Shown piece after piece: positions 1 to 64,000 of a stretch of 64,000 nucleotides of DNA. This stretch comes from Mesorhizobium sp. B2-4-15 (lineage in GTDB: Bacteria > Pseudomonadota > Alphaproteobacteria > Rhizobiales > Rhizobiaceae), in contig NZ_VFUZ01000004.1 of NCBI RefSeq assembly GCF_006658505.1, positions 1 through 64,000 of the forward strand, written 5' to 3'. The notes beneath the pieces were generated by a model. It was not told the origin of the DNA. It worked only from the letters and a program-made list of their open reading frames with translations, and ran no database searches. Numbering within the stretch: the stretch's first letter is position 1; each line of letters begins with the position of its first letter. Made by a program: the position numbers and the translations under genes.

Positions 1-103
1 CCCACGGGCTTCATGGCCCAAAGATGCGTCGGCCTCTCGTCCGCCACCGCTCCCGCCATCATAACGGATTCGGCAAACGACAAGTTACAAGGATACCGGC
101 AGG

Positions 104-129
104 CGGATGAGGGGCAGCGCCACCCCTCA
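104..129. repeat. Copy of a mosaic intergenic repeat, with a hairpin
   Basis: The 17-base word CGGATGAGGGGCAGCGC at 104-120 reappears, inverted and exact, at 7399-7415, and its core CGGATGAGGGG recurs inverted at 9681-9691. In this copy TGAGGGG (108-114) can pair with CCCCTCA (123-129). It lies just downstream of the alaS stop and could help end that transcript, although no T-run follows. Confidence 0.55.
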
Positions 130-173
130 ATACAAAGCAATTCGCCCCGAAGCGATTGCCCAACCTTAATCGA

Positions 174-2840
174 TCATGCTGCTTCGAGCGCCGCCCTCAC
201 CGCCGCGATCGCGTCATTGGCCTTCGACGCGTCCGGGCCGCCGGCCTGAGCCATATCGGGCCGGCCGCCACCGCCCTGCCCGCCCAATGCGGCGGACGCC
301 ACGCGCACCAGGTCTACGGCACTGAAGCGGCCGACGAGGTCATCGGTCACGGCAACCACGACGCTCGCCTTGTTGTCCTCGCCGGCGCCCACGAAGACAA
401 CGACGCCCGAACCCAGCGATGTCTTGCCGGCATCGGCCAGCGGCTTCAGATCCTTCGGCGAAACACCGGATACCGCCTTGCCGAGGAAGCCGACGCCCGC
501 GACAACTTCGTTTTCAGCTGGCGCACCAGCCGCCGCACCGCCGCCCAGCGCCAGTTTCTTGCGCGCTTCGGTCAGTTCCTTCTCAAGCTTCTTGCGTTCC
601 TCGAGCAGCGCCTCGACACGCGCCGGGACGTCGGCCGGTGAAATCTTCAGCGTTGCCGCCGCCGTCTTCAGCCGCCGGTCCTGCTCGTCGAGATGCTTGC
701 GCGCGGCTTCACCCGTCAACGCTTCGATGCGGCGCACGCCGGCAGCGACCGCGCCGTCCGACACGATGCGCACCAGACCGATATCGCCGGTCGCCCTGAC
801 ATGCGTGCCACCGCAGAGCTCGACCGAATAGGGCCGGTTGGCCTTGGCGCCATGCAGTCCCGTGCCCATCGACACGACGCGCACCTCGTCGCCATATTTC
901 TCGCCGAACAGCGCCATGGCGCCCTCGGCAATGGCGTCATCGACCGACATCAGACGCGTGGTCACCGGGCCGTTCTGCACGACGATTTCGTTGGCCATGC
1001 GCTCGACTTCTTCGAGTTCCTCGGCCGAGATCGGCTTGTTGTGCGAGATATCGAAGCGCAGGCGCTCGGGCGCGACCAGCGAGCCCTTCTGCGCGACATG
1101 GGTGCCCAGCACTTCGCGCAGCGCCTCATGGATGAGATGCGTCGCCGAATGGTTCGCGCGCAGCTTGGAGCGCCTGTTATGGTCGACCTTCAACTCGACG
1201 GCGGCACCTGGTTTGACCGTGCCATTCGTCACCTTGCCGATATGTACGAACAGCCCATCCGCCTTCTTCTGCGTATCGGAGATTTCGATCGCGAAGCCTT
1301 CGCCCGAGATAACGCCGGTGTCGCCCATCTGGCCGCCGGATTCGGCATAGAACGGCGTCTGGTTGACGACCACGGCAATCGCTTCACCTTTGGTGGCGCT
1401 GTCGACGGTCTTGCCGTCCCTGACCAGCGCCTGGACTAGGCCCTCCGCCTGTTCGGTCTCATAGCCGAGGAATTCGGTGGCACCGGTCTTCTCACGGATC
1501 GGGAACCAGACCGTCTCGGTCGCGGCCTCCCCGGAGCCTGCCCAGTGTGCACGCGCCTCAGTCCTCTGCCGCTCCATCGCATCGGTGAATCCGGCAAGAT
1601 CGACCGAGATATTGCGCTGCCGCAGCGCGTCCTGCGTCAGGTCGAGCGGGAAGCCATAGGTGTCATAAAGTTTGAACGCCGTCTCGCCGTCGAGCATGTC
1701 GCCGGCATGGAGCTTTTCTGTCGCCTCCGACAGCAGCCCAAGCCCGCGCACCAGCGTCTTGCGGAAGCGGGTTTCCTCGAGTTTCAAGGTTTCGGTAATC
1801 ATCTCTTCGCCGCGCACCAGCTCGGGATAGGCCTGGCCCATCTCGCGCACCAGCGCCGGCACCAGCCTCCACATCAGCGGATCGCGGGCGCCGAGCAACT
1901 GCGCATGGCGCATGGCACGGCGCATGATGCGGCGCAGCACATAGCCGCGGCCTTCGTTCGACGGCAGCACGCCGTCGGCCACTAGGAAGGAGGACGAGCG
2001 CAGGTGATCCGCAATGACGCGGTAGGACGCCACCGTTTCCGCGTCCGGCGCCCGCCCAAGCGCGGACGACGCCGCATCGATCAGGTGCCGGAACAGGTCG
2101 GTCTCGAAGACGCTTTCCACCCCTTGCAGGATGGAGGCCATGCGCTCCAGGCCCATGCCGGTGTCGATCGACGGGCGCGGCAGGTCGATGCGCTCGTCCT
2201 TCGTCACCTGTTCGTATTGCATGAACACCAGGTTCCAGAATTCGAGGAACCTATCGCCGTCTTCCTCGGGACTGCCGGGAGGTCCACCCCAGATGTGCTC
2301 GCCACGATCGATGAAGATTTCCGAGCACGGCCCGCAGGGACCGGTGTCGCCCATCGCCCAGAAATTGTCCGAGGTCGCGATGCGGATGATGCGATCGTCC
2401 GAGAACCCGGCGATCTTCTTCCAAAAGCCGGCCGCCTCGTCGTCCGTATGATAGATGGTGACCAGCAGCTTGTCCTTCTTCAGCCCGAACTCTCGGGTGA
2501 TCAGGTTCCAGGCAAGCTCGATGGCGCGCTCCTTGAAATAGTCGCCGAAGGAGAAATTGCCGAGCATCTCGAAAAAGGTCAGATGGCGCGCGGTATAGCC
2601 GACATTGTCGAGGTCATTGTGCTTTCCGCCGGCGCGAACGCTTTTCTGGGCGGTGGTGGCGCGCGAATAGGTCCGCTTCTCCAAACCGGTGAAGACGTTC
2701 TTGAACTGCACCATGCCGGCATTGGTGAACATCAAGGTCGGATCGTTGCGCGGCACGAGCGGGCTCGAGGCCACGACCTCATGGCCCTCCTTGCGGAAAT
2801 AGTCGAGAAATGTCGACCGGATCTCGTTCAAGCCACTCAT
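174..2840 (-). CDS. alaS: Alanyl-tRNA synthetase
   Basis: This cytoplasmic class II synthetase charges tRNA-Ala with alanine and edits misacylated serine and glycine. The product is 888 residues, close to the 876 of E. coli. The N-terminal catalytic domain begins with [16 protein letters not shown]. The editing domain shows the zinc-type HSATH motif near residue 565 and CGGTHV near 676. A coiled-coil and a glycine-rich C-terminal domain ([16 protein letters not shown]) follow. I chose the ATG at 2840 ([11 protein letters not shown]) because an AAAAGG ribosome site lies just upstream; an in-frame ATG 30 codons earlier adds a tail with no family resemblance. It lies downstream of recA on the same strand, but a strong terminator separates the two, so it probably has its own promoter. 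Confidence 0.97.
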
Positions 2841-2984
2841 GACTGCTGCCTTTTCGCGAAAACCGCCGGCACAGCCGGCGGAAACTGGTCTCTGCTTCTT
2901 AGAAAATAGACTTGGCCTTTTAGCGGGCACGCCCGACCCTGTCCAGAAACACGGAATTGGCCAATCCAGGAGCTTGGCGGGCTC

Positions 2985-3020
2985 GCAAAACGAAACCGCC
3001 GGCGCGAAGGCCGGCGGTTT
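2985..3020 (-). terminator. Rho-independent terminator of recA
   Basis: An 11-bp perfect stem, AAACCGCCGGC (2993-3003) with GCCGGCGGTTT (3010-3020), surrounds a six-base loop. Read on the minus strand it is followed by a short T-rich stretch (CGTTTTG). It lies about 80 bases past the recA stop and ahead of alaS. Confidence 0.8.
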
Positions 3021-3098
3021 GGAACGCGGTACTAAAGAACTCGGTTACTTAAGCATCAGGTGAAAGGCTGAATTCATGGCCGAACTCTGGCCATCGCC

Positions 3099-4196
<1,098 letters not shown>

Positions 4197-4251
4197 GATA
4201 CATCACCCCTTGGTCGTCAATGAAGGCCGGACAATCCGCAATCCCTGTCAT

Positions 4252-4280
4252 TTTGTACCTTTTTTGTTCTCATTTGGCAA
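4252..4280 (-). promoter_or_regulatory. recA promoter with LexA (SOS) box
   Basis: On the minus strand TTGCCA (4275-4280) and TACAAA (4252-4257) are spaced by 17 bases. Inside the spacer and overlapping the -10 lies GAACAAAAAAGGTAC (4255-4269). This matches the alphaproteobacterial LexA consensus GAAC-N7-GAAC at 7 of 8 defined bases. A LexA dimer there would block polymerase. The box is 59 bases upstream of the recA ATG. A weaker 6-of-8 match lies at 4321-4335. Confidence 0.65.
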
Positions 4281-4477
4281 GGGGAGACAACCAGTTGAAA
4301 AGCAAGAGATATCCTGATCTGTTCTTTTTTTGTCTCGCAGACCGAGGCAGAAATGTCCTCCGCGTTGGGCCAGATGGCTTGATTGTATCGATCCGTCGAA
4401 TCGCTGCCTTGCATGCGAAGCTCTGTCGCGCAGTGTAGCGCTTGTGCGGCGCCAACAACAAAGGTCATATCGCCGCC

Positions 4478-5422
4478 ATGGTGAAATCCGCAAAGATATT
4501 GGCCGTGGGCGGCGCCCATATCGATCGGCGTGGCCAGGTGGCTGGCCCGTATGTGCCGGCGGCGTCCAATCCCGGCACAATGCGCGAGGACGTCGGTGGC
4601 GGCGTCTTCAACGCGCTGCGCAGCACGGTGCGCCGCGGTGTCTCGGCTTCGCTGCTGTCCGTGCGTGGCGGCGATGCCGCGGGCGATACCGTTCTACGTG
4701 CTATAGGAGAAGCGGGCATTACAGACCTGTCGGCAGTGTTCCTCGACCGCACCACGCCGAGTTACACGGCGCTGATCGACCGCGAGGGTGAGCTGATCGT
4801 CGGCTTTGCCGACATGGCGCTCTATGACCTGGCGTTTCCCAAGCAAATCAGGCGCTCCAAGGTGCGGGAGGTGGTCGCCCATGCCGATGCCATCCTGTGC
4901 GATGCCAATCTGCCGGCGTCGGCTCTGGAGCGGCTGGTCTCGCTCGCCGCCGGCAAGCCGGTTTTCGCCATTGCCATTTCGCCGGCCAAGGTGACGCGGC
5001 TGATACCGGTGCTCGGCGAACTGGCGCAGCTCTTCATGAACCGGCGAGAGGCCGTCGTGCTGGCTGGCGTCAATGCAAATGCCGCCGAGCGGGAAATGAT
5101 CGACGGGTTGCGATGCAGCGGGCTTGCCAGCGGCGTGGTCACGGCAGGCAGCGCGCCGGTGCTGGGCTTTGATGAAACAGGCGCTTTTTCGATCCTGCCG
5201 CCTGCCCCGAGGAAAGTCGCCGATGTCACCGGCGCCGGCGACGCGCTGGCGGGCGCGACGGTCGCGGCGCTGCTGCGCGGTCTGCCCTTGCGCAAGGCCT
5301 TGCGCGAAGGCATTGCGGCGGCGACGCTGGCCATCGAAAGCGCCAACGCCGTGCCCGAATTCACCGCGGCAAGCTTCGCGGAAGCACTGGCCCTTGTGCC
5401 GGATGCGCGGGAAGTGGCATGA
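4478..5422 (+). CDS. psuK: PfkB-family kinase, probable pseudouridine kinase
   Basis: This PfkB carbohydrate kinase (314 residues) probably phosphorylates pseudouridine to pseudouridine 5'-phosphate. The N-terminal half has the sugar-kinase glycine pair (DVGGGVFNALRSTVRRG), and the family signature with the catalytic Asp is DVTGAGDALAGATV near residue 248. The assignment rests mainly on position: the next gene, 70 bases downstream on the same strand, encodes pseudouridine-5'-phosphate glycosidase, the enzyme that uses the product. In E. coli PsuK and PsuG are adjacent too. The ATG at 4478 is preferred; an upstream in-frame start would add 12 residues. Other nucleoside or sugar substrates cannot be excluded. 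Confidence 0.8.
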   Translation: MVKSAKILAVGGAHIDRRGQVAGPYVPAASNPGTMREDVGGGVFNALRSTVRRGVSASLLSVRGGDAAGDTVLRAIGEAGITDLSAVFLDRTTPSYTALIDREGELIVGFADMALYDLAFPKQIRRSKVREVVAHADAILCDANLPASALERLVSLAAGKPVFAIAISPAKVTRLIPVLGELAQLFMNRREAVVLAGVNANAAEREMIDGLRCSGLASGVVTAGSAPVLGFDETGAFSILPPAPRKVADVTGAGDALAGATVAALLRGLPLRKALREGIAAATLAIESANAVPEFTAASFAEALALVPDAREVA

Positions 5423-5493
5423 GACCGGCAAATTCATAGCGCCGCAGTGATGTTTACGCGTCCTGATGGATGCGCCGCGATTGGAGATTCGAG

Positions 5494-6411
<918 letters not shown>

Positions 6412-6423
6412 GTTCCGCGACCG

Positions 6424-6747
6424 TTATTTGCCCGCGCGCCGCCCCGCTTCATAGGCGCGGCGCGCCCAGACCGTCATTTCGTCCGGGTCGTCAAAAGCGC
6501 TGTCGGGAATGCTCCAATAAGGCATGGCGACCAGCTTGCCGTGGCGCGAACCGGTATAGGTCCATTGCCGGCAACCGGCGGCTTCGAAGTCGGGCGCGCT
6601 TTGCTCGTCGGCCTTGAGCAGCAATTCGCCGCGCAGCACGATGGCGACGATCACGCCATCGAAATAGATGCCCTTGCCGCCGAATAGCCTGCGGATGCTG
6701 ACCGGGCCGAGGCCTTCGAACAGTTCAGCGATGCGTTCATTGTCCAT
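6424..6747 (-). CDS. TfoX N-terminal domain protein
   Basis: This 107-residue protein consists of a TfoX/Sxy N-terminal domain only. The diagnostic stretch is VSIRRLFGGKGIYFDG near the N-terminus, and the C-terminus ends in an Arg-rich helix (WARRAYEAGRRAGK). The competence regulator of Haemophilus and E. coli Sxy has a second domain that is missing here. Stand-alone N-domain proteins are common in rhizobia and have no settled function. The gene converges on psuG with a 12-base gap and is divergent from the Gfa-like gene. Confidence 0.8.
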   Translation of the reverse strand: MDNERIAELFEGLGPVSIRRLFGGKGIYFDGVIVAIVLRGELLLKADEQSAPDFEAAGCRQWTYTGSRHGKLVAMPYWSIPDSAFDDPDEMTVWARRAYEAGRRAGK

Positions 6748-6835
6748 GCCGCGATCATGTCATCGGCATTTGACATTGTCATCGCGCAACCAAATCATGC
6801 TGACGGGCTGGGAACATTTCGTCGGAGTTTTTATC

Positions 6836-7333
6836 ATGCCGATTCTGCTCAAGGGGTCCTGCCGCTGTAATGCCGTGCGTTTCGAGGTTGAAAGCCATAC
6901 GCCCGTGCCGTTCATGCTCTGCTACTGCTCGATCTGCCGCAAGCAGCAAGGCGGCGGCGGGTTTGCCATCAATCTCGGCGCCGACTACAAAACGCTCAAC
7001 ATCAGGGGCAAGAGAAGCCTCGGCGTCTATCGGGCCGAGATCGAGGATGACGAGCATCCGCAATGCGAAATCTCGACGGGGGAACGCAATTTCTGCCGCA
7101 AATGCGGGGCGGCGTTGTGGCTCTACGACCCGACATGGCCGGATCTGGTGCATCCCTTCGCCTCGGCGATCGACAGCGACCTGCCGAAACCACCTGAAAA
7201 GGTGCACCTGATGCTGAAATACAAGGCGAACTGGGTAGAGCCCGATGTCGGCAAGGGCGACAAGACGTTCGACGTCTATCCCGAGGAATCGATCGCCGAC
7301 TGGCACAAGCGGACGGGGATGTGGGTCGAGTAG
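6836..7333 (+). CDS. GFA (CENP-V) family zinc-binding protein
   Basis: This 165-residue protein belongs to the glutathione-dependent formaldehyde-activating (Gfa/CENP-V) family. It shows the family's zinc ligands: CRCNAV near residue 9, CYCSICRK near 31 and CRKCGAAL near 86. The name-giving member was proposed to condense formaldehyde with glutathione, but most members have no proven activity. The start at ATG 6836 follows GGAG by eight bases; a longer upstream reading would run through the TfoX-like gene on the other strand. No formaldehyde dehydrogenase is nearby, so the substrate is open. Confidence 0.85.
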   Translation: MPILLKGSCRCNAVRFEVESHTPVPFMLCYCSICRKQQGGGGFAINLGADYKTLNIRGKRSLGVYRAEIEDDEHPQCEISTGERNFCRKCGAALWLYDPTWPDLVHPFASAIDSDLPKPPEKVHLMLKYKANWVEPDVGKGDKTFDVYPEESIADWHKRTGMWVE

Positions 7334-7335
7334 CG

Positions 7336-7517
7336 TTCTTCGCCCGCTTACGGGGCGAAGATGCCGGCAAGCAGACCGCGCAAATGTTGGAGAGGCTGGC
7401 GCTGCCCCTCATCCGGCCCTTCGAGCCGTTCGTCATTCGAAAAAGCCAAGCACTTGGCTTTTCGCCCGCTGCGCGGACCATTCCTCACCTCCCCGTAAAC
7501 GGGGCGAAGGAAGTGCT
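7336..7517. repeat. Mosaic intergenic repeat between convergent genes
   Basis: This region between the Gfa-like gene and sufA is built from inverted blocks. TTCGCCCG...CGGGGCGAAG occurs near 7340-7360, and CCCCGTAAACGGGG near 7491-7504 is a hairpin. GCGCTGCCCCTCATCCG at 7399-7415 is an exact inverted match to 104-120. AAAAGCCAAGCACTTGGCTTTT at about 7440-7461 is a further near-perfect palindrome (10-bp arms). Such elements are typical of non-autonomous repeats in rhizobial genomes, and may act here as a bidirectional transcription end. Confidence 0.6.
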
Positions 7518-7898
7518 TTAGGCCGAGGCGCGCGCCTCTGCCAGCGCCTTCAGGTCGGCCGGCTTCAGCTCGACCGATTCGCCGCAGCCACAGGCCGAGC
7601 TCTGGTTCGGGTTATGGAAGGTGAAGCCCGTGCGCAGCGTCGTCTGCTCGAAATCCATCTGCGTGCCGAACAGGAACAGCGCCGCTTCCGGCGCGACATA
7701 GACGTGCGCGCCATCGCGCTCGATGTGGTCGTCCTTGGGATTGGGCTCGGTCACCAGGTCGACCGTGTATTCCATGCCGGCGCAGCCGCCCTTCTTGATG
7801 CCGAGGCGGATGCCATGCGCGTTCTCGCGTGTGGCGACGATCTCGCGCACCCGCGCGGCGGCCTTTTCGGTCATCGTGATGACGGCAAAGCGTCCCAT
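7518..7898 (-). CDS. sufA: Fe-S cluster assembly A-type carrier SufA
   Basis: This A-type carrier (126 residues) receives Fe-S clusters from the SufBCD scaffold and passes them to apoproteins. The three conserved cysteines are visible: one in KKGGCAGMEY near residue 39 and two in SACGCGES near 103-105. Length and motif spacing match HesB/IscA/SufA proteins. It is the last gene of the minus-strand suf operon, separated from the DUF59 gene by about 100 bases. The ATG at 7898 follows a GAAGGA ribosome site. The long gap allows a secondary promoter but none is clear. Confidence 0.93.
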   Translation of the reverse strand: MGRFAVITMTEKAAARVREIVATRENAHGIRLGIKKGGCAGMEYTVDLVTEPNPKDDHIERDGAHVYVAPEAALFLFGTQMDFEQTTLRTGFTFHNPNQSSACGCGESVELKPADLKALAEARASA

Positions 7899-7999
7899 TC
7901 TTTTTCCTTCTCCATTCCGTGCAGGTTCAAGGCCTGCCGAATGATTCTCACCTAAAATGGTGAAGTTTTATCCATGGTGCAAGTGTGCCAGGCTCAACG

Positions 8000-8401
8000 C
8001 TAGTACCAGCCAACCGCCACCTGTGCCTCTTCCGACATGCGGTCGGGCGACCAGGGCGGATCGAAGGTCATGTTGACCTCCACACCGGACACGCCTTCGA
8101 CCGCCCCAACCGCATTCTCGACCCAGCCCGGCATTTCGCCGGCCACCGGACAGCCGGGCGCGGTCAATGTCATGTCGATCTTGACCGAGCGGTCGTCCTC
8201 GATGTCGATCTTGTAGACGAGGCCAAGTTCGTAAATGTCGGCCGGAATTTCCGGGTCATAGACGGTCTTCAGCGCCGAAACGATGTCGTCGGTCAGCCGC
8301 GCCAGTTCGTCGGCGGGAATGGCCGAGGCCGAGACGACGCTGTTGGCGCCGGCTTCCGGGGAGGTTTCGGCAGTGGTGCTCACATCATCCATGGTCGTCA
8401 C
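8000..8401 (-). CDS. sufT: SUF-associated DUF59/MIP18 protein (SufT/SufX)
   Basis: This 133-residue protein carries a DUF59 (MIP18/PaaD) domain from about residue 35. The diagnostic stretch is VYDPEIPADIYELGLVY, followed by TLTAPGCPVAGEMPGWVE with the conserved Cys. Homologues act as Fe-S maturation factors; in Agrobacterium the gene in this position is called sufX. The first 30 residues are Ser/Thr/Ala-rich and probably flexible. The GTG start at 8401 overlaps the sufS stop (GTGA), pointing to translational coupling. An ATG three codons later (8392) is a possible alternative. It sits between sufS and sufA. Confidence 0.88.
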   Translation of the reverse strand: MTTMDDVSTTAETSPEAGANSVVSASAIPADELARLTDDIVSALKTVYDPEIPADIYELGLVYKIDIEDDRSVKIDMTLTAPGCPVAGEMPGWVENAVGAVEGVSGVEVNMTFDPPWSPDRMSEEAQVAVGWY

Positions 8402-9639
8402 CCGAAAAATTTGCGCGCTCTTTCCAGCGCCTCGGCCAAAGCGTCGACTTCGGCCCTGGTATTATACATGCCGAACGATGCCCTGCATGTGGAGGTTACG
8501 CCAAAGCGTTTCAACAGCGGCTGGGCGCAATGGGTGCCGGCGCGCACTGCCACGCCCTGCCTGTCTATCACCATCGACACGTCATGGGCATGAATGCCCT
8601 GCAGCTCGAAGGAGATGATGGCGCCCTTGCCGGGCGCATCGCCGAAGATGCGCAGCGAGTTGATGGCGCGCAGCCGTTCATGGGCGTAGTTCTTGAGGTC
8701 TTCCTCATGCGCGGCGATGCGTTCCCGACCGACAGAGTCCATGTAGTCGAGCGCGGCACCCAGCCCGATCGCCTGCACGATCGGTGGCGTGCCGGCCTCG
8801 AAACGATGCGGCGGATCGTTGTAGGTGACGATGTCTTCCGTCACCTCCTCGATCATCTCGCCACCGCCCATGAAGGGGCGCATGCTCCCGAGAATGTCCT
8901 TCTTGCCGTAGAGAACGCCGATGCCCGAGGGGCCATAGACCTTGTGGCCGGTAAAGACGAAGAAATCGCAATCGAGATCCTGGACGTCGATCGGCATATG
9001 CACGGCGCTCTGGCTGCCGTCGACGAGCACTGGAATGCCGCGCGCATGCGCGATGCGCACGATCTCCTTGATCGGCGTCACCGTGCCCAACGCATTCGAC
9101 ATCTGCGTGATGGCGACAAGCTTCGTCCTGTCGGTCAGCCGCTTTTCGAATTCCTCGATGTGGAAGACACCGAGATCGTCGACCGGCACCCAGACCAGCC
9201 TGGCGCCCTGGCGCTCGCGTATAAAATGCCAGGGAACGATATTGGAATGGTGCTCCATGATCGACAGCACGATCTCGTCGCCCTCGCCAATATTGGGCAT
9301 GCCATAGCCATAAGCCACCGTGTTGATCGCCGACGTCGTATTCGAGGTGAAGACGATGTTTTCCGTGCTTGGCGCGTTGAGGAAGCGGCGCACCGTCTCA
9401 CGCGCCTTCTCATAGGCATCGGTCGCGGCATTGGACAGGAAATGCAGGCCGCGATGGACGTTGGCATATTCCTGGGAATAGGCGTGCTGGATCGTATCGA
9501 GCACCACCTGCGGTTTCTGCGCCGAAGCGCCATTGTCGAGATAGACCAGCTTCTTGCCATAGACTTCCCGCGACAGGATCGGAAAGTCGCGGCGGATCGC
9601 CTCGACGTCGTAGGGGATGGTTTCGACTTTCCGGTCCAT
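8398..9639 (-). CDS. sufS: SufS-type cysteine desulfurase
   Basis: This PLP enzyme takes sulfur from cysteine as a persulfide for Fe-S cluster assembly. The product is 413 residues. It has the group II features: the PLP-binding Lys in FVFTGHKVYGPSG and the catalytic Cys in RAGTHCAQPL near the C-terminus, which matches E. coli SufS. The start at ATG 9639 has AAGGA about seven bases upstream; an ATG 14 codons earlier is less well supported. It is the second cysteine desulfurase of this operon (S1 in the Agrobacterium sufS2BCDS1XA naming). No sufE is seen in the window, so its sulfur acceptor is unknown here. Confidence 0.95.
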   Translation of the reverse strand: MDRKVETIPYDVEAIRRDFPILSREVYGKKLVYLDNGASAQKPQVVLDTIQHAYSQEYANVHRGLHFLSNAATDAYEKARETVRRFLNAPSTENIVFTSNTTSAINTVAYGYGMPNIGEGDEIVLSIMEHHSNIVPWHFIRERQGARLVWVPVDDLGVFHIEEFEKRLTDRTKLVAITQMSNALGTVTPIKEIVRIAHARGIPVLVDGSQSAVHMPIDVQDLDCDFFVFTGHKVYGPSGIGVLYGKKDILGSMRPFMGGGEMIEEVTEDIVTYNDPPHRFEAGTPPIVQAIGLGAALDYMDSVGRERIAAHEEDLKNYAHERLRAINSLRIFGDAPGKGAIISFELQGIHAHDVSMVIDRQGVAVRAGTHCAQPLLKRFGVTSTCRASFGMYNTRAEVDALAEALERARKFFG

Positions 9640-9659
9640 TTCGAAGTCCTTGCCGCTCC

Positions 9660-9745
9660 AGGGCAGCGTTTCGTCCAGCACCCCTCATCCGTCTTGGCGC
9701 TTCGCGCCAATCCACCTTCTCCCACAAAGGGGAAGGGAAGAGTGC
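9660..9745. repeat. Mosaic repeat inside the suf operon
   Basis: The 100-base gap between sufD and sufS contains CCCCTCATCCG (9681-9691), shared with the copies at 104 and 7399. It is followed by the palindrome TTGGCGCTTCGCGCCAA (about 9693-9710) and a TTCTCCCACAAAGGGGAAG block. It would be transcribed within the suf mRNA and could fold there. Confidence 0.6.
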
Positions 9746-11014
9746 TTATCCGTGTGTCACGAACCATTCGTCGAGCCGCGCTTCCAGCGCCTCGACGATC
9801 GTCTCGTCATCCATCTCCTCGATCACTTCGGCGACGAACGCTTTCACCAGAAGGCCCCGTGCGGTCTTCTCGTCGACGCCGCGCGCCATCAGGTAGAACA
9901 GATGGTCGTGGTCGATCTCGGTGACCGTCGCGCCATGGCCGCAGACGACGTCGTCGGCGAAGATTTCGAGTTCGGGTTTGGTCGAGAACTCGCCATCGTC
10001 CGACAGAAGCAGCGTGTTGCAGGCCATCTTGGCGTTGGTCTTCTGCGCATATTGATGGACGTTGATGCGCCCCTGGAAGACACCGCGCGCCTTGCCGGTG
10101 ACGACATTGCGGATCACTTCCGTCGATGTCGTGTGCGGCACGGCGTGGTCGAGCACCATGGTGACGTCGGTGTGGCTGTCGCCCGCCAACAGGTTGATGC
10201 CACGCAACTTGAAGTCGGCGCCCTCGCCGGTGGTCTTGATCACGATCTCCTGGCGCACCAGTCTCCCGCCGGCGTTCATGACGAACAGCGTCAGCTTCGC
10301 GTTCTTGCCGATATGGGCCTTGAACTGCGCCAGATGCGTGGCCGTGTCCGGCTGCTCCTGCACGATCAGCCAGGTCACCTCGGCGCCCTCGCCAAGCACA
10401 AGCTGGCTCACCGAGCTGACCAGCGCCACGCCCTCACCTGCCTGACGTTCGACGATAACAGCTTTGGCTCCAGCGCCGACGCGTACAGGTAAACGCACAT
10501 GGGTCTGGCCGCCTGCCTGCAAATTCTGCAATTCGAGCGGCTTTTCCAGCTCGGCGCCGTGGGCAATGTCAATGAAATAACCGTCGGCGACAAAGGCGGT
10601 GTTCAGCGCACCGATAGCGTCGTCGCTGCCATAGGGGGCGAGGCCCGGCGCAATGCTGCCATCGGTCAGCTTTTCCGACAGGCGCTGGACGCTCACGCCC
10701 TCGACGACCGGCGTCTTGGCGCTCGACACGCCGTTCAGCATGGCCAGAACCGTCGAGCCTTCAACGATTGGCGCAATGGCTTTCGCCGCGGCGGCCGGAT
10801 CGAAATCCGGAACCGTATTCAACAGCCGGCGCAGATCGGTGTAGTGCCAGGATTCGACGCGCCGCGTCGGCAGGCCGTGCTTGATCGCTTCGATGGCATC
10901 GTCGCGCTTCAGCATCACCGCGCCGTCACCCGGCAGCAGCGACAGCCGGTCCCCGAACGCATCGATCAGCGCTGTCTCGGCCGGCGTCCGCTGCGGTTGT
11001 GCGTGCATGTTCAT
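9746..11014 (-). CDS. sufD: Fe-S cluster assembly protein SufD
   Basis: SufD joins SufB and the SufC ATPase in the SufBC2D scaffold on which Fe-S clusters are built. The product is 422 residues. The C-terminal two thirds is the parallel beta-helix SufBD domain, and the conserved His is seen in VVCGHGATVTEID, equivalent to the functional His of E. coli SufD. I chose the ATG at 11014 because GAGG lies eight bases upstream; two other ATGs (11032, 11008) are close. The start lies 20 bases past the sufC stop. The gap to sufS holds a repeat element. Confidence 0.94.
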   Translation of the reverse strand: MNMHAQPQRTPAETALIDAFGDRLSLLPGDGAVMLKRDDAIEAIKHGLPTRRVESWHYTDLRRLLNTVPDFDPAAAAKAIAPIVEGSTVLAMLNGVSSAKTPVVEGVSVQRLSEKLTDGSIAPGLAPYGSDDAIGALNTAFVADGYFIDIAHGAELEKPLELQNLQAGGQTHVRLPVRVGAGAKAVIVERQAGEGVALVSSVSQLVLGEGAEVTWLIVQEQPDTATHLAQFKAHIGKNAKLTLFVMNAGGRLVRQEIVIKTTGEGADFKLRGINLLAGDSHTDVTMVLDHAVPHTTSTEVIRNVVTGKARGVFQGRINVHQYAQKTNAKMACNTLLLSDDGEFSTKPELEIFADDVVCGHGATVTEIDHDHLFYLMARGVDEKTARGLLVKAFVAEVIEEMDDETIVEALEARLDEWFVTHG

Positions 11015-11033
11015 CAGTCTTGCCTCTGCCATT

Positions 11034-11792
11034 TCACGCGGCTTCGCCGATGACGCCGGCATAGCCGTTGGCTTCGAGGTCGAGCGCCAGCGACTTGTCA
11101 CCCGACTTGATGACCTGGCCCTTGTAGAGTACGTGCACGCTGTCGGGCACGATGTGCTCGAGCAGGCGCTGGTAGTGGGTGATGACCAGGAAGGCGCGGT
11201 CGGGCGAACGCAGCGCGTTGACGCCATCGGACACGATTTTCAGCGCATCGATGTCGAGGCCGGAATCGGTCTCGTCGAGCACGCAGAGCTTTGGCTCCAA
11301 AAGCTTCATCTGCAGGATCTCGGCGCGCTTCTTCTCGCCGCCGGAGAAGCCGACATTGAGCGGCCGCTTCAGCATCGCCATGTCCATGCTGAGCGAGGCG
11401 GCGGCTTCCTTCACCCGCTTCAGGAATTCCGGAATCTTCAGCGGCTCCTCGCCGCGCGCCTTGCGCTGCTCGTTCATCGCCACCTTCAGGAATTCCATCG
11501 TCGCCACGCCCGGTATCTCCATCGGATACTGGAAGGCGAGGAAAATGCCTGACGTGGCGCGCTCGGCCGGATCCATTTCGAGGATAGACCGGCCGTTGTA
11601 GAGGATGTCGCCCTCGGTCACCTCATAGTCCTCACGGCCGGCGAGGATATAGGACAGCGTCGATTTGCCCGACCCATTCGGGCCCATGATCGCGGCGACC
11701 TCGCCGGCCTTCACCGTCAGGTTCAGGCCGCGGATGATTTCGGTGCCGTCATCGACGATGCGGGCATGCAGGTTCTTGATCTCAAGCATCAT
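11034..11792 (-). CDS. sufC: Fe-S assembly ATPase SufC
   Basis: SufC is the ABC-type ATPase of the SufBC2D complex; it drives conformational change in the scaffold rather than transport. The 252-residue product shows Walker A MGPNGSGKST near residue 37, the signature FSGGEKKRAEI near 150 and Walker B CVLDETDSGLD, all SufC-like. Two adjacent ATGs (11792 and 11789) can start it. Its first 11 bases overlap the end of the small membrane-protein gene upstream, implying coupled translation. Confidence 0.96.
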   Translation of the reverse strand: MMLEIKNLHARIVDDGTEIIRGLNLTVKAGEVAAIMGPNGSGKSTLSYILAGREDYEVTEGDILYNGRSILEMDPAERATSGIFLAFQYPMEIPGVATMEFLKVAMNEQRKARGEEPLKIPEFLKRVKEAAASLSMDMAMLKRPLNVGFSGGEKKRAEILQMKLLEPKLCVLDETDSGLDIDALKIVSDGVNALRSPDRAFLVITHYQRLLEHIVPDSVHVLYKGQVIKSGDKSLALDLEANGYAGVIGEAA

Positions 11793-12072
11793 TCTCTACT
11801 TTCGCGTTCTTGTTGTTCTCGACGCTCGATCCTTGACGGGATCTCCCCAGAAGCGCGCCCGCAAGATTGCCGGTAACGAACATCCAGCCAAAAAACCCAA
11901 CCGCGCCTAGGCCCGCAATCGAACCACCAATATTCTTTACCGAACTCAAGCCAAACATTGCGCCTATCAGAGCCACCACGGCACCTCCAATAGCCAGCGT
12001 CAGCAAGAGCATCAGAACGACGACTATCAAGCTCTCGATTCGTTCGAAGAATTTCCAAGAGCGCCGTTCCAT
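11782..12072 (-). CDS. Small two-helix membrane protein within the suf operon
   Basis: This 96-residue protein has a charged N-terminus (MERRSWKFFERIES) and two hydrophobic helices at about residues 14-41 (IVVVLMLLLTLAIGGAVVAL) and 46-75. The second is glycine-rich, and a short polar C-tail follows. It starts four bases after the sufB stop and overlaps the sufC start by 11 bases, so it is certainly co-transcribed and probably translated. I do not recognise the family; standard suf operons have no membrane protein here. Its codons are visibly more A/T-rich than those of sufB and sufC, which suggests late acquisition. It might tether the Suf scaffold to the membrane, but this is speculation. 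Confidence 0.75.
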   Translation of the reverse strand: MERRSWKFFERIESLIVVVLMLLLTLAIGGAVVALIGAMFGLSSVKNIGGSIAGLGAVGFFGWMFVTGNLAGALLGRSRQGSSVENNKNAKVENDA

Positions 12073-12076
12073 CTAG

Positions 12077-13594
12077 TCAGCCCACGCTTCCCTCAAGCGA
12101 GATGCCGATCAGCTTCTGCGCCTCGACCGCGAACTCCATCGGCAGCTGCTGGATGACATCCTTGACGAAGCCGTTGACGATCAGAGCGATGGCTTCCTCT
12201 TCCGGAATGCCGCGCTGCATGACGTAGAACTTCTGGTCCTCGGAAATCTTCGAGGTCGTCGCCTCGTGCTCGAACTGCGCCGTCGAGTTCTTGGCTTCCA
12301 TGTAGGGTACGGTGTGGGCGCCGCATTGGTCGCCGATCAGGAGCGAGTCGCAGTTGGTGAAGTTGCGTGCGTTGGTCGCCTTGCGGTGCGCCGAGACCTG
12401 GCCGCGATAGGTGTTCTGCGAAAAGCCGGCGGCAATACCCTTGGAGATGATGCGGCTCGATGTGTTCTTGCCGAGATGAATCATCTTGGTGCCGCTATCG
12501 ACCTGCTGATAGCCGTTCGACACGGCGATGGAATAGAACTCGCCGGAGGAATCGTCGCCGCGCAGGATGCAGCTCGGATACTTCCACGTGATGGCCGAGC
12601 CGGTTTCGACCTGCGTCCACGAGATCTTCGAACGGTCGCCACGGCAGTCGCCGCGCTTGGTGACGAAGTTGTAGATGCCGCCCTTGCCCTCGGCATCGCC
12701 GGGGTACCAGTTCTGCACGGTCGAATATTTGATCTCGGCATCGTCGAGCGCCACCAGTTCGACGACAGCGGCGTGAAGCTGGTTCTCGTCGCGCTGCGGC
12801 GCCGTGCAGCCTTCGAGGTAGGAGACGTAGGCCCCCTCCTCGGCGATGATCAGCGTGCGCTCGAACTGGCCGGTGTTCTTCTCGTTCATACGGAAATAGG
12901 TCGACAGCTCCATCGGGCAGCGCACACCCTTGGGCACGAAGACGAACGAGCCGTCGGTAAAGACAGCCGAATTCAGCGTGGCGTAGAAATTGTCTGACGT
13001 CGGCACCACCGAGCCCAGATATTTCTGCACCAGTTCGGGATGCTCGCGGATCGCTTCCGAGATCGAGCAGAAGATGACGCCGGCCTGCGCCAGTTCCTTC
13101 TTGAAGGTGGTGACGACCGACACGGAATCGAACACCGCGTCGACCGCGACGCGGCCCGACTTGTAGACATTGTCGCTGACTTCCTCGAGTTCGGAAGCAT
13201 CGGTCTTCTGGACACCGGCCAGGATTTCCTGCTCCCTCAGCGGAATGCCGAGCTTCTCGTAGACCTTCAGCAGTTCGGGATCGACATCGCTCAGCGACTT
13301 CGGGCCGGGCGTGCTCTTGGGCGCCGCATAATAATAGATGTCCTGGAAATCGATCTTGGGATAGTTGACGCGCGCCCAGGTCGGCTCCTCGAGCGTCAGC
13401 CAGCGGCGATAGGCTTCCAGCCGCCATTCCAGCATCCAGGACGGTTCGTCCTTCTTGGCCGAAATGAAACGGATAATGTCTTCGCTCAGGCCCTTGGGGG
13501 CCTTGTCGACAGCGATATCGGTCTGGAATCCATATTTATACTGGTCGACATCGATCTTGCGGACTCGATCGATCGTCTCCTGCACAGCAGGCAT
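12077..13594 (-). CDS. sufB: Fe-S cluster assembly scaffold SufB
   Basis: SufB is the scaffold subunit that accepts sulfur and assembles nascent Fe-S clusters with SufC and SufD. The product is 505 residues, against 495 in E. coli. Family signatures include [31 protein letters not shown] and, near the C-terminus, [19 protein letters not shown], whose first Cys corresponds to the essential Cys405 of E. coli. The ATG at 13594 follows GGAG by seven bases. It lies 240 bases downstream of the sufS2 gene and is followed by the small membrane protein and sufC. Confidence 0.97.
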
Positions 13595-13793
13595 AAGCGT
13601 TCTCCATCCACGCCGGGGTCAAGGCCCGACAGTTTTCAAACTATGGCACCGCCGAAATGGACACCAAAAGGGCATTCGCGGCAGCGTAAGTTTCATATAG
13701 TGCGCTTCGACCGGAAATTCACCCGGCCAGCATGAAACGCACGGCTCTACCAGGCCCGAAGGCCCGAATACGTTACCCAAACATCGGATTCTC

Positions 13794-13818
13794 CCGAAAA
13801 CCGCTACGCGCTTTTCGG
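13794..13818. repeat. Intergenic hairpin repeat between sufS2 and sufB
   Basis: CCGAAAA (13794-13800) pairs with TTTTCGG (13812-13818) around a loop that itself contains CGC/GCG. A related half-copy (AACCGCTACGCGGCTTT) follows at 13831-13847. The motif resembles short repeats dispersed in rhizobial genomes. It lies just after the sufS2 stop within the operon and could attenuate or stabilise the mRNA. Confidence 0.5.
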
Positions 13819-13835
13819 TCCGATGCTCCCAACCG

Positions 13836-15014
13836 CTACGCGGCTTTGCCTCTATCCGCCTTGTCTCTGGCGGTTTGGCGCGCGGCGATCCCCGCCAGCG
13901 CGGCGCGGAACAGTTCGATGTCCTCGGCGCCCGTCGCCGAACCGATCGACACGCGCAAGGCGCCGAGACTGTCGCCGTAGCCCATCGCCTTCAGCACATG
14001 GCTCGGCCCGACCTTGCCCGACGAGCAGGCGGAGCCGGCCGACAGCGCCACACCGGCCAGATCGAACGCAATCTGCGCGGTTTCCGCCTTGACGTTCGCA
14101 ATAGCGAAGAATGTCGTGTTGGCAAGCCTTGGCGCGCCGGTTCCAAAGATTTCCACGTCCGGCGCCAGCGTTTTCACGATGGCTTCGATCTCGTCACGGC
14201 GCTGCCGCACCGCATCCATAGCCTGCAATCCGGCCAGAGCCTCACGCGCGGCCGCGCCAAAACCGGCGATGGCGGCGAGGTTTTCCGTTCCGCCGCGATG
14301 GCCCTTTTCCTGGCCACCACCGTTGATCAGAGGCTTGGGCATCATCAGATCGGCGGCGGCGACAATGGCGCCGACGCCCTTGGGGCCACCGATCTTGTGC
14401 GAGGACAGAATAAGATAATCGGCGTAACCCGCTGGCAGATCGATCGAAACGCGGCCCGCGGCCTGAACGGCGTCGACGGCGAGAATACCGCCCGCCGCCT
14501 TGACAATCCCGGCGATCCGATCGATCGGTTGGATGACGCCGGTCTCGTTGTTGGCGGCATGGATCGCCACCAGCGGCAGGCCATCCGCCTTGTCATGACC
14601 GCCAAGCGCGGCGGCCAGGGCTTCAAGATCGGCTATGCCATTGGCATCGACGCCGATGCGCGTCACCTGCGCTGCCGGGAAGCGCCCGCCATTCAACAGG
14701 CAGGGGTGGTCGGCCGCCGATACGTAAAGCCGGCTCATGCGAACGCTGCCACGCCCCATCTGCCAGTCGGGGGTCAGCAGCGTCGAGGCCGCTTCGGTCG
14801 CGCCGGAGGTGAACACAACATGCTCGGGCCTGGCATTCACCAGCGCCGCAACCTCACGCCTCGCAGTCTCGACCAGGCGCCGCGCGGCGCGCCCTTCGGC
14901 GTGGACCGAGGAGGGATTGGCGGACAGGTCAAGCGCCGCGACCATAGCCTCGCGTGCCGCCGCGAGCAGCGGAGCGCTGGCATTGTAGTCGAGATAGGCG
15001 CGTTTTGCGGCCAT
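13836..15014 (-). CDS. sufS2: IscS/NifS-type cysteine desulfurase (SufS2)
   Basis: This is a group I cysteine desulfurase (392 residues) and the first gene of the suf operon. It begins with the family's AYLDYNASAPL, has the PLP Lys in ILSSHKIGGPKG and the catalytic Cys loop in GSACSSGKVGPSHV. Having both an IscS-like enzyme and a SufS in one operon matches the sufS2BCDS1XA arrangement known from Agrobacterium. The ATG at 15014 is preferred because the family starts close to YLDYN and a GGA lies upstream; ATG 15044 would add ten residues. The promoter region upstream carries an Irr-type box. Confidence 0.93.
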   Translation of the reverse strand: MAAKRAYLDYNASAPLLAAAREAMVAALDLSANPSSVHAEGRAARRLVETARREVAALVNARPEHVVFTSGATEAASTLLTPDWQMGRGSVRMSRLYVSAADHPCLLNGGRFPAAQVTRIGVDANGIADLEALAAALGGHDKADGLPLVAIHAANNETGVIQPIDRIAGIVKAAGGILAVDAVQAAGRVSIDLPAGYADYLILSSHKIGGPKGVGAIVAAADLMMPKPLINGGGQEKGHRGGTENLAAIAGFGAAAREALAGLQAMDAVRQRRDEIEAIVKTLAPDVEIFGTGAPRLANTTFFAIANVKAETAQIAFDLAGVALSAGSACSSGKVGPSHVLKAMGYGDSLGALRVSIGSATGAEDIELFRAALAGIAARQTARDKADRGKAA

Positions 15015-15145
15015 TTTCGTCCAGTCGGTCCCTTCAGAAGCCATTCCGCTGTCGTATGGCGTTATTTCCTTGAAATTCCAAGGCGAGCCGTCCTATTTAC
15101 GCGGCTTGCGGCGCGGGTAGCCAGGCTCGACGTCTGGCCACCCAG

Positions 15146-15162
15146 TTTTGAATAGTTCTAAA
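15146..15162. promoter_or_regulatory. Iron control element (putative Irr box)
   Basis: TTTTGAATAGTTCTAAA is a near-perfect dyad. It matches the rhizobial iron control element TTTAGAA-N3-TTCTAAA at 13 of 14 defined bases. It begins four bases past the -10 of the proposed suf promoter, so a bound Irr regulator would cover the transcription start. The distance to the sufS2 ATG is about 130 bases. Confidence 0.65.
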
Positions 15163-15166
15163 CTAG

Positions 15167-15195
15167 CTTCTAAGAAGACGCTCGCCCTGCGTCAA
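15167..15195 (-). promoter_or_regulatory. Promoter of the suf operon
   Basis: On the minus strand TTGACG (15190-15195) is followed after 17 bases by TAGAAG (15167-15172). The Irr-type box lies immediately downstream. The predicted transcript has a leader of about 140 bases before sufS2. Confidence 0.5.
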
Positions 15196-15252
15196 GGCCA
15201 GAGGAAGACACGTTCCGGGCGCCGCGCATTCGTATACCAAGTGGAGTATTTT

Positions 15253-15927
15253 ATGCCTGAGGTCATTTTCACCGGTCCGGCCGGCCGCCTGGAGGGACGC
15301 TACCAGCCCTCCAAGGAAAAGAGCGCGCCGATCGCCATCGTCCTGCATCCGCACCCGCAGTTCGGCGGCACGATGAACAACAAGATCGTCTACGACCTCT
15401 TCTACATGTTCCAGAAGCGTGACTTCACCACGCTGCGCTTCAATTTCCGCGGCATCGGCCGCAGCCAGGGCGAATTTGATCACGGCACCGGCGAATTGTC
15501 GGACGCGGCCGCCGCTCTCGACTGGGTGCAGTCGCTGCATCCGGATTCCAAGAGCTGCTGGGTCGCCGGTTATTCGTTCGGTTCGTGGATCGGCATGCAG
15601 CTCCTGATGCGCCGGCCCGAGATCGAAGGCTTCATCTCGATCGCGCCGCAGCCCAACACCTATGATTTCTCGTTCCTGGCGCCCTGCCCGTCATCCGGCC
15701 TGATCATCCATGGCGATGCCGACAAGGTGGCGCCGCCCAAGGATGTGCAAGGCCTGGTCGATAAGCTGCACACGCAAAAGGGCATCACCATCACGCAGAA
15801 GACCTTGCCCGGCGCCAACCATTTCTTCGCCAATGACGCCGACCTTTTGATCGAGGAATGTGCCGACTATCTCGATCGGCGGCTCGCCGGCGAGCTGTCG
15901 GATCCACGGCCGAAGCGGCTGCGCTAG
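15253..15927 (+). CDS. Alpha/beta hydrolase
   Basis: This 224-residue single-domain alpha/beta hydrolase has the nucleophile elbow AGYSFGSW near residue 111 (Ser), an Asp in IHGDADKVAPP and a His in PGANHFFAND, giving a complete catalytic triad. The N-terminal VLHPHPQFGGTMNNK motif marks the family often annotated as predicted alpha/beta hydrolase of the YghX/CocE-like group, conserved in rhizobia but of unknown substrate. The ATG at 15253 follows GGAG by six bases; a longer in-frame start at 15148 would run through the suf regulatory region. It is divergent from suf and could share its control region. Confidence 0.88.
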   Translation: MPEVIFTGPAGRLEGRYQPSKEKSAPIAIVLHPHPQFGGTMNNKIVYDLFYMFQKRDFTTLRFNFRGIGRSQGEFDHGTGELSDAAAALDWVQSLHPDSKSCWVAGYSFGSWIGMQLLMRRPEIEGFISIAPQPNTYDFSFLAPCPSSGLIIHGDADKVAPPKDVQGLVDKLHTQKGITITQKTLPGANHFFANDADLLIEECADYLDRRLAGELSDPRPKRLR

Positions 15928-15960
15928 GACATCAGGTCACGCGTATTCATGCCATGGGCA

Positions 15961-15977
15961 GGCGGACAATGTCCGCC
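15961..15977. terminator. Possible bidirectional terminator hairpin
   Basis: GGCGGAC (15961-15967) and GTCCGCC (15971-15977) form a perfect 7-bp stem with a three-base loop in the 125-base convergent gap. No T-run is present on either side, so efficiency is doubtful. Confidence 0.4.
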
Positions 15978-16052
15978 TCGCCGGTATCTGCTTTGCGGGC
16001 GTGCCGGCCACATTGGGCAAGCCTTTTCGCTCATCCACGCGCCCGGCGCCGC

Positions 16053-16874
16053 CTATCTTTCCGGGGCAATCAGCCGGAATGACGGTTTGCGGACCGGCAG
16101 GCCCGTCGCGGCCGGCCGGAAGATGAAGCCGAGGCGGGCAAAAACCAACCCGCAGACAAGCGCGAAGGCGCAGCCGAGGCCGAAGCCGGCCACCGTGTCG
16201 CTCGGATAGTGCGCACCGACGAAGACCCTGGTCGAGGCGACGCAGGCCGTCACCGCCAAGGCGATGTACCAGCGCCGCGGAAACAAGAGCAGCAGGATGC
16301 CGAACACGGCGCCCATTGTCGTGGCGTGGCCGGAGGGAAATCCGGCGAAGCGGGCGTCGAAGGCAAAAGGATGCAGCGCAAGAACACCGAAATCCTCGAA
16401 ATAGAGCGGACGGGCGCGGCCGATCGCGTATTTGAGCATATTCACCAGCAGACCGGACAGGCCGACCGAGGCGAGCACGAGAAACGCCAGGCAGGTCCAG
16501 TTGTAAACAAGCATCAACCGCCGCCGCGAAAGGCTGCGCCAATCGGTCAGGTTGGCTGCGACAAGCAGGAGCGCCGACGGGATCAGGTACCAGCCACCGA
16601 GCGCGAACTGCGTCAGGAATTCTGCAAGCCTACCGACGCCGGGCGACCACTGGCCATGAATCTGCCCTGCCGGCGTGTCGAGCCGAACGAACGCCGCAGC
16701 CGTCAGCAAGACCCAAACAATTGCCCAAACCGGCCACACCATATCAGGGTATCGGGCAGGCCGGGCGGCAAAGCGGCCTTTCGCGATGCGCATCGTGTCG
16801 CGAAAATTGTCGACCGACCGCCGCCCCACCCTCAGGAGCTTGCCAGAAACGGGTGGGCGCGATTTCACGAGCAT
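16053..16874 (-). CDS. PAP2-family phosphatase, possible lipid A or prenyl phosphatase
   Basis: This integral membrane phosphatase (273 residues, about six helices) has all three PAP2 motifs: KYAIGRARP, FPSGHATTM and STRVFVGAHYPSD. Such enzymes remove phosphate from lipids; LpxE of Rhizobium, which dephosphorylates the lipid A 1 position, is a member. It is the last gene of an operon with an ArnT-like glycosyltransferase, an LABN protein and a GT2 enzyme. It may therefore dephosphorylate lipid A or recycle the prenyl phosphate carrier. The ATG at 16874 is 25 bases past the upstream gene's stop. Undecaprenyl pyrophosphatase activity is the main alternative. Confidence 0.82.
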   Translation of the reverse strand: MLVKSRPPVSGKLLRVGRRSVDNFRDTMRIAKGRFAARPARYPDMVWPVWAIVWVLLTAAAFVRLDTPAGQIHGQWSPGVGRLAEFLTQFALGGWYLIPSALLLVAANLTDWRSLSRRRLMLVYNWTCLAFLVLASVGLSGLLVNMLKYAIGRARPLYFEDFGVLALHPFAFDARFAGFPSGHATTMGAVFGILLLLFPRRWYIALAVTACVASTRVFVGAHYPSDTVAGFGLGCAFALVCGLVFARLGFIFRPAATGLPVRKPSFRLIAPER

Positions 16875-16899
16875 TGGGAACTCGACACCATCATCGAAG

Positions 16900-18549
16900 T
16901 CATTGCGCGACACGGTAAAGGCCGAGCGACAGTTTGTCTCCCGACGAATAGTTGAGGCCGTCGATCTCGGCGACACGGTTCACCGATTTGCCTCGCACCG
17001 ACAGCATGCCATTGAGTTTCTGCTCGTCGCCGATCGGCGCCAGCCCCAGCGCGCAGGCAGGGTCGGCAAGCAGATGTTCCGCAACACCACCGACATCCGT
17101 CAGCACCGTTTTCGTGCCGACCAGGAACACCAGGCTCGGCTCCTGATAGCGCGACGAGGCCAGTACAGTCGTGTCGCAAGGCCTGTTGGCACGCACGGCT
17201 TCCTTGATCGCCGGGCTCAGCCATATCGGCTTCAGCGACGGCGCGATGACCCCGAACAGCAAGGCATAGGTGATGCCGGCACAAGCCGCGACGGCGCCAA
17301 TGCGGGGCAGCGGCATCTGCAACTGCCGGGAAAACGCAAGATAGCCGGTGCCGAGCGCGGCCGCGGCCGCCGGGATACTCCACCAGGAGAAAGTGTGGGT
17401 GAGATAGATCGGCGCTCCGATGCAGACCGCGGCAAGGCCGAGGCTGACCACCACCAGACCAAACGCGGTCGACCACCACAGCCATTGCTGCCAGCGCCTG
17501 AGCGGCGCATTGGCGTCCTGCGGCTGCAAGGTCACTAGCCAGCCGATCAGCAGCGCCATGCCGGGATAGGCCGGCAGCACGTAGTGCGGCAGCTTCGTCG
17601 GGATCAGTTCGAACACCAGCCAGAATGGAATATACCAGGCAAGGCAGAAGCGCAGCCTGGGATCATCGCGCAGGCGGTTGAGGGCCTGCAGCCCGGCGCC
17701 GACCGCGATCAGGCCGAACGGCCACATGAACAGCGAATAGGTCAGCATGTAGAAGCCGGGCGGCAGGCCGTGCGATTCCTCGCCCGACGCGACCTTGCCG
17801 AGCATATCCTTGCCGACCGCCTGCTGCAGGAAGGCGCCGTGGCTCTTCCAGGTGATCGCGGCGAGCCACGGCAGCGCGATCAGCACGACGAGCAGCAGGC
17901 CGCGCCCGACCCTGAGCTTCGACAGCCAGCGCCCGTCACGCTCGAAGGCGAACAGCACCGCGATGGTCAGCGCCGACAGCAGCGGCGCGATCGGGCCCTT
18001 GATCAGGATCGCCGCCCCTTGAGCGATCCAGAAGATCCACCAGAGATGACCGGCGACCGGCTCTTTGCGGCGCGATGCCAGATAGATCTGCGCCAGCGCG
18101 CCTTGTGCGGCCACGCAGCAGGCCAGCAGCATCGCATCGGTCTTGGCGTCGCGGCCTTCGAAAGCGGTGGCGAAGATCGCGGCCATCACCAGGCCGGCGG
18201 CAATACCGGCACTGGCTCCAAACAGATTGGTCCCTGTCCATGCAATCGCCAGCACGGCAATGGCGATGCCAAGCGCGGAGACCGTGCGGTAGATCCAGAT
18301 CGGCGCCTCGGCGCCCTGCCCGCTGAGTGCCACGGCCGCCGATTGCAGCCAGTATATACCGATCGGCTTCTGGTAGCGCGAAGCGTCCTGGAAGCGGATA
18401 TCGACATAGTCGCCGCTCTCGACCATCTGCTTGGTGGCCTGGACGAAGCGCGGCTCGTCGCGGTCGAGCGGCGGCATCGATGCCAGCCCCGAAACCGTCA
18501 TCACCAGACTGAACAGGAAGAGAAGAATGTAGTTCCTGTTCAGCGCCAT
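16900..18549 (-). CDS. ArnT-like lipid A/core glycosyltransferase
   Basis: This 549-residue polytopic membrane enzyme resembles ArnT (GT83/PMT_2 type), which moves a sugar from a prenyl phosphate carrier onto lipid A in the periplasm. The acidic catalytic loop after the first helix reads PLDRDEPRFVQATKQM, and YQKPIGIYWLQ matches the ArnT KP-x-x-YW element. About twelve hydrophobic segments follow, then a periplasmic domain near the C-terminus. In Rhizobium related enzymes (RgtA/B/C) transfer galacturonic acid. Its partners here are a GT2 prenyl-phosphate-sugar synthase and an LABN protein. The donor sugar cannot be read from the sequence. Confidence 0.85.
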   Translation of the reverse strand: MALNRNYILLFLFSLVMTVSGLASMPPLDRDEPRFVQATKQMVESGDYVDIRFQDASRYQKPIGIYWLQSAAVALSGQGAEAPIWIYRTVSALGIAIAVLAIAWTGTNLFGASAGIAAGLVMAAIFATAFEGRDAKTDAMLLACCVAAQGALAQIYLASRRKEPVAGHLWWIFWIAQGAAILIKGPIAPLLSALTIAVLFAFERDGRWLSKLRVGRGLLLVVLIALPWLAAITWKSHGAFLQQAVGKDMLGKVASGEESHGLPPGFYMLTYSLFMWPFGLIAVGAGLQALNRLRDDPRLRFCLAWYIPFWLVFELIPTKLPHYVLPAYPGMALLIGWLVTLQPQDANAPLRRWQQWLWWSTAFGLVVVSLGLAAVCIGAPIYLTHTFSWWSIPAAAAALGTGYLAFSRQLQMPLPRIGAVAACAGITYALLFGVIAPSLKPIWLSPAIKEAVRANRPCDTTVLASSRYQEPSLVFLVGTKTVLTDVGGVAEHLLADPACALGLAPIGDEQKLNGMLSVRGKSVNRVAEIDGLNYSSGDKLSLGLYRVAQ

Positions 18550-18589
18550 GCATCAGCCTCTCTAATCATTTTTCCAAGTGACGGGCCGT

Positions 18590-18922
18590 TCAATCGACCT
18601 TGGTCATCGCCGCCTTGCGCTCGTTGGCGATCAGCCAGAGATTTCTGACGTAGATGAACATGCCCATGGCCTGGCCGGCGATGAACACCGGATCCTGGCG
18701 CTGGATGGCGTAGATCAGAAGCAGGCCGCCGCCGAACAGGGAGAAGAACCAGAACGCCACCGGCACGACGCTGCGCTTGGCCTTTTCCGAGGCGAGCCAC
18801 TGCACGACGAAGCGCATGGTGAAGAAGAACTGGGCGATGAAACCGAGCAGAACCCAGGCGTCGAATTGCTTGATGAAAACCTGGTGAAGCCAGGTTACCA
18901 GTTCCTGTAACACGTTAACCAC
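18590..18922 (-). CDS. Lipid A biosynthesis N-terminal (LABN) domain protein
   Basis: This 110-residue membrane protein consists of an LABN domain with three helices. The signature includes WVLLGFIAQFFFTMRFVVQW and an SVVPVAFWFFSLFGG segment. Stand-alone LABN proteins are usually found next to GT2 and ArnT-like genes and are thought to help flip or present the prenyl-linked sugar. The start is GTG at 18922, overlapping the end of the GT2 gene by eight bases. The product is followed after 40 bases by the ArnT-like gene, so all are in one operon. Confidence 0.85.
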   Translation of the reverse strand: MVNVLQELVTWLHQVFIKQFDAWVLLGFIAQFFFTMRFVVQWLASEKAKRSVVPVAFWFFSLFGGGLLLIYAIQRQDPVFIAGQAMGMFIYVRNLWLIANERKAAMTKVD

Positions 18923-19649
18923 GCCTGATTTCCTCTACTTTTGGCATTCTGCGACGCCTGCGGCGCAACCACCAGACGCCGCCAAGATCGAGCACGCCCT
19001 GCAGGCCGCGGTCGAAAATGCCGTAGTTCGATTTCCCGTGCCGGCGCGAGCGGTCGACGACGTCGCAATGCACGACGCGATACCCCTCCTGGATTACCAA
19101 AGCCGGAACGAAGCGATGGGTGCCGTCGAAGAACGGCAGTTTGCGCAAGATATCGGTATGAACCGCTTTCAGGCCGCAGCCGGTGTCGCGCGTCTCATCG
19201 TGCAGGATGGCGCTTCTCAGCCAGTTGGCGAAACGCGATGCCAGTTGCTTGACCTTGCTGTCGCGGCGCTTGAGGCGCTGTCCCTGCGCGGCGCCGAAAT
19301 CGGGGCCAGCCTGCAGCAGGGCGTCGACCAGCACCGGAATGTATTGCGGATCGTTCTGACCGTCGCCGTCGATCGTGGCGACGATGCCGCCGCGCGCCGC
19401 CCAGGCGCCCGAACGCACCGAGAGGCTCTGGCCGGCGGATTTCGGGTGCCGCAACTCTCGTACCGGGAATGGGCGACGTGCCGCCTGCTCGGCAAGCACC
19501 GCGGCGGTCTCGTCGGTCGAACCGTCATTGACGATGATCAGTTCGAAATCACGCCCGGTCATCGCCGTCTCGATCTCGTCGATCAGCAGCGGCAGGTTTG
19601 CCGCCTCGTTCCTGCAAGGAATGACGATGGATATCAATGCGTCCGGCAT
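18915..19649 (-). CDS. GT2 prenyl-phosphate sugar synthase (DPM1/ArnC-like)
   Basis: This 244-residue family 2 glycosyltransferase resembles dolichyl-phosphate mannosyltransferase and the rhizobial RgtE type. It probably loads a nucleotide sugar onto a prenyl phosphate at the cytoplasmic face. GT-A motifs are VIPCRNEAANLP, the IIVNDGSTDET pair and the metal-binding TIDGDGQNDP. There is no transmembrane helix at the C-terminus, which ends in a very basic stretch (WWLRRRRRRMPK) that could bind the membrane. It is the first gene of the operon and overlaps the LABN gene. Confidence 0.87.
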   Translation of the reverse strand: MPDALISIVIPCRNEAANLPLLIDEIETAMTGRDFELIIVNDGSTDETAAVLAEQAARRPFPVRELRHPKSAGQSLSVRSGAWAARGGIVATIDGDGQNDPQYIPVLVDALLQAGPDFGAAQGQRLKRRDSKVKQLASRFANWLRSAILHDETRDTGCGLKAVHTDILRKLPFFDGTHRFVPALVIQEGYRVVHCDVVDRSRRHGKSNYGIFDRGLQGVLDLGGVWWLRRRRRRMPKVEEIRRG

Positions 19650-19840
19650 GTCGCGTGGGGCTCTGTCGTCGGGTATGGCATTCGATGGATGCCATGCGGT
19701 GCCGTTGGAGGTCGTGGGGTTGCAGGAACCTTGTGGCGCGGCGCCTCATTACGCCAGCCGAAACGATGAAGCAAGCATTCGTGCCGGAGGGAGCGCCCTG
19801 CCGTTTCAACAAGGGATGATTGCCGAGGTGGCCACAAGGG

Positions 19841-19879
19841 CGATCTGACGCAAAACCGGATTCCACTTTTGCTGATCGC
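19841..19879. repeat. Hairpin repeat upstream of tyrS, copy 1
   Basis: This 39-base unit is identical to the copy at 19898-19936. With the preceding base it folds as GCGATC...GATCGC outside and GCAAAA...TTTTGC inside, with a TGAC/T internal bulge. It resembles dispersed rhizobial palindromic repeats. Confidence 0.7.
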
Positions 19880-19897
19880 AACTTTCTGTTTGGCGCG

Positions 19898-19936
19898 CGA
19901 TCTGACGCAAAACCGGATTCCACTTTTGCTGATCGC
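19898..19936. repeat. Hairpin repeat upstream of tyrS, copy 2
   Basis: This is an exact copy of 19841-19879. The unit-to-unit period is 57 bases, so an open reading frame continues in phase through both copies into tyrS. That encodes a duplicated [12 protein letters not shown] peptide, but it is most likely not translated. Confidence 0.7.
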
Positions 19937-20005
19937 GCTTGGATGCTAAACGCGCGCGTTCATATGTCCGCGCCGGATTGCGCCGACGCTCTCGGGAAAG
20001 AAAAA

Positions 20006-21259
20006 ATGTCCGCCTTCAAATCCGACTTCCTGCGCACGATGAGCGAGCGCGGCTTTATCCATCAGACCTCGGATGATGCCGGTCTCGACCAGCTTTTCGC
20101 CACGGAGACGGTAACTGCCTATATTGGTTTCGATGCAACCGCCAAGAGCTTGCATGCTGGCTCACTCATCCAGATCATGATGCTGCACTGGTTGCAGAAG
20201 ACTGGTCATCGGCCGATCGCGCTGATGGGTGGCGGCACCTCGATGATCGGCGATCCGTCCTTCAAGGACGAGGCGCGCAAACTTTTGACGCCGCAGGACA
20301 TCGACGACAACCTGGCCGGTATCCGCCGCAACTTCATGCCATACCTGAAATTCGGCAGTGGTCCCAACGACGCTGTGATGATCAACAACGCCGACTGGCT
20401 GATGGAGATCAACTATGTCAATTTCCTGCGCGACGTCGGCCGGCACTTTTCGGTCAACCGCATGCTCGCTTTCGATTCCGTCAAGCTCCGGCTCGATCGC
20501 GAGCAGTCGCTGTCGTTCCTCGAATTCAATTACATGATCCTGCAGGCCTATGATTTCGTCGAGCTCTACAAGCATCTCGGCTGCCGCCTGCAGATGGGCG
20601 GCTCCGATCAGTGGGGCAATATCATCAACGGCATCGATCTCGGCCGCCGCATGGAGGATGCGCAGCTTTACGCGCTGACGACGCCGCTGCTGACGACCTC
20701 GTCCGGCGCCAAGATGGGCAAGTCGGCCTCGGGCGCGGTCTGGCTCGACGCGGAAATGCTGAGCGCCTACGAGTTCTGGCAGTACTGGCGCAACACCGAG
20801 GATGCCGACGTTGCCCGTTTCCTGAAACTCTACACGACATTGCCATTGGACGAGGTCGCGCGGCTCGAGCGGCTCAGTGGATCCGAGATCAATGAGGCAA
20901 AGAAAATCCTCGCCACCGAAATCACCGCTTTGCTGCACGGTCGCGCAGCCGCGGAACAAGCCGGAGAGACAGCGCGCAAGACGTTCGAGGAAGGCTCGCT
21001 CGCCGAGACATTACCGACCGTAGAGACCGACAAGGCCGCTCTGGAGGCCGGCGTCGGCATCCTGTCGCTGCTGGTCACGGCTGGTTTGGCCTCGTCCAAT
21101 GGCGAGGCGCGGCGGCACATCCAGGGTGGCGCCGTCCGCCTGAACGATCAGCCGGTCAGCGATGATCGCCGCATGGTCACGCTTCAGGATTTGAGTCCGG
21201 AAAACGTGGTAAAGCTGTCACTGGGCAGGAAAAAACACGTCCTGGTGCGGCCGGCCTGA
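20006..21259 (+). CDS. tyrS: Tyrosyl-tRNA synthetase
   Basis: This class I synthetase charges tRNA-Tyr. The product is 417 residues, matching the TyrRS type 1 family. The HIGH-equivalent is in [13 protein letters not shown] near residue 45 and the KMSKS loop is AKMGKSASG near 236. A C-terminal S4 RNA-binding domain begins near [20 protein letters not shown]. The ATG at 20006 gives the usual N-terminus ([20 protein letters not shown]) and follows a GGGAAAG stretch. The frame is open 62 codons further upstream through the hairpin repeats, but that extension has no family counterpart. It converges on the AsmA-like gene with only six bases between stops. Confidence 0.97.
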
Positions 21260-21265
21260 GGCCCC

Positions 21266-24200
21266 TCACCGATATTCGAAGATTGACCTGAATATGCCCG
21301 GCGCGATCACCGACAACGGATTGACGTCGAGCACCGGCTTGTTGGCGTTGCCCCTCAGCCGGTAGGTGACGCCGATCAGGCCGCGGTCGCGGCCGTTGCC
21401 CAGAAGCGCGCCGACGATGGGCAGTTCGCCGAAGATGCGGTTGAGGCCATAGACCGGCATGAAGGTGCCGGTCATGTCCATATTGTTGTTCTGATCATAG
21501 AGGATGCCCTGGAACGTCGTGCCGATACGCGGACCGCGCAGCACGCCGTTGGCGAGCTTCAGATAGCCGCTGCCTTTCTCGATCTCGGCGTAACCGCGCT
21601 CGAACTTGACGCGCGAGGTGTCGAGAGAGCCCTTGACCGCCTGGTTAAGGCTGCGGCTGTCGCCTGCCGGCGTAGTCGAGACGATGGAGGCCAGTTTCGG
21701 TTCGTTGACGACGAAGAAGTTGGTGGTGTCGACCTTGCCCTTCATCGGTCCGTCGCTGGCCCCCGTCAGCGCCAGCGTGATCGAGCCACCTTCCATATGC
21801 TCGTAGATGTTGAGGAACCTGAGGATCGCGCCGGCGTCCGCCGATTGCACGTTGAGCGTGCGCCGGCCGTCGCCAGTCGTGTTGCTGACCGCTATGGCGG
21901 CACCTGAACTGGCCGTGGCGCTGACCTTGAGGCCGTTCACCCTCGAACCGGCCACGCTGTAGTCGAGCTTCAGGTTGGACAATCGCTCGTCGTGAAACCC
22001 GGTGAGTAGATCGACATCGGCGCTGACCGAAATGGCGTCAGCTCCAGTGGTCTTGGTGGCCGTATCCACATCCGAGGTGAACTGCTTGATCAGCGAGCGG
22101 GCGTCCAGGGCGTTGCCGCTGATGTTGACCGCATAGCCCTTGCCCGATCGCTTCACCGAAACCGCGACATCGTCGCCCCTGTTCAAGGTGACCTTGCTGA
22201 ATTTTGCCGACGACAGGGCGCCGTTGACCAACACGATGCCGCCGTCGATGGAAAATGTCTTGCCGTTGAGTTTGAAGTCGGACAGCGTCGTGGTGTCGCC
22301 GGATTTGGTCATGACAAAGGTGACGCTGGCGGGAACCCCTGTCCCCTTGCTCCAGCCGGCCCAGGGAATGTCCAGCCTGGCATTGGTCAGGTCGGCCGAG
22401 ACGTTCTGGTTGCCGCTGCCGCTCTTGTCGATCGCGACCTTCACCGTTCCGCCGAGCAGTGGCGTCAGGCCGGGCATGGCGGCGGCACGGATCTTGTCGT
22501 CGAGCACCAGGGCCACCTTGCGGCTGCGCGCCGGTCCGTCATCCGCCAGCGGCTCGATGAGGTCGAGTTCGGCCGGAATGCCGTTCAGCGATGCCTTGGC
22601 GGAAATGACAGCCTTTTCCGGGTCGACCGTGATCGAGCCGTCGGCAGCCGTCACGGTCTGCCCCTCGAACGGCTTGGCCAGAGACAGGCCGGTGTAGTCG
22701 AGCGACACCAGCCAATCGAGCTTCGAGGTATCGACGCCGGATTGCAACGGGATGTCGGCCCTGACATGGCCGGTGACGCCGCCGGAGAGGTCTTCGGGCA
22801 GCAGGCCGACATGGCGCATGGCATTGATCGGTTCGTAGGAGGCAAGTTCGGCGACGGCGGATGCATCGCCGGCAACGTCGATGTCGAGCGCGCCGATGAC
22901 CGGCGGCCGGTTCGCCGCCTTGATCGTGAGCGTGCCGTTGCTCGCCGCCACGGTGCGGCCGCTGGGCATGAAGACGGTGCCTGAGGAGAGCGAGATATCG
23001 ACATCATTGCCGTGGAAGCCGACGACGCCCACCGCATCGCGTATCGGCGGAATGCGGCCGGCCGTGTCGAAGCGCGACCCTTCGATCTGGAAGCGGCCGA
23101 ACACCTCGTCCGCCGAAAGCGGCACGCCGTTGCCCAGGCGATCCGGCACGACCTGGAACTGGAGGTTGGCATCGACGACGCGGCCGCCGAACAGATTGTC
23201 CAGCACCCAGAGCCGCGCATTGCGCGCCGAAAACCACGGCCAAAGCTGTTTGACGTGAGAGACCGGCATATCGTGGACGTTGAGCGCCAGATTGATCCCG
23301 GGAGCCTTGCCGTCGACGAATTCCACGGCCGCGGTGCCAAGCACCTCGCTGGAAGCGGCGGACCGGACGGCGATCTGTTCGGCCACCAATTTGTGGCTTT
23401 TGGTCTGATAGACGCCGGCGATGCGGGCGAGGAAGGTCAGTGCGGGCTCGGGTGATTCCGAAGGCGCCAGTGTAGAGCCGTCACTGGTCAGGTCGTAGCG
23501 GTAGGCAGGCTCCTCGCCTGCGGCGCCAGTCGAGGGCTTGGGCCCGATCGAGCCAGCGAAATCGAAGCTCGAGCGACCCGTCTTGAGCAACAGCCTGTCG
23601 ACCTGAATCTTGTTGCTGCCGTAGACAAGCGTAGCATCGACATCGACATCGGCCGGCAGCAGCCCGCGCGGGCCCAGATCGAGCACCGAGCCGGTGGACG
23701 ACATGGTCGCCGTCAGCCGCGAGGCGGTGTCGCCCGCCCCTTGCGCTCCCTTGAGCTTCACAGTGAGCGCACCCAGCTTGCCACCGCCCGCCACCGCGGT
23801 TTCGCTGCCGTCGCTGGCAATCCCGATCGTGGCATCCAGTGCCGTCACGCGCCTGGTCATCGTATCGCGTGCCGCGGATGCGGCGATGGTCACCGCCTTG
23901 CCGTCCAGATCCACCTGCGACGACAGCTCGATACCGCCAGGCCCGGACTGCGCGACGGTGGCGTCGGCCACTTTGATCGACTTGATCGTACCAGCCTCGG
24001 GCAAGACGAATTCGACATTGTGGAGATCGATGCGATGCATCGACTCCTCGCGCACCGCATCGAGTGCATTGCCGATGTTGCCGAACACCGCGTCGGACAG
24101 TTTTTCCGGATCGATCAGCCCATCGCCATTGCGCAACTCGGCCGTCCAGTCGCCCCCCGATGGCATGGCCGCCGTGACGATGCGCGCATCGGAGATCCTG

Positions 24201-24652
24201 GCACTGGTCAGCCGAACCTCACCCCATAGCAGCGGCACAAGGCGAACGCCGAAGCGCACGCGCCCCGCGTCGGCCATGGCGTTGCCGTCGCTGGTCTTCA
24301 GGCTGACGTCGCTCACCTGGAGAGCGACGAAGCTTGAACCGTCGAGCGTGATGCGAGCAGGCCCGACCGCGACATGGACGTCGACGCCCGCCAGCCTCTC
24401 GATGGCGCTCTCCGCCTCGATCCGAAGCCTGTCTGCCCCGATGCCGGAAAGGCCTATGAGGTAAACGGCCACCGCGGCCAGCAACATGAGCGCGACCGAG
24501 CCGGCGAATACGCGCGAAAGAATGCGGAAGCCGCGGCCGATCGACGCCTGGCCGAGCGGCGGAACGCGGCACGCGGACGGCATGGCCCTCAGGTCGGTGA
24601 TTTCATCCCGCCGGAACCTGATCTTTTCGTGCTGCGGTTGCTCCTGATCCAC
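21266..24652 (-). CDS. Large AsmA/YhdP-like envelope protein
   Basis: This very long protein (about 1,128 residues) has one N-terminal transmembrane anchor (FAGSVALMLLAAVAVYLIGL) followed by a long, beta-rich, glycine- and valine-rich periplasmic part. It ends with an AsmA-like C-terminal domain (RNANKPVLDVNPLSVIAPGI). It matches the DUF3971/YhdP type of the AsmA family. Such proteins form hydrophobic grooves bridging inner and outer membranes and are implicated in phospholipid transport. I prefer the GTG at 24652 because GGAAGA lies six bases upstream; starts at 24733 and 24586 are possible. Its 5' end is divergent from bcp. Confidence 0.82.
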   Translation of the reverse strand: MDQEQPQHEKIRFRRDEITDLRAMPSACRVPPLGQASIGRGFRILSRVFAGSVALMLLAAVAVYLIGLSGIGADRLRIEAESAIERLAGVDVHVAVGPARITLDGSSFVALQVSDVSLKTSDGNAMADAGRVRFGVRLVPLLWGEVRLTSARISDARIVTAAMPSGGDWTAELRNGDGLIDPEKLSDAVFGNIGNALDAVREESMHRIDLHNVEFVLPEAGTIKSIKVADATVAQSGPGGIELSSQVDLDGKAVTIAASAARDTMTRRVTALDATIGIASDGSETAVAGGGKLGALTVKLKGAQGAGDTASRLTATMSSTGSVLDLGPRGLLPADVDVDATLVYGSNKIQVDRLLLKTGRSSFDFAGSIGPKPSTGAAGEEPAYRYDLTSDGSTLAPSESPEPALTFLARIAGVYQTKSHKLVAEQIAVRSAASSEVLGTAAVEFVDGKAPGINLALNVHDMPVSHVKQLWPWFSARNARLWVLDNLFGGRVVDANLQFQVVPDRLGNGVPLSADEVFGRFQIEGSRFDTAGRIPPIRDAVGVVGFHGNDVDISLSSGTVFMPSGRTVAASNGTLTIKAANRPPVIGALDIDVAGDASAVAELASYEPINAMRHVGLLPEDLSGGVTGHVRADIPLQSGVDTSKLDWLVSLDYTGLSLAKPFEGQTVTAADGSITVDPEKAVISAKASLNGIPAELDLIEPLADDGPARSRKVALVLDDKIRAAAMPGLTPLLGGTVKVAIDKSGSGNQNVSADLTNARLDIPWAGWSKGTGVPASVTFVMTKSGDTTTLSDFKLNGKTFSIDGGIVLVNGALSSAKFSKVTLNRGDDVAVSVKRSGKGYAVNISGNALDARSLIKQFTSDVDTATKTTGADAISVSADVDLLTGFHDERLSNLKLDYSVAGSRVNGLKVSATASSGAAIAVSNTTGDGRRTLNVQSADAGAILRFLNIYEHMEGGSITLALTGASDGPMKGKVDTTNFFVVNEPKLASIVSTTPAGDSRSLNQAVKGSLDTSRVKFERGYAEIEKGSGYLKLANGVLRGPRIGTTFQGILYDQNNNMDMTGTFMPVYGLNRIFGELPIVGALLGNGRDRGLIGVTYRLRGNANKPVLDVNPLSVIAPGIFRSIFEYR

Positions 24653-24747
24653 GCAATCTTCCGTTGTACAAATTCGCTCGTGGACGAATCCCCGGTCGAC
24701 ACTATATCGGTGTGGCTTCGCGCGTAACCTCAAACAAGGGCATCGGT

Positions 24748-25215
24748 ATGGCTGACCTCGACGTGGGCGATCTTGCCCCGCAATTCGACCTGCCGCGGGA
24801 TGGGGGCGGCTCGCTCAGCCTTTCCGCATCGGCGGGCAAGCCGGTGGTTCTCTACTTCTATCCGCAGGACGACACGACAAGCTGCACGCAGGAAGCAATC
24901 AGCTTTTCGCAGCTGAAACCGGAATTCGAAAAGGCAGGTGCTGTCGTGATCGGCCTGTCACCCGACCCCGTCAGGAAGCACGACAAGTTCAAGTCCAAAT
25001 ACAACCTCACCATCGACCTCGCCGCCGATGAGGAGCGCAAGGTGATAGAGGCCTACCATCTGTGGGTCGAGAAATCGATGTATGGCCGCAAATACATGGG
25101 CGTCGAGCGCGCGACGTTCCTGATCGGCCGCGACGGCCGGATCGCCAGGATCTGGCGCAAGGTCCGGGTCAAGGGCCACGCGGAGGAAGTGCTGGAAGCG
25201 GTTCGCGCCCTTTGA
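24748..25215 (+). CDS. bcp: Bcp-type peroxiredoxin, one-cysteine form
   Basis: This 155-residue thiol peroxidase of the Bcp/PrxQ family reduces hydroperoxides. The peroxidatic Cys lies in YPQDDTTSCTQEA near residue 48, inside the P-x3-T-x2-C active site. The resolving Cys that many Bcp proteins have five positions later is replaced by Ile, and no other Cys exists, so it must be recycled by an external thiol. The start ATG 24748 is chosen to match the family N-terminus (MADLDVGDLAPQF). Its promoter shares a 95-base gap with the AsmA-like gene. Confidence 0.93.
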   Translation: MADLDVGDLAPQFDLPRDGGGSLSLSASAGKPVVLYFYPQDDTTSCTQEAISFSQLKPEFEKAGAVVIGLSPDPVRKHDKFKSKYNLTIDLAADEERKVIEAYHLWVEKSMYGRKYMGVERATFLIGRDGRIARIWRKVRVKGHAEEVLEAVRAL

Positions 25216-25247
25216 GCGTGGCGATGCCACGTTCACACGAGCCGGCC

Positions 25248-26393
25248 TTACTCGTCGGGTGTTTCCGCCGTCGGCTGCCGCCGCGCCCGCCAGGATTTCG
25301 CAACATGGTTCGCATGATCGGCCAGCGCGGCGAGATGGCCGCGCAGACCGCGCGCGCCCATCATCGACCATAGCGTGACTGATTGCGTGGCGAAGCGGCG
25401 CTTGAAGTCCTCGCCGCCGCAGAGAAAATCAATCTTGGCCAAGCCGCGGTCGAGCGACCACTGGATATAGTCCATCATCAGCACCATACCCGGCGAGGCG
25501 CGCTCGTATTCGGGATCGTAGGTGGTGACGAAAGCCATCATCGTGCCGTGCTGCTCGAAATTGATGGAGACGGCGATAATCGTGCCGTCAAGCTCCAGCA
25601 CGAAGATGCGCAACAGCCCGAGCTCGGCCAGCACGGAAACAAGCGCGGCGAGAACGGGCGAGCCCTCGTCGAACAGGTCCGAGACGCGGCCATGCCGGGC
25701 GAGCCAGAGGCGCTTCAGCGCCGCAACCCGCGCGAGCACAGGCTCGCGCGGCTCGTCCGCATCCAGCAGGCGGAAACACAATTCGCCGCCTTCCTCCATG
25801 AACTTGCGGCCACGACGGTAGTTCTGCCGGGCCTTCTTGGACAGCGTCTCGAACCATTTCACCCCACCCTGCCAGGGACCGGCGACACGGTAGCTGATTT
25901 CACTGCGGTGGTTGGGCCGCAGCGCCTTGCCATGGCGCGAGGCCGGGTCCAGCAGAGCACCAACACCGGCATCCGGCAGCAGACGGTTGAGATAGATCAG
26001 GTCGAAGCCACCCTGATCAAGAACATACTGCCAGAGCCGGGAGAGCGCCTGCGGGTCGCTGTCGGGAGCAAACAGCGCGTCGCCATAGTCGCTGTGATCC
26101 TTCGCCGCCCATTCGAGCATGCGGATGCCGGAGCGCTTGAAAGTGGCGAGCGCAATCACGCCATCGAGCCGGTCGCCGTTCCAGGCCAGTCCGATCCTGA
26201 GCGTGCGCAGTTCCTGGTGCGGGGTCGTGCGCCACCAGGCCGCGATCCATTCTGGGTGCTGGAAGACCAGCCCGCCGACGCGCCGCCAAAGTGCGCTCCA
26301 GGCCGGCGTGATCTCGGCCAGCCGCTCCGCCGATGTTACGACTTCGAAGGTGCGTGTCCGCGGGATGGCGAGCACGAAAGGTGGAGCGTTCAT
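25248..26393 (-). CDS. GNAT/FemAB-like acyltransferase (CelD/BcsL type)
   Basis: This 381-residue protein belongs to the Acetyltransf_6 group of two-lobed GNAT/FemAB-fold proteins, often annotated as cellulose biosynthesis protein CelD. Recognisable parts are FQHPEWIAAWW near the N-terminus, KKARQNYRRGRKFMEEGG in the middle and the late SPGMVLMMDYIQWSLDRGL followed by KIDFLCGGEDFKRRFA. Substrates of this family are mostly unknown; some members decorate lipids or polysaccharides. Its ATG overlaps the stop of the sterol-desaturase-like gene (ATGA), so the two are translationally coupled and probably act together. No cellulose synthase gene is nearby. Confidence 0.78.
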   Translation of the reverse strand: MNAPPFVLAIPRTRTFEVVTSAERLAEITPAWSALWRRVGGLVFQHPEWIAAWWRTTPHQELRTLRIGLAWNGDRLDGVIALATFKRSGIRMLEWAAKDHSDYGDALFAPDSDPQALSRLWQYVLDQGGFDLIYLNRLLPDAGVGALLDPASRHGKALRPNHRSEISYRVAGPWQGGVKWFETLSKKARQNYRRGRKFMEEGGELCFRLLDADEPREPVLARVAALKRLWLARHGRVSDLFDEGSPVLAALVSVLAELGLLRIFVLELDGTIIAVSINFEQHGTMMAFVTTYDPEYERASPGMVLMMDYIQWSLDRGLAKIDFLCGGEDFKRRFATQSVTLWSMMGARGLRGHLAALADHANHVAKSWRARRQPTAETPDE

Positions 26394-27397
26394 GGCCGTG
26401 TCCCTTCCGATGATCGTGAGGTCCGTGGTTTTCCAGGACGCATGCGCCTGGCGATATGCCTCCACATCCGCTTCAGCGGCATGACATAGAGGCCGGCGAG
26501 CGACTGATAATCGCGCACATCGCGGTCGATCAGTCCGAACTTGAAGTCCTCGTCGGGCTTCGGCACGCACAATGTTCCGAACAGCCGGTCCCAGAACGAG
26601 AACAGCAGGCCGAAATTCTTGTCGTAGTGGCGTGGATCGGTGCTGTGATGCAACTGGTGCCAATGAGGACACAGGATCACATTGTTGAGGGGGCCGAACG
26701 AGATCTTGAAATGCGTGTGCCTGACGAAATCCATCATCAGGATGTTGCGCATGACATAGACATTCACGCCAAAGACGGTCAGTTCGACAAGATTCAGCGA
26801 GATCAGCGACCAGATGCCGAAGCAGACTCCCACGATGAGGCCGTCCCAAGCCCGATTCATCAGCTCGTCGAGCGGGTGAACCCGGTCCTTGGTGATCCCG
26901 ACCATCACCTCGGCCGAGTGATGCACCTTGTGCAACTCCCAAAGCAGCGGATAGCGATGCTGGGCGACGTGATAGAGATAATAGGAAACGTCATAGGCAA
27001 GCAGCATGGTGATGGTGAAGATCAGCACCGTCACCGGCCCCACCGGCCCCTCGACCAGCGGCGGCTGGAACTGGAAGAGTGTCGAAAACAGCCAATTGGT
27101 CGCGTAGCCAACCGCGGTGACGAAGACAATGCCGGCAGGCAGCATCAGGAAGGGCATCAGGGCCTTCTTCGTCACCCAGAACAGCAGATCGGCCTTCGCC
27201 GAGGGATGGGTGATGACCTCGTGCGGGATGACGAACTCGAAAAACTCCTTCCAGCTCTTATTCTCGACCGTGCGCCAATAGGCCACGAGCGCACTGACAA
27301 AGGCAGTCAGCAGCAAAAGCCCCGTCGCCAGCAGACCAGTGCCCGAAATCTTGTCGAGGATCTTGCCAACCAGGTCGCTCAGCATTCCCACCGCCAT
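26390..27397 (-). CDS. Fatty acid hydroxylase / sterol desaturase family protein
   Basis: This 335-residue membrane di-iron enzyme has the full set of histidine boxes: HVAQH, HKVHHS and, later, HWHQLHHS. About four hydrophobic helices surround them. Members hydroxylate or desaturate lipids such as sterols, fatty acids, carotenoids or hopanoids. The start at ATG 27397 follows GGGA; ATG 27385 is close and also possible. It is divergent from the M23 peptidase gene and coupled to the GNAT/FemAB-like gene, which suggests a two-step lipid modification (hydroxylation, then acyl transfer). The actual substrate is not evident. Confidence 0.85.
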   Translation of the reverse strand: MAVGMLSDLVGKILDKISGTGLLATGLLLLTAFVSALVAYWRTVENKSWKEFFEFVIPHEVITHPSAKADLLFWVTKKALMPFLMLPAGIVFVTAVGYATNWLFSTLFQFQPPLVEGPVGPVTVLIFTITMLLAYDVSYYLYHVAQHRYPLLWELHKVHHSAEVMVGITKDRVHPLDELMNRAWDGLIVGVCFGIWSLISLNLVELTVFGVNVYVMRNILMMDFVRHTHFKISFGPLNNVILCPHWHQLHHSTDPRHYDKNFGLLFSFWDRLFGTLCVPKPDEDFKFGLIDRDVRDYQSLAGLYVMPLKRMWRHIARRMRPGKPRTSRSSEGTRP

Positions 27398-27689
27398 AAT
27401 GAATCCCAAATCCCGGCACGCTTTTACTCGAAGACCGTCAACTAAAAGCAATCGAAGACAGTTAAGAAACTAACCCCTAACGCGCGAGCGACAGTCGCTT
27501 GTCCTGCCAGCACGTTGGTGCCGATCGCCAGGGATTTCGCTACACCGGGGCCTCAACTTGGCGGTCTTCATACAACCATCCGCCCGCGCGGCGTGCATTC
27601 GTTGCCACTCATTCTCCCCGGCAAGCCTTTGTTAACCCTAATAATGTGTAATCCAGCTGTCGTGGTGTCGTAGACGAAAGCTTGGTCCC

Positions 27690-28991
27690 GTGAACGCAAC
27701 CGGTCAGTCCGCAATCTTCGGCAGGCGCAAGGAACCGCACACGGTCATCATCGCCCGGGGCAATGAGATCAGGCACTTCACGATCCGGCCCTGGCTCGCG
27801 GCATTCATCGGTTCCGCGCTGGCCGCCATCGCCATCGGCTACCTCCTGGCCACGTCCTATCTCGTGCTGCGCGACGACCTGATCGGAGCCACCACGGCAC
27901 GCCAGGCACGCATGCAGCAGGCTTACGAAGACCGCATTTCGGCACTTCGCGCGCAGGTTGACCGCATCACCAGCCGTCAGCTTCTCGACCAGCAATTGAT
28001 GGAGACCAAGGTCAGCGAACTGCTTGAACGCCAGACGCAGCTCAGCCAGCGTCACGGCCGTCTCGGTCCGCTGCTCGAACGCGCCGAGAACGACGTCGGA
28101 GCGGTGCCCGCCGAGGATCCGGCAACGGCTGGCAAACCTGACAAGCGCACCGAGGTGACCGGCAGCCTCACCCAGCCCACGCACAATTATGCGGTCGCCA
28201 GCCTGGGCGCCGACCTTGGCGCCGCCGATACCAGGCCATTCTCCCTGTGGTCGACCCGCACCGATCCGCTGCCCGATTCAGCCGCCGATCGCGCAGACAA
28301 GCTGTTCGTCTCGATCAACCAGTCGCTGAAATCCATCGAGAATGACCAACTCACCCGCATCAGCACGCTGGCCGACAATGCCTATAAGAACGCCGATGCC
28401 ATCCAACAGGCGCTACAGACGGCCGGACTGCCGGTCGACAGCGATTTCGGCAAGAACGAAACCGATGTCGGGGGACCGTTGATCCCTCTCGACAGTTCGA
28501 TGATGTTCGACAGCAAGGTCAAGGAACTGGACGAAGCCCTGGATACGCTCGACCATCTCAAGAAGGAGGCGCGCCAGCTGCCGCTTGCCAACCCCGCTCC
28601 CGGCCATTCCGTCACCAGCCCGTTCGGCGTGCGCACCGACCCCATCCTTGGCACCGCCGCGCTGCATTCGGGCATGGACTTCAGGGCGCCCATCGGCATG
28701 GCAGCGCGGGTCACTGCCCCGGGCATTGTCACCAAGGCCGGCTGGAACGGCGGCTATGGCCGCATGGTGGAAGTCGATCACGGCAACGGCTTTGCGACCC
28801 GTTACGGGCATCTGAGCGAAATCGACGTGAGCGTGGGCCAGAGACTGGACGCCGGCGCCATCATCGGCAAGACCGGCAGCAGCGGCCGCTCGACCGGCCC
28901 GCACCTGCACTATGAGGTCCGGCACAATGGCGAGGCGATCGATCCCCTGCGTTTTCTCACCGTTGGCAAGAAGGTCGCGCAGTTTCTCTGA
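27690..28991 (+). CDS. M23 (LytM) peptidase with coiled coil
   Basis: This 433-residue protein has an N-terminal cytoplasmic tail, one transmembrane helix at about 35-60, a coiled-coil region (roughly 65-130) and a C-terminal LytM domain. The zinc ligands look intact: HSGMD near residue 330 and HLHYEV near 410, so it should be an active peptidoglycan endopeptidase. The topology places the catalytic domain in the periplasm. The start is GTG at 27690; no better ATG exists. It is divergent from the sterol-desaturase-like gene and followed by the ROK operon. Confidence 0.9.
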   Translation: MNATGQSAIFGRRKEPHTVIIARGNEIRHFTIRPWLAAFIGSALAAIAIGYLLATSYLVLRDDLIGATTARQARMQQAYEDRISALRAQVDRITSRQLLDQQLMETKVSELLERQTQLSQRHGRLGPLLERAENDVGAVPAEDPATAGKPDKRTEVTGSLTQPTHNYAVASLGADLGAADTRPFSLWSTRTDPLPDSAADRADKLFVSINQSLKSIENDQLTRISTLADNAYKNADAIQQALQTAGLPVDSDFGKNETDVGGPLIPLDSSMMFDSKVKELDEALDTLDHLKKEARQLPLANPAPGHSVTSPFGVRTDPILGTAALHSGMDFRAPIGMAARVTAPGIVTKAGWNGGYGRMVEVDHGNGFATRYGHLSEIDVSVGQRLDAGAIIGKTGSSGRSTGPHLHYEVRHNGEAIDPLRFLTVGKKVAQFL

Positions 28992-29171
28992 GGCGCTGGT
29001 CTGTTCGTCCGCCCAGGAATTCAGAACAGCCTGTCCCGCTCCGCGATCAATCCGGCGAGCCGAGCCATCAAATACTGAAAACGCATTCACCGGTGTTGCG
29101 CCCTATTTTTGAATTCCATTTGACTGAATAAATCTTTGGTGCGAACCTTGGGTCAACCGAGGGCGCAAGGC

Positions 29172-30338
29172 ATGGCATTGCGGGGGACCAATCAGGAGTT
29201 CGGGCGGCCTTACAACCGGCGCATCGTGCTGGAGTCCATCCGCCGGCACGGTCCCATCGCGCGTGGCGACATCGCCACACATGTCGGCCTCACCGTCCAG
29301 ACCGTATCGACCATCGTTCGTGAGCTGGAGGAACAGGGCTACATCCTGTCCGTGCGCGAGGAGCCGAAAGGTCGCGGATTGCCGCCGACAACCCTTCGCA
29401 TCAACCCCGAGGGCGGCTACGCGGTCGGCATCCACATCACGCCCCTGGGCATCAATGCCGCGCTGATCAATCTCAGTGGCGACGTGGTCGAAAGCGCGCA
29501 CCGCGAAGCCTCCAATGCGACACCCGATCATGCCTTCGGCCTGATTGGCGACATGGTGCGCGAACTGACCGCCCTCAGACCCGGAGGACGCGTGCTGGGC
29601 ATTGGCATGGCCCTGCCCGGTCCATTTGGCGTTGAATCCATGAGTTTCGTCGGACCGACCACGATGGCCGGCTGGAAGGATGTGGCGCTGCGCGAGCGGC
29701 TGGCGGCCTCGACCGGACTGCCGGCCTTCTTTGAAACCGACATGGCGGCGGCGGCCATGGGCGAGCGGCTCTATGGGCTCGGCGCTCAATTCTCCGAATA
29801 TTACTACCTCTATTTCGGCGTCGGCCTTGGCGGCGTCATGGTCCATGACGGCGGCGCGCTGCGCGGCGCCTGGGGGAACGCTGGCGAGGTTGGGCATATT
29901 CCCATCATTCCCGGCGGCGAGTCTTGCCCCTGTGGCAATCGCGGCTGCCTCGAAAGATATCTTTCGCTCGAGGCGCTTCGGCGCTGGAACGGCAGTGAGG
30001 CCGATTGGGTGGCGGAAGTCGCGCCGATCTTTCACAATGCCATCGCCGTCATCGAAAATCTGTTCGACCCTGAGACGGTCATCCTCGGCGGGCTGGCCTC
30101 CCCTGATCTGCTCGAACGGCTGGCCGGCTCGACTGGTGCTTTGCACAACTCCGTCTCCGCGCGCAACGACCGAACGACGCCGCGGGTCATGGTCGCGCGC
30201 GGCGGTCAACATTCGGTGCTGCGCGGCGCCGCCGCCCTCGCGGTCTCCGGAGTGCTTTCGCCCCGCTTCGGCCAGATGTTCGCGGCCGAGCGCGAACGCG
30301 GTCGCGATCTTCTGACAGAAAAGGAAATCGCGGCATGA
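29172..30338 (+). CDS. ROK-family transcriptional regulator
   Basis: This 388-residue protein has an N-terminal winged helix-turn-helix (ARGDIATHVGLTVQTVSTIV) and a C-terminal ROK sugar-kinase-like domain. The ROK zinc site is CPCGNRGCLERYL near residue 260. NagC/XylR-type ROK proteins repress sugar operons and release DNA on binding the sugar or its phosphate. Here the stop overlaps the start of a CUT2 ABC ATPase gene (ATGA), so it surely controls the downstream transporter. The ATG at 29172 is preferred over TTG at 29136. Confidence 0.93.
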   Translation: MALRGTNQEFGRPYNRRIVLESIRRHGPIARGDIATHVGLTVQTVSTIVRELEEQGYILSVREEPKGRGLPPTTLRINPEGGYAVGIHITPLGINAALINLSGDVVESAHREASNATPDHAFGLIGDMVRELTALRPGGRVLGIGMALPGPFGVESMSFVGPTTMAGWKDVALRERLAASTGLPAFFETDMAAAAMGERLYGLGAQFSEYYYLYFGVGLGGVMVHDGGALRGAWGNAGEVGHIPIIPGGESCPCGNRGCLERYLSLEALRRWNGSEADWVAEVAPIFHNAIAVIENLFDPETVILGGLASPDLLERLAGSTGALHNSVSARNDRTTPRVMVARGGQHSVLRGAAALAVSGVLSPRFGQMFAAERERGRDLLTEKEIAA

Positions 30339-31099
30339 GCGAACCGCTGCTGGTGCTCGACAACGTGACCAAGAACTATGGCGCGATCGAAGCGCTGAAA
30401 GGGATCAGCTTCTCCATCGGCAAGGGCGAAGTGGTGGCATTGCTCGGCGACAACGGCGCCGGCAAATCGACGCTGGTCAAGATCATATCAGGCGGACTGG
30501 AGCCGACCTCGGGCCGCATGCTGTTCGAGGGCAAGGAGTTTCTTGCCCGGTCACCGGCGGAAGCCAAGGCGGCGGGCATCGAGACCGTCTACCAGGACCT
30601 CTCGCTCTGCACCAATGTCGATGTGGTCGCCAATTTCTTCATGGGCCGCGAGATCACCAGGAAGGTGCTCGGCATTCCCGTGCTCGACGAACGTGCCATG
30701 GAGGTCGTCGTCGGGAAGGCGCTGGCCAACGCCGGCACCCGCATTCCGTCATTGCGCACCAATGTCGAGCACCTCTCGGGCGGCCAGCGGCAGGCCATCG
30801 AACTCAACCGCTTCGTGCATTGGGGCGGCAAGCTGGTGCTCCTCGACGAACCCTTCGCCGCCCTTGGCGTCGAGCAAACGCGGCGCGGCCTCGACATGAT
30901 CCGCCAGGTGGCGAGCCAGGGCATCGGCGTCGTCATCATCACCCACATCATGCAGCAGGCTTTTCAGGTCGCCGACCGGATCGTTGTGATCCGGCAAGGC
31001 GTCGTGGCCGGCGATGTCGCCAGAAACAAAACAAGTCCCGATGCGGTGATCAACATGATCACCGGGGAGACGCTTGCCGGTGCCGGACCGACAGGCTGA
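30335..31099 (+). CDS. CUT2 sugar ABC transporter ATP-binding protein
   Basis: This 254-residue protein has one nucleotide-binding domain: Walker A GDNGAGKST near residue 39, signature LSGGQRQAIE near 144 and Walker B VLLDEPFAALG. RbsA-type proteins have two such domains in tandem; the single-domain form is like FrcA of Sinorhizobium. It energises import with the permease and binding protein encoded downstream. It overlaps the ROK regulator's stop by four bases. The His switch in VVIITHIMQQAF is present. Confidence 0.93.
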   Translation: MSEPLLVLDNVTKNYGAIEALKGISFSIGKGEVVALLGDNGAGKSTLVKIISGGLEPTSGRMLFEGKEFLARSPAEAKAAGIETVYQDLSLCTNVDVVANFFMGREITRKVLGIPVLDERAMEVVVGKALANAGTRIPSLRTNVEHLSGGQRQAIELNRFVHWGGKLVLLDEPFAALGVEQTRRGLDMIRQVASQGIGVVIITHIMQQAFQVADRIVVIRQGVVAGDVARNKTSPDAVINMITGETLAGAGPTG

Positions 31100-31138
31100 G
31101 GGACAAAGAGGGGTCCGGCTTAACAGGGAGCCAATGAC

Positions 31139-32179
31139 ATGAAGCGAATACTTCTTGCTGTCTTCGGTATCCTGGCACTGGCCTTTGCCACGCTCACGCC
31201 GGCATTCGCCCAGTCCAAGGGTACTGTCTACTACATGGTGCCGACATTGCTCGATGAATTCCAGACCGGCTCAGTGAGCGCGCTGGAACTGTTCCTGAAG
31301 CAGGTCGGCTACGAGATGAAGACGCTGAACGCCGACAACAAGACCGACGCGCAGCAGTCGCAAATGAACGACGTCATCGCACTGAAGCCGAAGGCGATCA
31401 TCCTGGCGGCGGTCGATTTCAACGCGTTGAAGCCATCGATCGAGGCGGCGCGTGCCGCCGGCATTCCAGTAGTCGAGTTCGACCGCCAGATCACGTCGAC
31501 GCCTTCCGACTTCACCTCGGTGGCGGGGACCGTGGAGATCGGTCACATCGCCGCCGACCAAGCGGAGAAGCTGCTGAAGGCGAAGAACGGATCGGTGAAG
31601 GGCAAAGTCCTGCAGGTGCTCGGCGATCCCGGCGATCCCTATACGCTCGACATCCAGAAGGGCTTTGAGGAGAAGATGAAGGCGTTCCCGGACGTCAAGA
31701 TCATCTCGCTCCCGGCCATGCAATGGGAGGCGAGCAATGCCGGAACCATCGTGGCGGACCAGATGCTGGCCAATCCCGACATCGACCTGATCTTCAGCCA
31801 TGCCGCGCATCTCTCCGTCGCCGCCGTCGCCTCGCTCGAGGCCGCCGGCAAGAAGCCCGGCGACGTCATGCTGATGAGCTCGAACGGCGCGCCGGTCGGC
31901 CTCGACCTCATCCGCAAAGGCTGGCTCAACGTCGAAGTCGAGCAGCCGCTCTACGCGCAGGCAGCGGCGGTCGCCATGTTCATGGACAAGGTCGCCAACA
32001 AGCAGGAGATCAAGCCCGGCGATTACGACGTGCTCGGGCTGAAATCGGTCGTCACCAAGGAAGCGTGGGGCCCGAACATCAAGATTCCGGGTGCCGCCAT
32101 CACCAAGGAAAACGTCGACAATGCGGCCTTCTGGGGCAACCAGAAGGCGCCGACGGATACCGTCAAGGCCGTCGAATAG
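31139..32179 (+). CDS. Periplasmic sugar-binding protein (CUT2)
   Basis: This 346-residue binding protein of the Peripla_BP_4 family (ribose/galactose-binding fold) has a Sec signal peptide cleaved after PAFA at residue 24. The mature part shows the two-lobe pattern with [11 protein letters not shown] and [20 protein letters not shown]. The ligand is probably a monosaccharide or sugar alcohol; the exact one is not readable. The gene lies 39 bases past the ATPase gene. A strong hairpin follows its stop, as is common where binding protein must be made in excess over permease. Confidence 0.92.
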
Positions 32180-32193
32180 GTGAGATGCGAAAC

Positions 32194-32216
32194 GCTCCGG
32201 GCCAATGGCCCGGAGC
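32194..32216 (+). promoter_or_regulatory. Intercistronic hairpin after the binding-protein gene
   Basis: GCTCCGGGCC (32194-32203) and GGCCCGGAGC (32207-32216) form a perfect 10-bp stem with an AAT loop, 14 bases past the stop. There is no T-run, so it fits an mRNA-stabilising or partial-attenuation hairpin, not a terminator. Confidence 0.65.
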
Positions 32217-32289
32217 ACCTCCCCGCAAATTCCAATCCGTGCAAGGTCCCGACTGAAATTTGGGGCCATGCCGCCAGCCGGATCATGCC

Positions 32290-33285
32290 ATGAACCCCCG
32301 CACACGCCATGCCCTGGAGTTCGTCCTCGACAACCTCGTCTGGTTCATGCTGGTCTTCGTGCTGGTGGTGTTCTCCATCTTCATCCCGAACTATTTCCAA
32401 CTCGGCATCTTCGCCAACATCATCGAAGCCTCGAGCGTGCTGGGCGTGATGTCGATCGGCCTGGCGCTGGTCATCATCGCCGGCCACATGGATTTGTCGG
32501 TCGAATCTGTTGCCGCGCTCAGCGCAATGGTGGTTGGCATCCTGTTCTGCTCATCGGGCATCGGCCTTGGCATCCAGTTGCACCCGGAATGGCTGATGGT
32601 TCCGGTGTCGCTGCTGCTGGCGCTGGCCGTCGGAGGGCTGATCGGCGCCTTCAACGGGTTACTCGTCGTCAAGGTCAAGATGAGCGCCTTCATCATCACG
32701 CTGGCGTCCTATATCTGGGTGCGCGGCCTGGTGCTGGTCATTTCGGGCGGCCGCTCGGCTCAGGATCTGGCACCCTCCATCCGCTGGTTCGGCATCCAGC
32801 GGCTGATCGGCCTGCCGCTCACCGCCTGGATCGCCATCGCCTGTTTCGTGGTCTTCTCGCTGATCATGGCGAAAACGCCCTTCGGCCGGCACCTCGTGAT
32901 GATCGGCGGCAACGAGACGGCGACCTTTCGCGCCGGCATCCGGGTGAACCGCAACCTCATCATCGCCTTTATACTCGCCGGCGCCATCGCCGGGCTCGCC
33001 GGCTGGCTGCTGGCGATCCGCACCTCGGGCGCCACCGCCAATCTTGGCGTTGGCCTGTTGTTCAATGCCTTTGCCGCGGTCGTCATCGGCGGCGTCAGCC
33101 TGAAAGGCGGCGTCGGCACCCTGCCCGGCGTCTATGCCGGCGTGCTTCTGCTCTCGGCCATCAACACGGCGATCAATCTGATGGGCCTGCCCGCCAACTT
33201 CACCCAGGTGATCCACGGCCTGCTCGTGCTGGCCGCCGTGCTGCTCGACGCATTCAAGCAAACCATTCGCCAAAGACTCGCATGA
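32290..33285 (+). CDS. CUT2 sugar ABC transporter permease
   Basis: This 331-residue integral membrane protein of the BPD_transp_2 (RbsC-like) family has about nine or ten helices. The motif LVIIAGHMDLSVESVAALSAM near residue 60 and the cytoplasmic loop GRHLVMIGGNETATFRAGI, which contacts the ATPase, are typical. GGVSLKGGVGTLPGVYAG near the C-terminus is also a family mark. The ATG at 32290 is preferred to an upstream TTG. Its stop codon overlaps an ATG that opens a seven-codon dead-end reading frame before the SDR gene. Confidence 0.92.
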   Translation: MNPRTRHALEFVLDNLVWFMLVFVLVVFSIFIPNYFQLGIFANIIEASSVLGVMSIGLALVIIAGHMDLSVESVAALSAMVVGILFCSSGIGLGIQLHPEWLMVPVSLLLALAVGGLIGAFNGLLVVKVKMSAFIITLASYIWVRGLVLVISGGRSAQDLAPSIRWFGIQRLIGLPLTAWIAIACFVVFSLIMAKTPFGRHLVMIGGNETATFRAGIRVNRNLIIAFILAGAIAGLAGWLLAIRTSGATANLGVGLLFNAFAAVVIGGVSLKGGVGTLPGVYAGVLLLSAINTAINLMGLPANFTQVIHGLLVLAAVLLDAFKQTIRQRLA

Positions 33286-33298
33286 CAGGACGGCTCGC

Positions 33299-34069
33299 AT
33301 GACAGGACGACTGAAAGACAAGGTGGCGCTGATCATCGGCAGCGCACGCGGCATCGGCAAGGGTATCGCGCTGCGCTTCGCCGAAGAAGGCGCAAGGCTG
33401 GTGCTCGCCGATGCCGATGCCGATGCCGGGCAAGCAACCGCCAATGAGCTCAGCGTCCCCTTCATCCGCACCGACATCGCGCAGATGGGCGATGCCGAGG
33501 CGGCAGTGGCTCTGGCGCTGGAGCGCCACGGCCGCCTCGACATCATCGTCCAGAATGCCGGCATCTATCCCTGGCAGTTGATCGAGAACACCAGCACCGA
33601 TGACTGGGACCGCGTCATGGCCGTCAATTTGCGCGGCACCTTTAACGCCAGCCGAGCGGCGCTGGTGCCGATGAAGGCGCAGCGCTTCGGCCGCATGCTC
33701 TACACCTCATCGATCACCGGCCCGCATGTCACCAGTCCCGGCCATGGTCACTATTCGGCCAGCAAGGCAGGCATCAACGGCTTCATCCGCGCCGCCGCGC
33801 TCGAATTCTCCGGCTACGGCATCACCGTCAACGGCGTAGAACCGGGGAACATCCTCACCGAAGCCATCCAGCAGCACCGTGGCGCCGCCTATATCAAGAA
33901 CATGGAGGATTCCATCCCGCTCGGTCGCCTCGGCAGCGCGCGCGACGTCGCCAACGCCTTCCTGTTCCTGGCCTCCGACGATGCCAGCTACATCACCGGG
34001 ACGACCATTGTCGTCGACGGCGGGCAGCTGCTGCCCGAGGGCAATGATTTTCGGATGGCGCCGCCCTGA
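33299..34069 (+). CDS. Short-chain dehydrogenase/reductase
   Basis: This 256-residue classical SDR uses NAD(P)H. The cofactor loop is GSARGIGKG near residue 14, followed by an Asp-rich end of strand two (LADADADAG) that favours NAD. The catalytic Ser and YSASK tetrad lie near 140 and 155. It is the last gene of the ROK/CUT2 operon and probably oxidises the imported sugar or polyol. The start region is duplicated: ATGACAGGACG occurs at 33282 and again at 33299, and only the second copy is in frame. A GCCGAT triplet repeat (about 33407-33427) encodes the Ala-Asp stretch. Confidence 0.92.
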   Translation: MTGRLKDKVALIIGSARGIGKGIALRFAEEGARLVLADADADAGQATANELSVPFIRTDIAQMGDAEAAVALALERHGRLDIIVQNAGIYPWQLIENTSTDDWDRVMAVNLRGTFNASRAALVPMKAQRFGRMLYTSSITGPHVTSPGHGHYSASKAGINGFIRAAALEFSGYGITVNGVEPGNILTEAIQQHRGAAYIKNMEDSIPLGRLGSARDVANAFLFLASDDASYITGTTIVVDGGQLLPEGNDFRMAPP

Positions 34070-34106
34070 GCCTGACGCCCGATTCTGCACGTGAAAGCCG
34101 GCGCCC

Positions 34107-34787
34107 TCATCCGAACCAGTTCAACAATTGTTCGAACATTCCCGGCGGCTCCAACGAGAACACCGCTCTAAATGTCGTCGGCTGGTCGCTGGAAAGTGCC
34201 GAAGCAAGCGGTCGGGAATATGATGCCGTCCGTCCGTCGTCCGATATCGTGCCACTCGTCTCGATGATGCGCGGAGCGGTCACCGTCCATGCGATATGCC
34301 TGCCTGACATCTTCGCCAATATGAGGGTCTGCAGCCCTTGTGCCATTGGATCGTCGGCGTACTTGCCGGTTGGCTTGAGACTGGGGAAATTGACGACGAA
34401 TTCGTAATTTTCCCCAACTTGGTTGAGCTGAACCCCTTGCCTTTTGTCCCCTCCGACATTGGCATTCGAAAGAGCCGCAACGAGATCGTCCGTCTTGCCG
34501 GAGAATGAGATGGAGCAGACTTCATCCCCTCTCTCGGTTGTCAGCTCGGCTGTTCCGGTGATTCCTCGCAAGGACAACAGCTTTTCAGAACTGCACCATT
34601 TGCTGTTCGCGTCCTTGGCCATCGCAAGCAGCGAAGCATCCACAGCTATCCGGACGTTGGCCGTAGCGGTCCCGTCGCGACGGAAGGCCAGATCCTGCTT
34701 CATGTCGAAGCAGCCTGCCACCAACAGACATCCGATCAACGACACCGCGATGTTACGATGAACGGGAGACATCCAAAGACGCATCAC
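34107..34787 (-). CDS. Hypothetical lipoprotein (LppM-like)
   Basis: This 226-residue protein has a lipoprotein signal with lipobox LVAGC, giving a lipidated Cys near residue 26. The mature part begins DMKQDLAFRRDGTATANVRI, a beta-strand pattern like LppM-type domains, and contains two further Cys residues that could pair. No catalytic motif is seen. Two adjacent Met codons start the frame. The gene is less G+C-rich than its neighbours, hinting at a different history. It converges on the SDR gene and precedes tRNA-Val on the same strand. Function is unknown. Confidence 0.75.
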   Translation of the reverse strand: MMRLWMSPVHRNIAVSLIGCLLVAGCFDMKQDLAFRRDGTATANVRIAVDASLLAMAKDANSKWCSSEKLLSLRGITGTAELTTERGDEVCSISFSGKTDDLVAALSNANVGGDKRQGVQLNQVGENYEFVVNFPSLKPTGKYADDPMAQGLQTLILAKMSGRHIAWTVTAPRIIETSGTISDDGRTASYSRPLASALSSDQPTTFRAVFSLEPPGMFEQLLNWFG

Positions 34788-34872
34788 ACCTATTTTTCAC
34801 ATCCAAGCTCGGGCTCAGCGCAAAAATGGCCAGCCGACAATGCGAAATAATCCATAAAACCATGAGACCATA

Positions 34873-34948
<76 letters not shown>

Positions 34949-35165
34949 GCTCCGGCGCGGACCTTTAAGCGGTCGGGACCGGCTTCGCAAGGCCAAATGA
35001 ACAGCTGACGCCCTGTTCGCACGCCGGATTTGCCTACAAAACGCCGGCTGTCAAAAAACCTTCTCCAGTTTGCTGTTATGATGGTTTGGTGCGCTTGACA
35101 CCCGATGGCGAACCCCTTATCCAGCGGCCCAACGACGAACACGGCTGACACGTGCTCGTCAATGC

Positions 35166-35242
35166 GCGGGTGTAGCTCAGTTGGTTAGAGTGCCGGCCTG
35201 TCACGCCGGAGGTCGCGGGTTCGAGCCCCGTCACTCGCGCCA
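35166..35242 (+). tRNA. tRNA-Asp (anticodon GTC)
   Basis: This 77-base gene starts GCGGGTGTAGCTCAG. The anticodon loop CTGTCAC sits on a CCGGC/GCCGG stem, the T-loop is GGTTCGAGCC and CCA is encoded. The acceptor pairs GCGGGTG with CACTCGC, including one G-T pair. Confidence 0.96.
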
Positions 35243-35249
35243 TTTCTCT

Positions 35250-35273
35250 CAAGGGTATCAAGCCCTTGGTTTT
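35250..35273 (+). terminator. Terminator of tRNA-Asp
   Basis: CAAGGG (35250-35255) pairs with CCCTTG (35263-35268) across a seven-base loop and is followed by GTTTT. It begins eight bases past the tRNA end. Confidence 0.6.
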
Positions 35274-35410
35274 GGAGAAATGTCGACGTTGAATGTCAGA
35301 ATCCCCCCTTGCAAAGCATGAAGCGACACAAGTTCTTTCGGACCTCCGCTCGGTCTCTTGAGCATATTAACGGGGCGTTGAAGGCTGGATTCCGAGGCTA
35401 AGATCTCGGC

Positions 35411-36349
35411 TTAAGCCGCATCGCCTTTCGCCAGCAGCGCCTCGACCTCCTGCAGGGTCGGCATCGACGGTGCCGTGCCGGGTCGCGTCACCGAAATGCC
35501 GGCGACGGCACAGGCGAATCGCACCGCTTGCAGCGGCTCCACGCCTCGCGACAGCGCGGCGGCAAGGCCACCGTTGAAGGCGTCCCCCGCCCCCGTGGTT
35601 TCGATCACGGGACCTGCGTTGATCGCCGGGATGTGCTCGGAGCGATCCTTCGTGTGCAGCAGCGCACCCTTGTCGCCCAGCGTGACGATGACCGTGCCGA
35701 CGCCTTTTTCGAGCAGCTTTCCGGCGGCGGCGCGGGCGTCGTCGACCGAGGAGACCTTCATTCCTGTCAACTCCTCGGTCTCCGTCTCGTTGGGCGTGAG
35801 ATAGTCGCTGAGTGTGTAGATGCAGTCGGGAAACTTGGCAGCGGGGGCGGGGTTGAGAATGGTCGTCACCCCTGCCCCGCGCGCGATCTCCAGTGCCCGC
35901 ATCGCGGCATCGATCGGCTGTTCGAGCTGGGTGACAAAAACGCCGGCGCCACGGATCAGGGCGGCATTGGCTTCGATGTCCTCGGGCGAGATCAACATGG
36001 CGGCGCCGGGGCTGACGATGATGGCGTTGTTGCCGCTCCCCTCCTCGACGAAGATATAGGCGGCGCCCGTGTAGCTGTCCGGCGTGTCGATGACGGCGCT
36101 CTTCACGCCGGCATCCTTCCAGGTCTGCCTAGCCATGTTGGCGAAGGCATCGACGCCGAGCCTTGTCAGAAAGGTGATGTCGGCGCCGAGCTTGCCGGCG
36201 GCCACCGCCTGGTTCGACCCCTTGCCGCCCGGCCCGAGCTTGAAGGAGTTGCCGAGGATAGTTTCCCCCATGCGCGGCTGACGGTCGGCGCGATAGGCGG
36301 TGTCGGCGACAAAGACACCGAGGATGATAATCGGCTTGCCCGAGGCCAT
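35411..36349 (-). CDS. rbsK: Ribokinase-like PfkB kinase
   Basis: This 312-residue PfkB kinase resembles ribokinase. It has the N-terminal GPGGKGSNQAVAAGKLG motif and the C-terminal ETTGAGDAFNGGLA with the catalytic Asp. It probably phosphorylates ribose or a related sugar at the 5 position. It is the last gene of a minus-strand operon with an RbsD/FucU mutarotase (4-base gap) and an ABC ATPase. The ATG at 36349 is chosen because the longer open frame upstream only reads through the mutarotase gene. The actual sugar depends on the cluster's ligand. Confidence 0.9.
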   Translation of the reverse strand: MASGKPIIILGVFVADTAYRADRQPRMGETILGNSFKLGPGGKGSNQAVAAGKLGADITFLTRLGVDAFANMARQTWKDAGVKSAVIDTPDSYTGAAYIFVEEGSGNNAIIVSPGAAMLISPEDIEANAALIRGAGVFVTQLEQPIDAAMRALEIARGAGVTTILNPAPAAKFPDCIYTLSDYLTPNETETEELTGMKVSSVDDARAAAGKLLEKGVGTVIVTLGDKGALLHTKDRSEHIPAINAGPVIETTGAGDAFNGGLAAALSRGVEPLQAVRFACAVAGISVTRPGTAPSMPTLQEVEALLAKGDAA

Positions 36350-36353
36350 GCCG

Positions 36354-36806
36354 CTACTCCGCGTCCGGCGGAACGACGCCCTTGCGGAAGGCGAAGCAGC
36401 CATAGAAGCGGCGCTCGCCGGTCTGGATAACGCAATAGGCCTGCTTGGCGCGCTCGTAGAAGGCGTAGCGCTCGACCGGCAGCATCGGCCAGGATTTGCC
36501 CTCGGCCGCGTCGATCTCCTTTTGCACCTCTTTCTGCACCGGCGGAATCTCGTCCGGCTTGCCGACGATCTCCATGCGGGCGGCGGAATCGTCGACGAAC
36601 GTGTCCAGCGGGTAGAGCGACAACACCGCCTTGACCACTTGCGCCGCCGACGCATCGATGCGCAGCAGCCGGCCGAGCGCCGTCTGGCGCGCCACCGAAT
36701 CGGACGGGAAGTTGGTGTCGGCGATGATCAGGTCATCGCCATGGCCCATCGCCCGCAATGCCTGCAGCACATCGGCATTGAGCAGCGGATCGATCCCTTT
36801 GAGCAT
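36354..36806 (-). CDS. RbsD/FucU family sugar mutarotase
   Basis: This 150-residue protein belongs to the RbsD/FucU family, which interconverts sugar anomers or ring forms before kinase or isomerase action. The catalytic His is in LRAMGHGDDLIIADTNFP near residue 22, and the C-terminal AFYERAKQAYCVIQTGE with FYGCFAFRKG is FucU-like. FucU (fucose) is closer than RbsD (ribose) by length. It lies 27 bases downstream of the ABC ATPase gene and four bases before the ribokinase gene. Confidence 0.9.
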   Translation of the reverse strand: MLKGIDPLLNADVLQALRAMGHGDDLIIADTNFPSDSVARQTALGRLLRIDASAAQVVKAVLSLYPLDTFVDDSAARMEIVGKPDEIPPVQKEVQKEIDAAEGKSWPMLPVERYAFYERAKQAYCVIQTGERRFYGCFAFRKGVVPPDAE

Positions 36807-36833
36807 GATGGTCCTCGTGAAGTCCGTTTGAGA

Positions 36834-37883
<1,050 letters not shown>

Positions 37884-37979
37884 GTCTCCCCCATCGGCTC
37901 CACTGGCCGCAGGCGCAGAAGCTAACCAACGCGACCTGCCAGGGCAAGTCGGTCCCTTATAGATAAAAACCCGTTCTCG

Positions 37980-38008
37980 TTGACACGGCGTTTGGTTGTG
38001 AGAATAGT
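37980..38008 (+). promoter_or_regulatory. Promoter of the CUT1 binding-protein operon
   Basis: A perfect TTGACA (37980-37985) is followed after 17 bases by AATAGT (38003-38008). It would give a leader of about 160 bases before the binding-protein ATG at 38177. It lies in the 293-base divergent gap shared with the ATPase gene. Confidence 0.5.
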
Positions 38009-38176
38009 GACTGGCGCTGGTCCGAATACTGGTCGCCCGAACCGCGAAATCGGAACTTCAATCGAGCAGGTGGGGACCTGCAAAGTTCGCTTCCGAGCCG
38101 GGAGAATCGTTGGCGCTCCAGCGCCTGAAAAGTTTGGCCACACCCATCCACACAGATGTTCTGGGAGGAACAATCG

Positions 38177-39853
38177 ATGAGAGTAGACATTTACGAGAAA
38201 CTGGTCCGTGCCGGCGCTACCAGACGCGACATACTGAAAGGCGCGGCGTCGATGGCCGCGATCGCGGCGGCATCGGGCGCGGGTCTCGGCGCCTTGACGC
38301 GTCCTGCCTCCGCGGCAAGCGAACTTCGTGCAAAAATCCTGCAGATTCCCGGCGTCGGCAAAGGCCAGCCGACCGATGCCGATTTCCAGAAGGTCGGCGA
38401 GCTCTGCCTCGATGCGACCAAGGCCAGTGTCAAGGAAGGCGAGTTCGCCGGTGTCGAGCTCAAGTTCATGGGTCTCAACAACCAGAACCTGCATAACGTG
38501 CTGTTCCGCGGCTTTCTGAAGCCTTGGGAAGCCTATACCGGCGCCAAGATCAGCTGGATCGACCTGGCGCAGGCCGACTACAACGCCCGCTTGCAGCAGT
38601 CGATCGCCACCAATACAATCGACTTTGATATCGTCGAGATGGGTGCGCCTTTCGAAGGCGATGTCTGCGGCAAGGGCCTCACGTCCGAAATGCCAGACTG
38701 GGTGAAGAAGCAGATCGATATGGACGATCTGGTGGCCTATCTGAAGCCGCCGGTCGGCACTTGGGATGGCAAGCAGTATCGGGTGACCGTCGACGGAGAC
38801 ACGCACAACTTTAACTACCGCACCGACGTGTTCTCCGACTCTGACCTGGCAGCAGCCTGGAAAGCCGACGGCGGCGACAAGGCAGGCCTGACGGAATGGG
38901 GCGTGCCGAAGACCTGGCAGCAGGTGCAGGCCGTGACCAAATTCCTCAAGGGCAAGCAGATGAAGGGCCAAGACGTCTATGGCTATCTCGACGCGCCCAA
39001 GCCCTGGGGCGGTTTCGGCTTCTACTTCCTAGGCAGCCGCGCCAGTGCCTATGCCAAGCATCCCGACGACAAGGCATGGCTGTTCGATCCGGATACGATG
39101 AAACCGCGCGTCAACAATCCGGCCTGGGTGCGGGCGATCCAGGACGTGATCGACGCGCTGCCCTTCGAACCGCAAGATCAAATCAACGCCGACCCGAACC
39201 AGACCTGTTTCTCCCAATTCCTCGGCGGCACTGGCTCGATGCTGGCTTGGTGGGGAGATGCCGGCTCGAATGCGAAGACCAACGACTCCTCGGTCGTCGG
39301 GGACGTCACCGGCTTCTCAATCCTGCCGGGCTCCGAAGACGTCTACAATTCCAAGACCGGCAAGTGGGACAAGCTCGCCAGCGGCCCGAACTATTCGCCG
39401 AACTGCGCCTATCTCGGCTGGGGCGTCTATGTCATGGCCCGGGTCGATGCCGACGAAAAGAAGAAGAAGGCGGCATGGTCAGCCGCTGCCCATCTCGGTG
39501 GCAAAGACCTGTCCCTCTGGTGCGCGGCCTATCCGTCGGGCTTCCAGCCCTATCGTAATTCCCACTTTGACATCCCGGAGTGGGTGGCGGCCGGCTACGA
39601 CGAGGCTTTCATCAGTTCTTATCTCAAGTCGGAAGCTGACAGCTATAACCATCCCAACGCGGCGATCGAGCCACGCATTCCCGGCATTTTCCAGTATTAC
39701 AGCGCCGCCGAGGACATTTTGGCCAACACCTTCGCCGGCAAGATGAAGGCACAGGAAGGTGCGGATGCCATCGCCGCGGCCTGGGAGAAGCTGACCGACC
39801 AGATCGGCCGCGAGAAGCAGATCAAGCTCTACAAGGCCTCGCTCGGCGCCTAA
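38177..39853 (+). CDS. Tat-exported extracellular solute-binding protein (CUT1)
   Basis: This long binding protein (558 residues; family 1 usually about 400-450) begins with a Tat signal: twin Arg at residues 16-17 in TRRDILKG, then an Ala-rich hydrophobic stretch and cleavage near RPASA (about 46). Tat export means it folds before secretion, perhaps with a cofactor or metal. The mature protein has typical family elements such as FDIVEMGAPFEGDV and SMLAWWGDAGSNAK. GGAGG precedes the ATG at 38177. It is the first gene of the operon with the two permeases. The ligand is unknown. Confidence 0.9.
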   Translation: MRVDIYEKLVRAGATRRDILKGAASMAAIAAASGAGLGALTRPASAASELRAKILQIPGVGKGQPTDADFQKVGELCLDATKASVKEGEFAGVELKFMGLNNQNLHNVLFRGFLKPWEAYTGAKISWIDLAQADYNARLQQSIATNTIDFDIVEMGAPFEGDVCGKGLTSEMPDWVKKQIDMDDLVAYLKPPVGTWDGKQYRVTVDGDTHNFNYRTDVFSDSDLAAAWKADGGDKAGLTEWGVPKTWQQVQAVTKFLKGKQMKGQDVYGYLDAPKPWGGFGFYFLGSRASAYAKHPDDKAWLFDPDTMKPRVNNPAWVRAIQDVIDALPFEPQDQINADPNQTCFSQFLGGTGSMLAWWGDAGSNAKTNDSSVVGDVTGFSILPGSEDVYNSKTGKWDKLASGPNYSPNCAYLGWGVYVMARVDADEKKKKAAWSAAAHLGGKDLSLWCAAYPSGFQPYRNSHFDIPEWVAAGYDEAFISSYLKSEADSYNHPNAAIEPRIPGIFQYYSAAEDILANTFAGKMKAQEGADAIAAAWEKLTDQIGREKQIKLYKASLGA

Positions 39854-39874
39854 GTGGACCCTTGATAAAAGTCA

Positions 39875-39903
39875 CGGCCCGGCGTCACATCATCGCCGGG
39901 CCG
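39875..39903 (+). promoter_or_regulatory. Intercistronic hairpin after the binding-protein gene
   Basis: CGGCCCGGCG (39875-39884) pairs perfectly with CGCCGGGCCG (39894-39903) around a nine-base loop, 21 bases past the stop. AATTTTG follows, so it may be both an mRNA stabiliser and a weak terminator that lowers permease expression. Confidence 0.65.
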
Positions 39904-39951
39904 AATTTTGACCGGCTCCTGTCGGTCAGTGTGGCAGAAGAGGCGAGAGGC

Positions 39952-41073
39952 GTGGCTGAACAGACTTCGACCACGAATGCGTGGCCGGCAAATTCCGCAC
40001 CACTGGACCTGATCCCGCCTGGCCGCAAACGTCTCGGCTGGGCACTGATGGCCTTGGCCACGTTCGGCCTCCTGGCGATGATCCTGCTTCAGATCCTCTA
40101 CAAGACCGAAGTCGACGCGATCGGCTTCGAGACATGGCGTCCCGTCGTTTATGCCTATGTGCTGTGGGGCGTGGCACTCGGCATCGGCCAGGTTCTGACG
40201 CGGGGCGAGGACGGCCAGCGCGCGCTGTTCCTCTTACCGGCGCTGCTTTTCACCATCGCCATGGTGATCTTCCCGACGCTGTTCGGTTTCTACATTGCGC
40301 TCACCGACTGGAATCTCAGCTCCTTCAGTGGCCGCAGGTTCAACGGCCTCGACAATTTCTGGCAGATGCTCGGCGATCCCTACTACCGCAACGCACTGTT
40401 CAACATGGTGCTCTACGTGCTGGCGGTGCTGGTCGAATATGTCATCGCCTTCGGGCTGGCGTTGTTGCTCAACGCGCAGATCCGGGCGCGAAAATTCTTC
40501 CGCGTCGTCTTCCTGATGCCGCTGATGTTGTCGCCGGTCGCGGTGTCCTGGATGATCGGCAAATCACTGATGGAGTACCGGTTCGGTCCGGCGGCCACGC
40601 TGGCACGCCATCTCGGCTGGGACAATCCCGCCTTCTTTTCGGACCCGATCACCGCGCGCATCTCGATCATGCTGCTTGATGCCTGGACCTTCATACCGTT
40701 CATGATGATCATGCTGCTCGCCGGCCTGCAGGCAATGTCGCGCGAGGTGCTGGAGGCGGCGCGCGTCGACGGCGCGACCGCGTGGCAGACCTTCTGGCAG
40801 GTCACCTTCCCGCTGATGCTTCCGGTCTCGGTGACGGCGGTGATCCTGCGCATCATCTTCAAGCTGAAGCTTGCCGACATCATCATCACGGTGACGTCGG
40901 GCGGCCCGGGTGGTGCGACCGATTCCGTCTCGAGCTTCATCTACCGCGAATACCGCGACCGCTCGAATGTCGGCTACGGCACCATGCTGGCGATGGCCTA
41001 TCTCGTCATCATCGTCGTGTTCGTGACCTGGCTCTTGAAGCTCGCCAACCGCTTCGTGCGCAACGTCAACTGA
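39952..41073 (+). CDS. CUT1 ABC transporter permease (MalF type)
   Basis: This 373-residue membrane protein has about eight helices and the BPD_transp_1 EAA loop EAARVDGATAWQTFWQVTFP near residue 265. It is longer at the N-terminus than the usual six-helix permease, with two extra helices at about 25-75. I chose GTG at 39952, which has AGAGG eight bases upstream; an earlier TTG at 39862 would place translation across the intercistronic hairpin. It pairs with the next permease and the divergent ATPase. Confidence 0.9.
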   Translation: MAEQTSTTNAWPANSAPLDLIPPGRKRLGWALMALATFGLLAMILLQILYKTEVDAIGFETWRPVVYAYVLWGVALGIGQVLTRGEDGQRALFLLPALLFTIAMVIFPTLFGFYIALTDWNLSSFSGRRFNGLDNFWQMLGDPYYRNALFNMVLYVLAVLVEYVIAFGLALLLNAQIRARKFFRVVFLMPLMLSPVAVSWMIGKSLMEYRFGPAATLARHLGWDNPAFFSDPITARISIMLLDAWTFIPFMMIMLLAGLQAMSREVLEAARVDGATAWQTFWQVTFPLMLPVSVTAVILRIIFKLKLADIIITVTSGGPGGATDSVSSFIYREYRDRSNVGYGTMLAMAYLVIIVVFVTWLLKLANRFVRNVN

Positions 41074-41084
41074 GTGGCCGGATC

Positions 41085-42002
41085 ATGAGGGTTCAGACCA
41101 CCGACTATACCGTCTCCGAAATCCGCTCTCCTGCGAGCTTCATCACCAGCCGCGTCTTCATCTATGGCGCGCTGGTCTTCTGGGCCTTCATCTGCCTGTT
41201 CCCGATCTACTGGACGATAACGACTTCGTTCAAATCGGCGGTCGACGTCACGCAAGGGCATCTGATCCCCTTCGTCGACTTCCAGCCGGACTGGAAGGGC
41301 TGGCGATCGCTTGGCCTCTCACCGGATTCGATTTCCCAGACCTCCACGGTGCGCGACGAATTCTTCAAGCGCTTCATGAATTCGGTCATCACCTCGGTTG
41401 GCGCGTCGAGCCTCGCCATCATCATCGGCAGCCTCGCCGCCTACGGCCTCACGCGCTACCGCTACCGCTTCGCCTGGTTCAAGAACGAGGATATCTCGTT
41501 CTTCTTCCTGTCGCAGCTGATCCTGCCGCCTGTGGTGCTGGCCCTGCCCTTCCTGGTTCTCTACCGGGAGGTCGGCCTGCTCGACACGCGCGGAGGGCTG
41601 ATCCTGCTCTACACGCTGATGGTGCTGCCTATCGTCATCTGGATCATGCGTGACCAGTTCAACTCGATACCCGTCGAACTGGAGGAAGCAGCGCTCGTCG
41701 ATGGCCTGTCGATCTGGGGCGCATTCTTGCGCATCGTCATGCCGATCGCTCTGCCCGGCATGGTCGCCGCCTTCATCCTGGCGATGGTGCTGTGCTGGAA
41801 CGAGTATTTCTTTGCCGCCCTTTTGACCTCGACCGATGCCAAGACCATCCCGGTGATGGTGGCGAGCCAGACCGGCTCGCAAGGCATCAACTGGTGGTCG
41901 ATGGCGGCCCTTGCCACCGCGGCCATCGCGCCGCTGGCGGTCATCGGCATCGCGCTCGAACGCTACCTGATCATGGGCATGACGGCGGGAGCCGTGAAGT
42001 GA
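41085..42002 (+). CDS. CUT1 ABC transporter permease (MalG type)
   Basis: This 305-residue permease has six helices and the EAA loop EEAALVDGLSIWGAFLRIV near residue 205. The first helix follows a cytoplasmic stretch of about 20 residues. It starts 11 bases past the preceding permease stop. The C-terminus ends in ERYLIMGMTAGAVK, typical of MalG-type proteins. It completes the import channel of the second sugar system in the window. Confidence 0.92.
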   Translation: MRVQTTDYTVSEIRSPASFITSRVFIYGALVFWAFICLFPIYWTITTSFKSAVDVTQGHLIPFVDFQPDWKGWRSLGLSPDSISQTSTVRDEFFKRFMNSVITSVGASSLAIIIGSLAAYGLTRYRYRFAWFKNEDISFFFLSQLILPPVVLALPFLVLYREVGLLDTRGGLILLYTLMVLPIVIWIMRDQFNSIPVELEEAALVDGLSIWGAFLRIVMPIALPGMVAAFILAMVLCWNEYFFAALLTSTDAKTIPVMVASQTGSQGINWWSMAALATAAIAPLAVIGIALERYLIMGMTAGAVK

Positions 42003-42067
42003 CGACCAAGGAGCGATCCGGACAAATCCATCGCCGACTACCAGGCGGAGCGGTTTGAAAACCTGAG

Positions 42068-42811
42068 TTAGGCCTTCAGGACAGCGCGCAGGTGATCCAT
42101 GATCATGGCGACGCCCTTGTTCCCGAGTTCCGCCGAGGCATCGTTGGCGCTCGCCGTATACCAGCCTGTATTGTCGGCGAAGTGAGCCGCATCGACAGCC
42201 TCCGGACATAGCGCCATCATCAATGACGTCTCGCCGATCCCGGCATGATCGAACGGATACTCGCCGTTCATGGCGGCCGGCATCAGTGGATGCACCTGCA
42301 CCCAGTTGAAGACATTCTCGCCCTGGGCATGGCCGGCATAGTAATCGACCATGGTGTTTGAACCCCACCAGCCCTCGCCGCGCTCCTTCTCGAGAAACCG
42401 AAAGATGGCTTGCCGGCCCGCGGTCTTGAAGGCCAGATCGGTCGGCATGCCAGCGGCGAAATTCTCGGTCTGGTGGTGAATGATGGCGTGGATGTTGCGG
42501 AAGCCGATGCGCAGCAGGCCGTAGAACAGCTCCTCCGCGAAAGGCGCAAGCACCGGGCCGCCGACCTGCACCGAACCGCTGCCTTCCGGTGGTGCCACCG
42601 CGTAACTCGCCGCGCCATAGTAGAAGGGCGGCAGGATGACGACGTCCCGCTCCTTCTCGAACAGGTCAAGCGTCTTGATGACCGCCAGCGTGTCCATCCC
42701 GACGGCCATGTGCTCGCCATGGTATTCCAGCACGCCGAGCGGCAGCGCGACCGGCCAGTTCTCGGCGATCGCCTTGCGGATCTGGTGCGGCAGCATCAGT
42801 TCATAGCGCAT
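42068..42811 (-). CDS. Creatininase-family hydrolase
   Basis: This 247-residue protein belongs to the creatininase (MftE-like) metal-dependent amidohydrolase family. Metal ligands are seen in LEYHGEHMAVGMDT near residue 28 (Glu, His, Asp) and in IIHHQTENFAAG near 110. Members open cyclic amides or act on small amide-linked sugars; the substrate here is unknown. It lies three bases after an SIS-domain gene on the same strand, and its stop faces that of the CUT1 permease. Its position in a sugar cluster suggests a ring-opening step on a sugar derivative. Confidence 0.85.
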   Translation of the reverse strand: MRYELMLPHQIRKAIAENWPVALPLGVLEYHGEHMAVGMDTLAVIKTLDLFEKERDVVILPPFYYGAASYAVAPPEGSGSVQVGGPVLAPFAEELFYGLLRIGFRNIHAIIHHQTENFAAGMPTDLAFKTAGRQAIFRFLEKERGEGWWGSNTMVDYYAGHAQGENVFNWVQVHPLMPAAMNGEYPFDHAGIGETSLMMALCPEAVDAAHFADNTGWYTASANDASAELGNKGVAMIMDHLRAVLKA

Positions 42812-42814
42812 GAT

Positions 42815-43381
42815 CTATTCCATGTTGGTGTGGCGCGCGCGCATGGCTTCGGGCGACGCACCGGTCAGGGCTTTGAGCTTCAGCACCATCACCTCGAACA
42901 GCAGGAACAGCGCCCCCTCGAATACGGAGCCCATCGGCAGCACCGAAGTCCTTGGCGGTCCCTGGTCATTGGCCATGGTCTGGGCCGGGATGAGCAGCGT
43001 GGCGTCAGCCAGCCGCGCCGTACTACCATCAGCCTGAGCGGTCAGCAGCAGATTTGTCGCGCCGGCTTCGCGCGCGACGCGCATCAAGGTGAGCACCGTC
43101 GAGGTTTCTCCCGGCCCGGAGCTGGCCAGGAAGACATCGCCCGGCCCCAGCGGCGGCGTGGTCATGTCGCCGACCACCGAGACCGGCAGTCCCAGATGAT
43201 AGAGCCGCATCGCGAAACCCTTGACTTGCAGGGCCTCGCGGCCGCAGCCATAGACGACGATCCGCCCGGCATCGGCCAACATACTGCAGGCGGCATCGAT
43301 GCGGCCTTCATCCACGCGCGCCAGCACGGCGCCGAGTTCGTCGAGCGCGGTTCTGAACAGGTTTTCGTTCTGGTCACCCAC
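42815..43381 (-). CDS. SIS-domain phosphosugar-binding protein (hexuloisomerase-like)
   Basis: This 188-residue protein is an SIS domain resembling 6-phospho-3-hexuloisomerase. Phosphosugar-binding parts are RIVVYGCGREALQVKG near residue 40 and VFLASSGPGETSTVLTL near 85. SIS proteins isomerise or sense phosphosugars. GTG at 43381 is the only start in this frame, yet the codons before it still read like protein. An ATG at 43440 would enter this frame if one base were added near 43413, so the 5' end may be frameshifted. It precedes the creatininase-like gene by three bases. Confidence 0.8.
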   Translation of the reverse strand: MGDQNENLFRTALDELGAVLARVDEGRIDAACSMLADAGRIVVYGCGREALQVKGFAMRLYHLGLPVSVVGDMTTPPLGPGDVFLASSGPGETSTVLTLMRVAREAGATNLLLTAQADGSTARLADATLLIPAQTMANDQGPPRTSVLPMGSVFEGALFLLFEVMVLKLKALTGASPEAMRARHTNME

Positions 43382-43543
43382 GGCAAGCCCGTCCTCGAAA
43401 TCGTCCTGGATCTTTCCACGAACAGCTTGATTTCGTTCATGCTAGCAACGGCGAAAATGCATGTCCAACGCTGCGCGCCGCTTTTGCCGGGCCACAGGCA
43501 TGATAGTGTCACGTCGGACAAATCGAACCGGGAAGAGCAGGAC

Positions 43544-44566
43544 ATGAAGACACGGCATTTCGATCGCATCGGCAATGGCGGCATCACCTTTACGGAGCTC
43601 GGCTTCGGCACGGCGCCGCTGGGTAATCTCTATCGCGCCGTCTCGGACGAGGATGCCAATGCCACGCTCGAAGCCGCCTGGGCGACCGGCTGCCGCTATT
43701 ACGACACCGCGCCGCTCTATGGGCTTGGCCTGTCCGAAATACGCCTCAATCCCTTCCTGCGCGGCAAAAAGCGCGACGACTATGTGCTGTCGAGCAAGGT
43801 CGGGCGCCTCATGCGCGCTTGCCCGCCAGAGCGGCGCACAGGCATCGGCAAGTTCTTCGACACGCCGTCGCGTCAGGAAGTGTACGATTACAGCTATGAC
43901 GGCGTCATGCGCTCATTCGAAGCCTCGCTCGAACGCCTGGGTGTCGATCGGATCGACATCCTGTTCGTGCACGACGTCGACATTTTCACTCATGGCAGCA
44001 AGGAGGCGTCCGACCGGCGCATCGAGGAGTTCATGCGCTCGGGCTATTACGGGCTGCTGTCGCTGCGCGACCAGGGCGTCATCAAGGCCTTCGGCGGCGG
44101 TATCAACGAATGGCAGGTTGCCCAGATACTGGCCGAGCGCGGCGATTTCGACCTGTTTCTGCTGGCCGGACGCTACACGCTGCTCGAACAGGAGGCGCTG
44201 ACGTCCTTCCTGCCGCTTTGCCAGAAACGCGGCATTGGCATCGTTCTCGGCGGCCCCTACAATTCCGGCATCTTGGCGACAGGACCGAAGCCCGGCGCCT
44301 ACTACAACTACTCCGAAGCGCCCAAGGACATTCTCGACCGGGTCGCCGGCATCGAAGCTGTCTGCAAACGCCATGGCGTGCGGCTGATCGAGGCGGCGCT
44401 CAAATTCCCGCTGCTGCACCCCTCGGTCGTTTCAGTGATCCCCGGCGGCCAGCGGCCGAGCGAAGTAGAGAGCAACCGGGCGCTGCTCGACGCGAAACTG
44501 CCCGCCGCCCTCTGGGCCGACCTCAAACAGGAAGGTCTGATGCGTGCGGATGCGCCAACCGCATGA
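43544..44566 (+). CDS. Aldo/keto reductase, aldose 1-dehydrogenase-like
   Basis: This 340-residue aldo/keto reductase resembles D-threo-aldose 1-dehydrogenase / L-fucose dehydrogenase and pyridoxal 4-dehydrogenase. Catalytic Asp and Tyr lie in RYYDTAPLYGLG near residue 55, Lys in LSSKVGRL near 84 and His in LFVHDVD near 137. It probably oxidises a sugar to its lactone with NAD(P). The ATG at 43544 follows AGGA. It is divergent from the SIS-domain gene. With the FucU-like mutarotase it points to a fucose-like or other 6-deoxy sugar, though this is only inference. Confidence 0.88.
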   Translation: MKTRHFDRIGNGGITFTELGFGTAPLGNLYRAVSDEDANATLEAAWATGCRYYDTAPLYGLGLSEIRLNPFLRGKKRDDYVLSSKVGRLMRACPPERRTGIGKFFDTPSRQEVYDYSYDGVMRSFEASLERLGVDRIDILFVHDVDIFTHGSKEASDRRIEEFMRSGYYGLLSLRDQGVIKAFGGGINEWQVAQILAERGDFDLFLLAGRYTLLEQEALTSFLPLCQKRGIGIVLGGPYNSGILATGPKPGAYYNYSEAPKDILDRVAGIEAVCKRHGVRLIEAALKFPLLHPSVVSVIPGGQRPSEVESNRALLDAKLPAALWADLKQEGLMRADAPTA

Positions 44567-44598
44567 CAATCATCCGCCTCCAGGCAGACATAAAAAGG

Positions 44599-44621
44599 AA
44601 AAGCCGGGGAGCCCGGCTTTT
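44599..44621. terminator. Bidirectional terminator between AKR and HU genes
   Basis: AAAAGCCGGG (44599-44608) and CCCGGCTTTT (44612-44621) form a perfect 10-bp stem with a GAG loop. A/T ends on both sides let it work for both convergent genes. Confidence 0.85.
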
Positions 44622-44650
44622 CTGGTCTCTGAAAAAAGAAAAAAACGCGC

Positions 44651-44923
44651 TTAGTTGACTGCGTCCTTGAGGCCTTTGCCGGCCGAGAACTTCGGCACGG
44701 TGCGTGCCGGGATTTGCACTTCAGCGCCGGTCTGCGGGTTGCGGCCAGTCGAAGCCGCACGCTTTGACACGGTGAAATTGCCAAAGCCGACAAGCCGTAC
44801 ATCGCCGCCCTTCTTCAGTTCGCCGGTGATCACGGAAAATACCGCATCGACCGCCGACTGCGCGTCACCCTTCGAAATGCTCGCGGCGTCGGCGACAGCG
44901 GACACCAGTTCGTTCTTGTTCAT
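44651..44923 (-). CDS. hup: DNA-binding protein HU
   Basis: This 90-residue histone-like protein bends DNA and organises the nucleoid. The family signature GFGNFTVSKRAASTGRNPQT, which forms the DNA-binding arm, is present, followed by IPARTVPKFSAGKGLKDAVN. The start ATG 44923 (MNKNELVSAVADAA) has GGAAGGGAA upstream; a longer frame to 45007 is not typical. It follows lon on the same strand but is separated from it by two terminators and probably has its own promoter. Confidence 0.96.
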   Translation of the reverse strand: MNKNELVSAVADAASISKGDAQSAVDAVFSVITGELKKGGDVRLVGFGNFTVSKRAASTGRNPQTGAEVQIPARTVPKFSAGKGLKDAVN

Positions 44924-45011
44924 AAAAATTCCCTTCCATGAGAACGCCGGAACATACGACTCATCCGGCAGGAAACGGACTTTAGAAAGAAGCGTTCCCG
45001 CAACCAAGTCG

Positions 45012-45045
45012 AAAAGCCCGGGAAAAGTGGAAAAAAGCCCGGGAA
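45012..45045 (-). repeat. Direct repeats upstream of the HU gene
   Basis: AAAAGCCCGGGAA occurs at 45012-45024 and at 45033-45045, 21 bases apart, which is two helical turns. Each copy contains the palindrome CCCGGG. They lie just upstream of a possible HU promoter (TTGGTT, 17 bases, TAAAGT on the minus strand). Confidence 0.45.
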
Positions 45046-45057
45046 TCCGGGGTTTTT
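45031..45057 (-). terminator. Second terminator of lon
   Basis: AAAAAGCCCGG pairs with CCGGGGTTTTT around GAAT with one G-G mismatch; read on the minus strand a T-run follows. It backs up the stronger terminator at 45064-45090. Confidence 0.55.
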
Positions 45058-45063
45058 AACATG

Positions 45064-45090
45064 AAAAAGCCGGGCGCGAGGCCCGGCTTT
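45064..45090 (-). terminator. Terminator of lon
   Basis: AAAGCCGGGC (45066-45075) and GCCCGGCTTT (45081-45090) form a perfect 10-bp stem with a five-base loop. On the minus strand TTTTTC follows. It is 30 bases past the lon stop. Confidence 0.88.
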
Positions 45091-45119
45091 CTGTTTGTGC
45101 GCTGCAACTTTAGCAAACT

Positions 45120-47531
<2,412 letters not shown>

Positions 47532-47668
47532 TGTCCAACCTTTCATGTCGCGGTCGCCATCAGGCCAACCGCGAATCTCATATTAACGACCGGGGATCGT
47601 TCCGCCTACCACCGTTTGTGACGGGAGTTTTACAGCACAGAAATCGGGCACCTCGGCCTTCTCGTGTT

Positions 47669-47699
47669 AGGTGGATGCAAGAGGGGCAAAGATCAAGAG
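47669..47699 (-). promoter_or_regulatory. Putative sigma-32 (RpoH) promoter of lon
   Basis: On the minus strand CTCTTGAT (47692-47699) is followed after 17 bases by CCACCT (47669-47674). This fits the rhizobial RpoH pattern CNCTTGAA-N17-CCANNT with one mismatch. The lon ATG lies 138 bases downstream. Confidence 0.55.
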
Positions 47700-47747
47700 T
47701 TAACATCGCCGCAATCCACTCCAGTGCAAAGGTCGCATGCCCTCACA

Positions 47748-47774
47748 GCAAAACGGCGCCGCGAGGGCGCCGTT
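47748..47774 (-). terminator. Terminator of clpX
   Basis: AACGGCGCC (47752-47760) and GGCGCCGTT (47766-47774) form a perfect 9-bp stem; on the minus strand the right arm runs into TTTTG. It lies 30 bases past the clpX stop. Confidence 0.8.
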
Positions 47775-47803
47775 CCATAAAAAACATCGGATCAAGTGCG
47801 ATA

Positions 47804-49084
47804 TCACGCGCTGACGTTGCCCTTCTTTTCCTTCTGTTCGGAATAGATGTAGAGCGGCCGGGCGCTGCCGGTCACGACTTCTTCCGAAATCACCACTTCG
47901 CGCACGCCTTCGAGCGCGGGCAGTTCGAACATGGTGTCGAGCAGGATCGCTTCCATGATCGAACGCAGGCCGCGCGCGCCGGTCTTGCGCTCGATGGCGC
48001 GCTTGGCGATCGCCGACAGGGCGTTCTCGTGGAAGGTCAGGTCGACATTCTCCATCTCGAACAGCCGCTGATACTGCTTGACCAGCGCGTTCTTCGGCTC
48101 GGTCAGGATCTGGATCAGCGCCGGCTCGTCGAGGTCCTCCAGCGTCGCCAGGACCGGCAAACGGCCGACGAACTCCGGAATGAGGCCGAACTTCAGCAGA
48201 TCCTCCGGCTCGACAAGCCGGAACACATCACCGGTGCGGCGATCCTCAGGCGAAGCGACGATGGCGCCGAAGCCGATCGAGGTCTTGCGGCCGCGATCCG
48301 AGATGATCTTGTCCAGGCCGGCAAACGCGCCGCCGCAGATGAACAGGATGTTGGCGGTGTCCACCTGCAGGAATTCCTGCTGCGGATGCTTCCTGCCGCC
48401 CTGCGGCGGCACGGAGGCGACCGTGCCTTCCATGATCTTCAACAGCGCCTGCTGCACGCCTTCGCCCGACACGTCGCGGGTGATCGACGGATTGTCGGAC
48501 TTACGCGAAATCTTGTCGATCTCGTCGATGTAGACGATGCCGCGCTGGGCGCGCTCGACATTGTAGTCGGCCGACTGCAGCAGCTTCAGGATGATGTTCT
48601 CGACGTCCTCGCCGACGTAACCGGCCTCGGTCAGCGTCGTGGCGTCCGCCATGGTGAAGGGCACGTCGATGATGCGGGCCAGTGTCTGCGCGAGCAGCGT
48701 CTTGCCGCAACCGGTCGGGCCGATCAGCAGGATGTTGGACTTGGCCAACTCGACATCGTTGTTCTTGCCGGCGTGCGCGAGGCGCTTGTAGTGGTTGTGG
48801 ACCGCCACCGACAGCACACGCTTGGCGTAGGGCTGGCCGATGACGTAGTCGTCGAGAACCTTGAGTATCTCCTGCGGTGTCGGCACGCCCTCGCGCGACT
48901 TCACCATCGAGGTCTTGTTCTCCTCGCGGATGATGTCCATGCAAAGTTCGACGCACTCGTCGCAGATGAAGACCGTCGGGCCAGCGATCAGCTTGCGCAC
49001 CTCGTGCTGGCTCTTGCCGCAAAACGAGCAATAAAGCGTGTTCTTGGAATCACCGCTGTTGTTGCCGACCTTGCTCATATTCAT
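47804..49084 (-). CDS. clpX: ClpX unfoldase subunit of ClpXP
   Basis: ClpX recognises, unfolds and feeds substrates to ClpP. The 426-residue product has the N-terminal C4 zinc finger (YCSFCGKS and ICDECVELC), Walker A GPTGCGKT near residue 121, the pore loop GYVGEDVE and Walker [11 protein letters not shown]. The IGF-type loop for ClpP contact is in [11 protein letters not shown]. The start is ATG 49084 or, two codons later, ATG 49078. It lies downstream of clpP with a 289-base gap, so it may have its own promoter. Confidence 0.97.
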
Positions 49085-49373
49085 GTCCTTTCATGGCCGC
49101 CCGCCGATGGTCTGGCTGAAAGGGCGTAACTTCAATCTATCGCGGGAATCCGCCGCCGCCAGTGTCCCGGCTCCCGCAACGTATTCCGTACGAAACACAA
49201 ATCAGAAAACGTGGCAATGATTCGCAGCAACCCCACACAAAGCTAAGCCGTCGAAAATCAACATAGCCTTAACGTAGGCAATCCCGATCCCCGAGGGAAC
49301 AGCCAATTGTGGCCGAAATGCCGCGAAAGGCGCCAAAAGCGCGTGATGGTGCCATCCAGCTGCCAATAAGGCT

Positions 49374-50003
49374 TTATGCCAGCGCCCCTTCGGCCGCCTC
49401 GCGCGACGAAATGACCTTGTCGATAAGGCCGAAATCCTTCGCCTCGTCGGCGGTCATGAAATGGTCGCGATCGAGCGTCTTCTCGATCTCGTCATAGCTC
49501 TTGCCGGTGTGCTTGACATAGACCTCGTTGAGGCGGCGCTTCAGCTTGATGATGTCCTGGGCGTGGCGTTCGATGTCGGACGCCTGGCCCTGGAAGCCGC
49601 CGGACGGCTGGTGGACCATGATGCGCGCGTTCGGCGTGGCGAAGCGCATGTCCTTGTGGCCGGCGGTCAGCAGCAGCGAACCCATCGAGGCCGCCTGGCC
49701 GATGCAGAGCGTCGACACGGCCGGCTTGATGAACTGCATGGTGTCGTAGATCGCCATGCCCGAGGTAACGACGCCACCTGGCGAATTGATGTAAAGGTTG
49801 ATTTCCTTCTTCGGATTCTCGGCTTCGAGGAACAGAAGCTGCGCGCAGACCAGCGTCGCCATGCCGTCCTCGACCGGTCCGGTGATGAAAATGATGCGCT
49901 CCTTGAGGAGGCGCGAGAAGATGTCGTAGGCCCGCTCGCCGCGATTGGTCTGTTCGACCACCATCGGAACGAGGTTCATGTAGGTTTCGACGGGGTTCTT
50001 CAT
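49374..50003 (-). CDS. clpP: ClpP protease subunit
   Basis: ClpP is the serine protease core of ClpXP/ClpAP. The 209-residue product has the catalytic Ser in [10 protein letters not shown] near residue 108, His in [10 protein letters not shown] near 133 and the Asp in the KTLDRDHFM region. It begins [18 protein letters not shown], typical of rhizobial ClpP. It is transcribed toward clpX and lon. I looked for a heat-shock promoter upstream and found none convincing. Confidence 0.97.
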
Positions 50004-50343
50004 TATTTATCTCTTATCTCGCGGTGGGGTTCCGGCGCCGGGAATGCTGGCAAGTCGGGAAGAATCGGTTCTGGATCGCTGTTCCGTAGATAGGATGCCG
50101 GCTCATCCTTGTGCAAGGCCGACCCGTCCTAGCCATCTGGGTAAGGCGAATCAAGCTGTGCGGCCAGGATTCGTTGCAATGACAGGCTCCGCCGTGCCAC
50201 GGCCGCGCAATCAACCCGCCGCCAACGTAGCAATTTCTTAACCGCGTCACTTAACGAGATGCGGGAAACCGCTTTTCTCCAGGACCGCGTACCCTACAAT
50301 TCAACGTTGAACTTGTGCCTGTAGTTCAAACAGGGGGAATGTG
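50004..50343. other. Intergenic region between clpP and the repeat-protein gene
   Basis: These 340 bases separate divergent genes. I see no gene and no clear repeat. A CTTGCC on the minus strand (about 50048) is not at a heat-shock spacing. GGGGGA just before 50344 is the ribosome site of the next gene. Confidence 0.6.
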
Positions 50344-50934
50344 ATGCTCAGGAGAAGTGCGTCCTTCGCCGTTGCCGGGCTGGCAATGCTCGGCACAACG
50401 TCGCAGACGGCAGCCGGTGGCCGCGCTGTCGAGTGCTATGAACCGGTGCGCGCACCGGCCGTCTACGACACGGTCTATGACGATGTGATGGTAAGCCCGC
50501 CGGGCCAGCAGGTCGATTACACGCCACCCATCTACGGCACGCGCGAACGCGTGGTGATGACCGTTCCCTCACAGGTGACCTACGAGGTCGAGCCCGCGAT
50601 CACCCGCACCGTCTACCACACAGTGAAAGTCGATGGCGGCGGCTATTCCTGGGAATGGCGCGTCATCCATGGCCGGCGCGTGCTGTGCAAGATCTGGCAC
50701 AAGACGCGCTACGAACGCGTCGCCGAGACGGTGGTGATCCAGCCGGAACGTACCCGGCGTGTCGTCATCCCGGCGCAATATGACCGGATCGCCGAGGAAG
50801 TGCTGGTGCAGCCAGAGCAAAGGCGTGTCATCGATGTTCCTGCGTCCTACCAGACCGTCGCACGGCGCGTGCTGGTGCGGGAAGGCTCTTCTGGCTGGCG
50901 GCGCGTGCATATTCCCAGGCATTGCCAGGACTAA
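50344..50934 (+). CDS. Exported protein with exact 23-residue repeats
   Basis: This 196-residue protein starts with a Sec signal peptide (about 1-25). The rest is built of five repeats of exactly 23 residues at 41-63, 64-86, 123-145, 146-168 and 169-191. The pattern is Tyr-x2-Val-x3-Val-x-Val-x-Pro, then about eight residues, then Val/Ile-Pro-Ala. A 36-residue insert with GGGYSWEWRVIHG breaks the series after the second repeat. Alternating hydrophobic positions suggest a beta-strand stack in the periplasm or cell surface. I do not recognise a characterised family. GGGGGA precedes the ATG; GTG 50341 is also possible. Confidence 0.8.
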   Translation: MLRRSASFAVAGLAMLGTTSQTAAGGRAVECYEPVRAPAVYDTVYDDVMVSPPGQQVDYTPPIYGTRERVVMTVPSQVTYEVEPAITRTVYHTVKVDGGGYSWEWRVIHGRRVLCKIWHKTRYERVAETVVIQPERTRRVVIPAQYDRIAEEVLVQPEQRRVIDVPASYQTVARRVLVREGSSGWRRVHIPRHCQD

Positions 50935-50953
50935 TTCCCGTTCAGGCAGGCGT

Positions 50954-52057
50954 TCAGGCCACCTCTGCCCGCAACCATTTCTTGAGACCGGCGATATCGC
51001 CACCGCCCACCGCCGCCGCCACTCGCCTGCCGACCGCCGCGCCGAACTTATAGCCGTGACCGGAGCAGGCCGAGACAACAAGGCATTTTCCTTGCTCATG
51101 CGCGAGGAACTTCTCATCGGCGGTGAACGTGTAGGCGCAGGTGACCACTTCGGTGACCCTATATTCCTCGATGCGGGCGATCGGCGGCGAAAACAGGTTG
51201 CGGATTGCCTCGCCCTCGCCCGGTACCGGCTCACGGTTCCAGTCGGCATTGCTGGTCGGCACCTTGTGCAGGCCTGACCCGAACTTCATGCCGGCGCCGC
51301 GCGAAAGCGGGATCATATAGCCGTCGGTCTTGCCGCCGACGTCGAGAATGACAGGTGCGGCCTCCCAGGCCGCCTTGAGGTCTGCAGGGGGCTCGACATA
51401 GGCGAGCGCGGTGCGAAAGGTCTTCAACTCGCCGCCGAGTTTAGGAAACAGCTTCAGCACCCAGGCGCCGGCCGTGACGACGATGCTGTCGGCCCGCATC
51501 GTTTCGCCGCTCTCCAGCACGATGTGACCGGCCTCGGCATCGACTTCCGTCACCTTGCTGTGTTCGTAGACATTGGCACCGTTGGCACGCAGCCAGGTGG
51601 CCAGGCCCGCCGCGATCTTTCGGCAATGGAGGGCGCCGCCCTCGGGCGAAAAATAGGCATAGCGGAACGAGCCCGGTTCCAGGAAAGGCCAGCGCTTGAC
51701 CGCGGCGTCAGGCTCGAACAGTTCGAAAGGAAAATTCCCCTCCTCCAAACCCTCGCGGTAGTCCTCTGCCTCGTCGCCCGGCTCGCGTGAAATGCAGAGG
51801 AACCCCCGCGCGTCGAGGTGGCTCTCGCCGAGATCGGCCCACATCTCATCCCAGGCCTCATAGGCTTCGGTGATCAGCCGGCCGTAACCGGTTCCGGCCC
51901 GATAGGCGCGGCGGATGATGCGGTGATGGTCGCCCGACGCCGCCAGCGGATTGGGGATCGGTCCTTGCTCGACGATCGAGACGCTGTGACCCGCCTTGAC
52001 CAGCGACCATGCGGTGGAGAGACCGGCGATACCCGCGCCAACAACGATCACATCCAT
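50954..52057 (-). CDS. FAD-dependent oxidase, sarcosine oxidase-like
   Basis: This 367-residue DAO-family flavoprotein has the dinucleotide fold VIVVGAGIAGLSTAWSL at the N-terminus and resembles monomeric sarcosine oxidase / N-methyl amino acid oxidase. VVTCAYTFTADEKF corresponds to the region with the covalent flavin Cys in that family, and SACSGHGYKFG follows. It probably oxidises an N-methyl or secondary amine to an imine, releasing hydrogen peroxide. The ATG at 52057 begins directly with the fold; a longer frame exists. It is divergent from the P450 gene across a region with direct repeats. Confidence 0.87.
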   Translation of the reverse strand: MDVIVVGAGIAGLSTAWSLVKAGHSVSIVEQGPIPNPLAASGDHHRIIRRAYRAGTGYGRLITEAYEAWDEMWADLGESHLDARGFLCISREPGDEAEDYREGLEEGNFPFELFEPDAAVKRWPFLEPGSFRYAYFSPEGGALHCRKIAAGLATWLRANGANVYEHSKVTEVDAEAGHIVLESGETMRADSIVVTAGAWVLKLFPKLGGELKTFRTALAYVEPPADLKAAWEAAPVILDVGGKTDGYMIPLSRGAGMKFGSGLHKVPTSNADWNREPVPGEGEAIRNLFSPPIARIEEYRVTEVVTCAYTFTADEKFLAHEQGKCLVVSACSGHGYKFGAAVGRRVAAAVGGGDIAGLKKWLRAEVA

Positions 52058-52093
52058 CCGTTCAGACCTTCCGCAGCCGCACCGCTGGCTCAA

Positions 52094-52130
52094 TTCATTG
52101 GGCCGCCAAACTTAGTTCATTGGCCGCCAA
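52094..52130. promoter_or_regulatory. Tandem operator-like repeats between flavoenzyme and P450 genes
   Basis: TTCATTGGGCCGCCAA (52094-52109) and TTCATTGGCCGCCAA (52116-52130) are direct repeats 22 bases apart. Each contains the dyad TTGG...CCAA. They lie in the 118-base divergent gap and could bind one regulator controlling both genes. Confidence 0.5.
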
Positions 52131-52175
52131 CATACGGTCTGGAACCAAGCTGGCAAGCCGCGCTATTGGTCTGGG

Positions 52176-53426
52176 ATGACCAAATCGAACCTCCCTTATC
52201 TCGCCCTTGATCCAGCCACCCGCCGCCTCAGGCTCGACCCGCACGAGCCGGCCTTCTTCCTGAACCCCTACGAGGCCTATGCCTTCCTGCATGGCGTCTC
52301 GAATGCGTTCTACTGGGAGGAGTTCGGGTTCTGGTGCTTTGGCGGCTTCGACGATGTCAACCGGCTGCTGCGCGACCGCCGCTTCGGCCGCCAGAACCCG
52401 GCCGGCATTCCCGACAGCCGCGGCATCGGCCAGGACCGAAGCCATCTCAAGGCATTCGACGGCATCGAAGCGAACTCCATGCTCGAACTGGAGCCGCCGG
52501 TGCATACGCGGCTGAGGACACTGGTCAACCGGGCCTTCGTGTCGCGCCAGGTCGAGCGGCTGCGGCCGCGCGTCGAAGCACTCGCCAACGAGCTGATCGA
52601 CCGTTTCGAAGGACAGAAAACCGTCGACCTGCTGCCCGCCTTCGCGTCTCCGCTGCCGATCACCATCATCGCCGAAATGCTCGGCGTGCCGGTCGAGATG
52701 GGGCCGCAACTGCTCGACTGGTCACATCAAATGGTCGCCATGTATGTCCATGGCCGCACCCGCGAGACCGAGGACACGGCCAACCGCGCGGCACGCGAGT
52801 TCTCCGATTTCCTGCGCGGCTACGTCACCGAGCGGCGCAAGAATCCCGGCGACGACCTGCTGTCGCTGCTGATCTCGGCGCAGGAGGACGGCCAAAAACT
52901 GTCGGAGGACGAGATGGTGTCCTCGGCCGTCCTGCTGCTCAATGCCGGGCACGAGGCAACCGTGCACCAGACCGGCAATGCGGTGCGCTCGATCCTGGCG
53001 CAGGGCGGCGATCCTCGCCGTTTCTTCACCTCGCCCGACGCTGTGGCGGCGACGGTCGAGGAATGCCTTCGCTTCGATGCACCGCTGCATATGTTCACGC
53101 GCTATGCCTATCAGGAAATTGAAGTCGCACCGGGCATCACGGTGAAACCGGGCGAGACGATCGGCCTTTTGCTTGGCATGGCCAATCACGATCCGCGCGC
53201 TTTCGCCGAACCGCTAGCCTTCCGTCCGGACCGTGCGGAACAGAAGAACGTGTCGTTCGGCGCCGGCATCCATTTCTGTATCGGCGCTCCGCTGGCCCGG
53301 CTCGAATTGCAGGTGTCGCTCAAGACATTGTTCGATCGGCACCCGCAACTGCATCTTGCCGACGAGCCGCGCTTCCGCGACACTTACCACTTCCATGGAC
53401 TGGAGGCGCTCGGCGTCGGCCTCTGA
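52176..53426 (+). CDS. Cytochrome P450
   Basis: This soluble bacterial-type P450 (416 residues) has the I-helix motif LNAGHEATVHQ near residue 250, the ExxR pair in VEECLRFDAP near 295 and the heme-binding loop FGAGIHFCIGAPLARLE with the axial Cys near 368. The I-helix has Ala-Thr in place of the usual paired acid/Thr, still consistent with oxygen activation. It needs a ferredoxin partner, and none is seen in the window. It is divergent from a sarcosine-oxidase-like gene. The substrate is unknown. Confidence 0.93.
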   Translation: MTKSNLPYLALDPATRRLRLDPHEPAFFLNPYEAYAFLHGVSNAFYWEEFGFWCFGGFDDVNRLLRDRRFGRQNPAGIPDSRGIGQDRSHLKAFDGIEANSMLELEPPVHTRLRTLVNRAFVSRQVERLRPRVEALANELIDRFEGQKTVDLLPAFASPLPITIIAEMLGVPVEMGPQLLDWSHQMVAMYVHGRTRETEDTANRAAREFSDFLRGYVTERRKNPGDDLLSLLISAQEDGQKLSEDEMVSSAVLLLNAGHEATVHQTGNAVRSILAQGGDPRRFFTSPDAVAATVEECLRFDAPLHMFTRYAYQEIEVAPGITVKPGETIGLLLGMANHDPRAFAEPLAFRPDRAEQKNVSFGAGIHFCIGAPLARLELQVSLKTLFDRHPQLHLADEPRFRDTYHFHGLEALGVGL

Positions 53427-53468
53427 GAATCGTGAGCCCGGGGTGCGCGAGTTCCCGGCCAAAACAGC

Positions 53469-53813
53469 TCACAACTTGATCACGTACTCCTTGCGAGTCG
53501 TTTCAAGCACTTCCCAGCTTCCCTTGAAGCCGGGTCTCAGCACGAAACTGTCGCCGGACTTGACCGTGCGCGCTTCGCCACCGTCTTCGGCGATCACCGA
53601 AACACCGGACAGGATGTGGCAGAATTCCCATTCGTCATAGACGATCCGCCACTTGCCCGGCGTCGATTCCCAGATACCTGCGTAGAGCCCACCGTCCCGC
53701 TCCTCGACGTTCCAGGTGCGGAATTTGGGATCGCCTGAGATAAGCCGGTCCGGCGCCGGCGCGCCGGATTCGGGTTCGACGGCCTTGGCGTCGATGGAAA
53801 GAAACGCGGTCAT
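53469..53813 (-). CDS. Cupin-domain protein
   Basis: This 114-residue protein is a single cupin of the Cupin_3/DUF861 type, like the ureidoglycine aminohydrolase fold. Recognisable parts are YAGIWESTPGKWRIVYDEWEF, where the metal-ligand positions are only partly kept, and SGDSFVLRPGFKGSWEV. It starts six bases after the metY stop on the same strand and is therefore probably co-transcribed. Function is unknown. It converges on the P450 gene. Confidence 0.83.
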   Translation of the reverse strand: MTAFLSIDAKAVEPESGAPAPDRLISGDPKFRTWNVEERDGGLYAGIWESTPGKWRIVYDEWEFCHILSGVSVIAEDGGEARTVKSGDSFVLRPGFKGSWEVLETTRKEYVIKL

Positions 53814-53819
53814 CGGTGA

Positions 53820-55100
53820 TCAAACCTTGGCGAGCGCCTGTTCGAGGTCGGCGACGATATCGCTGACGTCCTCGATGCCAATGGAAAGCCGCACCGTGTC
53901 CGGGCCGGCGCCGGCCTTGACCTTCTGCTCGTCCGACAACTGGCGGTGCGTGGTCGACGCCGGGTGAATGACGAGCGATTTGGTGTCGCCGACATTGGCC
54001 AGATGCGAAAACAGCTCCAGCGCCTCGACGAATTTAACGCCGGCCTCGTAGCCGCCCTTGAGGCCGAATGTGAATACCGCACCTGCGCCCAGCGGCGAGT
54101 ACTTCTTCTGCAGCGCGTTGTTCTTGTCGCTGGGCAGGCCAGGATAATTCACCCAGGCGACCTTCGGATGATTGGACAACCAGCCGGCGACGGTGATGGC
54201 GTTGTCGCAATGGCGCTGCATGCGCAGCGGCAAGGTTTCGAGGCCGGTGAGGATGAGGAACGCGTTGAAGGGCGAAATCGCAGGGCCGAGGTCGCGCAGG
54301 CCGAGCACGCGCGCGGCGATGGCGAAAGCGAAATTGCCGAAGGTCTCATGCAGGACGAGGCCGCCATATTCGGGGCGGGGTTCCGACAGCATCGGGTATT
54401 TGCCGGATTTCGACCAGTCGAAGGTGCCGCCGTCGACAATGACGCCGCCGATCGAATTGCCGTGGCCGCCGATGAACTTGGTCAGCGAGTGCACGACGAT
54501 GTCGGCGCCATGCTCGATCGGCCGGATCAGGTAGGGCGAGGCCAGCGTGTTGTCGACGATCAGCGGCAGGCCGTGCTTGCGGGCGATCTCGCCGATCTTT
54601 TCGATATCGACGAAGGTGCCGCCGGGGTTGGCGAGGCTCTCGATGAAGATCGCCTTGGTCCTGTCGTCGATCTGGCTTTCAAAGGTCGAGATGTCGTTGG
54701 TGTCGGCCCACCGCACTTCCCAGCCATAGTTCTTGAAGGCATGGCCGAACTGGTTGATCGAACCACCGTAAAGCTTGTTGGCAGCGACGAAATTATCGCC
54801 GGGCTGCATCAGATTGTGGAACACTATCACCTGCGCGGCGTGGCCGGAGGCGACGGCAAGGGCAGCCGTGCCGCCCTCGAGCGCGGCAACGCGCTCCTCG
54901 AGCACCGCCTGGGTGGGGTTCATGATGCGGGTGTAGATGTTGCCGAAGGCCTTCAGCCCGAACAGCGAGGCGGCATGATCGGCGTCGTCGAAGACAAAGG
55001 AGGTGGTCTGGTAGATCGGCGTGGCGCGCGCGCCAGTGGCCGGATCGGGCTTGGCGCCGGCATGGACGGCGAGCGTATTGAAACCGGGCGTACGGGTCAC
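53820..55100 (-). CDS. metY: O-acetylhomoserine sulfhydrylase
   Basis: This PLP enzyme (426 residues) makes homocysteine from O-acetylhomoserine and sulfide in methionine synthesis. It is of the Cys/Met-metabolism class: ATPIYQTTSFVFDDADHAA, YTRIMNPTQAVLEERVA, GGTAALAVASGHAAQ and the PLP Lys in VHSLTKFIGGHGNSIGG. The length favours the acetylhomoserine enzyme over the shorter succinylhomoserine sulfhydrylase (MetZ). The start is GTG at 55100 with GGGAGG upstream. The 200-base leader contains overlapping hairpins but no SAM-II riboswitch that I could recognise. Confidence 0.92.
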   Translation of the reverse strand: MTRTPGFNTLAVHAGAKPDPATGARATPIYQTTSFVFDDADHAASLFGLKAFGNIYTRIMNPTQAVLEERVAALEGGTAALAVASGHAAQVIVFHNLMQPGDNFVAANKLYGGSINQFGHAFKNYGWEVRWADTNDISTFESQIDDRTKAIFIESLANPGGTFVDIEKIGEIARKHGLPLIVDNTLASPYLIRPIEHGADIVVHSLTKFIGGHGNSIGGVIVDGGTFDWSKSGKYPMLSEPRPEYGGLVLHETFGNFAFAIAARVLGLRDLGPAISPFNAFLILTGLETLPLRMQRHCDNAITVAGWLSNHPKVAWVNYPGLPSDKNNALQKKYSPLGAGAVFTFGLKGGYEAGVKFVEALELFSHLANVGDTKSLVIHPASTTHRQLSDEQKVKAGAGPDTVRLSIGIEDVSDIVADLEQALAKV

Positions 55101-55132
55101 TGAAACCTCCCTCGAGAACTTCTCAAAATTCG

Positions 55133-55166
55133 CCGGGCATTCTTGGCGAAGCCCGGACCGGAATGC
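55133..55166 (-). promoter_or_regulatory. Overlapping hairpins in the metY leader
   Basis: On the minus strand CCGGGC (55151-55156) can pair with GCCCGG (55133-55138). Alternatively GCATTC (55161-55166) can pair with GAATGC (55137-55142). The two pairings share bases, so they exclude one another, as in an attenuator. No known riboswitch class was recognised. Confidence 0.35.
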
Positions 55167-55302
55167 AAAGAAGAAAATACCTTTCGGCGCGCGATCTGCG
55201 ATGAACGCACGGGAAACTCAATCGCCTCCCGAAAAATTTTTGCGCATCAGCGCTTGACCAAAATCTTTTGCGAAAAAACGATCCCGATTTTTTCGGGTTG
55301 CG

Positions 55303-55824
55303 TCATTTCTGGCGCACACCAAAACTCTGGAAGCCTTGGCGCATCAACGGCTTTTTCGATGACAGCACCCCGGAATTGACACCGGTCCAGCCGATCTCGC
55401 CGGACAGCTTGCCGTACTCGATCTTGGGGCAGCGGTTCATCACCACCTTGATGCCGGCGGCCTCGGCGCGCGCGGCGGCCTCGTCATGGCGCACGCCAAG
55501 CTGCATCCAGATGACCTTGGGCAAAGGATCGAGCCGCAACACCTCGTCGACGATACCCGGCACCGCTGAAGGTGCACGAAAGATATCGACCATTTCGATC
55601 GGCTCCGGCACATCGGCCAGCCTGGCATAGGTCATCCGGCCGAGGATTTCCTTGCCGGCCTGGCCAGGATTGATCGGAAATACCGAGAAGCCCTTGGCCA
55701 GCAAATATTTCAGCACGAAATAGCTCGGCCGCACATCGTTGGCGGACGCGCCGACCATGGCGATGGTCTTCACCGAATTGAGGATGCCGCCGATATAGGC
55801 GTTGTCATAGGTGTCGTGGTTCAC
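55303..55824 (-). CDS. CoA-binding domain protein (YccU type)
   Basis: This 173-residue protein is a stand-alone CoA-binding Rossmann domain like E. coli YccU. The N-terminal region has IAMVGASANDVRPSYFVLKY and FPINPGQAGKEILG, and VIWMQLGVRHDEAAARAEAAG follows. It lacks the ligase domains of succinyl-CoA synthetases and its role is unknown. The GTG start at 55824 overlaps the stop of the GNAT gene (GTGA), so the two are coupled. It is followed by metY on the same strand after 200 bases. Confidence 0.88.
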   Translation of the reverse strand: MNHDTYDNAYIGGILNSVKTIAMVGASANDVRPSYFVLKYLLAKGFSVFPINPGQAGKEILGRMTYARLADVPEPIEMVDIFRAPSAVPGIVDEVLRLDPLPKVIWMQLGVRHDEAAARAEAAGIKVVMNRCPKIEYGKLSGEIGWTGVNSGVLSSKKPLMRQGFQSFGVRQK

Positions 55825-56579
55825 TGGGCAACTGCCTTCCTGCGGTAGTGATATCTGTGGAGCTCGCGGTTGAAGCCGAGCGAAGCGTAGAGCGCACGCC
55901 CGGCCACGTTGTCTGCAGCGACCTGCAAGCAGGCAGCCACGGCACCCGCTCGCCGCGCCCAATCGATGAGGCTGCCGACAGTCCTGCGGCCAAGGCCCTG
56001 CTGCCTGAAGCGGGCGTCCGTTTCAACCGATTCCACCACAAGCAGCCCATCGCGGACGACGCCATAGGCCAGGGCGGCGATTTCGCTGTCGTATTCATAG
56101 GAGACAAACGCGCGGTCGCCGACGATCAACCCGGTCAACTCGCGAAAGATGCGACGGTCGGCACCGTCATAGCCGCCCATGCGAAATCGCGCGCCGAACC
56201 AGTCCTCGCTCGGTTTAGGCGAAACGACGACCTTTTCGTCGCGCACCCGGGCCATCGCATCGATGTCAGCGCAGAGATGGATCGTACCGCCTTCGACGGC
56301 ATAGCCGTGCTGATCGAGAACCTCATCCATCTCGCCGGCGATATCTGGAACGCGAAACAACAGTGCTTGGCCATAACCGGCATAAAAGGTCTCGGCAGCG
56401 GCAAGAGCGTCAGCCGGCCCTGCCCGCTTGCAGCGTAACGGATTGACCGAATTGGTGCGGCGGATTCTGCCACCTGAGCGCCTCATGAGCCAGCCTTCGA
56501 CGACCGTCTGGGTTGCCGCCGGCCATCCTTCGCGGCAGGCCTGCTCGACCCGCCAGTTGAGGTCATCCTCGACAGTCAC
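55821..56579 (-). CDS. GNAT acetyltransferase
   Basis: This 252-residue protein carries a C-terminal GNAT domain. The acetyl-CoA loop is VETDARFRQQGLGRRTVGSL, and the later ADNVAGRALYASLGF is the second family motif. An N-terminal extension of about 120 residues resembles the degenerate GNAT half of such proteins. The GTG start at 56579 overlaps the stop of a small upstream gene (GTGA), and its stop overlaps the CoA-binding gene. Substrate unknown. Confidence 0.87.
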   Translation of the reverse strand: MTVEDDLNWRVEQACREGWPAATQTVVEGWLMRRSGGRIRRTNSVNPLRCKRAGPADALAAAETFYAGYGQALLFRVPDIAGEMDEVLDQHGYAVEGGTIHLCADIDAMARVRDEKVVVSPKPSEDWFGARFRMGGYDGADRRIFRELTGLIVGDRAFVSYEYDSEIAALAYGVVRDGLLVVESVETDARFRQQGLGRRTVGSLIDWARRAGAVAACLQVAADNVAGRALYASLGFNRELHRYHYRRKAVAQ

Positions 56580-56700
56580 GCGTTATCCTCCCTCAGCGCT
56601 TCCTCCATCAAGGCCTGCGGATAGCCACGCGCTCGGCATCGAGCAAAATGCGCTTGAGATACGGTGCCTTGAGCCGCGTCAGTTGCTTGCGGTAAGCCAT
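56576..56700 (-). pseudogene. Small gene broken by a one-base frameshift
   Basis: Between the VOC gene and the GNAT gene lies a small frame that starts with ATG 56700, overlapping the VOC stop (TGATG). It reads MAYRKQLTRLKAPYLKR and stops at 56608. Another frame carries on with RGYPQALMEEALREDNA and ends in a TGA at 56576-56578 that overlaps the GNAT GTG start. The total of 125 bases is one short of 42 codons. Coupling at both ends suggests a 41-residue protein interrupted by a single-base deletion or a sequencing error. The N-terminus also resembles the first residues of rhizobial AAA-type ATPases, so a truncated ATPase gene is the alternative. Confidence 0.45.
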
Positions 56701-57140
56701 CAATCAGGCAGCGAAATCGTGCCGTCTTCCGCGATCGGAAAGGCCGGATTGTGCGCCACCTCCCAGACATGTCCGTCCGCATCGGCGAAGTAGCCATACC
56801 AGCCGCCCCAGAAGGCGCGGCCGGCCGGCTTGACGATGCGCCCGCCGGCCTGCTCTGCCAAGGCGAGCACCTCATCGACTTCGGCATCGGAGCGGGTGTT
56901 GTAGGCGAGATAGACCGCCGATGGCGCCCCACCAAACACGATACCCGAATCCTCCTCGGCGCTGGCGCGCGGAAACAGGCCGAGAATGGCGCCGCCCATC
57001 TGGAAAAAGGCGACGCCGTCGGTAATCCCGGCATGGCGTTTCAAGCCCATTGCCTCATAGAAGCGCACCGCCCGGTCGAGATCATCCGTAGCGATGGTAA
57101 TGATGGAGATACGCGGTTCCACGGCTAGTCGTCCGTCCAT
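56700..57140 (-). CDS. VOC (glyoxalase/bleomycin-resistance) family protein
   Basis: This 146-residue protein is a VOC-fold protein. Metal-ligand-type stretches are ISIITIATDDLDRAVRFYEA at the N-terminus and YGYFADADGHVWEVAHN near 115. The substrate is unknown; similar proteins are called glyoxalases without evidence. Its start overlaps the last 16 bases of the enoyl-CoA hydratase gene, and its stop overlaps the next small gene, so it is part of one tightly packed operon. Confidence 0.88.
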   Translation of the reverse strand: MDGRLAVEPRISIITIATDDLDRAVRFYEAMGLKRHAGITDGVAFFQMGGAILGLFPRASAEEDSGIVFGGAPSAVYLAYNTRSDAEVDEVLALAEQAGGRIVKPAGRAFWGGWYGYFADADGHVWEVAHNPAFPIAEDGTISLPD

Positions 57141-57946
57141 TCCGGCTTGCGCTTGCCGATGAAGGCGCCGATGCCCTCCTGCGCGTCGCGTGTCAGCATG
57201 TTCTCGACCATGACGCGTCCGGTATAGGCGTAGGCATCCGCCAGCCCCATTTCGGCCTGCGCGTAGAAGGCTTCCTTGCCGGTCTTGACCACGAGAGATG
57301 ATTTGGACGCAATGGTTTGCGCGTATTTGGTGACAATCTGATTCAGGTACTCGCGCGGCACCACGCGGTTGACGAGGCCGAATTCCTTGGCCGTCGCGGC
57401 GTCGATCGTCTCGCCAGTCAAAAGCATCTCCATCGCCTGCTTGCGCGAGACATTGCGCGACAGCGCCACCATCGGCGTCGAGCAGAACAGGCCGATGTTG
57501 ACGCCTGGGGTGCAGAAGGTCGCCTCATGCGAGGCGATCGCCAAATCGCAGCTCGCCACAAGCTGCAAGCCGGCGGCGGTGGCCAGGCCGTCGACTTCGG
57601 CGATCACGGGCACGGGATGGCTCACGATCGCCTGCATCAGCGTGGCGCAAGCGGCGAACGTCTCTTCGAAGAAGGCCTTGCCGCGATCGGCATCGGTGCG
57701 GCGCGCGGTCATTTCTTTCAAATCGTGGCCGGCGCAAAAGACCTTGCCGGCAGCCGACAGCACGATGACGCGAACGGCCTTGTCCGCCTTGACGCGGTCG
57801 AGTTCCGCGGTCAGCGCCGCCATTACGGAAAGCGACAGGGCGTTAGCGGGCGGATTGGCGAGCGTCAGGCGCAGCACGCCCCTGTCCAGGCTCGTCGTGA
57901 CCGGGCCTTCGACGGCGGCAGGCTTGATGGCAAGGATTTCGACCAT
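57125..57946 (-). CDS. Enoyl-CoA hydratase/isomerase family protein
   Basis: This 273-residue crotonase-fold protein probably hydrates or isomerises an enoyl-CoA. The oxyanion-hole segments are KVFCAGHDLKEM and VDGLATAAGLQLVASCDL. The later GLFCSTPMVALSR segment lies where crotonases carry catalytic Glu; here Glu is not obvious, which is typical of the ECHDC3-like group. The ATG at 57946 is chosen; an open frame continues upstream without a better start. It heads the operon with VOC, the small gene, GNAT and CoA-binding genes. Confidence 0.88.
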   Translation of the reverse strand: MVEILAIKPAAVEGPVTTSLDRGVLRLTLANPPANALSLSVMAALTAELDRVKADKAVRVIVLSAAGKVFCAGHDLKEMTARRTDADRGKAFFEETFAACATLMQAIVSHPVPVIAEVDGLATAAGLQLVASCDLAIASHEATFCTPGVNIGLFCSTPMVALSRNVSRKQAMEMLLTGETIDAATAKEFGLVNRVVPREYLNQIVTKYAQTIASKSSLVVKTGKEAFYAQAEMGLADAYAYTGRVMVENMLTRDAQEGIGAFIGKRKPEWTDD

Positions 57947-58100
57947 GGCGAAGGTCTCCGCGATTCCAGTCGGGCTGACAGAATATCTAATACCGGATCG
58001 GATTTCATCCAACACCCATCGCTTGCGCCAGCCGGATGAAGGTGTTGCCAGAAACGCCAGGCTGCGCCCATACAGGCCTGACGCAGAATGGGAGACCGAC

Positions 58101-58565
58101 ATGCCCGCCCAGACCAAACTCGAGCCGGTGCTGACCGCAGCGCAGATCAATACGCTGATGGAAAACGTCTTCCCGCAACTCAACGAGAATTCCGCTGCCT
58201 ATGAGGCGATCGACATATTTCCCGGCGGCTGCACGGTGCGGCTCAATGCCAGCGAACAGCATTTGCGTCCCGGCGGCACGGTATCGGGCCCTGCCCTGTT
58301 CACGCTGGCCGACATTGGCGGTTATGTCTGCGTGCTCAGCCATGCCGGACCCGACGCGCTCTCGGTCACGACCAACCTCAACATCAATTTCGTGCGCAAG
58401 GCCGAGGCCGGGCCGATCGATGGCCATTGCCGCATCCTGAAGCTGGGCAAGAGCCTGATGGTGTTCGACATCGATATCGTCGCCGGGCCGGAAGGGCAGA
58501 CGGTGGCGCACGCCACGGGCACCTATTCGATCCCGCCGAAGCCCATTGCTGATGTGGTAAAATAA
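58101..58565 (+). CDS. PaaI-type hotdog thioesterase
   Basis: This 154-residue hotdog-fold protein resembles PaaI/YdiI acyl-CoA thioesterases. The signature lies in HLRPGGTVSGPALFTLADIG near residues 54-73 with the Asp of the active site. The substrate is probably an acyl- or aryl-CoA. GGGAG lies six bases upstream of the ATG at 58101; longer open frame upstream overlaps the divergent hydratase gene. It precedes the rplM promoter. Confidence 0.9.
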   Translation: MPAQTKLEPVLTAAQINTLMENVFPQLNENSAAYEAIDIFPGGCTVRLNASEQHLRPGGTVSGPALFTLADIGGYVCVLSHAGPDALSVTTNLNINFVRKAEAGPIDGHCRILKLGKSLMVFDIDIVAGPEGQTVAHATGTYSIPPKPIADVVK

Positions 58566-58627
58566 TACCTTTCATCTAACTTATTGTTTCTACAGTGCTT
58601 TGCCTGTTATGGGACTTTTCCGTCGCC

Positions 58628-58656
58628 TTGACGCGATCGCCGCCCTCGCCTATAAG
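58628..58656 (+). promoter_or_regulatory. Promoter of rplM-rpsI
   Basis: TTGACG (58628-58633) and TATAAG (58651-58656) are separated by exactly 17 bases, close to the sigma-70 ideal. It gives a leader of about 117 bases before rplM, room for autoregulation by a ribosomal protein, though no known leader fold was recognised. Confidence 0.7.
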
Positions 58657-58779
58657 CCCTCACGAAGCAGCGGCCCGCAAAGGCCGCCGTTTCGTTATTG
58701 GCGACGGGCACGGGCCTTTAGCCAATCCAAGCAACAAGAAACGCCTTCCTCGTGAAGGTCAGAACCGAAAGCAGAAAAC

Positions 58780-59244
58780 ATGACAACCTTTTCGCAGAAG
58801 CCTGCGGATGTGGTGAAGAAGTGGATCCTGATCGACGCCGAGGGTCTCGTCGTCGGCCGTCTCGCCACTGTCATCGCCAATCATCTTCGCGGCAAGCACA
58901 AGCCGACCTTCACCCCGCATGTCGACGACGGCGACAACGTCATCGTCATCAATGCCGACAAGGTGGTGTTCACCGGCAAGAAGTTCACCGATAAGGTCTA
59001 TTACTGGCACACCGGTCACCCCGGCGGCATCAAGGAGCGCACCGCGCGCCAGCTGCTCGAAGGCCGTTTCCCCGAGCGTGTCGTCGAAAAGGCTGTTGAG
59101 CGCATGGTCCCGCGCGGCCCGCTTGGCCGCCGCCAAATGAAGAACCTGCGCGTCTATGCAGGCGCGGAGCATCCGCATGTCGCCCAGCAGCCAGAAGTCC
59201 TCGACGTGGCCAAGCTGAATTCCAAGAACAAGAAGGTCGCATAA
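58780..59244 (+). CDS. rplM: 50S ribosomal protein L13
   Basis: This 154-residue ribosomal protein is an early assembly component of the large subunit. Family signatures are [20 protein letters not shown] at the N-terminus, [20 protein letters not shown] in the middle and [20 protein letters not shown] toward the end. It begins [15 protein letters not shown], as in other rhizobia. It is followed by rpsI one base after its stop, and a strong sigma-70 promoter precedes it. Confidence 0.98.
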
Positions 59245-59245
59245 G

Positions 59246-59728
59246 ATGGCTGAGCTTTCCTCGCTCGCAGAACTGGGCGCCGCCACCGGCAACTCCAACG
59301 CGCAGGCCGCGGCCCCCGTCCACGTCCAGAAGCTCGACAAGTCGGGCCGCGCCTATGCCACCGGCAAGCGCAAGAACGCCATCGCGCGTGTCTGGGTGAA
59401 GCCGGGTTCCGGCAAGATCGTCGTCAACGACAAGGAATTCGCGACCTATTTCGCGCGTCCGGTCCTGCAGATGATCCTCAACCAGCCGATCATCGCCTCC
59501 AACCGCTCGGGCCAGTACGACATCGTCGCCACAGTCGTCGGCGGCGGCCTCTCCGGCCAGGCCGGCGCGGTGCGTCACGGCATCTCCAAGGCGCTGACCT
59601 ACTACGAGCCGGCGCTGCGCGCCGTACTCAAGAAGGGCGGCTTCCTGACCCGCGACAGCCGCGTCGTCGAGCGCAAGAAGTACGGCAAGGCGAAGGCCCG
59701 TCGTTCGTTCCAGTTCTCGAAGCGCTAA
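59246..59728 (+). CDS. rpsI: 30S ribosomal protein S9
   Basis: This 160-residue small-subunit protein reaches into the P site with its basic C-tail ([11 protein letters not shown]). The conserved core includes [20 protein letters not shown] and [19 protein letters not shown]. The N-terminal 35 residues are an Ala-rich extension typical of alphaproteobacteria. It forms an operon with rplM and is closed by a strong terminator. Confidence 0.98.
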
Positions 59729-59752
59729 GCGTCTCGAACGTTCCGAATACCG

Positions 59753-59778
59753 AAAGGCCGCCTCCGGGCGGCCTTTTT
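59753..59778 (+). terminator. Terminator of rplM-rpsI
   Basis: AAAGGCCGCC (59753-59762) and GGCGGCCTTT (59767-59776) form a perfect 10-bp stem with a TCCG loop and a five-base T-run. It lies 24 bases past the rpsI stop. Confidence 0.9.
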
Positions 59779-59791
59779 GCATTGTGCGCTC

Positions 59792-59930
59792 TCAACCGGC
59801 GGAATGATCGGCGTCGCGGATGAACAGGAACGCGCAGAGCGCCGCACCGGCCACGGCGAGCGCAGAGCCGAGGAACGCCAGTTGCATGCCATGGGCAAAT
59901 TTGCTGCGGTCCGTCGCGCGCGGCGCGGCA
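59792..59930 (-). pseudogene. C-terminal remnant of an MFS transporter gene
   Basis: Read on the minus strand, one frame encodes SKFAHGMQLAFLG followed by a hydrophobic helix and FIRDADHSAG before a TGA at 59792-59794. This matches the last helix and tail of drug-efflux MFS (DHA2-type) proteins. Upstream of about 59920 the frame loses the pattern and no start or other helices exist, so only the end of the gene remains. A methyltransferase gene starts 76 bases away on the other strand. Confidence 0.5.
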
Positions 59931-60005
59931 CCATGCTACGAAACAGGGACCGGCCTTTTCGGTCCAAAGGATATCTGGATAGGTAATTATTAGGGGAGAT
60001 CTCAG

Positions 60006-60794
60006 GTGTCGTCACCCGAACCGATCAAATTCACCGACGGCGCGGCTTACGAGCGCTTCATGGCTCCCTGGAGCCGATCCGCCGGGGCTTTGTTCCTCGA
60101 CTGGCTGGCGCCGGACTCCGGACGGGCCTGGGTTGATGTCGGTGCCGGCAACGGCGCGTTCACAGAGCTCATTCTAGCGAAGTCCGCCCCTTCGTCAGTT
60201 TGCGCGATCGATCCCTCCGACGCGCAGATTGCGACTGCTCGGCAAAAAATCTCTGCAAAGCAGGTCGAGCTGTCGATTGGTGATGCGATGGCCCTTCCCT
60301 ACGACGCCAACCGCTTCGACGTCGCGGTGATGGCGCTGGTGCTGTTCTTCGTCCCCGACCCGCGCAAGGGCGCCTCGGAAATGCTCCGCGTCACCAAGCC
60401 CGGCGGCATCGTCGCGTCCTACACCTGGGACGTCATGCGCGGCGGCACCCCTACGCAGCATTTGTGGGAGGAGATGGACGCGATGGGCAAACCGGCCGCA
60501 CGTCCGCCGAGCGCGGAGGTCTCGCGTTTCGCGGCACTGAAGGCGCTTTGGGCTGAGCTCGGCATCCGCGATGTCGAAACGCGCGAGCTTGTCGTCGAAC
60601 GCACCTTCGCTGACTTCGACGATTATTGGCTATCCATGGTCGTGAGCAGCCCGAGCGGAATCGTCGGGAAGCTGTCGGATGCGGAGAGTGCGGAGCTGAA
60701 ACGCCGACTAAAGGACAGACTGCCGGCAAGCGCCACGGGAGCGATCACGGTTCACGCCTGGTCGACGGCGATCAAGGGGCGAAAGGCCGCTTAA
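60006..60794 (+). CDS. Class I SAM-dependent methyltransferase
   Basis: This 262-residue methyltransferase has the SAM-binding motif WVDVGAGNGAFTELI near residue 42, an acidic end of strand two (CAIDPSDAQIA) and IGDAMALPYDANRFDVAV. It is of the Methyltransf_11 (UbiE-like) type; the substrate is unknown. The start is GTG at 60006, preceded by AGGGGAG about 10 bases upstream. It is not linked to an operon: an MFS remnant lies before it, and its stop faces a small minus-strand gene. Confidence 0.87.
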   Translation: MSSPEPIKFTDGAAYERFMAPWSRSAGALFLDWLAPDSGRAWVDVGAGNGAFTELILAKSAPSSVCAIDPSDAQIATARQKISAKQVELSIGDAMALPYDANRFDVAVMALVLFFVPDPRKGASEMLRVTKPGGIVASYTWDVMRGGTPTQHLWEEMDAMGKPAARPPSAEVSRFAALKALWAELGIRDVETRELVVERTFADFDDYWLSMVVSSPSGIVGKLSDAESAELKRRLKDRLPASATGAITVHAWSTAIKGRKAA

Positions 60795-60807
60795 TGCGTG
60801 CGGCGCC

Positions 60808-60990
60808 TTACGTCGCCGCTTTTTTCTTCGCCTTCGGCTTGGCCGGCTTCGGTGCAACCGGCGCTTCCGGCGTGCCCTCTATCGAGGACAGGCGGCCGGA
60901 TGTGATCGTGTAGATGCCCGCACGCGGGCCGGTCGTCCAGGTGACCTCAAATCCGCGCGTCTTGCAATCCGTCCAGGTGCCGCGGGTCAA
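60808..60990 (-). CDS. Small hypothetical protein, lysine-rich C-terminus
   Basis: This 60-residue frame reads GTWTDCKTRGFEVTWTTGPR and ends in an Ala/Pro/Lys tail (APKPAKPKAKKKAAT). The only start in frame is TTG 60990, without a clear ribosome site. In another frame, ATG GTG at about 61030 gives MVLLFNGDDPAALP and stops exactly there. One added base would join the two into a longer protein starting MVLLFN. It may be a frameshifted gene. The function is unknown. It lies between the methyltransferase and GDPD genes. Confidence 0.45.
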   Translation of the reverse strand: MTRGTWTDCKTRGFEVTWTTGPRAGIYTITSGRLSSIEGTPEAPVAPKPAKPKAKKKAAT

Positions 60991-61048
60991 GGCAGTGCGG
61001 CAGGATCGTCACCGTTGAACAGCAGCACCATGCGCTCGTAGCTCTGGC

Positions 61049-62107
61049 TCAATTGATGCTGGCGGTCGCGGCAGGTTCGAGGCGTTCGCCCGTCCCGGCA
61101 TAAGGCACGCGATAGCCGTTCGCCGCCAGCCAGTCGATGGCCGCTTTCGGCTCGTCGGTCTGGATGATGATGGCGCCACGATCGGCCCAGAAACCCCATG
61201 CCTCACGCGGCAGGCTGGCCTGCACGGCCAGTTCGTCGCCACGGCCGCCGGCGAGAAAACCGCCGGGCTTATTGACGATGGCGTAGGTGTCGGCCCAGAT
61301 GTGCCAGTTACCCCGCACCGCGGCCGCCCGCATGCGCGTGCTGAACAGCGGTCCGCCGGTCTCGGTCAGCGTCTCGGCGCCTGCCCGCCAGTTGATCAGC
61401 TCGATCGCGCGCGGCGCGAATACGTGGTCGACCGTCTCAGCGAAACCGGCATCGTGCACCGCGTCATCGGCGATGATCGGCATGAACTGGAAGCCGCCGC
61501 TGATCGCGGCCATGGCGGTCTTCACCGTGGCGATCCGGTTCTGGTTCCAGAGGTTCTCCTTGACGATGACCTGATCGGCCATGCCGAGATCCCGGGCGAC
61601 CGCGATCATACCCGGGAGGTCGCCGACTTCGAGCTTGTTGTCGAGATTGATGAGGATCCTGTCCCGGGTCGCCAGCAGCATCTCGCGCAACGTTGAGACC
61701 CGCTCGTCGGTAACGGCGCGGGTGCCTTCGACCACCAGCCGGCAGGTCTTCAGGTCGGCCAGCGTGTACTTCACCACCTCGCCCTTGCAGGTCGTGGTGC
61801 GGTCGAGCCAGCTGTCATGCATGACGACGAACGCGCCGTCCTTCGACCGCCTGATGTCGACCTCGACGATCTCCGCGCCCATGGCGATCGAGCCCTCGAC
61901 CGCCGCGAGCGAATTCTCCGCGTAGAGCGTCTTGCCGGCCTGCATGCTGCCGGCGCGATGCGCGGCCACCATGACATGATCGCGCCACTGGTTGGCATTT
62001 TCGAAGCGGTCGAGGATTTGTCTGGCGCGGCTTTCGCCGGCCACTGACTGGCCAGCAGATGCCACAAGCGCCGTGGAAAGCAGAAGGCTCAGCCAAAGGG
62101 CCCGCAT
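61049..62107 (-). CDS. Exported glycerophosphodiester phosphodiesterase family protein
   Basis: This 352-residue GDPD-family protein has a signal peptide (MRALWLSLLLSTALVASAG). The catalytic region is MVAAHRAGSMQAGKTLYAENS with the first His, then EIVEVDIRRSKDGAFVVMHD with Glu, Asp and the second His, so the TIM-barrel active site looks complete. In the periplasm it would split glycerophosphodiesters released from membrane lipids into glycerol 3-phosphate and an alcohol. It starts at ATG 62107, 94 bases past the acyltransferase stop on the same strand. Confidence 0.88.
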   Translation of the reverse strand: MRALWLSLLLSTALVASAGQSVAGESRARQILDRFENANQWRDHVMVAAHRAGSMQAGKTLYAENSLAAVEGSIAMGAEIVEVDIRRSKDGAFVVMHDSWLDRTTTCKGEVVKYTLADLKTCRLVVEGTRAVTDERVSTLREMLLATRDRILINLDNKLEVGDLPGMIAVARDLGMADQVIVKENLWNQNRIATVKTAMAAISGGFQFMPIIADDAVHDAGFAETVDHVFAPRAIELINWRAGAETLTETGGPLFSTRMRAAAVRGNWHIWADTYAIVNKPGGFLAGGRGDELAVQASLPREAWGFWADRGAIIIQTDEPKAAIDWLAANGYRVPYAGTGERLEPAATASIN

Positions 62108-62201
62108 CGAGAATCGCTCCTTGCCGGATCGAAATCCGGATAGGCGATGCCCGTGACAGACAGGTGAACGAAGCCGACTAGGGATTGGCCGGCGATGTCG
62201 G

Positions 62202-63410
62202 TCACATGTGCTCCGACAGCCGGCGGGACCACGCCATCGCCGGCATCTCGACGAAACGCCAGGTGATCCACGACACGACGATGGTGGCGAAGAGCATGGC
62301 GACGATCGCGATTGTCCCGGCCCAGCCAGTGCCGAAACCGGTCGCGGGCTGGCCGCGCAAGACGATATCGCCGACAAGGTCAAAACCGAGCTCGCGCTCG
62401 ACGAGCCCGGCGAGATTGATCATGCGCGCCTGGACGAAGAGATGGACCATGTAGATCGAGTAGGACAGCGCGCCGAGCGTCAGCATGAACGGCGCGCTCA
62501 GCACAGCGGAAACCCAGCCACCTTCATGGGCGAAGAGGAACAGCGCCAGCGCGAACACGAGGGGTGCCGCGATCCCAGAATCATTGTCGCCCGCCAGCGA
62601 AACAAAAACGACGATGACCGCAATCATGACGATTTCGGCAAGGGTCCAGTTCGCCCGCGGGCCGCTCCTGGCAAGGATCTGTCGCGCCCCTGCAATGGAA
62701 TCATGCTGAAACCAGGCTAGCAGGGCGCCGAGCGAGAAGCCGTAGAGGCAGCGGATGAAGCCGAAATCGTAGGACACATCCATATGATGCGTGGAGAAGC
62801 CGAGCAGGAACAGCGGCGCGGTGACGGCGGCGGCGACGAACCATATCCAGGCGCGTGCGCCCGCGACGAACACCACGCCCGCGAAGAGGAGGTAGGCGAA
62901 GAACTCGGTCGAAATGCTCCAGCTCGGTGCATTCCAGGTCAGTCGATCCTCGAAGCCGACACCCTGCAGCAACAAAAGATTGGCAAGCAGGCTCTTCAGA
63001 TCGAACCCTTCGGTGAAGGGTGCGGCGCCGGTGCCATGCAGTGCCGGCAACAGCAGCCGCGGCAGTTCAAACCCCGCGAAGGCGGCAAGCATCAGCAGAT
63101 GCAGCGGGTAGATGCGACCGAAACGCACCAGCGCGAAGCGGGCGACTTGTGCCGGCTGGCTCAGCCGATTGGCGTAGCTGCCGGCGATGACGAAACCGGA
63201 AAGGACGAAGAAGAAGTCGACGAACAGATAGGACGAACCGATGAAGCCGCTCTGCGAGATCGCCGAAGCGGTCGGAAAATGAAACACCGCGACCAGCAGG
63301 GCGCAGATGCCGCGCCACGAATCGAGCACCTGGAAGCGTTCGCCGGCGATCGTGCCGGCGTGGGTCGACACTACGGCATGAGACGGATTAAGAAACGCGG
63401 TCTGCGTCAT
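62202..63410 (-). CDS. Acyltransferase 3 (OafA/YrhL-like) membrane protein
   Basis: This 402-residue membrane protein of the acyltransferase_3 family has about ten helices. The family motif is LDSWRGICALLVAVFHF near the N-terminus with the conserved Arg and His, and FFVLSGFVIAGSY and the RFGRIYPLHLLMLAA segment follow. Such enzymes O-acylate polysaccharides or lipids outside the membrane. ATG at 63410 is used; a 36-codon extension lacks family support. It is divergent from the agmatinase gene. Substrate unknown. Confidence 0.9.
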   Translation of the reverse strand: MTQTAFLNPSHAVVSTHAGTIAGERFQVLDSWRGICALLVAVFHFPTASAISQSGFIGSSYLFVDFFFVLSGFVIAGSYANRLSQPAQVARFALVRFGRIYPLHLLMLAAFAGFELPRLLLPALHGTGAAPFTEGFDLKSLLANLLLLQGVGFEDRLTWNAPSWSISTEFFAYLLFAGVVFVAGARAWIWFVAAAVTAPLFLLGFSTHHMDVSYDFGFIRCLYGFSLGALLAWFQHDSIAGARQILARSGPRANWTLAEIVMIAVIVVFVSLAGDNDSGIAAPLVFALALFLFAHEGGWVSAVLSAPFMLTLGALSYSIYMVHLFVQARMINLAGLVERELGFDLVGDIVLRGQPATGFGTGWAGTIAIVAMLFATIVVSWITWRFVEMPAMAWSRRLSEHM

Positions 63411-63532
63411 GATGATACAAATCCTGTCCTGCCGTGGCACCCGGGCGGCACCGTTTCGTCTCCCCAAGCTATGACTGGCATCTTCCATGCCGGTTCTGTA
63501 GTTGTTGCACCCCGACAAAACGAGGATTCGTA

Positions 63533-64000
63533 ATGGCGAACAAGAACATCGACCACGCCTTCACCGCCCGTTCCAAAACGGGCGCCGCGTTCGAGCCGAC
63601 CTATTCCGGCGCGCTGTCGTTCATGCGCCGCCGGTACACCAAGGATGTGAAAGGCGCGGACGCGGTGGTGTGGGGCATTCCGTTCGATGCCGCCGTTACC
63701 AACCGGCCCGGCGCCCGTTTCGGGCCGCAGGCGATTCGCCGTGCCTCGGCGATCCTTGACAATGACCCGCAATATCCCTTCTCACGCGACCTGTTCGAGC
63801 ATCTCGCCGTGGTCGATTACGGCGATTGCCTGCTCGATTCCGGCAACCATCAGAAGACGCCGGCAGCGATCGAACGCGAGGCGTCGAAGATCCTGAAGTC
63901 AGGCGCCTTCCTGCTGACCCTCGGCGGCGACCATTTCGTCACCTGGCCGCTGCTCAAGGCGCATGCCGCCATCCACGGACCGCTCGCTTTGGTACAGTTC
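63533..64000 (+). CDS. speB: Agmatinase-like ureohydrolase (5' part; cut by window end)
   Basis: This is the first 156 codons of an arginase/agmatinase-family gene that runs out of the window. It begins MANKNIDHAFTARSKTGAAF with GAGG upstream. VWGIPFDAAVTNRPGARFGPQ and the manganese-binding TLGGDHFVTWPLL near residue 130 are family signatures. The enzyme hydrolyses agmatine to putrescine and urea, or a related guanidino compound. The full length and second metal motif cannot be seen. Confidence 0.8.
   Translation, partial: MANKNIDHAFTARSKTGAAFEPTYSGALSFMRRRYTKDVKGADAVVWGIPFDAAVTNRPGARFGPQAIRRASAILDNDPQYPFSRDLFEHLAVVDYGDCLLDSGNHQKTPAAIEREASKILKSGAFLLTLGGDHFVTWPLLKAHAAIHGPLALVQF

Follow-up and report, generated by a model that had tools for sequence, protein, structure and literature searches.

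In 2006, Rodionov and co-workers reportedly predicted Irr boxes. The nearest described system to the present locus is that of Rhizobium leguminosarum, in which suf is under RirA control and also under Irr control (PMC5863699). Irr acts as a repressor or an activator depending on the position of its box (PMC7762939). In Rhodobacter sphaeroides, the start of mbfA was mapped inside its Irr box, and this was read there as agreeing with repression (PMC3413700). Two descriptions speak against a direct role of Irr at suf. The predicted Irr box of the R. sphaeroides isc-suf promoter P2 was unbound in vitro, whereas Irr did bind a site located approximately 50 nt before the P3 start (PMC6956336). The suf genes of Sinorhizobium meliloti belong to the RirA regulon, yet they are not iron-responsive (PMC6386902). 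No description of Irr-suf control in Mesorhizobium appeared among the matches listed in a literature from which most subscription papers were absent.

The locus lies in the window, i.e., the whole analysed stretch of 64,000 nucleotides, which was located on contig C34 of the genome (G000, 6.09 Mb). It shares with the R. leguminosarum system the Fur-family regulator Irr, the suf operon and the rhizobial host (PMC5863699). Because Irr control of suf has already been reported in that species, the claim made here is not new in kind. The 15146-15162 segment would be an Irr operator at the start of suf transcription which lowers suf at low iron and haem, and we hold this reading to be highly probable.

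The candidate Irr box on the suf side, TTTTGAATAGTTCTAAA, matches TTTAGAA-N3-TTCTAAA with one mismatch at 15146-15162, in agreement with the earlier note. On the suf strand, the predicted box is read as TTTAGAA-CTA-TTCAAAA. It was the sole match in the window at up to three mismatches. Shuffles of the window gave a mean of 0.30 matches at this threshold, and 27 of 100 shuffles held at least one.

A genome-wide scan for such motifs, proposed in the earlier note, returned four places at up to one mismatch (two exact and two with one) against 0.043 expected, and each of them lies at suf, at an iron gene or at an Fe-S gene. Allowing two mismatches raised the count to seven, against 1.4 expected. 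No clear enrichment was seen at up to three mismatches, i.e., 31 places against 25.8 expected and 81 for the backwards control pattern, and the information is therefore mainly in the best mismatch class. A first-order Markov model, for which the window served as training sequence, supplied the expected counts.

The three sister sites were assigned to genes as follows. One exact box was placed 16 bp before the start codon of mbfA, whose product was identified by the equivalog model of the iron exporter MbfA (574 bits). The other exact box was found between the genes of imelysin (PF09375), presumably an iron-linked protein, and of a FAD/NAD reductase (G000:C9:63598-63614, i.e., 1501-1517 of locus L001). 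It lies approximately 250 bp from the imelysin start codon and approximately 160 bp from that of the reductase. The remaining box with one mismatch is located 31 bp before the gene of a Nfu_N/NifU protein, i.e., a Nfu-type Fe-S scaffold. Together with suf, these places look like a coherent iron regulon.

The mbfA system, known from R. sphaeroides and from the MbfA of Agrobacterium and Bradyrhizobium, is another close likeness to the suf box, and the genome carries an exact box before its own mbfA. The R. sphaeroides mbfA box contains the start site (PMC3413700), as the suf box would according to the start predicted here. MbfA exports iron, whereas suf makes Fe-S clusters. The suf box also differs from the mbfA box in one conserved departure from symmetry, TTC[A/G]AAA. 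Position 14 of the box was A in all 40 loci of the genus and G or A in all 34 loci of the Rhizobiaceae group.

The conservation of the box was compared in three sets. The genus set comprised the 40 of 41 drawn genomes that have the desulfurase, own genome included. The named relatives were the best 80 of 563, chosen by the hydrolase, and share some species with the genus draw. The order-wide set comprised 115 of the 116 non-genus genomes with a hydrolase match, one partial match being omitted. At up to two mismatches, the box was present in every suf locus of the genus (38 with one mismatch and two with two), in 75 of the 80 named relatives (72 with one, three with two) and in 62 of the 115 order-wide loci outside the genus (6 exact, 28 with one and 28 with two). 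The desulfurase was found in 97 of the 115 order-wide stretches, and 54 of those 97 had the box. No box of this quality was found within 450 bp of the hydrolase in 53 of the 115 loci, 43 of them among the 97 with desulfurase. These gaps, in an order where nearly all genomes encode Irr, and the five named loci without the box weigh against the operator reading. Shuffled upstream sequences gave no box at the same threshold (0/40 and 0/80 with dinucleotide shuffling, 0/115 with mononucleotide shuffling). These counts express constraint and not probability, because related sequences are not independent.

These numbers make it barely credible that the box is a chance match in an AT-rich promoter. 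The single mismatch, and the sites at three mismatches that were not clearly enriched in the genome, would be in line with chance, but the small expectation at up to one mismatch and the retention of the box in the genus and in 75 of 80 named loci stand against it.

The five named loci that lack the box were L132 (no desulfurase found), L143 (Brucella sp.), L147 (Bartonella apis), L152 (Falsochrobactrum) and L188. L143, L147 and L152 have four mismatches at the suf box, and related records keep it. The main text of a Brucella DAP-seq paper (PMC10374146) does not contain the word suf, in line with the poor match of the box in the Brucella record L143.

Three Fur-family proteins were found in the genome, and the one on contig C9 was recognized as Irr by two NCBI equivalog models, i.e., NF045678 with 223 bits (cut-off 150) and NF045677 with 207.6 bits (cut-off 170). 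It was the one Irr match in the genome, so the homologue on which the earlier note had made its claim depend is encoded. An HHH stretch is readable in the protein sequence; the haem site of Irr is described as a conserved HXH (PMC7762939). Co-occurrence of Irr and the box across the order was dropped as an uninformative test, because 116 of the 121 genomes of an order-wide set have Irr above the cut-off. With Irr encoded, the box conserved in all three sets and the sister sites at iron or Fe-S genes, the proposed Irr-type element is supported. RirA was also present among the Rrf2-family proteins (NF008886, 284 bits, cut-off 193).

The suf genes are encoded on the minus strand. The first is a NifS/IscS-type cysteine desulfurase (13836..15044), sufS2-like by position, whose best models scored below the equivalog cut-offs. 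The others are sufB (12077..13594; NF008773, 906 bits), a 96-aa ORF between sufB and sufC (11782-12072) that is hydrophobic by eye and has no Pfam match, sufC (11034..11792; TIGR01978), sufD (9746..11020, start assumed; TIGR01981), sufS (8398..9681; TIGR01979), and the genes of a SufT-type FeS_assembly_P protein (8000..8401; PF01883) and a SufA-type Fe-S_biosyn protein (7518..7898; PF01521). From the sequence comparison, translation of the desulfurase probably starts at the ATG at 15014 and not at the first ATG at 15044. The second ATG keeps its position in 39 of the 40 genus loci, a stop lies between the places of the two ATGs in 15 of 40 when the frames are read directly, and an in-frame stop inside the match was reported for 21 of the 40 genus desulfurase matches. 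With the start at 15014, the suf leader would be approximately 145 bases.

The suf promoter was predicted on the minus strand as TTGACG-N17-TAGAAG, with the -35 element at 15190..15195, identical across 30 aligned genus sequences, and the -10 element, called from sequence and alignment, at 15167..15172. The four bases CTAG separate the -10 from the box, which confirms the claim that the box starts four bases past this promoter. No promoter was detected on either strand of 14950-15300 by an automatic sigma-70 scan that used E. coli criteria, and the call is therefore based on position and conservation. A promoter of the TTGAC-N17-TA type stands just before the box in all 40 genus loci and in 75 of the 80 named relatives. 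When spacers of 16-19 were permitted, the best spacer was 17 in each of the 40 genus loci and of the 75 named loci with the box. The gap between the -10 and the box was 4 bp in 39 genus loci and 3 bp in one; among the named loci with the box, it was 4 bp in 60 of 75, 3 bp in 12, and 2 or 5 bp in three.

Transcription starting 7-9 bases after the -10 would begin at approximately 15158-15160, i.e., within the box. The segment is very likely an Irr operator that sits where suf transcription starts, and repression of suf by Irr at low iron is the likely direction of its effect. When iron and haem are low, apo-Irr would bind the box and block RNA polymerase, and suf expression would fall. When haem is plentiful, Irr would release the box and suf would be transcribed. 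We infer the binding, the direction of the effect and the exact suf start from the box, the promoter-like hexamers, their spacing, the conservation, the presence of Irr and the other boxes in the genome.

Irr can also activate, depending on box position (PMC7762939), and the bound protein might raise suf or the divergent hydrolase instead of repressing suf. This is distinctly unlikely, as a box starting 4 bp past the suf -10 should cover the start, a position that was read as repression at mbfA (PMC3413700). For the hydrolase, the box would be downstream of the start.

The region over the suf -35 differs between the groups. TGA-N9-TCA is the predicted RirA motif and was found in five of ten RirA ChIP peaks (PMC8822346). 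The loci were divided into a Rhizobiaceae group and a Phyllobacteriaceae-like group from list rank and record titles, with unplaced 'Rhizobiales bacterium' records included. Three Hoeflea loci without a RirA box, two Fulvimarina, Aureimonas, Aurantimonas, Bartonella, L132 and L153 were omitted from these groups. The motif lies over the suf -35 in all 34 Rhizobiaceae-group loci with the Irr box, whereas it was absent there from the 40 genus loci, window included, and from the 33 Phyllobacteriaceae-like loci. In one of these 33 loci, the motif occurs at another place within the stretch searched. Across the full set of 75 named loci that carry the Irr box, 35 cases were counted, the additional one being L153. 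The present locus thus differs from the R. leguminosarum system in that no RirA box lies over its suf -35, whereas Rhizobiaceae-group loci have both boxes.

It could be argued that RirA, as an Rrf2-type regulator, exerts the main control of suf, and that Irr binds the box weakly as a minor modulator. RirA is encoded in the genome, its motif overlies the suf -35 throughout the Rhizobiaceae group, and the Irr box over P2 of Rhodobacter was unbound (PMC6956336). However, the 40 genus loci keep the Irr box with no TGA-N9-TCA either in the suf promoter or anywhere in the stretch that runs from the start of the hydrolase to 130 bp beyond the box. Since the motif was present in only half of the ten ChIP peaks (PMC8822346), RirA may bind without it, but a leading role of RirA at this promoter is unlikely. 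Direct repression by Irr remains the preferred reading.

At the place of the RirA box, the genus has a palindrome of its own, TTGACGC-N7-GCGTCTT, at 15175..15195 (minus strand), over the suf -35 and spacer. GAC-N11-GTC was found at this position in 36 of 40 genus loci, and the full palindrome GACNN-N7-NNGTC in 35. It was rejected as a regulon motif. In the genome, only the suf copy was exact and one further place had one mismatch. With two mismatches allowed, the forward places numbered 25 and the reverse places 21, compared with 11 and 21 for the backwards pattern, and this indicates no clear regulon.

An IscR type 1-like motif reads TTGACT-N4..6-AGTCGG. By this strict pattern, it was found at the suf promoter in none of the 40 genus loci and in 4 of the 62 order-wide loci with the box. 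In L216, L222, L223, L240, L241 and similar loci of several distant families, TTGACT...AGTCGG lies over the suf -35, and an Irr-like box with 2-3 mismatches stands next to it.

The block between the box and the first suf gene was near-invariant among 30 aligned genus sequences, with apparent hairpins, and a leader RNA was considered for it and rejected. If the conserved stretch belonged to the initially transcribed region or formed a structured leader RNA of suf, the box would not be a protein operator. Folding of the leader was more favourable than that of its shuffles (z -2.83), and 37 of the 40 genus loci have an intact H3 stem. However, no Rfam match up to E 5 was found in 14900-15300, and the stems fade outside the genus, i.e., H3 was intact in 19 of 33 Phyllobacteriaceae-like loci and in none of 33 Rhizobiaceae-group loci, although the box persists there. 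The box is moreover an inverted repeat in agreement with a known operator, and it occurs again at three unrelated loci, which makes a purely RNA-based explanation highly improbable. A promoter is preferred over a leader RNA for this block, because the other strand reads CTTGAA-N18-TA with the spacer fixed at 18.

The gene on the other side is an alpha/beta hydrolase at 15253..15927 on the plus strand. Its nearest solved relative is Atu1826 (PDB 2i3d, E 4e-131), and the gene was found in 82 of the 84 genera sampled in the order. Among its named relatives, Mesorhizobium records ranked first, with identities of up to 100%. From sequence and conservation, its promoter was predicted beyond the box on the plus strand, with the -35 TTGAAA at 15070..15075, the -10 TATTTA at 15094..15099 and a start at approximately 15105-15108. 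The pattern CTTGAA[A/T]-N18-TA[A/T] is present there throughout the genus set (40 of 40) and in 70 of the 75 named loci that carry the box. Other spacers from 13 to 22 gave none, except 21 (five) and 22 (three) in the named set. The opposite strand gave none at any spacer in the genus and named loci, and dinucleotide shuffles gave 0 and 0.06 on average. In a looser search with TTGAA and the best -10, the spacer was 18 in all 40 genus loci and in 73 of 75 named loci. The pattern is weak outside these groups, as 15 of 25 order loci examined had no promoter candidate for the hydrolase, and the scan with E. coli criteria mentioned above likewise left this promoter undetected.

A strongly conserved block was observed on the plus strand at 15060-15115, which contains CTTGAA-N18-TA and a GCGNNATTT stretch upstream of it. 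The block is likely the hydrolase promoter, and an activator site may lie upstream of its -35. An RpoH promoter for the hydrolase was rejected; CTTGAA resembles the RpoH-like motif of Rhizobium etli, cTTGaa-N16-CgATaT (PMC4167512), but the spacing is longer here.

If the far-side CTTGAA-N18-TA drives the hydrolase, the suf and hydrolase promoters face each other and the box lies between their starts. The leaders would then overlap in antisense by approximately 50 bases, and the box would be approximately 40-57 bases into the hydrolase transcript. Between the hydrolase -10 and the box lie 24 to 49 bases, depending on the anchored locus, and each of the two elements is therefore anchored on its own. 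In E. coli, argECBH and bioA/bioBFCD have face-to-face promoter pairs that share an operator. The present locus would resemble those systems in having facing promoters for divergent genes with the operator between the start sites. They differ in that the hydrolase promoter here is predicted and the joint control of both genes is putative.

As suggested in the earlier note, it is possible that the hydrolase falls under the same Irr box. Such control would be geometrically unusual, because the likely hydrolase promoter lies beyond the box. Bound Irr may hinder elongation of the hydrolase transcript, or it may shield the hydrolase from collision with suf transcription, although both are speculative. 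In a wider reading, one Irr site would gate two facing promoters, with bound Irr shutting the suf start and acting as a roadblock or a shield for the hydrolase transcript. Irr would be the only iron regulator directly at suf in Mesorhizobium, because the RirA box would have been lost and the GACGC-N7-GCGTC palindrome would have replaced it. As a whole, this reading is tentative and more doubtful than probable.

With this box, the connection between Irr and suf reaches Mesorhizobium, and the comparative evidence for it is strong. Across these families, the Irr box would seem to be the more stable element of suf control, whereas the neighbouring Rrf2-type box comes and goes. If the wider reading is true, the two types of promoter would behave differently. 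Where RirA represses at high iron and Irr at low iron, as the boxes of Rhizobiaceae suggest, suf would stay nearly flat with iron, whereas with Irr alone in Mesorhizobium, suf should rise with iron. If the facing promoters are real, the hydrolase would be mechanically tied to Fe-S assembly, and this would be a hint where to seek its function.
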